A DNA stretch of 29,046 bases from a virus. The notes beneath the pieces are model-generated. The model ran no database searches and was not told the origin of the DNA. It saw nothing but the letters and a program-made list of their open reading frames with translations. The stretch lies in IMG/VR virus record IMGVR_UViG_3300022866_000033, positions 1-29,046 of that record; one strand, given 5' to 3'. Shown in pieces: positions 1 through 29,046 of the stretch. The position numbers were made by a program, and so were the translations under genes. Every line of letters starts with the position of its first letter. Position 1 is the stretch's first letter.

Positions 1-4
1 ATAA

Positions 5-523
5 TTATTCCTTAATTTGTGTTACTGTTACGCCTGACTTTTCCAAAAACGTAATACCACTAGTATCCCTATAAGCGTTCCGATATAAAACGCTACCAAT
101 ACCACTTTGGTAGATAAGTTTGGCACAATCCATACAGGGTGCGTGAGTAATGAACATGGTTGCTCCGTCACCGCTTTCGTTAGACTTTGCTAACTTCATC
201 AGAGCATTCATCTCTGCATGAAGCACCTCTGGTTTTGTTTTGAGTCTGTAACGGCCTTGCATTGTGTTGCCATCAGCATCTAAGTAAGTGCCTTCGAATG
301 GCCAACCTTCTAGAATTTCTTCTGCACTTAACCAACCGCCAGCACTGCACCATTCTACATTTTCGCAATCGTTATCCCAACCAGCAGGCATACCGTTGTA
401 GCCATAGCTGATCACAGTATCGTCTTTGACCACAACAGCACCAACCTGCAGCCGCTTGGCATGACTCAGTTCTGCAGTACGACTAGCCCAGTCCATGTAT
501 AACTTTAAAAACTTTTCTTTCAT
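5..523 (-). CDS. cd: dCMP deaminase
   Basis: Deoxycytidylate deaminase, which converts dCMP to dUMP and so feeds dTMP synthesis for phage DNA. The zinc-dependent cytidine/deoxycytidylate deaminase signature is clear: HAE (His and catalytic Glu, about residues 102-104 from this start) and PCMDC (two Cys ligands, about 130-133), followed by AKLIYQSGI as in T4 Cd. The N-terminal QVGAVVVKDD and GYNGMPAG stretches also match the family. A longer reading from an ATG at 538 is open, but I chose the ATG at 523 because it gives an ATGA overlap with the stop of the preceding gene, the arrangement used all along this operon. It is the last gene seen in the operon that starts at 4430. Length is normal for phage dCMP deaminases. 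Function is secure; only the start is uncertain. Confidence 0.93.
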   Translation of the reverse strand: MKEKFLKLYMDWASRTAELSHAKRLQVGAVVVKDDTVISYGYNGMPAGWDNDCENVEWCSAGGWLSAEEILEGWPFEGTYLDADGNTMQGRYRLKTKPEVLHAEMNALMKLAKSNESGDGATMFITHAPCMDCAKLIYQSGIGSVLYRNAYRDTSGITFLEKSGVTVTQIKE

Positions 524-987
524 TCTATTTCTAACCATGTGTGATCGCCCATATATTTTACCTGTGCTTGATATTCATACCAATCAGGTGGCCCACTAGA
601 CCAATCATTAGGTCCAGTTATAGCCAACACCATTTTTTCCTTACGAGTGTTCCACACCAACCAATATACATTGCCCATTACTACTTGAAACTGATATTCA
701 GCAGCATGTACTGCATCAGTAATATCTAATCTACGTTTAATCTGTTCTGCTTGTTTTTCTAATACAGTAACAAGTTCCATAATACGATCATACTCTTGCT
801 GGGCATACATCCTAGCATGATTAATCATTAAGTCTTTTTGTTTAGTAACAGGAACTAGATCAAAGTTAGGACCACCCGCTTCTGTTGGATACGGAGTTAC
901 ATTTCTATTAAAAAATGGAATAAGTGTTCCGCCAACATTAGCATCAAAACTATTACGACCTTTTACTAAGTTAGACTTCTTAGTCAC
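520..987 (-). CDS. DUF2452-like conserved protein
   Basis: 155-residue protein of unknown function. It has the features I associate with the DUF2452 family: an N-terminal PYPTEAGGPNFDLVP stretch, a central helix rich in Gln/Glu (about residues 60-90, probable coiled coil) and a C-terminal half with GNVYWLVW, an aspartate/tryptophan-containing GPNDW segment and a closing DHTWLE. The family occurs in bacteria and in T4-like phages and has no assigned function. It overlaps the gp44 gene upstream and the dCMP deaminase gene downstream by four bases each (ATGA), so it is translated as part of the replication/nucleotide operon. In T4 the gene after gp44 is the small clamp-loader subunit gp62; this protein does not look like gp62. 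Family assignment is from memory of the motif pattern. Confidence 0.8.
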   Translation of the reverse strand: MTKKSNLVKGRNSFDANVGGTLIPFFNRNVTPYPTEAGGPNFDLVPVTKQKDLMINHARMYAQQEYDRIMELVTVLEKQAEQIKRRLDITDAVHAAEYQFQVVMGNVYWLVWNTRKEKMVLAITGPNDWSSGPPDWYEYQAQVKYMGDHTWLEIE

Positions 988-1901
988 CCTAGTCTTGCCA
1001 ATTTAACTAGAGTAGCTGCTAAGTTAATCTCGGAGTCAATAACTAATGTATGATCTACTAGTCCCTGCTTAATAATGATAATAGCACTGTCTTGATTCTT
1101 CTCATCACCAAAGACTTCCAAGTTATCATATAACCAGCGATAGACTTCTTCCATCTCTTCAGCACGAATCTTGCCACATAGGAACTTACGTGCTTCTGTA
1201 ATTTTGCCTGCTTTAAACATGCCTACCATCTCAAACTTCCAGTCAGATTCACCGCCATCTGCTTTGTTAGGCGATACCAATGTACCTTCAGTTGAATTTT
1301 GTTGTACTAACTGAATACACTTGCGTAAGTCTGGGTATGCAACTTTTACATACAAGTCTAATGTGTCAAGATCAAAATCAATATTTTCTTCTACAAGGAT
1401 AGTAGCAACACGAGCAGTATACTCTATCATGTCAGTACGTTCTACGTGAAAACCTTGACACCGACTGTGCAGTGCTGGAATAATACGATTAGGATAGTTA
1501 CAAGTTAGAATGAACCGTGAAGTACTGTGATACTCTTCCATAACACCACGTAACGCTGCTTGCGCATTAGGACTTAGATAATCAGCCTCATCCAGCAATA
1601 CAACTTTAAACGGACCAAACGGAATCATTTGTACAAAGTTTGTGATCTTATCACGAACATCATCAACTGAGTTAGTACGTGACGCATTAATTTCTAGTAG
1701 ATCAAAATCTTCAATGCCAATCTCGTTGATAAGAATCTTAGCTAATGTAGTCTTGCCAATACCAGCAGCGCCACTTAGCAACAGGTGAGGAATACTTTTA
1801 TCTTTAATCCAAGTATTAATCTGATTGCGTTGGTGTCCATCACGGAATACATAACCGTCTACTGTCTTAGGTCTCCACTTTTCTACCCATAGTTCTTTCA
1901 T
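984..1901 (-). CDS. 44: Sliding-clamp loader large subunit (T4 gp44-like AAA+ ATPase)
   Basis: AAA+ ATPase of the RFC/clamp-loader family, expected to load the phage sliding clamp onto primer-template DNA for the replisome. Visible motifs: N-terminal LWVEKWRPKTVDGYV (the RFC-type start), Walker A GAAGIGKT at residues 44-51, Walker B VVLLDEAD at about 100-107, sensor 1 around LTCNYPN (132-137), and the SRC motif in HSRCQ (145-149) that supplies the arginine finger to the neighbouring subunit. At 305 residues it is close to T4 gp44. The C-terminal third is helical, as in the collar domain. Its start overlaps the preceding small gene by four bases and its stop overlaps the DUF2452 gene by four. 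No gp62 partner is recognisable next to it. Confidence 0.95.
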   Translation of the reverse strand: MKELWVEKWRPKTVDGYVFRDGHQRNQINTWIKDKSIPHLLLSGAAGIGKTTLAKILINEIGIEDFDLLEINASRTNSVDDVRDKITNFVQMIPFGPFKVVLLDEADYLSPNAQAALRGVMEEYHSTSRFILTCNYPNRIIPALHSRCQGFHVERTDMIEYTARVATILVEENIDFDLDTLDLYVKVAYPDLRKCIQLVQQNSTEGTLVSPNKADGGESDWKFEMVGMFKAGKITEARKFLCGKIRAEEMEEVYRWLYDNLEVFGDEKNQDSAIIIIKQGLVDHTLVIDSEINLAATLVKLARLG

Positions 1902-2089
1902 TCTTTTGCCTTGTTAATAATTTGTGTTGTAATTGGACTTATACGATGATCAATCAGCGATAAGTCATGCAGTCGATCTGCACATTTTCTAACATCGGAA
2001 CTTAGTGGTCCTGTGCCAATTGCGTCTTCTATAAGCCTTGCGACATTATGCAGTGTGATCACAGCATCAACTAAGTCAATGTCTCTCAT
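1898..2089 (-). CDS. Small hypothetical protein (63 aa)
   Basis: Short, probably all-helical protein that I do not recognise. It starts MRDIDLVDAV and has mixed charge, no cysteines except one, no signal peptide and no membrane segment. Support for being a real gene: its ATG overlaps the stop of the gene upstream by four bases and its own stop overlaps the gp44 start by four bases, so it fits exactly into the translationally coupled chain of the operon. Because it sits directly ahead of gp44, a replication-related or nucleotide-related role is possible, but nothing in the protein itself shows that. Confidence 0.72.
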   Translation of the reverse strand: MRDIDLVDAVITLHNVARLIEDAIGTGPLSSDVRKCADRLHDLSLIDHRISPITTQIINKAKE

Positions 2090-2313
2090 ATAATCTTACC
2101 AAGAAATTCGTAAATTAGTTGATCTACCTCGGCCGAATAGTCTTTGCCCATTCTTCGTTTAACCCAAATAGCTTCTAGAACTTCTTGAGCATTGATATTG
2201 CTATCTACAGGCAATGCGCCTCGCAACTCTAACTCTTCTAAAAGATCGTCGGTGTCAAAGTCGCCAATATCAACATCAACTTCAACCTCTGTGTAGACAG
2301 TTTTGTATACCAT
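2086..2313 (-). CDS. Small acidic hypothetical protein (75 aa)
   Basis: Small acidic protein of unknown function. The N-terminal half is dominated by Val/Asp/Glu (VEVDVDIGDFDTDDLLEEL) and the C-terminal half by a helix containing Trp and a basic patch (VKRRMGK). No membrane segment or signal peptide is seen. Its ATG shares one base with the stop codon of the preceding gene (TAATG) and its stop overlaps the next gene by four bases, which supports it as a translated member of the operon. I do not recognise the family. Confidence 0.72.
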   Translation of the reverse strand: MVYKTVYTEVEVDVDIGDFDTDDLLEELELRGALPVDSNINAQEVLEAIWVKRRMGKDYSAEVDQLIYEFLGKII

Positions 2314-2501
2314 TATACTACTTCCTCTACAATACCGAGTACTTCTGCTGCAATGAGCAATGCGCCAGCAACAAAAAAGTCGCCTTTCATTAAGTAACCT
2401 CCGGCAATAATTCGCAGTACGCTTTTTGCACAGCTGACATAGAAATGCCCACGGCTAGTATCTTTAGGTTGTACTTTTAAAACTTTTTCTGGAATAGGCA
2501 T
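2313..2501 (-). CDS. Small hypothetical protein with hydrophobic C-terminus
   Basis: 62-residue protein starting MPIPEKVLKVQP. The C-terminal half is hydrophobic and Gly/Ala-rich (ending with GALLIAAEVLGIVEEVV), consistent with a membrane-associated hairpin or amphipathic helix. An extended reading to a GTG at 2525 is open, but I chose the ATG at 2501 because it is the stronger start codon and has an AAAGAGAA purine stretch upstream, whereas nothing ribosome-binding-like precedes the GTG. The stop is TAATG-coupled to the next gene. Family unknown. Confidence 0.65.
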   Translation of the reverse strand: MPIPEKVLKVQPKDTSRGHFYVSCAKSVLRIIAGGYLMKGDFFVAGALLIAAEVLGIVEEVV

Positions 2502-2545
2502 ATTATTTTTCTCTTTATGATACACGTTTTATAAATTTTAGTGTT

Positions 2546-3271
2546 TTAAAAATTATCTTTGTTATAAATGCTAGTCTCAAATCCAGCTGTTAGATCTACG
2601 GTGTTGCCATTTTTAAAGAAGTTAATTATTTTATTTGCTAAAATTTTATGATTATTTTCTGAAAAATGATTATACCGATTGTCGCTAGTCTTGTTATAAA
2701 ATGCGTCGGCTGTTTCTTTGCAGTCAAATTCAGTATTTGACGCATCAAACATAGTTCCTTCTACACCTCTGATATTATGAAATCCTGGTATAATCAATAA
2801 TCGAACATTAATTTCTGCAAGCAACTTGGTTCTAAGAATTATTGCGTCACGCATTGCAATATAATGTATTATAAGACGATGATCAGAATATAAATATTTT
2901 TTATACATTTCTAATGCTTCGGTTACTTCTTTTGAAGCATGTACGCCTGGTTCGAATTTTGTAGATATATAGTTTCCCATATGCGGCTTATCTTCAAAAA
3001 ACCATTCTCTATAATGTGAAGTAAGCTGTACTATAACATAGTCACCACTTTTAAATGACGGTTCACGACTTCTTAGGGTATGGAAAATATACTCATTGGC
3101 ACATCCGAGCACAGATTCATTTACATGATTTCTAGAGCCAGTTAATTCTTCACTAACGATACTAGTCCAGTTTTTTTCTAACGGTAAGAAACTTACTATT
3201 CCGTTAGGACCAATTACTTCGCTCTTGTGTTCATGAGGTGTAGAAAAACTATCGCCAAATATATACAGCAT
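2546..3271 (-). CDS. SGNH/GDSL-like hydrolase
   Basis: 241-residue protein with the block I motif of SGNH hydrolases at the extreme N-terminus (FGDSFS, with the presumed nucleophile Ser8) and a C-terminal NHFSENNH segment (residues 201-208) that fits block V, where the catalytic His (H202 or H208) is expected. VQLTSHYREWFF at about 81-92 lies where the block III oxyanion region would be. Such enzymes cleave ester bonds, for example acetyl groups on sugars. No signal peptide, so it probably acts in the cytoplasm or in the virion. The gene starts at a TAATG junction with the MazG gene. The substrate cannot be told; next to a sugar-nucleotide dehydrogenase a carbohydrate role is reasonable. Catalytic assignment is by motif only. 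Confidence 0.75.
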   Translation of the reverse strand: MLYIFGDSFSTPHEHKSEVIGPNGIVSFLPLEKNWTSIVSEELTGSRNHVNESVLGCANEYIFHTLRSREPSFKSGDYVIVQLTSHYREWFFEDKPHMGNYISTKFEPGVHASKEVTEALEMYKKYLYSDHRLIIHYIAMRDAIILRTKLLAEINVRLLIIPGFHNIRGVEGTMFDASNTEFDCKETADAFYNKTSDNRYNHFSENNHKILANKIINFFKNGNTVDLTAGFETSIYNKDNF

Positions 3272-3636
3272 TATTTTACGAACGCTGTTAGGTCAGGAGC
3301 AATCCATCCTAGTGGCTTAAGGACTTTACCATCTTCACGCTTACGAACCTTGCCAGTTTCTTTATCAATTTTAGCAAAGTTAGTTTTCATAACTTCTTTC
3401 CACGCACCTTCAGCATCAAAGCCAGCACTGTGAATAGCACCAATTGTAACAACTAAAATATCAATTAGCGCATCAAGAATCTCTACTCGATCTTTAGCAA
3501 TGATTGCTTGATTTAATTCTTCTGCTTCTTCTTCAATTAGTTTCAAATACAAATTAAATTGATCAGTATTGCCTCTGCCCACTGTTTGGTCGCAGGCTTT
3601 CATAAATGTTTCTTGGTCTCTAAATGGATTCATCAT
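3271..3636 (-). CDS. MazG-like nucleotide pyrophosphohydrolase
   Basis: All-alpha NTP pyrophosphohydrolase of the MazG/phosphoribosyl-ATP pyrophosphatase superfamily, expected to hydrolyse a nucleoside triphosphate or related nucleotide to the monophosphate and pyrophosphate. The metal-binding signature is visible: acidic cluster EEEAEEL at residues 35-41 and EILDALIDILV at 52-62, supplying the Glu and Asp ligands (E36/E39/E40, E52, D55, D59). The C-terminal tail with GKVLKPLGW is like that of short phage members of the family. At 121 residues it is a single-domain form. The start overlaps the upstream dehydrogenase gene by four bases (ATGA), which favours the first of the two consecutive Met codons. 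The true substrate (dNTPs, or alarmone-like nucleotides as discussed for cyanophage MazG) is not determined by the sequence. Confidence 0.88.
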   Translation of the reverse strand: MMNPFRDQETFMKACDQTVGRGNTDQFNLYLKLIEEEAEELNQAIIAKDRVEILDALIDILVVTIGAIHSAGFDAEGAWKEVMKTNFAKIDKETGKVRKREDGKVLKPLGWIAPDLTAFVK

Positions 3637-4430
3637 AATCTCCGGTGTTTCTTGTTAATTGTTTCTATTCTTTCTAGTAGCTCAAGGTCTACGCTTTTGT
3701 CTATTGCTTCTGCTATTATAGCAGCTACATCCTTGGGAAAGCAACCGCCTCCCCACCCATATTGACCATCCGGTCCAGGAACATCCATATGCGTCTTACC
3801 AATCCGAGCTTCGTAAGTGGTTAGTGTTTTAAGATCGTGCCAATCAACTCCTTCTGCATCGGCTAGCAGTTTAAAGTCATTCATAAATGTCACTTTGGTT
3901 GCTAGGTAACTGTTCATCATGTATTTGTATAGTGATGCAGTTTTAATATCGGTGATAATAAACTTGTCATGTGAAAGTGGAACTCCTTCTCGAATTATAT
4001 CTCGAGCTTTTTCACACCACTCGTGCCTGCCGCCCAGTACAAAATATGCAGCATTAGAGTAGTCTGCAACATTGTTAGCCGCAGTTAGAAATTCTGGGCA
4101 ATAGACTATGTTAGGATATTCTTCTTGTAATCGAGCATATACACTAGGAGGTGCAGTAGTTTTGCAGATAATTGGTATTTGTTTGTTGATGTTTGCAAAC
4201 AAAAGTTCTTTAAGAGTCTGTTCTAGAATACTTGTATCACACCGGCCGTCTTCTAGTGTAGAATCTACAGCTGGACTAGGTACACATACAAAGATACCAT
4301 CGCAGTCTGTAAACTGATCTAATGATGCAGAGTCTTTTAGTTTAGGATCTCTAGTAACGGGATCGCTATGTCGATGTGCCCAGCCAATAGCTTGACCTAC
4401 ATATCCAAAACCGATGATACCAACACTCAT
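3633..4430 (-). CDS. Short UDP-glucose/GDP-mannose dehydrogenase family protein
   Basis: NAD-dependent nucleotide-sugar dehydrogenase that would oxidise a UDP- or GDP-sugar to its uronic acid. N-terminal Rossmann motif GFGYVG at residues 7-12; CVPSP at 49-53; CPEFL at 111-115 with the conserved Glu113; YKYMMNSY at 168-175 with Lys169 and Asn173 spaced as in known UGDHs; and GGGCFPKD at 227-234 with the catalytic Cys230 and Asp234. All active-site residues are therefore present. The protein ends at 265 residues, soon after the central helical domain, so the C-terminal sugar-nucleotide binding domain of normal members of 400 or more residues is missing. First gene of the operon under the promoter at 4458-4486. 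Enzyme family secure, substrate unknown. Confidence 0.88.
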   Translation of the reverse strand: MSVGIIGFGYVGQAIGWAHRHSDPVTRDPKLKDSASLDQFTDCDGIFVCVPSPAVDSTLEDGRCDTSILEQTLKELLFANINKQIPIICKTTAPPSVYARLQEEYPNIVYCPEFLTAANNVADYSNAAYFVLGGRHEWCEKARDIIREGVPLSHDKFIITDIKTASLYKYMMNSYLATKVTFMNDFKLLADAEGVDWHDLKTLTTYEARIGKTHMDVPGPDGQYGWGGGCFPKDVAAIIAEAIDKSVDLELLERIETINKKHRRL

Positions 4431-4457
4431 ATAAACCTTTATTGTTCAAGTGCTTTA

Positions 4458-4486
4458 ATTATACGCTTCTTTTCTAGTTCTGTCAA
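4458..4486 (-). promoter_or_regulatory. Consensus sigma70-type promoter
   Basis: On the minus strand TTGACA (4481-4486) and TATAAT (4458-4463) are separated by exactly 17 bases: a perfect bacterial housekeeping promoter. Transcription would begin near 4451, about 20 bases ahead of the dehydrogenase start, and would serve the overlapping gene chain down to the dCMP deaminase. It is one of seven similarly built sites in the window. Confidence 0.88.
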
Positions 4487-4523
4487 CCATTGTCTATTAT
4501 TTCTTTGGGTCGATAAAGGTGAC

Positions 4524-4558
4524 AAAGCCCGTGTTGTACTAGCATACTCACGGGCTTT
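4524..4558 (-). terminator. Terminator-like hairpin after the GroES-like gene
   Basis: Perfect 10-base-pair inverted repeat (AAAGCCCGTG / CACGGGCTTT) with a 15-base loop. It lies about 37 bases beyond the stop of the GroES-like gene and just upstream of the next promoter. The stem is GC-rich with only three T residues at its end on either strand, so it may be a weak or bidirectional terminator. The strand is assigned from gene context. Confidence 0.65.
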
Positions 4559-4594
4559 AGGATGGATCTGCTAACAAACTCTTTTTGAAACCTA

Positions 4595-5017
4595 TTACCC
4601 GATCTTAGATAAGTTTCCAGGCATAAAGTCTTCAGGATTAATATTCATGCTGCTACCATGACTGTATTCTTGCCCGATATAAAAGTCACTTGGTTTTTCA
4701 TCAGCAACAGCAATGACCGATGCTACTTCAACCTTCTGGAATTCTTTTTCGCCTTCACCGTCATCAATCTTAATCTTACGAGTCCATCGACCGTGCTCGA
4801 TTAATACCCATTGGCCTACCTTGACATCGAGTTCACATGCATTACCAACTTTGTAGACTTCTGCCCAACGAGGCTTAACACCGTGTGCTTTACCGTCATC
4901 ACTGCCAACAATGATGCCGCCACTAGACTTTTGTTCACCCATATCCATATTGATTACTAGGATATCTTGCGCCAATGCGCGAACTTTAACTTTCTTAGCA
5001 CTAAATGCAAATGTCAT
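4595..5017 (-). CDS. GroES/gp31-like co-chaperonin
   Basis: 140-residue protein resembling the GroES fold. KSSGGIIVGSDD at residues 30-41 matches the mobile loop that docks on GroEL (hydrophobic IIV tripeptide at 35-37). It is followed by AEVYKVG (52-58) and VGQWVLIEHGRWTR (67-80), the beta-barrel segment that in GroES contains the 'G..V...' turn. In T4 the analogous gp31 replaces host GroES so that GroEL can fold the major capsid protein; a similar role is inferred. The C-terminal 35 residues extend beyond a standard GroES core. Last gene of the short cluster starting with the DnaE-like fragment, followed by a hairpin. It could also be called simply a GroES homologue; orthology with gp31 is not shown. 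Confidence 0.82.
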   Translation of the reverse strand: MTFAFSAKKVKVRALAQDILVINMDMGEQKSSGGIIVGSDDGKAHGVKPRWAEVYKVGNACELDVKVGQWVLIEHGRWTRKIKIDDGEGEKEFQKVEVASVIAVADEKPSDFYIGQEYSHGSSMNINPEDFMPGNLSKIG

Positions 5018-5019
5018 AG

Positions 5020-5247
5020 TTAACCTTTTTTACGAGTTAGGACATCTTCTTGAGCTGCCCTTGGATTAGCTTTGTAGTAATCTGCAAGGATCTGTTCACG
5101 TGTGCGAACAATTTTACCACCTTCACCTAGTTCGTCACCTCTGGCATTCATTCTTGCATTACCCACAGCCGGTTCAGTTTCGTGCTTCAACTGCAACTTT
5201 TCCATGTCAATTTCTTTTCCTCTAACGCTGGTATATAATTTACCCAT
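5020..5247 (-). CDS. Small conserved phage protein (75 aa)
   Basis: Unknown function. Starts MGKLYTSVRGKEIDMEKL, with a Gly/Asn-rich centre (VGNARMNARGDELGEGGKIV) and a basic C-terminus. The overall look resembles a small protein I recall from T4-like cyanophages, which also has no assigned role. A good ribosome binding site (GGAG, six bases before the ATG) supports the start. It overlaps the DnaE-like gene by eight bases and ends two bases before the GroES-like gene. No membrane segment, cysteine motif or enzyme signature. Confidence 0.75.
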   Translation of the reverse strand: MGKLYTSVRGKEIDMEKLQLKHETEPAVGNARMNARGDELGEGGKIVRTREQILADYYKANPRAAQEDVLTRKKG

Positions 5248-5710
5248 TTTGATCTCCTTTAAAAAATTCTTCTATTGGTAGCTTGTATTTAATACTGTCT
5301 ACCTTATGTACCCCTATTAAGTGGAGCACGTAACTTGCAACACTCGATCCACGACCTACGCCCCAAACTACATTATTGGCCCTGAGTGTATCAACAATAT
5401 ACTTCATAACATACAGTACATCATGCATACCATTTTTAATAAACAGATCTAATTCCAAACTAACTCGATCTCTCTGCTCGTCAGTCTCGCAACTGCCATA
5501 AAGAAATTCTACCAAATTAGGGTAGTAATCATCAGGAATAAACCAATGTGTTGGATCTACTGTAGTTGGTGGGATTGGATAATCTAAATACTCCCGTGAT
5601 ACTTGATTTAGATACTTGCTGATGTCGTTGGTAGTTTGACAGTGTTCCAGAATATCTGGACCATGCCGTAGTATACCTTCTATTAGTTGTTCTTCTGTAT
5701 TAGTCCACAT
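5240..5710 (-). CDS. DnaE (DNA polymerase III alpha) palm-like fragment
   Basis: 156-residue protein whose C-terminal half resembles the start of the palm domain of family C DNA polymerases. From about residue 90 it has a helix like DnaE 'YFLIV..FI..A' (DVLYVMKYIVDTLR), then VVWGVGRGSSVASYVLHLIGV (114-134) matching DnaE 'VGPGRGS.AGSLVAY.LGI', then VDSIKYKLPIEEFF, matching 'DPL.Y.LLFERF'. It stops right there, before the DnaE catalytic 'PDFDxDF' aspartates, so it cannot be an active polymerase. The N-terminal 80 residues are acidic and aromatic and not recognised. Since T4-like phages use a family B polymerase, this is a separately evolved protein; nucleotide or template binding is conceivable. 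The homology call rests on visual motif matching. Confidence 0.75.
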   Translation of the reverse strand: MWTNTEEQLIEGILRHGPDILEHCQTTNDISKYLNQVSREYLDYPIPPTTVDPTHWFIPDDYYPNLVEFLYGSCETDEQRDRVSLELDLFIKNGMHDVLYVMKYIVDTLRANNVVWGVGRGSSVASYVLHLIGVHKVDSIKYKLPIEEFFKGDQNG

Positions 5711-5930
5711 TAATCAATTGATCCAGATCGTTATCTAATTGTCCTTTAGACCTAGAGAGATAACGTTTAGTCATCTCTTCTTTGTATATTGTAACAAAAA
5801 TTGCGAGCTGTGTCAAGAGGGCACGATTGCCTAAATGTGCTGCTGTAAAGTATTTTTTGTTCAGCTCAAGCAATTTGGCCTCGACCTCATTGTCTTTGAG
5901 CTGACTTAGATCACCTTCAAATGGATGCAT
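5700..5930 (-). CDS. Small helical conserved protein (76 aa)
   Basis: Highly helical, charged protein (starts MHPFEGDLSQLKDNEVEAKL) with no enzyme motif; similar small proteins occur in T4-like cyanophages to my recollection. Start shares one base with the stop of the structural gene upstream (TAATG), so it is probably co-translated with the late structural genes. Its stop overlaps the DnaE-like gene by 11 bases, and an internal promoter lies inside its coding sequence (5788-5816). A virion or assembly role is plausible from position only. Confidence 0.72.
   Translation of the reverse strand: MHPFEGDLSQLKDNEVEAKLLELNKKYFTAAHLGNRALLTQLAIFVTIYKEEMTKRYLSRSKGQLDNDLDQLINVD
5788..5816 (-). promoter_or_regulatory. 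Near-consensus sigma70-type promoter inside a gene
   Basis: Minus strand TTGACA (5811-5816) and TACAAT (5788-5793), spaced by 17 bases. It lies within the 5700-5930 coding region and would start transcription about 70 bases before the DnaE-like gene, separating the early-looking genes 4595-5710 from the late structural block upstream. Confidence 0.75.
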
Positions 5931-6568
5931 TATGCAAATTCACCTAGATAGCGAACATAGATAGTATCTAGATCGTGTCTCCAACATTCGATGATAATTG
6001 GGCTAGCTGCACTTGCGGCAGTTAACGTAATTGCATCGGTACTAGTAGGCCAACCGCTCTTTTTAAACTGTGTTGCACCTGTTCCTGATAACGTAAATGT
6101 AACTGTATATTCATCACTAGCTGTTAGATCACTATAAAGTTCAAGAGTAACTTTAGTCACACTGGCTTTTTGAGCGTTGGTTTCTACAGGAACATTTCTA
6201 GGATCACCTGCAAAATTTAAAAAATCTACAGTAATATTTGATCCAACAGTATACACCTGATAGCCGCCACTTAGTGCATCAATAGTCAACGGTGCAACTA
6301 ATGGCGATATTCTAGCATCATTAGTTTGTGTTCTAGCATTTGATAAAACAACATTTGATATTTTATTAATACCAAAATCGTTATCTACTCGATCAAGTCT
6401 TGCTACTGCCCCTAGAAGCTCATCAACTTCTATTTGTGCAGCACTAAGGCTAGTTTTTATAGTATCAAAGTTGTCTCTGAATACTTGTGTATCATTATCT
6501 TGTCCTGCAACAGGAAAGTTTTCGTTTATACTTAAATAATTTATACTGCTGCTAGTTGAAATTGTCAT
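5930..6568 (-). CDS. Virion structural protein with fibre N-terminal module
   Basis: 212-residue protein probably in the baseplate or tail-fibre assembly. The N-terminus (NYLSINENFPVAGQDNDTQ followed by FRDNFDTIKTSL, about residues 10-42) is a variant of the 'RDSF.KVN.NF' module found at the start of four neighbouring structural proteins. The rest is beta-rich with many Thr/Ser/Asn, typical of fibre shafts or tips, and ends with a compact segment (ECWRHDLDTIYVRYLGEFA). Its start overlaps the stop of the 815-residue gene by four bases. A late-type box GATAAATA lies 34 bases upstream (6602-6609), so it can be expressed independently late in infection. Similar proteins are annotated in cyanophages as structural without a defined role. 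Confidence 0.75.
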   Translation of the reverse strand: MTISTSSSINYLSINENFPVAGQDNDTQVFRDNFDTIKTSLSAAQIEVDELLGAVARLDRVDNDFGINKISNVVLSNARTQTNDARISPLVAPLTIDALSGGYQVYTVGSNITVDFLNFAGDPRNVPVETNAQKASVTKVTLELYSDLTASDEYTVTFTLSGTGATQFKKSGWPTSTDAITLTAASAASPIIIECWRHDLDTIYVRYLGEFA

Positions 6569-9012
6569 GGTAATTTTTCTCCGCGTTGTGGAAACGCAAG
6601 GTATTTATCCTCTATTTCCCCGTCAATAATATCTATTATATATCTATCTGCTGTGAAGTTGATAGATTTAAAATCGAATCCGTTTGCTTTAATTCTTGCT
6701 ACAATAGTTTCAGCTTTTCCTGGTAGTGCATAACACAATGGAAGGGCTTTAGTATACCCTAGCTCGTATGAAGCAGCATCTTGAATACTACGCATCCATT
6801 GCGGCAAAAACTCTCTATCCTTTTCGCCGACTGCTGTAATCTGTTTTCGCATATTTCTTATACTGTTTGGAAATATACGTTGGTGATCGCTATCACTAAC
6901 AAACGGTATATCGCTATCGACCTTGATAGAATCATAGCTAATCAATACCGGACTGTTAATTCTATCAGAAAGCTCTACAACTCTACTAATGCTTTTTCCG
7001 TTCTTTTCAAGATCATCAATAATCTCAACGTAGATTACTTCGTAGATGGTTTCTTGAGTATCAGCATCCTTTGCTTTGGCAATCCTTACATTACCAAACA
7101 ATATCTGTTTACGGTAGTGATTACGACTCATTGCCTGTATATACTTTGCAGCTTGTGTACTTTCGATACCAGCATATACCAACATTTTAATGTCAGTCTG
7201 TATGCCAAAGTTTTGATCACCATATCGATAGATATCGTTAGGAGTAAAAATAGTAGAGTTTGTAATAAAGTTGTACCATTCTAATCGTTTACTTTTAGAT
7301 TGGAATGCTTTTACATATAGGTTAGCAAAGGTCTTTGCGTTGTCTGCAATTACTGTAACAGAGAATGTTCTTAATACTTCTGCAAAATTGGCCGAATCTC
7401 TTGCCTTAACAACAAATGTAAATTTCTTATCAACTGTAGTAGTTGCCTCGTCGAAGGTAGTGTTATAAGATAGCACGCCATTATCAGAGTCAACGAATCT
7501 AGTTAGTCCAATACCTGCAGTATCTGCAAATTGTTTAACTTTTCCTTGGATAATACCAGTCGGCAAAAAAGTTAAACCCGGAGGCAATATTCCGCTAACA
7601 AGCTCATAGGAAACTCGCCCACCGTACAACAAACTTTTGGCCTCTACAAATAATTTACTTGGTTGATTTGGTTTAATAACTCCAAGATTGCTAGTAGAAA
7701 TCCAGTTAACTGCACTTTCAATTTCACCTATGATATCAACAGTGAAGGTTTTTTCTGCAGACTCAACACCTCTAAACCAGTAAATAGACCCATCAATTGG
7801 CGTTTGGTTTCTATTGTCTTGAGAACATATCCAAATAAATCCTAAATATCGTACAGCTTGATTGGCTGCATAATTAGTTGAACTAGCCCAATCGCCCACT
7901 AGAGTGTAGGTTAAATTATTCAATGTCGCTGGATAATTTACAGCAAGCATTGTAAATGTATAAGTCTTTGTTACTGCGGCCTGGTAAGGTACTAGTCCAA
8001 CAATTTCTCCAGTGATGCTATCTAATTCCATTCCGGGAGGAATTTCACTAACACTGTTATCCGGATTAGCCGACAGCAGGAAATATGTAATAGAACCGCT
8101 TAGTGTAGGCGGATCATATACATCTAAGAATATTGTTACGTAATTGTTAGCTCTAAATCTGCCAAGAACACTGCCAGTAATCCACAACGGTTTTCTGTCA
8201 CCGGTGTTATCTGCTTGGAATAGATTTGTATCTACCTGTACAATGCTGTTATCGGCCTGTAAAAATTCTTCAGTAACAACATAAATTTTAAATAATCTAT
8301 TAACACTATTAGCACCGTCACTTACCGCAACTACAAAATTATATGCTCTGCTTAATCTTCTAGGAATTTGACTAGGTTCGCTATAATCGTAGGTAACATT
8401 GTCATAGAAGTAATCATCAAAACCATTTGATCGAGCTTCAATATAGTCTAACGGAATATAATCCAACGGAGTAGTATCATACCCGCCTGAGGTAATATCG
8501 TTGTATTCCAGAGCAAATATAGGATCAGTAAATCCAGAAATGACACCGTCTCTTGATAATGTTAATCCGGGAGGTAGTTCGCCGCCCATTGGTACTAGAA
8601 AATATTCTAACACATCGCCAGCGGTTAAGTCAGTATCAGTTGCTGATAATTGAAAATCAACTCGAGCATTGTCAAGAACAAAGTAAGATTCGCCTGCACC
8701 TACATTTAAAAATCCTTCTCTAGTAACCCAGGAAGGTATATCTTCACCGTCTACTGATAATCCAAATGTTCGGTCCTCAATGTCAACGCCGTCATTAGCT
8801 CGAACAACAAATCTACTTTCTGTAAATTTTCGTACTTCCACAGGGCTACCAGTAACCCGTCCGTTGGTTAATCGCAATCCTCGAGGAAGTGCTCCTGCAA
8901 TAAGTGTATATGTAACTGCAAGTTGATCGGTAGTTGCTGTGAGAGGAATATCTATAATCACTCGTTCGGTGATTATTCCTAAACTACCTGCTGGAGTAAT
9001 CCAAGTTATCAT
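6565..9012 (-). CDS. Large structural protein with Ig-like (He_PIG) repeats and a carbohydrate-binding-like insert
   Basis: 815-residue probable tail or baseplate-associated protein. It contains four copies of the putative Ig-domain signature 'LP.G(L/M).L...G.I.G': LPRGLRLTNGRVTG (42-55), LPPGLTLSRDGVISG (146-160), IPPGMELDSITGEIVG (324-339) and LPPGLTFLPTGIIQG (476-490), with the beta-rich segments between them. Between repeats 3 and 4, about residues 374-416, sits a short Trp/Tyr-rich module (WASSTNYAANQAVRYLG, then WIC and PIDGSIYW) resembling CBM5/12-type chitin-binding modules. The C-terminal 250 residues look like a separate mixed alpha/beta domain, ending PQRGEKLP. Ig-like and carbohydrate-binding modules suit adsorption to cell-surface glycans. 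It starts at an ATG after AGGATTTCC, 12 bases after the preceding gene. Confidence 0.8.
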   Translation of the reverse strand: MITWITPAGSLGIITERVIIDIPLTATTDQLAVTYTLIAGALPRGLRLTNGRVTGSPVEVRKFTESRFVVRANDGVDIEDRTFGLSVDGEDIPSWVTREGFLNVGAGESYFVLDNARVDFQLSATDTDLTAGDVLEYFLVPMGGELPPGLTLSRDGVISGFTDPIFALEYNDITSGGYDTTPLDYIPLDYIEARSNGFDDYFYDNVTYDYSEPSQIPRRLSRAYNFVVAVSDGANSVNRLFKIYVVTEEFLQADNSIVQVDTNLFQADNTGDRKPLWITGSVLGRFRANNYVTIFLDVYDPPTLSGSITYFLLSANPDNSVSEIPPGMELDSITGEIVGLVPYQAAVTKTYTFTMLAVNYPATLNNLTYTLVGDWASSTNYAANQAVRYLGFIWICSQDNRNQTPIDGSIYWFRGVESAEKTFTVDIIGEIESAVNWISTSNLGVIKPNQPSKLFVEAKSLLYGGRVSYELVSGILPPGLTFLPTGIIQGKVKQFADTAGIGLTRFVDSDNGVLSYNTTFDEATTTVDKKFTFVVKARDSANFAEVLRTFSVTVIADNAKTFANLYVKAFQSKSKRLEWYNFITNSTIFTPNDIYRYGDQNFGIQTDIKMLVYAGIESTQAAKYIQAMSRNHYRKQILFGNVRIAKAKDADTQETIYEVIYVEIIDDLEKNGKSISRVVELSDRINSPVLISYDSIKVDSDIPFVSDSDHQRIFPNSIRNMRKQITAVGEKDREFLPQWMRSIQDAASYELGYTKALPLCYALPGKAETIVARIKANGFDFKSINFTADRYIIDIIDGEIEDKYLAFPQRGEKLP
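6602..6609 (-). promoter_or_regulatory. T4-type late promoter box (GATAAATA)
   Basis: GATAAATA on the minus strand, 34 bases upstream of the 5930-6568 start and inside the end of the preceding gene. It matches the T4 late consensus TATAAATA at seven of eight positions. The spacing gives an ordinary leader of about 28 bases. Confidence 0.62.
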
Positions 9013-9024
9013 TACTGGAAATCC

Positions 9025-9594
9025 TTAAGCCAATGTTCCGCAGTCTAATCCGTATCGAGAAGGCAGAGTAATAGTTCCAAAGTCTACATTTGATGCAGCT
9101 AGGGTCATTTGAATAGCGTTAGTAAACTCACCATTAAGCGGTCCAAAATCAAAAGTTTCTAAAATATCAGTTACTGGAATAATATTCCTGATAGATAATG
9201 TTGAACCAAATGCAGTAACTTCAATATCAGCTCTTCTAGTGCCTAGAGCAGGCGCTCCTGCAACAGTAATCTGACCAAATGTGCTGGCCAACATACTACC
9301 GCTGTCTGTGTCAAATCTTGTAAATGCATCAGGGGCAGTGGATCTAACTTCTAGAGTATTTGTATTATCGTCAATTGCAATGTTACGACCAGCAACAAGG
9401 TTTTTAAATTCTAAATCTGCACCAGTTTTTTGTTTAAAAACTCCTACACCTGTTAAGCCAACGTTTGTAGCAGTAATAGTTAATTGAGTACTTAAATCAC
9501 TAAAGTTAGCATTTACTTTCTGAAAGGCTGAGCGTAGGTCATCGCCTAGTCCGTCGTTTACAACATTTCCGATATTAATTGTTTGTACTGTCAT
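9025..9594 (-). CDS. Virion structural protein with fibre N-terminal module
   Basis: 189-residue protein starting MTVQTINIGNVVNDGLGDD followed by LRSAFQKVNANFSDLSTQL: the N-terminal module also found in the genes at 9622, 9859 and 11331. The remainder is Thr/Gly/Asn-rich beta structure (for instance AGRNIAIDDNTNTLEVRST), as in fibre shafts, and ends ITLPSRYGLDCGTLA. It lies 12 bases before the 815-residue gene and has its own late-type box GGTAAATA 19 bases upstream. A separate fibre or a fibre-attachment protein is likely; the shared N-terminus suggests docking to the same receptor in the virion. Confidence 0.77.
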   Translation of the reverse strand: MTVQTINIGNVVNDGLGDDLRSAFQKVNANFSDLSTQLTITATNVGLTGVGVFKQKTGADLEFKNLVAGRNIAIDDNTNTLEVRSTAPDAFTRFDTDSGSMLASTFGQITVAGAPALGTRRADIEVTAFGSTLSIRNIIPVTDILETFDFGPLNGEFTNAIQMTLAASNVDFGTITLPSRYGLDCGTLA

Positions 9595-9612
9595 TATGCG
9601 CTCTCTTTAGTA

Positions 9613-9620
9613 TATTTACC
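9613..9620 (-). promoter_or_regulatory. Late-type promoter box (GGTAAATA)
   Basis: GGTAAATA on the minus strand lies 19 bases before the 9025-9594 start, between that start and the stop of the 74-residue gene. It shares the TAAATA core of the other late boxes in the window. Confidence 0.5.
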
Positions 9621-9621
9621 G

Positions 9622-9846
9622 TTATGCACCAGTAGCATTTAATGCCCTAACTGCTGCTGCCAATCTGTCTAACGCTGCTCCTACCGTAGTTGGGGCAGTT
9701 CCTGCCCAATCTCCGGCTGTGGTTGGAGTATATGTCGTAGCATACAGTTCTGTGAAGTTTGCATTGACTTTGGTAAAGGCAGCACGTAGGCTATCACCCT
9801 GTTTGTCATTTGCCGAAGCGCCTACGTTAATTGTTTGTTGTGTCAT
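9622..9846 (-). CDS. Short protein consisting mainly of the fibre N-terminal module
   Basis: 74-residue protein starting MTQQTINVGASANDKQGDS then LRAAFTKVNANFTELY, clearly related to the N-termini of the proteins encoded at 9025, 9859 and 11331. After the module there is only a short Thr/Ala-rich segment with TAPTTVGAALDRLAAAVRAL. It could be a minimal connector or capping subunit, or a remnant of a once longer fibre gene; clean start, stop and ribosome binding site (CGGAG, about six bases before the ATG) argue against simple decay. Confidence 0.75.
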   Translation of the reverse strand: MTQQTINVGASANDKQGDSLRAAFTKVNANFTELYATTYTPTTAGDWAGTAPTTVGAALDRLAAAVRALNATGA

Positions 9847-9858
9847 TTATTGCTCCGA

Positions 9859-11331
9859 TTATACCAATGCTGCTATTGCTGTTTTAAATTCGGTAAAATC
9901 TGCACTTGCTGCTGCAATAGACTTTAATTGAGCTAAGTTAATAACTCTGCTGCCGTTAACTATTAATTCGTTTTCAATGTCCACATCACTGCTAAAAATT
10001 GTCTTAGGTGTTACAGTAATTGCTGAGCTGTCTGCACTATCAATTAATGTAGTAAAGATATTTCCAGTCACAGCTCCTGTAACATTTCCACTGAATGTGC
10101 CGGCAGTTAAAATGTTTGTAGAAGGATCATATGTTAAACTAGTATCAGTTCTAACATTTTTGTTACCAGTTGCAGTGTCAACAAAAGCAAGATAGTGGAC
10201 GGCTGCTGTTGAATCTGTAGCAATTAATGTAACTGTTGTAGCAGTAGTTGCGGTATCTGCATTGCCAATTACATTGCCGGTTACATTGCCAATTACATTG
10301 CCAGTTACATTGCCAAATAAGTCACCGTAGAATACACCATCAACCGCATCAACCATAATACTACTATTATCTGCAAATACTGACCCTGTTAAATCAAACA
10401 CCGGATCAATTGTAAATGTTACGGTGTCTGTGCCAGCATTTTGACTAAGTGTTATACCTTGACCTGTTAAAAAGTTTAATACACCGTTAACACTGTTAGC
10501 TTCAAGCGGGCTTCCGCTTAGTCCATTAGTAGTCACATATCTAAAAGCATTACCTGCAGGAGCAGCGTTTGTAATTGTAACAATGCCTGTAGCTGCATCA
10601 GTTGACACAATTAATGCTGCTGATCCAGGTTCAACACTTAACACTCCAGTATTGGTTAATGCAACACCTCCGGTTGACGTACTTACATTGATACCTACAC
10701 CTTGAGTTCTGCCACTTGGCAATGCTGTGGTATTTGTAAGACTAGTAACACCTGTGTTTGTAAAAGTTACGTTTCCTGTCGCACTGCTTACGCTAATACC
10801 TGTGCCTGCCGTAGCTGCAACAACTCCATTGTTATTGATTGTAATAGTCTCTGATGCAGAATCAACACCGAGTGTTATAGCTGTTCCAGAGTTTAGCCCA
10901 AAAGAATTGCTACCATCAATAGCAATGATAGAAAAATTATTATCAACCTGTATTTCTTTAAAGAACGTTCTGTCTGGATCTTTAATTAGCAATCCATCTA
11001 CTGTAGTTCCTGCCGGTAAATCTACGGTATATCCTATCCCTTTAATATGAGCAGTTCCTAACCATATGCCATTGATCGAATCTATATCGCTGTACTCGCC
11101 AAGATGGATAGATTTCCAATGATGAGTAGCATCTCCTATATTATATAAATTATCAGTGGCCGGACTTATATTAGTATCTAACGATTCAAATGCAAGCGGA
11201 GCAAGACCAGAGCCGTCTCCAATAGTAGCAACAAGGATATCAAAATTTTCATTAATCTTTGTAAATGCTTCTTGGACACTGCTCCACAATAGTGGAGGAC
11301 TTCCTGGGTTTATATTATCGTTATATGCCAT
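9859..11331 (-). CDS. Tail-fibre-like structural protein (490 aa)
   Basis: Beta-rich repetitive protein, probably a fibre. The N-terminus has a divergent copy of the shared module (SSVQEAFTKINENFDILVATIG, about residues 17-38). The central part repeats a pattern like 'ATGI-V-NTGV-SL-' and 'GISVSSATGNVTFTNTGV', typical of trimeric fibre shafts. Residues about 330-355 form a short GNVTGNVIG repeat encoded by 12-base tandem repeats. A later AGTFSGNVTGAVTG segment repeats that theme. The start lies 1 base into the stop of the 2345-residue gene, with a GGGAG ribosome binding site. No enzymatic motif was found. Virion location is inferred from composition and context. Confidence 0.8.
   Translation of the reverse strand: MAYNDNINPGSPPLLWSSVQEAFTKINENFDILVATIGDGSGLAPLAFESLDTNISPATDNLYNIGDATHHWKSIHLGEYSDIDSINGIWLGTAHIKGIGYTVDLPAGTTVDGLLIKDPDRTFFKEIQVDNNFSIIAIDGSNSFGLNSGTAITLGVDSASETITINNNGVVAATAGTGISVSSATGNVTFTNTGVTSLTNTTALPSGRTQGVGINVSTSTGGVALTNTGVLSVEPGSAALIVSTDAATGIVTITNAAPAGNAFRYVTTNGLSGSPLEANSVNGVLNFLTGQGITLSQNAGTDTVTFTIDPVFDLTGSVFADNSSIMVDAVDGVFYGDLFGNVTGNVIGNVTGNVIGNADTATTATTVTLIATDSTAAVHYLAFVDTATGNKNVRTDTSLTYDPSTNILTAGTFSGNVTGAVTGNIFTTLIDSADSSAITVTPKTIFSSDVDIENELIVNGSRVINLAQLKSIAAASADFTEFKTAIAALV
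10261..10316. repeat. 12-base tandem repeat in a fibre gene
   Basis: Four full units and a partial fifth of ATTGCCRRTTAC (plus strand), starting at 10261, 10273, 10285, 10297 and 10309. On the coding (minus) strand they encode alternating GNVT and GNVI tetrapeptides. Because the unit is a multiple of three, gain or loss of copies would keep the frame. Confidence 0.85.
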
Positions 11332-14300
11332 TATGTTCTCCCTACTGCAATTTCAATAGTTCCAATATGATCACTATCGTACTCAACAAGTGCCTTGCCT
11401 ACTACTGTACCAACTTTAACATCGGAACCGGCAGCAACAGCAACGCCTGATATTCTAGAAGTCACTAACATGTCTCCCTTTTTAATTTTACCAACTACTC
11501 GACATGGCACACGACCTTGTAGAGCCACTAAGTTTTTAAATCCTGGACAAGCATCATACATAACAAACGCAGCAGTATCAGACACAACACCAGCAACTCT
11601 TGGATCGCCCTGCTTATCGGTTATAGTAACTTCCTTGTCACCACCAAACACTAATACAGTACCAACTTCATAGTCTTTATCACCTTCGTAGAATTCGGCC
11701 AAGTCGGCGGAGTAGGTTGATTGTAATCTAGATTCATTTGGGCTAGTTCCAGTTAATGTCCATCGTCCGGTAATAGTGCCGCTATCAGTATTACTGCCTG
11801 TAGTAATAGCTGTAGTTTGTATGCTTGAAACAGTAATCGGAGCAAAACTAACACCGTTCTGTGTCTTGAAGATATGTGAATCATTCCAGTAGTTAGTTGT
11901 TTTATCTGTAGCAAGAGAACCATTAGATATTAGTATACCACCTCCACTGTCGTATCCGTAGTATCTTAAGTACCCTCCAGTTGCAGTTGTAGCACCATCT
12001 ATGGATAAGTTAGTATCGACTTTAACTTGAGAAATATCAATGTTACGTCCGCCAAAGTCGCCATTACTATCTCTAGCAATTAGTTTACTTGCCTCAACAC
12101 TTGCACTAGATCCAGCAGCAGCTTCGATCATTACATAGTCGCCGTCTGAGCTAGAGCTTGAACCGTTTGTTCTACGTAAAATACCAGTACCGCTATATTG
12201 ATTTTTCTTAACCGCAAGGCCTAAATCAATTACGTTTGCAAATGTTACTGCGCTTACATTAGCGGTATTTAACCCAGAATTGCCTAATACAGTCTTTGTA
12301 GCAATCTGTGCAATCTTTGTAATAACAAGTCCGTTATCCTTTACAGTTAGCCAACCATCAGTGGCAGTAAATTGCGCACTGTCAAAACTCGCTAGACCCA
12401 AATCAGCTTGAACAATACCTGTGGCATTAACACGAGCACTGGCAGCAGTCATTGCTAGTTTACTTTGCACAATTGCCGCATCTGATTTAACATCAGAGTT
12501 AATAATTGTATCGCTGTTAATCTGAATGTTTAAATCGCTACTGGTTCTAGTAGCAGTAACATCACCTGTGATAGTCACATTAATTGCTGCATCTCCAGAT
12601 CCCGTAAACGATAATAGCTGTCCGGTTGTGGGTGTAGTAATTACTGTATTTTGAAAATTAGCAAAAGTTAAACTTTGTAAGTTAACAGCATCTTGGGGAT
12701 TTACAGGATCTATAAGATTAGTAATCTTATTATTGTTGAGATTCATCGGGCCTTTCATACCTAACTGTCCGTCTAGAGACATAAAGCCTCCGGAAACTGT
12801 TGGGATTAATTGACTCGCCGTTACTGTTCCGCCATCATGTGTTATACCTAATCTTCGTTCGATATAGATACGTGCTGCATTTTCTGTTGGCACACTGTCA
12901 GTAGCATTGTCTGTAAAGCCACTGTCTGTTGAAAATTCACTTACTGGAACGCCTCGTTTAAAACCAATACCATCTAAGTTACTCAATGCAATTGACGCAG
13001 CAAATGTTACAGTACCTGTACCTTGATCGACTCGGAAGAATGGTCCAACACTGAAATTACCAAATTGGTCAGTGGTCACATAAAAGCAACGTCCAACATC
13101 TCGTTCATCAGTTTCTTGACTTGCGTTAACCGCGTTTACTGATGCTCCATAAATTTCGCTAGGATAGTTAGTATCTGCATAGGATCCTGTACCAATTTCT
13201 AACAAATCATGACTTGTTACACGAGTCAACGAAATACGAATAGTTAAACTACCAATAGCTCCGTTAGTTCTAATAGCCACTGCAGACTTAATTGTGTACG
13301 AATTTTGATAAGCAACTAGACTGTCGACTAACGGACGACTTAGAACAAGTCTTGCATACGATTTATTGGTTACTGCTTCACTTTGATAATTGTCAATAAT
13401 ATATTCCTCTCCGAGGAACACAAATTTACTACCTGCTACTCTGCTTCTTTCCTGAGCAGCCACCGGAATTACAGCAAATGTTAAGTTGCCAACTTGCCCT
13501 GTTACTTTCCCGACAGTCTGTGTTCCTGATTGAGTCCCAGAAGTGTCTTGTGCATCACCTCCTGGAGAGAAACTAATCTGGAATTGGTCAGTAGTTAACC
13601 CGGCACTTATTACGTGAAAATTGTTATTAGAAGTTACTCCGGTAGGCAGCACTCCGGTACTTTCAAACTTAATAACATCGCCTGCAACGAACCCGTGAGC
13701 AACTAGACTAATTACACTAGGAGCTGCTATAGAAATAGTACAGGTTCTACCAGTTGGGTAATCGTCTGTAAAGTCACCAGGTTGGTATATTGTTAAGTCG
13801 TTGTAATTATAATTCTCTCTGGTAGTAGTTCTAGTCAACCCATAAAGTTCATAACCAAATGTTCCACTACCCAATGCAGTTACGGCTACTGGAGTCCCAT
13901 TTTTTAACGTTGCTACCTTAAATTCAGTTTCAGTTAGACCGTCTGTAAGAACCCAATAAAATTGATTGTCATTTGTCAACGGCGTAGGCAATACTCCTGT
14001 GTAAGTTAATCCTACAGGAGTTCCAGCAGTTGTGGTTATAGCTGAACCGCCAGGGGAGGCTGATAGTGTGAATGTTGTGGTACCATTAGTTGCAATGATA
14101 TAGTAGACCACTTCATTAACGAACCCTGCAATACTACCAGTACCACTGTTAAACCCGTTAATAGTAATGCTGTTGCCTACGACTAGTGTAGTTGCACTAC
14201 AACTAAACTGTCCAGCAGTGCCAGTAATTATTACATTGCGTAGTACTGGGTTAGATAATTGTAAGGTATAATTTTCTACTAGCTTGTGAGACTTAGCAGC

Positions 14301-17300
14301 TTGGATGTATAAGCTAGACCCGTCACCTAGTGTAGGACTAGCCCCGTCAACAGTTAGCGATAGATAGAATTGATTATATTCCGGAACGCCAATAACATAA
14401 TATGTAGTGTCAGCAAGAAGACCGTTTGATGAACTTGTAGGAATAACTACGTCGCCTACTCTTAATTTATGATTACCACTAGTGGTACACAAATTTGTAG
14501 CGATATCGGTAATTGTTAGTAATATTTTAAATACAGCTGGATCAGCAACAGTGACGCTTACATCATATGGCGCATTTGAATCTGCATACTGAGTAAACTG
14601 CAAAACTCGATAGACGTTATCTTCAGTCTCTCTTAGTTTTAAACCAGTTGATGGTCTAACAGCAACTTCAGCTAAATCTCCAGTAAGTAATATCTGTCCG
14701 TTGTTTCTAATGGTTAGTACTGTGTCATTCGGTACTTGTGCAAATAATCCACCAATGGTAACCCCACCACCACCGCCAATGTTTAGTCTAGCAACACCAG
14801 CCGGCAAGTCAGCGGTTGTTACATTGCTGACTGGGTATCTATAAATTATGCCGCCATGATCAATTTCTAATTCACTACTGCCTAACGGAGTATATTCATA
14901 TCCGTACACAAAGATGAATAAGCCATCTATTGTATTTGCATAAGTTGCTGATGGAAAATAACACTTAGCTCGTTGACTAAATTCTTCATAAACTGTAGTT
15001 GGTGTTGGAACTTCTAATGGATCCGCCCCTTCTGCAACTAGGGCATAATTACCATGGGCACTTGACCCACCAACACTTCGAATCTGTCCACCATTGATAG
15101 AATAGTATGAAATATGGCAGTAGTAGGTAAACATTGACACAGCTTCAATCAATCCGCCGTTTGTTGCCACTAGACCGTATCCTAAATCGTTAATTTGTGT
15201 AAAGTCATTTGACAGCATAGAACGGTTGCCAGGCATCAACAATTCATACTTACGTTGATAAGCAAATGTTCCAGTACCGCTTGATGTTGTAGCAACTTTT
15301 ACAATTGATCCAAACGTTGCAGTTATGTTAAAGGTGTTATTGGTTAGACCGTCGGCAACTACATAATATTCTTTGTCTGCAATAATACCTGCAGGCAACC
15401 CGCCACCTGCACTTACTGAAAATATAATAGTAGCACCTGGTTGAAGTCGGTGCTCAACAACAGTAATAACAGCCGGATCACCATTGCTAATAGTACATGT
15501 TTGGCCACCAGCAGCCCTAATAAATGGTGTAGTTTCATCTAATACAAATGTAGCAGTTGAGCCAGCTGTACTGTACACAAAGTCTCTAACATAGTTAATA
15601 CGGAATACACTATCATCTACCAAGAAGCTAGCTGGCAGTTTAGGTAAACGCTCAAGGCCGCTTACTGTTAGTCTGGTAAATGTAGCATCTGATGCATCGT
15701 GATCAAATTGCAAGTTACCGGTAAACCCGTCAACAAACTTGCCGCCTGCAAACACTTGTCTATTAGTTGATTGTGAAAAGCTGGCACACTCTTGAGCGTA
15801 CGGAGACTTAGCCTGAACTTGCCCTTCAGGGTCAAGCACCAACATAAAGCCACCGTGTCCCTGCGCAGTAATTGCCTGCCAGCGGCAAGCATCGTTTGCA
15901 AGGAAAACGTCCATCTGATTGTTTTCTTTAGGATAGTTTACACTTCCTGACCCATCCATTACATCTTTAATGGCTGTGATTAAATCAGTTATTACCGTAT
16001 CTGCATTAATTTCGGCAGCAAATGCTCTATCAATAGTTTGTGGATACAGTAATTGATAAGTTGTTGCAACTGCGGTATTAGTAATGACCTGTTGAATTAA
16101 CTCGTTTAGGTGATCTATTGATGCTAGTGTTTCTGATAGTTGAGTAGTAATAGCAATACGAGCACTAGCACTTTGATAATATTTTAAACCAGCCGATATG
16201 GTTCTATTGTAATCACCGTATTCTAAGTCAAAAGTTAGGGCATCAATAATTAACCCAATGTCTCGTTTGCACAGATTAACATCATATTCGAAGGCAGTTG
16301 TAAACGGAGCTACATTATTAGCTATTTGATTAGCTATCCATCCGCTTACTTCTTCTTGCATGAACGAGCGATTTAATTGTATCAATGCGCTAGCCGCAAT
16401 ATAGTCACCTGGATTATTAATCTTTGGATACACTGGCTGACTTGGATCTTGAAGATAATGATAACCGAATGGCGAGTCAACCGCAGTAGTTAATCCGTCA
16501 ATTACAAGATCTCTACGGAACTTTCGGAAGGCCCATGGACTTGAACTAGTTCCTATTCTTGGTCTAACAATACAACGACGAAATTCATTACCTACAATAG
16601 ATACATTTTGTGGAACCTTTAGAGGATAATTTTCTTCGTAAACTCCACTTTCGACTAGAATAGTGATTTGAATACTTTTAGTAACGTCGCCGTATGCAAC
16701 CGGTTCATCGATCTCAAACGCTCCTACCTTAATATCAACGTCAAATAATTCGTTACCTAAACTATCAAGTGAGCCGTCGTGTGCTAAAATTTGAGCCAAT
16801 GCTCCGCTATTTTCGCCACGTAAGAATAAGCCTTCGCGGATGTCTCGACCTCGAATTGCTTGCGGAGTATTAGTAGTGACATCACCAGTGAAGTCTGTTC
16901 GTTGACCGTCTGTGAAGATAGCAAATCGAGGAAGGTTAACTTCTAATGAGGGCAACGTAGTAAATCCAGAACCTTGATCTGTAATAGTAACACTAGAAAT
17001 AGTGCCACCACTAACCACAGCGGTACCAAATGCACCAGCACCACTACCTCCGGCAATTCGAACAGAAACTAAACTATACCCAGATCCCACATTTGTAATA
17101 CTAATACTATTAACTTTATACGTAATATTAAACGTTGCGCCGGCACCAATTGCACTAATTCCTGCTGGTGCAGCCGATGTACTAATAGTTGTTGCATTAC
17201 CAACTGCACCAGGCAACCCTGAATATACTCCAGTTGAAATAATCCTAAAAGTTGAAATAGCCCCGGGAGTAGTTAATGTGGATAACACTTCAATAGTCGC

Positions 17301-18368
17301 AGCAGCGCCGCCGACTGGAATAGCGCCTCCGGTAACTGTTAAAATATCTCCAACAAAGTAGTTGGTACCGACACTGTTAATTACTAACGTGTCCACACTC
17401 ATTCGGACTTCGCCTGCAAATCCTGAACCGGATTCGGGACTTGTTTCGATACTTGATAATGTACAAGTATTAACACCATTATCGTAGGTTAATAGTTTCT
17501 TGTATGGGCCAATCTCTAGCTTTGATTCTAATACTAACTCTTCAGCTCGGCGAAGTGCTGCTTCTAATGTTTTATAGGCATATGCTAATGCACGACCTTG
17601 TAGTGCTTTACTAACACCAACTCGAGCATCTTGCCCAGAGGTTGCAACATACAAGTTTGCCACGCTACCAAAAGATGAATTATCGACATATCGTTTTGTT
17701 GCAGCAACAAGACCGTTGTAGTTAACGTCGTCATCTGGTTCCGGATCTCGAGAAAGAATTAGCGGACCGCCCATACGTCCAAATGCAGAACTTACTAACC
17801 CTGTTGCTGGGTCGATAGCAGTTGCTCCGCCTAGTGAAATTTTGCCGTCAACATATCCTTTGTTAGCAGCTAATCTAACGGCTGTTGATGCAGACTCATT
17901 ATGATCTGCTGAAAGCTGCTCTCTAGCATCGATAACTTCAGCTTGAACACGCAGATCTGGCAGGTTGCCAATAGGGTGTATTTTACCGCCGAAGAATGCA
18001 TTTAGTGATCCTCCTAGCGCCGGAAACGTGTCTGATGAAATTGACGAGAACGCTGAGTTAAGAGTAATTTCATTTTCGTTGGTAGTATAGTCAATAGTAA
18101 TACCTGTTCCGCCTTTTAGAGACTTGAACGTGACTCCTGACTCGGTATTGTTAACTGTTACTAGTGGAGTAAGCCCAGTTTCTGGATCATTCTGTCCAAC
18201 ATACGAAACTGGAGAATCATCTAATCCAATAAAGGTTAGTTTTTCACCGAGTCCAAGTGAACTGTATAGTTCTCTAAAGTTGTCGTTTACTTTTCTAAAC
18301 GAGTCGCGAATACTATCGCCTGTGCCGTCGTTACCTACAACGCCTACGTCAATTTGTTTACGGGCCAT
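11331..18368 (-). CDS. Giant tail-fibre/appendage protein (2345 aa)
   Basis: The largest gene of the window and very likely a main host-recognition fibre. Order of parts: residues 1-40, the shared N-terminal module (NDGTGDSIRDSFRKVNDNF); about 240-285, YVATSGQDAR...AYAYKTLEAALRRAEE; 320-480, a Gly-rich insert; about 568-605, VESGVYEENYPLKVPQNVSI, the usual opening of a pectate-lyase-like beta-helix. In the middle there are four diverged repeats of 'TCTIS..AP.VI.L..H....G..I.F...G.LP.G......Y.V...L....F', typical of phage fibres. The last 130 residues (YSADLAEFYEGD, VALQGRVPC, KKGDMLVTS, IEIAVGRT) resemble the C-terminal, Peptidase_G2-like autoprocessing/trimerisation domains of phage appendages. 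A late box GCTAAATA is 31 bases upstream. Exact position in the virion is unknown. Confidence 0.85.
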   Translation of the reverse strand: MARKQIDVGVVGNDGTGDSIRDSFRKVNDNFRELYSSLGLGEKLTFIGLDDSPVSYVGQNDPETGLTPLVTVNNTESGVTFKSLKGGTGITIDYTTNENEITLNSAFSSISSDTFPALGGSLNAFFGGKIHPIGNLPDLRVQAEVIDAREQLSADHNESASTAVRLAANKGYVDGKISLGGATAIDPATGLVSSAFGRMGGPLILSRDPEPDDDVNYNGLVAATKRYVDNSSFGSVANLYVATSGQDARVGVSKALQGRALAYAYKTLEAALRRAEELVLESKLEIGPYKKLLTYDNGVNTCTLSSIETSPESGSGFAGEVRMSVDTLVINSVGTNYFVGDILTVTGGAIPVGGAAATIEVLSTLTTPGAISTFRIISTGVYSGLPGAVGNATTISTSAAPAGISAIGAGATFNITYKVNSISITNVGSGYSLVSVRIAGGSGAGAFGTAVVSGGTISSVTITDQGSGFTTLPSLEVNLPRFAIFTDGQRTDFTGDVTTNTPQAIRGRDIREGLFLRGENSGALAQILAHDGSLDSLGNELFDVDIKVGAFEIDEPVAYGDVTKSIQITILVESGVYEENYPLKVPQNVSIVGNEFRRCIVRPRIGTSSSPWAFRKFRRDLVIDGLTTAVDSPFGYHYLQDPSQPVYPKINNPGDYIAASALIQLNRSFMQEEVSGWIANQIANNVAPFTTAFEYDVNLCKRDIGLIIDALTFDLEYGDYNRTISAGLKYYQSASARIAITTQLSETLASIDHLNELIQQVITNTAVATTYQLLYPQTIDRAFAAEINADTVITDLITAIKDVMDGSGSVNYPKENNQMDVFLANDACRWQAITAQGHGGFMLVLDPEGQVQAKSPYAQECASFSQSTNRQVFAGGKFVDGFTGNLQFDHDASDATFTRLTVSGLERLPKLPASFLVDDSVFRINYVRDFVYSTAGSTATFVLDETTPFIRAAGGQTCTISNGDPAVITVVEHRLQPGATIIFSVSAGGGLPAGIIADKEYYVVADGLTNNTFNITATFGSIVKVATTSSGTGTFAYQRKYELLMPGNRSMLSNDFTQINDLGYGLVATNGGLIEAVSMFTYYCHISYYSINGGQIRSVGGSSAHGNYALVAEGADPLEVPTPTTVYEEFSQRAKCYFPSATYANTIDGLFIFVYGYEYTPLGSSELEIDHGGIIYRYPVSNVTTADLPAGVARLNIGGGGGVTIGGLFAQVPNDTVLTIRNNGQILLTGDLAEVAVRPSTGLKLRETEDNVYRVLQFTQYADSNAPYDVSVTVADPAVFKILLTITDIATNLCTTSGNHKLRVGDVVIPTSSSNGLLADTTYYVIGVPEYNQFYLSLTVDGASPTLGDGSSLYIQAAKSHKLVENYTLQLSNPVLRNVIITGTAGQFSCSATTLVVGNSITINGFNSGTGSIAGFVNEVVYYIIATNGTTTFTLSASPGGSAITTTAGTPVGLTYTGVLPTPLTNDNQFYWVLTDGLTETEFKVATLKNGTPVAVTALGSGTFGYELYGLTRTTTRENYNYNDLTIYQPGDFTDDYPTGRTCTISIAAPSVISLVAHGFVAGDVIKFESTGVLPTGVTSNNNFHVISAGLTTDQFQISFSPGGDAQDTSGTQSGTQTVGKVTGQVGNLTFAVIPVAAQERSRVAGSKFVFLGEEYIIDNYQSEAVTNKSYARLVLSRPLVDSLVAYQNSYTIKSAVAIRTNGAIGSLTIRISLTRVTSHDLLEIGTGSYADTNYPSEIYGASVNAVNASQETDERDVGRCFYVTTDQFGNFSVGPFFRVDQGTGTVTFAASIALSNLDGIGFKRGVPVSEFSTDSGFTDNATDSVPTENAARIYIERRLGITHDGGTVTASQLIPTVSGGFMSLDGQLGMKGPMNLNNNKITNLIDPVNPQDAVNLQSLTFANFQNTVITTPTTGQLLSFTGSGDAAINVTITGDVTATRTSSDLNIQINSDTIINSDVKSDAAIVQSKLAMTAASARVNATGIVQADLGLASFDSAQFTATDGWLTVKDNGLVITKIAQIATKTVLGNSGLNTANVSAVTFANVIDLGLAVKKNQYSGTGILRRTNGSSSSSDGDYVMIEAAAGSSASVEASKLIARDSNGDFGGRNIDISQVKVDTNLSIDGATTATGGYLRYYGYDSGGGILISNGSLATDKTTNYWNDSHIFKTQNGVSFAPITVSSIQTTAITTGSNTDSGTITGRWTLTGTSPNESRLQSTYSADLAEFYEGDKDYEVGTVLVFGGDKEVTITDKQGDPRVAGVVSDTAAFVMYDACPGFKNLVALQGRVPCRVVGKIKKGDMLVTSRISGVAVAAGSDVKVGTVVGKALVEYDSDHIGTIEIAVGRT

Positions 18369-18398
18369 GTTTAATCCTAAGAAATATGGTTACTCTAC

Positions 18399-18406
18399 TA
18401 TTTAGC
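18399..18406 (-). promoter_or_regulatory. Late-type promoter box (GCTAAATA)
   Basis: GCTAAATA on the minus strand, 31 bases before the start of the 2345-residue fibre gene in the divergent intergenic region. The CTAAATA form is the one I recall as typical of T4-like cyanophage late promoters. It could drive the whole structural block down to 5700. Confidence 0.65.
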
Positions 18407-18426
18407 CCGAAGTTTTATAAACCTAA

Positions 18427-18434
18427 TGTAAATA
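18427..18434 (+). promoter_or_regulatory. Late-type promoter box (TGTAAATA), leaderless arrangement
   Basis: TGTAAATA on the plus strand ends four bases before the ATG at 18439. If initiation occurs about six bases past the box, as in T4 late promoters, the mRNA would begin at the start codon. The same TGTAAATA precedes the next plus-strand gene. Confidence 0.5.
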
Positions 18435-18438
18435 CAGT

Positions 18439-18726
18439 ATGTTCCTTACTACACAAACAGAAATAATTCAGCATACTAGAACTAGCAAACTAGGCAATGC
18501 TCATACATACAGCCGTCAGAAAACAACAGCACTATTTCGTTGCGACAACTGTGATACTAACTTTACTAGAGAGTTGAAGAAAATAGATCGTAAGAGATTA
18601 AGTAATAACTATTTTCACGTTTGCTCAAGCTGTGATGCTAAAAGATTTGCACAGCGTATTGGAGTAGAGCAGAAAAAGATTTGGGACTTGCCAGCTAGCA
18701 CCACTTTACCGGTGGGTAAGTATTAA
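18439..18726 (+). CDS. Zinc-ribbon-like small protein
   Basis: 95-residue basic protein with two CxxC knuckles (RCDNCD with C35/C38 and VCSSCDAK with C62/C65), separated by a Lys/Arg-rich helix, so it very likely binds one zinc ion. The C-terminal half (AKRFAQRIGVEQKKIWDLPAS) resembles the end of small zinc-finger proteins seen in T4-like cyanophages. DNA or RNA binding is plausible but not shown. No Shine-Dalgarno sequence precedes the ATG, and a late-type box lies immediately upstream. It is the first of two plus-strand genes in an otherwise minus-strand window and is divergent from the giant fibre gene. Confidence 0.8.
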   Translation: MFLTTQTEIIQHTRTSKLGNAHTYSRQKTTALFRCDNCDTNFTRELKKIDRKRLSNNYFHVCSSCDAKRFAQRIGVEQKKIWDLPASTTLPVGKY

Positions 18727-18731
18727 TCTAG

Positions 18732-18739
18732 TGTAAATA
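18732..18739 (+). promoter_or_regulatory. Late-type promoter box (TGTAAATA)
   Basis: TGTAAATA on the plus strand, 23 bases before the ATG at 18762 and just after the stop of the zinc-ribbon gene. The leader would contain the strong AAGGAGA ribosome binding site. Confidence 0.6.
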
Positions 18740-18761
18740 GAAGTCCTAAGGAGATTTCGAT

Positions 18762-19022
18762 ATGATCGGATTTATTAAAAAACTATTTGGCGTTAAGTCA
18801 CCAGAAGCAACAACGCCAGTTATCAACCCCGCAGTAGACGCAGCTAATTCAGCACCGTATAAAGTACCAGAGCCCGCAGCTATTACACCAATTCCGCTAG
18901 TAGCCAAAATTACGCCAAAGAAAAAGCCGGTACCTAAAAAGCAACAATTTGCTAAGAAAGCACCAGCTGTTAAAGCACCAGCTAAAAAGACAGTACCAAA
19001 AAAATCAAAGCCCGCGGCTTAA
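18762..19022 (+). CDS. Lys/Pro/Ala-rich small basic protein
   Basis: 86-residue protein. An N-terminal amphipathic stretch (MIGFIKKLFGVK) is followed by an Ala/Pro linker containing YKVPEPAA and a strongly basic C-terminal tail of KKPVPKK, KAPAVKAPAKK and KKSKPAA repeats like histone H1 or bacterial histone-like tails. Such tails bind nucleic acid or acidic surfaces; the N-terminus could touch membrane. Similar small proteins occur in cyanophages without known function. The start has a strong AAGGAGA site ten bases ahead. The end of the gene overlaps the convergent UvdE gene by 18 bases. Confidence 0.78.
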   Translation: MIGFIKKLFGVKSPEATTPVINPAVDAANSAPYKVPEPAAITPIPLVAKITPKKKPVPKKQQFAKKAPAVKAPAKKTVPKKSKPAA

Positions 19023-20030
19023 TCGCTGTTGGTATAAAGTAGAACTCGAAATATTTTTACCTTTTGATTCACACATAATATCGTGTGTATCTGAAAAGCT
19101 CAGAGCCCAATCGTTCACTGCTGTATTCCAGTAAAAGTTCGAGTGTGCTCGGAGCTTTTGCTTTTTGTAGCCCTGTGTTAATAGAGATGGAAGATCAGGA
19201 ATGATATTCTCAGGGTGATCGACTAACCAGTCTTCTCGTGATACACTATAATGAATAACAGGGCGGACACCGCGCCAGCTATCGATCACACGCTTACATC
19301 TATCGTCGGAGGCTTGAATGTACTCTCCTGTACGGATCCAGTGGTGGTGTATGTCAAGCACAAGGGCGCAGTGCTTTTCAAGTTCGAGACTGCTTTCGAT
19401 TCCCCAACACATTTCGTCGTTTTCGATAGTGATACAGTTTCTTGCTTCTGGGGACAATCTTGGGAGGACGTCGATAATACCTTGGGGACCTTTTCGACCC
19501 GATATGTGTACATTGATCTTAAAGTCCTGGAAACTCTTGCCGTATCCCATCCAGCGAACCATGTCTGTATGATATTCAAATTCCTCTATAGATCTCTCTA
19601 CAATCTCCGGAGTTTCTGATGCTAGTACAGTAAACTGGCCGGGATGCATAGATAAGCGAACATTCTTCTTTCGAGCTAACTCGCCAACTTCTCCAAATGC
19701 TTTTTCGCAATATGCTCGTACATCGGCACTCTTCCAATACTTACCCCAAACTGACTGAGTATAAACAGGAAGGATATCGCTGCTGAGCCGTACCATTCTA
19801 AGATTTTCATCAAGGTCTCCTACGCGATCAACCAGCTTGCGAACTGCTTCGATATTGCCTACCATTAGATCATAGAGCTTTTGTTCTGCTACTTGCTTTG
19901 TTTGTCTATTTAACCAGGCCACTGTAGTGCTGCCTGTGTTCAATGCCTTGCATTCGTCCGTAGGTTTAATCCCTTTTATTTGATCAGGGCGATCAATCCA
20001 TTTACAAGCAAAGCCAATTCGTTTAATCAT
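19005..20030 (-). CDS. uvdE: UV damage endonuclease (UvdE/UVDE family)
   Basis: 341-residue TIM-barrel endonuclease that nicks DNA 5' to UV photoproducts, starting an alternative excision repair. Conserved UVDE motifs in order: IGFACKW at the N-terminus, MVRLSSDILP (79-88), RLSMHPGQF (125-133), INVHISGRKG (172-181), TIENDE (201-206), VLDIHHHWI (224-232), IHYSVSRE (259-266) and DTHDIMCESKGKN (314-326), which supply the His, Asp and Glu metal ligands. It is essentially full length. The start overlaps the lipoprotein stop by eight bases, and the 3' end overlaps the convergent basic-protein gene. In a marine phage this may protect or repair phage DNA in sunlit water, in the role that T4 gives to DenV. 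Confidence 0.95.
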   Translation of the reverse strand: MIKRIGFACKWIDRPDQIKGIKPTDECKALNTGSTTVAWLNRQTKQVAEQKLYDLMVGNIEAVRKLVDRVGDLDENLRMVRLSSDILPVYTQSVWGKYWKSADVRAYCEKAFGEVGELARKKNVRLSMHPGQFTVLASETPEIVERSIEEFEYHTDMVRWMGYGKSFQDFKINVHISGRKGPQGIIDVLPRLSPEARNCITIENDEMCWGIESSLELEKHCALVLDIHHHWIRTGEYIQASDDRCKRVIDSWRGVRPVIHYSVSREDWLVDHPENIIPDLPSLLTQGYKKQKLRAHSNFYWNTAVNDWALSFSDTHDIMCESKGKNISSSTLYQQRLSRGL

Positions 20031-20184
20031 GATTTATTATGTCCGGAGTTATTAGGTCAATTGTGTTTACTACAGTCTTACCTGCATAGATAACAGTGGA
20101 TGCAGTTACATCCACAACAGCTACCACGGTAGAGCAACCAGTAAGAGCTAAGGATACAACTAATAGATATGCTGTAACTTTCAT
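20023..20184 (-). CDS. Small lipoprotein (53 aa)
   Basis: Short gene easily missed because of its length. It encodes MKVTAYLLVVSLALTGC followed by a Ser/Thr/Val-rich mature part ending TIDLITPDIINHD. The first 17 residues form a complete lipoprotein signal peptide: Lys2, hydrophobic core, and lipobox L14-T15-G16-C17. Cleavage before Cys17 would leave a 36-residue lipid-anchored peptide on the inner or outer membrane. Translation is coupled on both sides: a TAATG junction with the gene upstream and an eight-base overlap (ATGATTAA) with uvdE. Small phage lipoproteins can block superinfection or act in lysis (Rz1), but the Pro-rich character of Rz1 is absent and no Rz partner is visible. Function unknown. 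Confidence 0.82.
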   Translation of the reverse strand: MKVTAYLLVVSLALTGCSTVVAVVDVTASTVIYAGKTVVNTIDLITPDIINHD

Positions 20185-20579
20185 TAATATAACTGTGGTT
20201 CATTTGTGGGCTTACCTTGCAAAGCCATCCAAATCTCTTCTGCTTCGGTAAGGATAATTTCGTAATCTGCTAATATCGATCTACGAGTCTGTTCGGGCAA
20301 ATTGCACCAAACTTCAACATTGTTGTAGCTACCTTTTGTTTCAGGAGGCATACATTCTTCGATCCAATCGGCTAATGCTTTAAATGCTTCTACAGTATTG
20401 TTAGGATGACTAGCACCAATAGCACGGCGAAAGTCGTTGGCTAGAACTGCTGTAAAACAACTGCCAGGATTAAATCCGTGTACAATATAGTTGTACATAG
20501 GGTCAGCAAAGTCCTTGGGCACTGCCCAACGTTCAAAAGTTTTTAGGATTTTATTGCGGCTGTACTGTGTTAGTTTCAT
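20184..20579 (-). CDS. Conserved hypothetical phage protein (131 aa)
   Basis: Soluble, mostly helical protein without a recognised domain. Distinct stretches are VPKDFADPMYNYIVHGFNPGSCFTAVLANDF (residues about 20-50, in two parts), ADWIEECMPPETKGSYNNV (70-88) and a C-terminal helix LADYEIILTEAEEIW. The stretch with FADPMYNYIVHGF and PGS looks strongly conserved-family-like, and I think similar proteins occur in other phages, but I cannot name a function. It follows the WYL_2-like gene, overlapping it by 29 bases, and is TAATG-coupled to the lipoprotein gene. Confidence 0.7.
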   Translation of the reverse strand: MKLTQYSRNKILKTFERWAVPKDFADPMYNYIVHGFNPGSCFTAVLANDFRRAIGASHPNNTVEAFKALADWIEECMPPETKGSYNNVEVWCNLPEQTRRSILADYEIILTEAEEIWMALQGKPTNEPQLY

Positions 20580-20853
20580 CTTTTACTTTCACTGAGATAA
20601 AATTAGCAAGGCGGAAACTACGCCATTCTTTTTTGTCCGTACACCAGACATTCATAATATCCGGATTAGGCTTCTTTACTTTGGCAACTTCGCCTTCTGT
20701 AAGTACTTTGGGTTCAGGAGTTGGCGGAACAATGTCTGCACGTAGAGTGCAGGGCATTTCGCGCTGCTCGCCATTAATTTTGGTAAACATAATTACGCAC
20801 TCGTTTTCAAGAAGCAGAGTGTGTAAAGCTTCGGAAGTAATAGTATTTGTCAT
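20551..20853 (-). CDS. WYL_2/DUF2693-like protein
   Basis: 100-residue protein starting MTNTITSEALHTLL. The core VIMFTKINGEQREMPCTLRAD (residues about 20-40, in sequence) followed by NPDIMNVWCTDKKEWRSFRL and FISVKV fits the phage family DUF2693 (WYL_2, Sm/SH3-like beta barrel), small single-domain proteins of unknown role. A Pro/Glu-rich linker (PPTPEPKVLTEGEVAKVKKP) separates the two halves. A longer open reading begins at TTG 20871, but the ATG at 20853 is much better. There is no ribosome binding site, and a perfect promoter ends six bases ahead, so the mRNA would be leaderless. First gene of the operon ending in uvdE. Confidence 0.78.
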   Translation of the reverse strand: MTNTITSEALHTLLLENECVIMFTKINGEQREMPCTLRADIVPPTPEPKVLTEGEVAKVKKPNPDIMNVWCTDKKEWRSFRLANFISVKVKDETNTVQPQ

Positions 20854-20859
20854 ACTACT

Positions 20860-20888
20860 ATTATAGCACAATTACTTCCAGTTGTCAA
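20860..20888 (-). promoter_or_regulatory. Consensus sigma70-type promoter, leaderless arrangement
   Basis: Minus strand TTGACA (20883-20888) and TATAAT (20860-20865) with 17 bases between them. The -10 box ends six bases before the ATG at 20853, so the expected start of transcription is at or next to the A of the start codon. The box pair overlaps the end of the glycosyltransferase gene. Confidence 0.88.
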
Positions 20889-21672
20889 CTACAAATTTAT
20901 CTTTAACATCCTGCGGTTTTGGATCACCGTGGAATACTGTGACACAACAGTCTTTTGGAGGATCAATTGAGTTTTGGGTTGTTTTGAATTGTCGCTTGCC
21001 GTTTAATACTACGAGCTCTTCTCGACTGCGTATTTCCCACTTGTAACTCTGTATCCAGGTCTTTGGCCAAAACTTAATACGGTCTTTTGCCAACTTCCAA
21101 ATCCAATCTTGATCCCCGGGAAGTTTCATAGCAGCTTTTGGATCTGCCTTAAATTGTTCCCAGATAAAGTTTTGAGTTCCGTGGTTCCAGCACATAGTGG
21201 AACTGTTTAGGCTATTCCAATTTGCATAAAACTTTCTGTTAAAATCGTGGATGCCTAAAAAATCATTAGATCTTTCAGTAACTAATTTATCAATATTATT
21301 GTGTATAACAATGTCTAGATCAAAGTATAAAATTCTGCCCGATAACGAAAGAGCAGGATCGAACATGTGAACTTTATGCCACCAACCTCGAGCATAGTTT
21401 GCATTTGGTTGTACAATACTTCTAACACCTTCTATACACTGGTGATCATCAGTTAGACAAACAAACTCGTACGGAACGGTCATATGTCTAGAGACCATAT
21501 TTCTAAGTCTTTCTACATACTCCCGTCCGTATCGCGTACCAAATCTAACACAGATAACAGTTACTTTAGTTAAACAACTAGCATCAACAGTAGTAGTTGG
21601 CTGACTAACTTCGACCAATTTAGCCAAACTTTTCCTCAGTCGTTTTTGTTCTTTAGTTTCCAGTATTACCAA
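20872..21672 (-). CDS. GT-A fold glycosyltransferase
   Basis: 266-residue protein with a GT-A nucleotide-sugar transferase layout: VTVICVRFGTRYG (about 37-49) as the first beta strand and nucleotide-binding loop, FVCLTDD (70-76), ILYFDLDIVI (114-123) with the metal-binding DLD motif, and a late HGDPKP that fits the conserved His-Gly region of GT8-like enzymes. GDQDWIWKLA lies where the acceptor-side Asp is expected. Possible targets are phage DNA bases, virion proteins or host surface glycans. The reading frame has no early ATG; the first suitable codon is TTG at 21672, preceded by GGAG ten bases upstream. It follows the QueD-like gene by 38 bases. Confidence 0.85.
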   Translation of the reverse strand: MVILETKEQKRLRKSLAKLVEVSQPTTTVDASCLTKVTVICVRFGTRYGREYVERLRNMVSRHMTVPYEFVCLTDDHQCIEGVRSIVQPNANYARGWWHKVHMFDPALSLSGRILYFDLDIVIHNNIDKLVTERSNDFLGIHDFNRKFYANWNSLNSSTMCWNHGTQNFIWEQFKADPKAAMKLPGDQDWIWKLAKDRIKFWPKTWIQSYKWEIRSREELVVLNGKRQFKTTQNSIDPPKDCCVTVFHGDPKPQDVKDKFVVDNWK

Positions 21673-21690
21673 TGTCTAACTACTCCTGCA
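21670..21690 (-). promoter_or_regulatory. Ribosome binding site deciding a TTG start
   Basis: Minus strand AGGAG near 21683-21688 stands about ten bases before TTG 21672-21670. With no in-frame ATG until roughly codon 59, after the first beta strand of the glycosyltransferase fold, TTG is the likely start. Confidence 0.55.
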
Positions 21691-21710
21691 ATAATAAACC
21701 ACCGTGTTCA

Positions 21711-22160
21711 TTAAGCCTCGTAAACTGCGCTGTTGGAACCATGTTCTGCGCACTCAACTCGTACACAATAACAACGATTATTAGTCTTTTCGCGTATCAG
21801 TGCGTCGGCAAAGTTGAATGCATGTTCTGCAAACTTCTCTGCACCTACACCATCAAAGATTCTAATCTCTACCAGATCTAATGCTTCTAGTTCTTTAAAT
21901 TTTTCTAAATGTGGATCTTGTTTATCCAATGCCAGTTTGTGATCAAAGTGATCTTCGAGCCATGCCTTAAGCGGTTTAAGTCCACCGAAGTCTACTGCCC
22001 AGTTCTTGTCATCTAATTTATCACATCCAAAGGTAAATGTAAACGCTAAACTGTAACCATGTAACAAATGACAGTGACTGTGATCTGCGTTAGGTTGACG
22101 GAATACCGCTGACAGCCCAATGTTGTGTCCGTAATGTTTTATTGAATAAAATTTTGCCAT
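21711..22160 (-). CDS. QueD/6-pyruvoyltetrahydropterin synthase-like protein
   Basis: 149-residue T-fold enzyme of the PTPS/QueD family, which convert 7,8-dihydroneopterin triphosphate to 6-carboxy- or 6-pyruvoyl-tetrahydropterin (queuosine/7-deazaguanine or pterin routes). Family landmarks: SHCHLLHGYSLAF (28-40) with the expected catalytic Cys30 and His34, VDFGGLKPL (56-64), FDHKLAL (72-78) with His74, VGAEKFAEHAF (105-115), and VRVECAEHGSN (133-143). Two of the usual three zinc-ligand His positions look replaced (Phe20 and Tyr36), so metal binding must differ. 7-deazaguanine DNA modification is known in phages, but no folE, queE or queC is visible here. It has a long leader of about 95 bases and an AAGGAGA site. 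Confidence 0.85.
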   Translation of the reverse strand: MAKFYSIKHYGHNIGLSAVFRQPNADHSHCHLLHGYSLAFTFTFGCDKLDDKNWAVDFGGLKPLKAWLEDHFDHKLALDKQDPHLEKFKELEALDLVEIRIFDGVGAEKFAEHAFNFADALIREKTNNRCYCVRVECAEHGSNSAVYEA

Positions 22161-22259
22161 CTCTAGTCTCCTTAATGAATGAGCAAGTTTGACGACATGC
22201 AGAGTTTATATAGCGGGATGAATGACGTAGAAGTCCGCTGTGTGTATGTGTTATGTACT
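22161..22259 (-). other. Long 5' leader of the QueD-like gene
   Basis: About 95 untranslated bases between the promoter and the ATG at 22160, by far the longest leader in this compact region. It ends with an AAGGAGA ribosome binding site. A short possible stem (AGCGG paired with CCGCT around 22210-22240) is visible. I cannot match it to a preQ1 riboswitch. Confidence 0.4.
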
Positions 22260-22288
22260 ATTATATAGTACCGGTATTTATAAGTCAA
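22260..22288 (-). promoter_or_regulatory. Combined sigma70-type and late promoter
   Basis: Minus strand TTGACT (22283-22288) and TATAAT (22260-22265) spaced by 17 bases. A perfect T4 late box TATAAATA (22275-22282) sits inside the spacer, directly after the -35 element. The site overlaps the end of the upstream gene and serves the QueD-like and glycosyltransferase genes. It could work early and late. Confidence 0.75.
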
Positions 22289-22892
22289 CCTTAAAGTTGT
22301 CCAATGATATGAAATCTACATTAGGTCTCTTCCACATTGGAGGTAGCTGCCACTTAGATTCATTAACTACTGTAAATGTAGTTTCTGGAAAGTGTTTAAA
22401 CACTTTTGATATTTGATAGACCCAATAGTTGTAGTCTACAGCCTGCGTATCTGGCTTAGAATAGTTTTGGGTACCTTTGTACAAATTATTGACTTTATTG
22501 TTCATTGGATAAAGATCGAACCCAACTAAGGAAATATTTTTGTATCCTAGACTAGCAGCTAGTAATATTGCGTATCCACCACTGCCCCAATGTGATGGTT
22601 GATCTTTTTTTTCTTCTCCCGTGTAAGGCAGAGAAGGAACGAGATGTGTTCGTTTGTCTTTTTGTATCTTTCGATAGTACTTGAACCAATCTTCCCTAAC
22701 ATAGATAAGAGTATACTTTGTATTAGGACTGCTAACCGCTTCCTCTACCATACGTCTATCGCAACAGACAAGATGATCCATTATTGCATCGCGATGAATA
22801 GCATTACATCCGATAAGAGTGTTAGATGATTTTAATAAAGAAGGGTCAATGTTTTTACGGCTTTCGCCATTGCCAAATACTACAGCATTCAC
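22278..22892 (-). CDS. DUF115/MptE-like Rossmann protein, possible glycan-related enzyme
   Basis: 204-residue protein with a Rossmann-type nucleotide-binding start (VVFGNGESRKNID, residues 4-16), then LIGCNAIHRD and DHLVCCDRRMVEEA (about 39-52). A second landmark, HWGSGGYAILLAASLGYKNISLVGFDLYP (about 101-129, in parts), matches the 'A.NLA..LGFK.I.L.G.DL' segment of DUF115/MptE-like and motility-accessory-factor proteins. Those families include enzymes that handle sugar or pterin pyrophosphates and sialic-acid-type transfer. It lies directly after the two fibre-like paralogues (one base apart) and before the QueD-like gene, so either fibre glycosylation or a pterin link is conceivable. Assignment is tentative. 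Confidence 0.6.
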   Translation of the reverse strand: MNAVVFGNGESRKNIDPSLLKSSNTLIGCNAIHRDAIMDHLVCCDRRMVEEAVSSPNTKYTLIYVREDWFKYYRKIQKDKRTHLVPSLPYTGEEKKDQPSHWGSGGYAILLAASLGYKNISLVGFDLYPMNNKVNNLYKGTQNYSKPDTQAVDYNYWVYQISKVFKHFPETTFTVVNESKWQLPPMWKRPNVDFISLDNFKVDL

Positions 22893-22893
22893 T

Positions 22894-23736
22894 TTATTTT
22901 ATTTCGCCGAATGGATTCCACATACCAGGATTCCCACCCTTAATGCAGATCCACCCTACATATCCTCTAGGCTGTGGGTTTGAATTCCAAACAATGTCAC
23001 CTTGATTATAGCTGCCGCTATCCGGATAAGCTCTGCCTTTTAAGTGCAGAGTATCATTAAATTTAATTGCGCCACCTACATGTAACTCTGCACGTGGATC
23101 AATAGTTCCTACATTAATTCCTAAAGACCCAGTTACAGTAACTTTAATTGGCCCATTATTTTTATTACCTAATTCAATATCGCCGCCGGCTTTGACAATT
23201 AATCGAGCAGTGTTATCAGTTACTATTTCTAAATCAGCACTGTTAAAGGTGCCTATACCTCCTTTAGTACTTTGTCTAGATCCCAAAACAAGTTCAACAC
23301 CTTCGTCAGCAATGCTAAAGGCTGCATTAGGTTGGTCAGTGCCAAGCCCTAATCTATCAGCAGTTGCATTAAAAAACAAATAACTGTTAACGCTGAACCC
23401 GCCATCGACTACTAGTCCTTTTAATCGACCGACTTCACGAAGATTACTTTTAGTAATGCTTGCTCCCAGAGCCTTATCACTAAGAACCTCAACTCCATCA
23501 ATTGATAATGTTTTATTTTTAGCAAGCACAATAGATTCAGAACTAAAAAACTGATTAGGTTGATATACAAACTGTTTTGTGTTTCCGCTGCCTGCCCAAA
23601 TTAGTCCCTTGCCTTCGATGTCGCCGTTAAACTTTAAGTAAGATAACTCAACAATGTTAGTGTCTTGATTTTTTGTAGCAAGGATATCTTTAAGAAGTAC
23701 TGCTAACGAATCTATATTTTGATCTTGAGTGGCCAT
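22894..23736 (-). CDS. Fibre-like structural protein, paralogue 2
   Basis: 280-residue protein starting MATQDQNIDSLAVLL. From about residue 55 to the end it parallels the upstream gene product: FFSSES, GASITKSNLREVGRLKGLVVDG, ADRLGLGTDQPNAAFSI, then an ELHVGGAIKF segment and a C-terminal YNQGDIVWNSNPQPRGYVGW with WNPFGEIK. 'GLGT..P.A...' and 'A.LHV.G..KF' patterns are typical of phage fibre shafts, and the last 35 residues resemble the GDIVWN...GW.C...G.PG.W.FG end seen in fibre tips. An extension to 23805 is open, but the ATG at 23736, one base after the upstream stop with GGAA ahead, fits the paralogue's N-terminus. Confidence 0.78.
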   Translation of the reverse strand: MATQDQNIDSLAVLLKDILATKNQDTNIVELSYLKFNGDIEGKGLIWAGSGNTKQFVYQPNQFFSSESIVLAKNKTLSIDGVEVLSDKALGASITKSNLREVGRLKGLVVDGGFSVNSYLFFNATADRLGLGTDQPNAAFSIADEGVELVLGSRQSTKGGIGTFNSADLEIVTDNTARLIVKAGGDIELGNKNNGPIKVTVTGSLGINVGTIDPRAELHVGGAIKFNDTLHLKGRAYPDSGSYNQGDIVWNSNPQPRGYVGWICIKGGNPGMWNPFGEIK

Positions 23737-23737
23737 T

Positions 23738-24823
23738 TTAATTTCCAATTTTACCAAACGGAGCCCATATTCCTGGACTGCCTGCTTGCACACATACCCA
23801 CCCAATAAACGTATTTTGTTTAGGTTCCGAGTTCCAAACTATATCACCTTGATTGTATGCACCTGCTGTGGGATATGCTCTGTCATACTTTTGAAGTTTG
23901 CCATTAAATTTAACAGCACCATTAACGTGTAGATCAACTTCTGGATCTGGCATAGCTACTTTGATTGATAGCCTACCGTGAACACTAACCTGCACTGGCG
24001 GTCGATCCGTATTACCTAATTGAATGCTACCATTGGCACTAATACCAATCCTTGATGTGTTGTCTGTTACAATATCAACTGCATGACTAGCAAAGGTTCC
24101 CACTACTCCTCGATTTTCTTTAGTCCCAATTAGAACTTCAATTCCGTCTTCGGCAACACTTAGCGCAGCATTAGGTTGATCAGTACCGAGCCCCAGACGA
24201 TCAGCAGTACCGTTAAAGAACATATAGTTGTTAACACTTAGTGATCCGTCAACTAACAATCCTTTTAATCGACCAACTTCGCGAAGATTACTTTTAGTGA
24301 CACTTGCACCTAGTTCGATACCGTCCAACACTTTAACGCCGTTCATGGACAAATACTTGTCTTTAGCAATATCAATTATTTCTGAACTAAAAAATTTGTC
24401 AGGTCCGCTATTAAACACAAACTGTTTAGTGGATCCCTGACCTTTCCATAACAGTCCCTTACCGTAAACTTCTTTACCAGCAAATGTTACAGATTGATCT
24501 TTTTCATATTGTATGTTAGCTTTTAATTGCTTTACTTCGAGGACATCGACTATAATGGTGTTAGCAGTTAACGAGTCAACTGTACCGTTAATTATAATGC
24601 CGCTATCTGTAATAACAAGTTGTTCTTTAGTTGCAGAATCAGTAATCCCGGCACTGGCAAACTTTAGTATTTTTCCGCCAGCAATATGATCTCCACTAAG
24701 CGCTCGCTTGGGAAGTTGGCTAGCTAGTTCTAGCGGAGTAAGTGATTTAACAACGTTCGGTTCTTGGCTTTTTAGGGCATCGCCGAGGGCTGCAAGTGCT
24801 TGATCAAGGTTCTTATTGTTCAT
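23738..24823 (-). CDS. Fibre-like structural protein, paralogue 1
   Basis: 361-residue protein with a helical N-terminus (MNNKNLDQALAALGDALKSQ), a segment of about 80 residues (roughly 40-115) absent from the neighbouring paralogue, and then the same series of motifs: GLLWKGQGSTKQFVF, FFSSEI, TKSNLREVGRLKGLLVDGS, ADRLGLGTDQPNAALSV, DLHVNGAVKFNGKL and a C-terminal NQGDIVWNSEP with GWVCVQAGSPGIWAPFG. A structural role (head or tail fibre) is inferred from these motifs. No Shine-Dalgarno sequence precedes the ATG and a late box GATAAATA lies only seven bases upstream, so a leaderless mRNA is likely. It follows the terminator of the upstream gene. Confidence 0.8.
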   Translation of the reverse strand: MNNKNLDQALAALGDALKSQEPNVVKSLTPLELASQLPKRALSGDHIAGGKILKFASAGITDSATKEQLVITDSGIIINGTVDSLTANTIIVDVLEVKQLKANIQYEKDQSVTFAGKEVYGKGLLWKGQGSTKQFVFNSGPDKFFSSEIIDIAKDKYLSMNGVKVLDGIELGASVTKSNLREVGRLKGLLVDGSLSVNNYMFFNGTADRLGLGTDQPNAALSVAEDGIEVLIGTKENRGVVGTFASHAVDIVTDNTSRIGISANGSIQLGNTDRPPVQVSVHGRLSIKVAMPDPEVDLHVNGAVKFNGKLQKYDRAYPTAGAYNQGDIVWNSEPKQNTFIGWVCVQAGSPGIWAPFGKIGN

Positions 24824-24830
24824 AGTAAGG

Positions 24831-24838
24831 TATTTATC
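24831..24838 (-). promoter_or_regulatory. Late-type promoter box (GATAAATA), leaderless arrangement
   Basis: GATAAATA on the minus strand with only seven bases between it and the ATG at 24823. With T4-like initiation about six bases downstream, the leader would be zero to two bases. It lies just after the terminator of the preceding transcription unit. Confidence 0.62.
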
Positions 24839-24846
24839 AATAAATG

Positions 24847-24871
24847 AAAAGCGGGCACCTGGCCCGCTTTT
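24847..24871 (-). terminator. Strong intrinsic terminator (works in either direction)
   Basis: Perfect 10-base-pair stem (AAAAGCGGGC / GCCCGCTTTT) with a 5-base loop, beginning 18 bases past the stop of the 392-residue gene. GC-rich core, A-run before and T-run after on both strands. It isolates the early gene upstream from the late fibre genes downstream. Confidence 0.88.
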
Positions 24872-24888
24872 CTACCCTACTAGAACAA

Positions 24889-26067
24889 TTATGCTACTTT
24901 AAGTAGGATAATCTCTTCGTTGATGCGTCCGTTCATCTTAGTGTCAGTTGCATTAATGTCGTCTAAGAACTTGCGTAGTGCAATCTTGCCTGCTGCCTTG
25001 AACTCTCTCAGCTTTTCTTCAGGCTTACGAATAGTCTTTTGCACACTTTTAACCTCATCGAAGTTGATAATTGTGGTACCTTTAATACTTAATGTATTAA
25101 ATTCAGTAGCAACATACTTGCCGATCTTGCGTGACTTACTGTTATACGTCCACAGTTCCTGAGCACCAATCACATCTTCCGGGTTGATACTTACTAGCTT
25201 CAACGGCTCATCTGTTTTCTTGTACTTGAGCTTAGAAACAACCTTACTCTTATCAGTCGGCTTCTTAGCCCGTGGCGCACGATTAACTTTAGCTTCTTGT
25301 CCGAGCATGTCGCAGGCACTGATAATCTCTTGATAGAAAGCGGTGATCTTCTTCAACTGCGCCTTACTCAGATGACTATACCCTTCTTTAAGTTGCGCAT
25401 CATTGGTACCGGTAGCCTCGACAAGTTCTTGTAAATCACGAACGTAAAAGTTCTTAATGATACGAGAATGAGCTGCTTTAGCACCTTTGGCTTTGAGCAA
25501 GTTAAGCATCTTAAATGCTTTTTGGTCAAACGCATCTGGATCTGTTTGGAACATCTCAATAGCGTCTTCAATTTCTGTAGTCATTGCAATGGCACTATCA
25601 CGTACTCGTTCCTGAATACTAGGAACATACACATTAGGCTTATCGGCCTTTGCTGCTTCTGCTACAGCGTCTTCATCGATGTCATGCTTACTTTCTACAA
25701 GTACACTTTGTATAGAATTCTTAAGCCAGTCCGCCGAACTACGACCTTTGTTCCAATCTGCACGTTGTTCTGGCATACCGTTAAGCAAGCAGACAGCAAT
25801 AGCACCCATCACAGGCGAACACCGACTGTCTTTGGATTTCTTAAAGTTTGCAATATCTACTTTAGTGTAACCGTTAGCACTCATCCAATTGATAACTTTT
25901 GGCTTTAGTTCTTTACCACTAGATTCCATACGATACCATTCCATACTAATACGGAAATGTCTAGCATACTGATCAGCTGATAGCCCACTAATATTATCCC
26001 ACTTTGGGCTTAGATCTTTACCAATTTTTGCACGAACTTGTGCCAAGTGTTTTGCTTTAGTTGCCAT
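24889..26067 (-). CDS. Conserved unknown protein (392 aa), separate transcription unit
   Basis: 392-residue soluble, Lys-rich, mostly helical protein. No catalytic motif is visible. Landmarks are GLSADQYARHFRISMEWYRMES near the N-terminus, a Lys/Pro-rich basic linker (NRAPRAKKPTDKSK, about 265-278) and a C-terminal domain with WTYNSKSRKIGKYVA, IKGTTIINFDE and RKPEEKLREF. I think comparable proteins exist in T4-like cyanophages without known role. It is the only gene here with a private consensus promoter (26100-26128), a strong ribosome binding site (TAGGAGC) and a strong terminator, indicating high early expression. A nucleic-acid-binding or host-takeover role is possible but unproven. Confidence 0.78.
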   Translation of the reverse strand: MATKAKHLAQVRAKIGKDLSPKWDNISGLSADQYARHFRISMEWYRMESSGKELKPKVINWMSANGYTKVDIANFKKSKDSRCSPVMGAIAVCLLNGMPEQRADWNKGRSSADWLKNSIQSVLVESKHDIDEDAVAEAAKADKPNVYVPSIQERVRDSAIAMTTEIEDAIEMFQTDPDAFDQKAFKMLNLLKAKGAKAAHSRIIKNFYVRDLQELVEATGTNDAQLKEGYSHLSKAQLKKITAFYQEIISACDMLGQEAKVNRAPRAKKPTDKSKVVSKLKYKKTDEPLKLVSINPEDVIGAQELWTYNSKSRKIGKYVATEFNTLSIKGTTIINFDEVKSVQKTIRKPEEKLREFKAAGKIALRKFLDDINATDTKMNGRINEEIILLKVA

Positions 26068-26099
26068 GTTTGCTCCTAGTATCGTTTAACAATATGTAT

Positions 26100-26128
26100 A
26101 TTATAACATCGTTTTGGTACATTGTCAA
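26100..26128 (-). promoter_or_regulatory. Consensus sigma70-type promoter
   Basis: Minus strand TTGACA (26123-26128) and TATAAT (26100-26105), spaced by 17 bases, overlapping the stop of the 64-residue gene. Expected leader of about 25 bases with TAGGAGC before the ATG at 26067. Confidence 0.9.
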
Positions 26129-26319
26129 CCATGCTCAAAGCGTTGTACTTCTGACAAGTCACCGTCTTTATTTTCTTGATACACTGTTGCAAACAGGTAG
26201 CCTTGACCTAATAATGATTCTGCTATTTCACATGCCTGCTTTCGACTTGCAGTTGTTTCTTGTAGTTCTTCATGACCGTCTTCGGCTTCCGCCCAAACTT
26301 CATATAGTTCGAAGTTCAT
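26125..26319 (-). CDS. Small hypothetical protein (64 aa)
   Basis: Small acidic protein (MNFELYEVWAEAEDGHEELQ...) with the pattern of a compact alpha/beta fold: YEVWAEAEDGHEEL, a helix with Cys29, then YLFATVYQENKDGDLSEVQRF. Several small phage proteins share this look, but I cannot name the family. A strong AGGGGA site precedes the ATG. It follows the 189-residue gene by 22 bases, and the next promoter overlaps its stop codon. Confidence 0.72.
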   Translation of the reverse strand: MNFELYEVWAEAEDGHEELQETTASRKQACEIAESLLGQGYLFATVYQENKDGDLSEVQRFEHG

Positions 26320-26341
26320 TTTAAATTATTATCCCCTAAAA

Positions 26342-26911
26342 TTAATAGTTATCTAAATCTGCAGATAACACGCGCCAACTGAGCTTTTTTAAGTCGTTTT
26401 CAATTTCTTGAGTAACAACACCTTCCGACACATAGGCTTGTGTTTCTAAATAGCGTTCCTTTTCTTCAAAGGATAAGTTGTCTACTTCTTCTTGAGATCG
26501 AGAAAGATCCTTAATACCGCTGCAATACCAATTGATGTAATCACCCTTCTGTTGCATACTTGCAACAATACCGCCAACATAGCGCCACGATCTACTCCAA
26601 GTTTCGTCTTTCAAAATAGGAATAACCTCTAACTTTTGGAAGTCTCTGTTACACATAGCTGCATATAGATTTTGAGCATAGACTGCACTTTCGCGAACTT
26701 TTTCTAAAATCCAATCAGTAGTGAGCAGATCATATTCGAGATTATTTTCTCGACTCTTAGGATCATCGAACTTATTCTCTTCTTCTTCTAGAATTCGATC
26801 AAACATATCTAGATAATCGTCGTTAACGGGCTCGCCTTTTTCAAGTTGGCGCTTAACGTATCCATTCTTTTGAAAGGTGTGTCGGTCAGGACTTTTTGAA
26901 ATTTTTGACAT
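26342..26911 (-). CDS. Conserved hypothetical protein (189 aa)
   Basis: Acidic protein, unknown function. N-terminal region Lys-rich and charged with LEEEENKFDD; the central WSRSWRYVGGIVASMQQKGDYINWYCSG (about 105-132, in parts) looks like a conserved core of phage proteins of unknown role. The C-terminal third is helical with EEKERYLETQAYV. No membrane segment. It overlaps the 109-residue gene upstream by 26 bases, so the two are translated together. Confidence 0.72.
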   Translation of the reverse strand: MSKISKSPDRHTFQKNGYVKRQLEKGEPVNDDYLDMFDRILEEEENKFDDPKSRENNLEYDLLTTDWILEKVRESAVYAQNLYAAMCNRDFQKLEVIPILKDETWSRSWRYVGGIVASMQQKGDYINWYCSGIKDLSRSQEEVDNLSFEEKERYLETQAYVSEGVVTQEIENDLKKLSWRVLSADLDNY

Positions 26912-27215
26912 CTTGCACTGCTTTCTTTAGAGTTTCTGCATAGTTAACTGCCTGTTGTTCAGTCATAATAATGTTGGCTTCATATTCAACATAACCTTTG
27001 GTAAGCACCCGCCAAATGACCTGCCAGCGATTGAGACTCCACGGTTTGGATTTTTGTGTTGTGTAGGTTGTGACTGTGACATCACACTCATCTGCTTCAA
27101 CCCATACCGTATGATCGTGATCCTCTTGATGACATTGACAAACTATTTGATAACACATTGCATCACCCCAAGTGCTACGTTTAAGAATGCCTTCTGCCGG
27201 AGTTTGAGTTTTCAT
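26886..27215 (-). CDS. Conserved hypothetical protein with Cys/His cluster (109 aa)
   Basis: 109-residue protein. An N-terminal third with CYQIVCQCHQEDHDHTVWVE holds three Cys and three His within 16 residues, a possible metal site. The middle is beta-rich (CDVTVTTYTTQKS) and the C-terminal part (VIWRVLTKGYVEYEANIIMTEQQAVNYAETL) reads like a compact alpha/beta domain. Function unknown. Transcription can start at the promoter 27341-27369, which lies inside the preceding 56-residue gene. There is a 52-base gap to that gene. Confidence 0.72.
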   Translation of the reverse strand: MKTQTPAEGILKRSTWGDAMCYQIVCQCHQEDHDHTVWVEADECDVTVTTYTTQKSKPWSLNRWQVIWRVLTKGYVEYEANIIMTEQQAVNYAETLKKAVQDVKNFKKS

Positions 27216-27267
27216 TGATAATATTGTAGGTCAATAGTCAGTGCTTGTACTCTATCAATGATAGAGT

Positions 27268-27438
27268 TCATTTACTTCTTGATCGTTGATGTCTGTATTC
27301 ACGTTTTAACCACCATTTGTAAGTGTTCCAGTATTGCTTTATTGTAGCAGGTTCTTGGCTGTATGTCAATCTTTCTTCGCAGTTATCAATCCAAATATTC
27401 CTAACCCAACCCCGAAATTTAGAATCTTTTAAGTCCAT
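27268..27438 (-). CDS. Small basic hypothetical protein (56 aa)
   Basis: Short gene encoding a Trp/Arg/Lys-rich protein: MDLKDSKFRGWVRNIWIDN, then CEERLTY, QYWNTYKWWLKREYRHQRS. It resembles small proteins I recall from T4-like phages with 'R.WV.NIW..NC.E' and 'YKWWLKREY', of unknown function. Support: GAGG six bases before the ATG, a ten-base overlap with the stop of the preceding gene, and a coherent non-random composition. It carries an internal promoter (27341-27369) for the genes downstream. Confidence 0.75.
   Translation of the reverse strand: MDLKDSKFRGWVRNIWIDNCEERLTYSQEPATIKQYWNTYKWWLKREYRHQRSRSK
27341..27369 (-). promoter_or_regulatory. Near-consensus sigma70-type promoter inside a gene
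   Basis: Minus strand TTGACA (27364-27369) and TACAAT (27341-27346), spaced by 17 bases, within the 56-residue gene. It would drive the three-gene set 26125-27215. The leader would be about 120 bases. Confidence 0.75.
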
Positions 27439-28277
27439 AGTGAACCTCGAATTTTAATAAGACGAATCAACATTGCTTCGTCTTCTTTTTCGTACGCCGC
27501 CTCAATCTTTCGCAATAGCTTATGTGTATTATTGCTCATCTTTTTAAGTGCAGGAGTTTTGTCACTGCTCATCCAACTCATCTTGCCACCGTTGGCTTCT
27601 CGGCTAGCTTCACAGTAAGCAGTCCAACCACTTGCATCGTATGGGTCCGGACGATTTGGATAAGTCACAGTCCACCAAATGTACAGCTCCTTGATCTCTT
27701 TTGCACGTTCTGCTTGCGAAGTTGGCTTGCCGTAGTCTTTGTGATTTTCTTCTACACCCCAGTCCTTGCCCATGGTAAGAGTCATTGCCCAGTCAAGATG
27801 ATCTAATCCTGCTTGCGCACAACGCCACGTTCTCCAGCGCCACCACCCTGATGCCCAGAACGGTGCCGCATATTTTGCACGGTCTTCTTTGTTGCCCCAG
27901 GCAATATGACTCCATGCTGATTCTATTTCCACAAAGTCCACAAGCTCGTTAAAAAGACAAGGAAGGAAACGATTACCAACATCTTGCCATTGCCCAGGCT
28001 TGATGTCTCTACTGTGTGCAGTAAGGCTATTGGTGCGAGTGACCCAGCGATTGTTAACATAATACTTGACAGCATAGATTCCTCTAGCAGGTGCAGTAAC
28101 AAAATCTTGAATATGACCAAGTGCTTCCTCGGCTATCCAGTAGCGGAAATTGTGTTTCATTTGAGCCTGAGTAGTCCAGTCGTCCCATTCTTCAGCGGTA
28201 CCAGCACTGAGTTTCTTAGTGCCGCGAAGCCAATCTGCAAAAGTAGTGCAACTCCAGTATCTAATATGTTGTGCCAT
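27429..28277 (-). CDS. Trp-rich conserved hypothetical protein (282 aa)
   Basis: 282-residue protein unusually rich in Trp (about 20) and other aromatic residues. Landmarks: YWSCTTFADWLRGTKK at the N-terminus, MKHNFRYWIAEEALGHIQDFV (about 40-60, in parts), LPCLFNELVDFVEIE (105-119), FWASGWWRWRTWRCAQAGLDHLDWA (about 140-164, in parts) and a charged helical C-terminus. I recall similar proteins from marine T4-like phages, always without function. The ATG is preceded by AGAGAGG and by a consensus promoter about 24 bases upstream. First gene of a block of early-looking unknown genes. Confidence 0.75.
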   Translation of the reverse strand: MAQHIRYWSCTTFADWLRGTKKLSAGTAEEWDDWTTQAQMKHNFRYWIAEEALGHIQDFVTAPARGIYAVKYYVNNRWVTRTNSLTAHSRDIKPGQWQDVGNRFLPCLFNELVDFVEIESAWSHIAWGNKEDRAKYAAPFWASGWWRWRTWRCAQAGLDHLDWAMTLTMGKDWGVEENHKDYGKPTSQAERAKEIKELYIWWTVTYPNRPDPYDASGWTAYCEASREANGGKMSWMSSDKTPALKKMSNNTHKLLRKIEAAYEKEDEAMLIRLIKIRGSLWT

Positions 28278-28300
28278 TTATAACCTCTCTAGTTAAAACT

Positions 28301-28329
28301 ATTATACAGTCTATTTCTTACGTTGTCAA
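28301..28329 (-). promoter_or_regulatory. Consensus sigma70-type promoter
   Basis: Minus strand TTGACA (28324-28329) and TATAAT (28301-28306), spaced by 17 bases, overlapping the stop of the 126-residue gene. Expected leader of about 17 bases with AGAGAGG before the ATG at 28277. Confidence 0.9.
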
Positions 28330-28703
28330 ATCTTTCTTTGGTAGCCGGCTAGGTTTAGCATGATACTATATTGTTCATATGCATTCTTGACAGCAGCGTT
28401 AGTAAACCGATAATGAGCCTCTTCGCGCTCTTTGTCCATAAGCAGCTCAAACATATCTCTAGAATGGTCACTGTTTCTAAAATTCATAAAACGATTTTCC
28501 ATTTCTACCAGCGTGTTCAACCTGCTTTCCGGAATCTCAACGGTGTAGAGCTTCTCAGTCTGCAGGTCCATGTCATCTCGAATGATGCTGGCATTTAAAG
28601 GTTCTGTGAAGAACTGCGGTCTGCGATATCTTGCAAACCGTTTCTGATCATCAACAATCCTAACTTCATAGTTCTTGCAGAACTTGTTTAATTGTTCTGT
28701 CAT
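28326..28703 (-). CDS. Hypothetical helical protein (125 aa)
   Basis: Protein starting MTEQLNKFCKNYEVRIV. Charged and mostly helical after residue 50 (LNTLVEMENRFMNF, MDKEREEAHYRF); no domain recognised. A start at ATG 28721 is also open, but the ATG at 28703 gives an ATGA overlap with a 13-codon leader that carries the good ribosome binding site, so translation is probably coupled to that leader. Follows the DadA-like gene and precedes a strong promoter. Confidence 0.65.
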   Translation of the reverse strand: MTEQLNKFCKNYEVRIVDDQKRFARYRRPQFFTEPLNASIIRDDMDLQTEKLYTVEIPESRLNTLVEMENRFMNFRNSDHSRDMFELLMDKEREEAHYRFTNAAVKNAYEQYSIMLNLAGYQRKI

Positions 28704-28741
28704 TTTGCTGCAAGCACCCATTGTGCTAATAGTTTTTTCAT
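28700..28741 (-). CDS. Possible 13-residue leader peptide
   Basis: ATG at 28741 with AAGGAA seven to eight bases ahead opens the peptide MKKLLAQWVLAAK and ends in a TGA that overlaps the next ATG (ATGA at 28703-28700). The peptide is basic then hydrophobic. It may only couple translation to the following gene; alternatively it is a relic of a longer gene. Too short to judge by composition. Confidence 0.45.
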   Translation of the reverse strand: MKKLLAQWVLAAK

Positions 28742-28756
28742 GTTAGTTTCCTTTAG

Positions 28757-29046
28757 TTAATTGTTTATGTGTTTTCTAACTAAGCTAACTACATTCTTGG
28801 CTGTAGCAGGACTCAGTGTCCATCCCAAATGTCCGTGTCCAGTGTGGTAAAACACTTTAGGATTGTTCTTACTCTGTGCTACAATAGGCATCATGTTTGG
28901 TGTCATGGGACGCAAACATGCCCACGGGGAATAGTCATGTGTATTAATCTTGGGAAAGTTAGTATGCACCCAATCCAACAGCGGTTTAATACGATCATGC
29001 CGTATATCATAGTTCTCACCAGTTAGTTCGGCAGTTCCAGCAACAC
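28757..29046 (-). CDS. dadA: D-amino acid dehydrogenase-like FAD oxidoreductase (C-terminal part)
   Basis: Only the last 96 codons are in the window; the gene continues past its right edge (5' end missing). The visible part reads VAGTAELTGENYDIRHDRI, then SPWACLRPMTPNMMPIV and YHTGHGHLGWTLSPATAKNVV. These match the DadA/DAO C-terminus: 'R.AGTAE', 'GLRPMTPDG.P.VG' and 'NTGHG.LGWTM..G'. DadA enzymes oxidise D-amino acids to keto acids, passing electrons to the respiratory chain. In the host this could release energy or nitrogen from D-Ala of the cell wall; in a phage it would be an auxiliary metabolic gene. I am not certain how common this is in phages. No missing key residue is seen in the part present. 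Confidence 0.85.
   Translation of the reverse strand, partial: VAGTAELTGENYDIRHDRIKPLLDWVHTNFPKINTHDYSPWACLRPMTPNMMPIVAQSKNNPKVFYHTGHGHLGWTLSPATAKNVVSLVRKHINN

Follow-up and report, generated by a model that had tools for sequence, protein, structure and literature searches.

A "split, phage-specific minimal DNA polymerase III alpha" has been proposed for the group 2.2 jumbo phages (Iyer et al. 2021, PMC7824862), and a Pol III alpha-like protein has been noted at the gene for its N-terminal half (N-half) in Atu_ph07 (PMC6102473) and, where it was called truncated, in CBB (PMC5259590). In our literature search, no split phage polymerase was found to have been tested experimentally. The gene described here lies on a 29,046-nucleotide viral sequence (IMG/VR record IMGVR_UViG_3300022866_000033), the whole of which was analysed and is referred to below as the window, and adds a member from a metagenomic clade to the split enzymes already described by Iyer et al. 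2021. Added here are the exact junction between the two halves, a residue-by-residue correspondence with the E. coli active site, a count of their co-occurrence, the two conserved neighbourhoods in which they lie, and an extension to many metagenomic phages and to the phage Slicko01.

A protein of 156 aa is encoded, from an ATG start, by the minus-strand ORF at 5240-5710. Its residues 72-151 match positions 16-95 of the 260 in Pfam family PF07733 (E = 1.1e-12; 48.6 bits, the cut-off being 23.9 bits). The protein also matches phrog_11127 at 4.5e-37, with further matches to NCBIfam DnaE models and to solved DnaE chains in the PDB, and PF07733 is matched by all 56 aligned members of the N-half family. 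A preliminary description of this DNA had taken the protein for a fragment of the DnaE palm, naming a missing DnaE match or an unlike fold as what would count against it; the matches confirm a real family C (DnaE) palm fragment, and for an AlphaFold2 model of the N-half (mean pLDDT 77.6, ~86–96 over residues 61-110) the best Foldseek matches in the PDB are DnaE and PolC, with weak E-values (0.06 or worse) at a probability of 1.00. The two catalytic aspartates and the third aspartate are absent from the ORF, the chain ending before the PDxDxDF motif, and no Pfam match to a PHP, thumb, clamp-binding or OB domain is found in it, the ORF being too short for these. Residues G117, G119, R120, G121, S122, and S126 of its GS motif are invariant across 56 sequences, and the motif is predicted, by analogy with family C and Pol beta-fold enzymes, to bind the dNTP triphosphate.

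Table 1. Features of the N-half locus in the window (positions counted from the first nucleotide of the window).
Feature	Position	Strand	Match or basis
Probable N-half of a split minimal family C DNA polymerase	5240..5710	-	phrog_11127; N-terminal part of PF07733
GS motif GVGRGSSVAS, residues 117-126	5333..5362	-	Equivalent of E. coli DnaE G-x-G-R-G-S364
Small upstream gene, 76 aa, conserved	5700..5930	-	Same family upstream in most relatives, including RaK2, GAP32, and PAC2
Small downstream gene, phrog_14844, conserved	5020..5247	-	phrog match and neighbourhood comparison
GroES/gp31-like co-chaperonin (Cpn10), conserved neighbour	4595..5017	-	
gp44-type clamp loader (phrog_168)	984..1901	-	Neighbour of the N-half in relatives too
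Putative sigma-70-like promoter TTGACA-N17-TACAAT	5788..5816	-	Consensus match; inside the upstream gene

The protein had also been described as stand-alone, a view that comparison with its relatives does not support, as a second gene encodes the missing aspartates in 10 of the 10 N-half-bearing phages searched whole. The DnaE finger model PF17657 was searched against ten complete phages and returned weak matches in ORFs of ~190–217 aa, with one further pair of matches in longer ORFs. The shorter ORFs, hereafter the C-half (phrog_11778), carry an xDxDxDF motif, the third aspartate within GxxKxDxL, an IRPxK finger stretch, and a K(S/P)HA motif, and the C-half profile finds a single such gene per genome in the ten complete phages (E-values of 1e-68 to 1e-100). 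The N-half and C-half genes lie 9 to 224 kb apart. The residues invariant over 46 C-half members (D6, D8, D10, K69-x-D71, R138, P139, K141, and H171) include the equivalents of E. coli D401/D403, D555 (the third aspartate), and the steric-gate residue H760, the last being retained within a shrunken finger. Between the last aspartate of the motif and the third aspartate, at the position of the thumb, lie 61 residues, compared with 150 in E. coli. The AlphaFold2 model of the C-half has a mean pLDDT of 88.3, with DnaE/PolC (Pol III alpha) as its best Foldseek matches in the PDB at a modest E-value of 0.003 and a probability of 1.00. The possibility that the small upstream ORF of 76 aa is a hidden piece of the C-half was rejected: its homologue in contig G077 matches the C-half profile over the finger region at 12.3 bits, and this match, which falls in a helical stretch without catalytic residues, was taken as chance.

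The preliminary description correctly placed the end of the chain ahead of the catalytic aspartates. Nearly all N-halves stop within a few residues past EF(F/L)(K/R), and the N-half family profile, aligned to E. coli DnaE, covers residues 319-393 and ends at N393, with the catalytic D401 eight residues further on. N393 and D401 belong to one loop of E. coli DnaE, where the end of the N-half and the start of the C-half meet, and many C-halves, including many of the marine members, begin with MPDVDIDF, the point at which the N-half stops. A frameshift or readthrough from the N-half into the downstream ORF was rejected: phrog_14844 forms a conserved family of its own in which catalytic motifs are absent, and in GAP32 and RaK2 it does not overlap the N-half gene. 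Marine ORFs of 564–576 aa that match the N-half profile were likewise rejected as fused N-halves and represent a separate single-chain family C polymerase, with a GS motif, LPDVDIDF, a third aspartate, and CRAHAVNLG; marine contigs L150, L172, L174, L176, L187, and L189 carry both a C-half and, ~5–6 kb downstream, one of these polymerases.

Among 50,697 phage records, the N-half is present in 62 and the C-half in 63, and the tallies of the two match among the organisms listed, save for one extra 109-kb Klebsiella record with the C-half. The records bearing the N-half are mostly jumbo phages, such as RaK2, GAP32, CBB, PA5oct-like phages, SCTP-2, Atu_ph07, and Phosso, with the split pair reaching a 141-kb phage (Slicko01) and many metagenomic phages. 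Relatives of the N-half in IMG/VR number 99 loci in one search and at least 580 in a larger one. Every tested IMG/VR contig with the N-half in its usual cluster and a PAC2-type uvsW also has the C-half, and among the contigs tested for uvsW, those with an N-half and no C-half are also without uvsW. Some relatives of the N-half come from MAG contigs assigned to bacteria or archaea (L463-L469, one contig being 335 kb), which are probably binned phage contigs.

Long contigs of the window's sister clades carry the C-half, and the window's own phage presumably does so as well. The C-half profile finds no match in the 29-kb window, nor was a C-half found for the close clade of the window in further viral scans or in searches of ~50 contigs; both the C-half and uvsW are absent from window-clade contigs of up to 134 kb, and a 216-kb contig of the close clade (G078) has PolB and the clamp loader with uvsX, uvsW, gp41, and the C-half all absent. 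These absences are uninformative because the contigs are fragments without the replication module (uvsX/uvsW/gp41). The main point against an obligate pair is the 202-kb contig G077, which has an N-half close to that of the window, the small upstream gene, a divergent uvsW, uvsX, gp41, and PolB, with no C-half detected and neither phrog_14844 nor GroES next to the N-half. The N-half of G077 sits outside the usual gene cluster, being found with the upstream gene alone in a T4-like contig (L357; G077:97656-98352), and the two genes are possibly a horizontally transferred cassette.

The N-half gene of the window is overlapped on both flanks, by the upstream gene and by phrog_14844, and the order upstream gene, N-half, phrog_14844, GroES-like gene, gp44 clamp loader is kept at 109 of the 116 loci with enough flanking sequence, some of which are not independent of one another. 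The C-half lies in a second neighbourhood, being surrounded by uvsX/uvsY/uvsW and primase genes; in RaK2 and PAC2 it is located between uvsW and the primase/helicase genes, and in RaK2 this module also holds a DnaQ-like exonuclease. No family B polymerase was found on the window, and one is present in all ten complete relatives and in contigs G001, G004, G005, and G078 of the close clade, consistent with the earlier view that the N-half gene does not encode the main polymerase of its phage. Of the promoter that the gene was said to possess, what stands is a plausible element kept in relatives (TTGACA-N17-TA(C/T)AAT), the spacing of which is fixed at 17 in nearly all relatives ending in EFF. 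The element remains putative, as it is a consensus match inside the upstream ORF where coding constraint adds to its conservation, and it is suggestive only that this predicted promoter (5816-5788, minus strand) may drive the N-half.

Several other features of these genomes were observed. A perfect 12/12 sigma-70 consensus (TTGACA-N17-TATAAT) is located at 4458-4486 on the minus strand of the window, just upstream of a UDP-glucose dehydrogenase-like gene (3633-4430). The window also encodes a QueD-like 6-pyruvoyl-tetrahydropterin synthase (21711-22160, minus strand), and PAC2 encodes a 7-carboxy-7-deazaguanine synthase; deazaguanine modification of the DNA is therefore possible. A tail-fibre-like protein of 2345 aa is encoded at 11331-18368 (minus strand), near which several proteins start with a similar "NDGxGDxxRxAFxKVNxNFxxL" repeat. 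In Pseudomonas phage PAC2 (204–207 kb), the family B polymerase is itself divided over two genes, which flank a Hef-like homing endonuclease (L444:11927-17153).

The ORF very probably encodes the nucleotide-binding N-terminal half of a two-gene, Pol III alpha-type (family C) enzyme consisting of palm and small fingers, and this is supported by homology, the break point, co-occurrence, the conserved catalytic residues, and purifying selection. The physical association of the halves, polymerase activity, and role that we infer would be as follows. The N-half would provide the helices ahead of the active site and the GS motif holding the triphosphate of the incoming dNTP. From the C-half (~190–215 aa, from a gene tens of kb away) would come the metal-binding aspartate pair of xDxDxDF and the third aspartate, together with a mini-finger bearing the steric-gate histidine, and the two proteins would associate to form a single active site. 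The split enzyme may then act as a helper of the family B polymerase during recombination-dependent replication or repair, a role suggested by the neighbourhoods of the two genes, with the clamp loader beside the N-half and UvsW, primase, and helicase beside the C-half. As the assembled enzyme would be without thumb, PHP, clamp-binding, and OB domains, processive polymerisation is doubtful, and the missing thumb leaves its function as a usual polymerase in doubt. Its retention across very different genomes of phages that use a family B polymerase suggests that it probably has a distinct job. If this is true, a family C polymerase of palm and mini-finger spread over two distant genes would offer a minimal model of the active site of the bacterial replicase, and the exact break point, partner family, and conserved residues make the split enzyme directly testable with two small proteins.

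The alternative that the gene is a degenerate remnant of a full-length DnaE, as its being much shorter than cellular DnaE might suggest, can scarcely be credited and is already contradicted by strong purifying selection, sharp conserved ends, fixed length, and wide distribution. Pairwise dN/dS within the N-half family is ~0.03–0.15 (the pair L097/L098 being left out of the estimate), and the gene is therefore not a relic, in agreement with the earlier reading of it as intact. The suggested recruitment of the fragment as a clamp- or DNA-binding factor or as a decoy finds no support, given the second gene that supplies the aspartates. An N-half acting alone, whether as a nucleotide- or DNA-binding factor or as a decoy interfering with host DNA polymerase III, would suit the N-terminal 70 residues, which have no counterpart in the Pfam match, the conserved promoter-like element that may drive the N-half, and the N-half and upstream gene of G077 with no detectable C-half in 202 kb. 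It is nonetheless improbable, as the N-half co-occurs near-perfectly with the C-half in sequenced phages, the break coincides exactly with the start of the C-half, and a decoy, which should diversify along with its host, would have no need for the GS motif of an active site to be invariant.

Alternatively, the split family C fold may serve as another kind of nucleotidyltransferase, such as a short-patch gap filler, a primer extender, or a template-independent transferase acting at recombination intermediates. It is a version of the favoured explanation, compatible with a split enzyme, and we regard it as a tentative but serious possibility: all catalytic residues and the steric-gate histidine are kept with most of the fingers and the thumb, PHP, and clamp-binding parts missing, the relatives own a family B replicase, and the C-half lies among uvsX/uvsY/uvsW and primase genes. 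In contrast, the finger motifs and steric gate suggest templated addition of dNTPs. It seems rather unlikely that the two halves make up a family C nucleotidyltransferase of two subunits and no thumb with its own role at recombination-dependent forks, rather than a small replicase, and that in some phages, as in G077, the N-half works without the C-half.

Compared with the split Pol III alpha of the jumbo phages (Iyer et al. 2021), the window N-half belongs to the same family (phrog_11127), with the same GS motif and the same end point, and its neighbours are identical in kind to those in RaK2, GAP32, PA5oct-like phages, and CBB, a family B polymerase also being present in relatives. Unlike the sequenced jumbo phages, the clade of the window is metagenomic, with ~30–54% identity over the aligned part, and its N-half ends in EFFK-x rather than EFL(K/R). 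The palm helices and GS motif are shared with cellular DnaE and PolC (PF07733, PF17657), as are, by way of the partner gene, PDxDxD, the third aspartate, and the KSH finger motif; however, the cellular enzymes are single chains of ~1,160 aa, whereas the split enzyme comprises two polypeptides of ~350 aa together and lacks the PHP, thumb, clamp-binding, and OB domains. The compact single-chain family C polymerases of marine phages (~565 aa; phrog_405 and phrog_11165 are related) also have a GS motif followed by LPDVDIDF, a third aspartate, and a finger histidine, and differ from the split enzyme in being a single polypeptide, in which the insert separating the motif from the third aspartate is longer.
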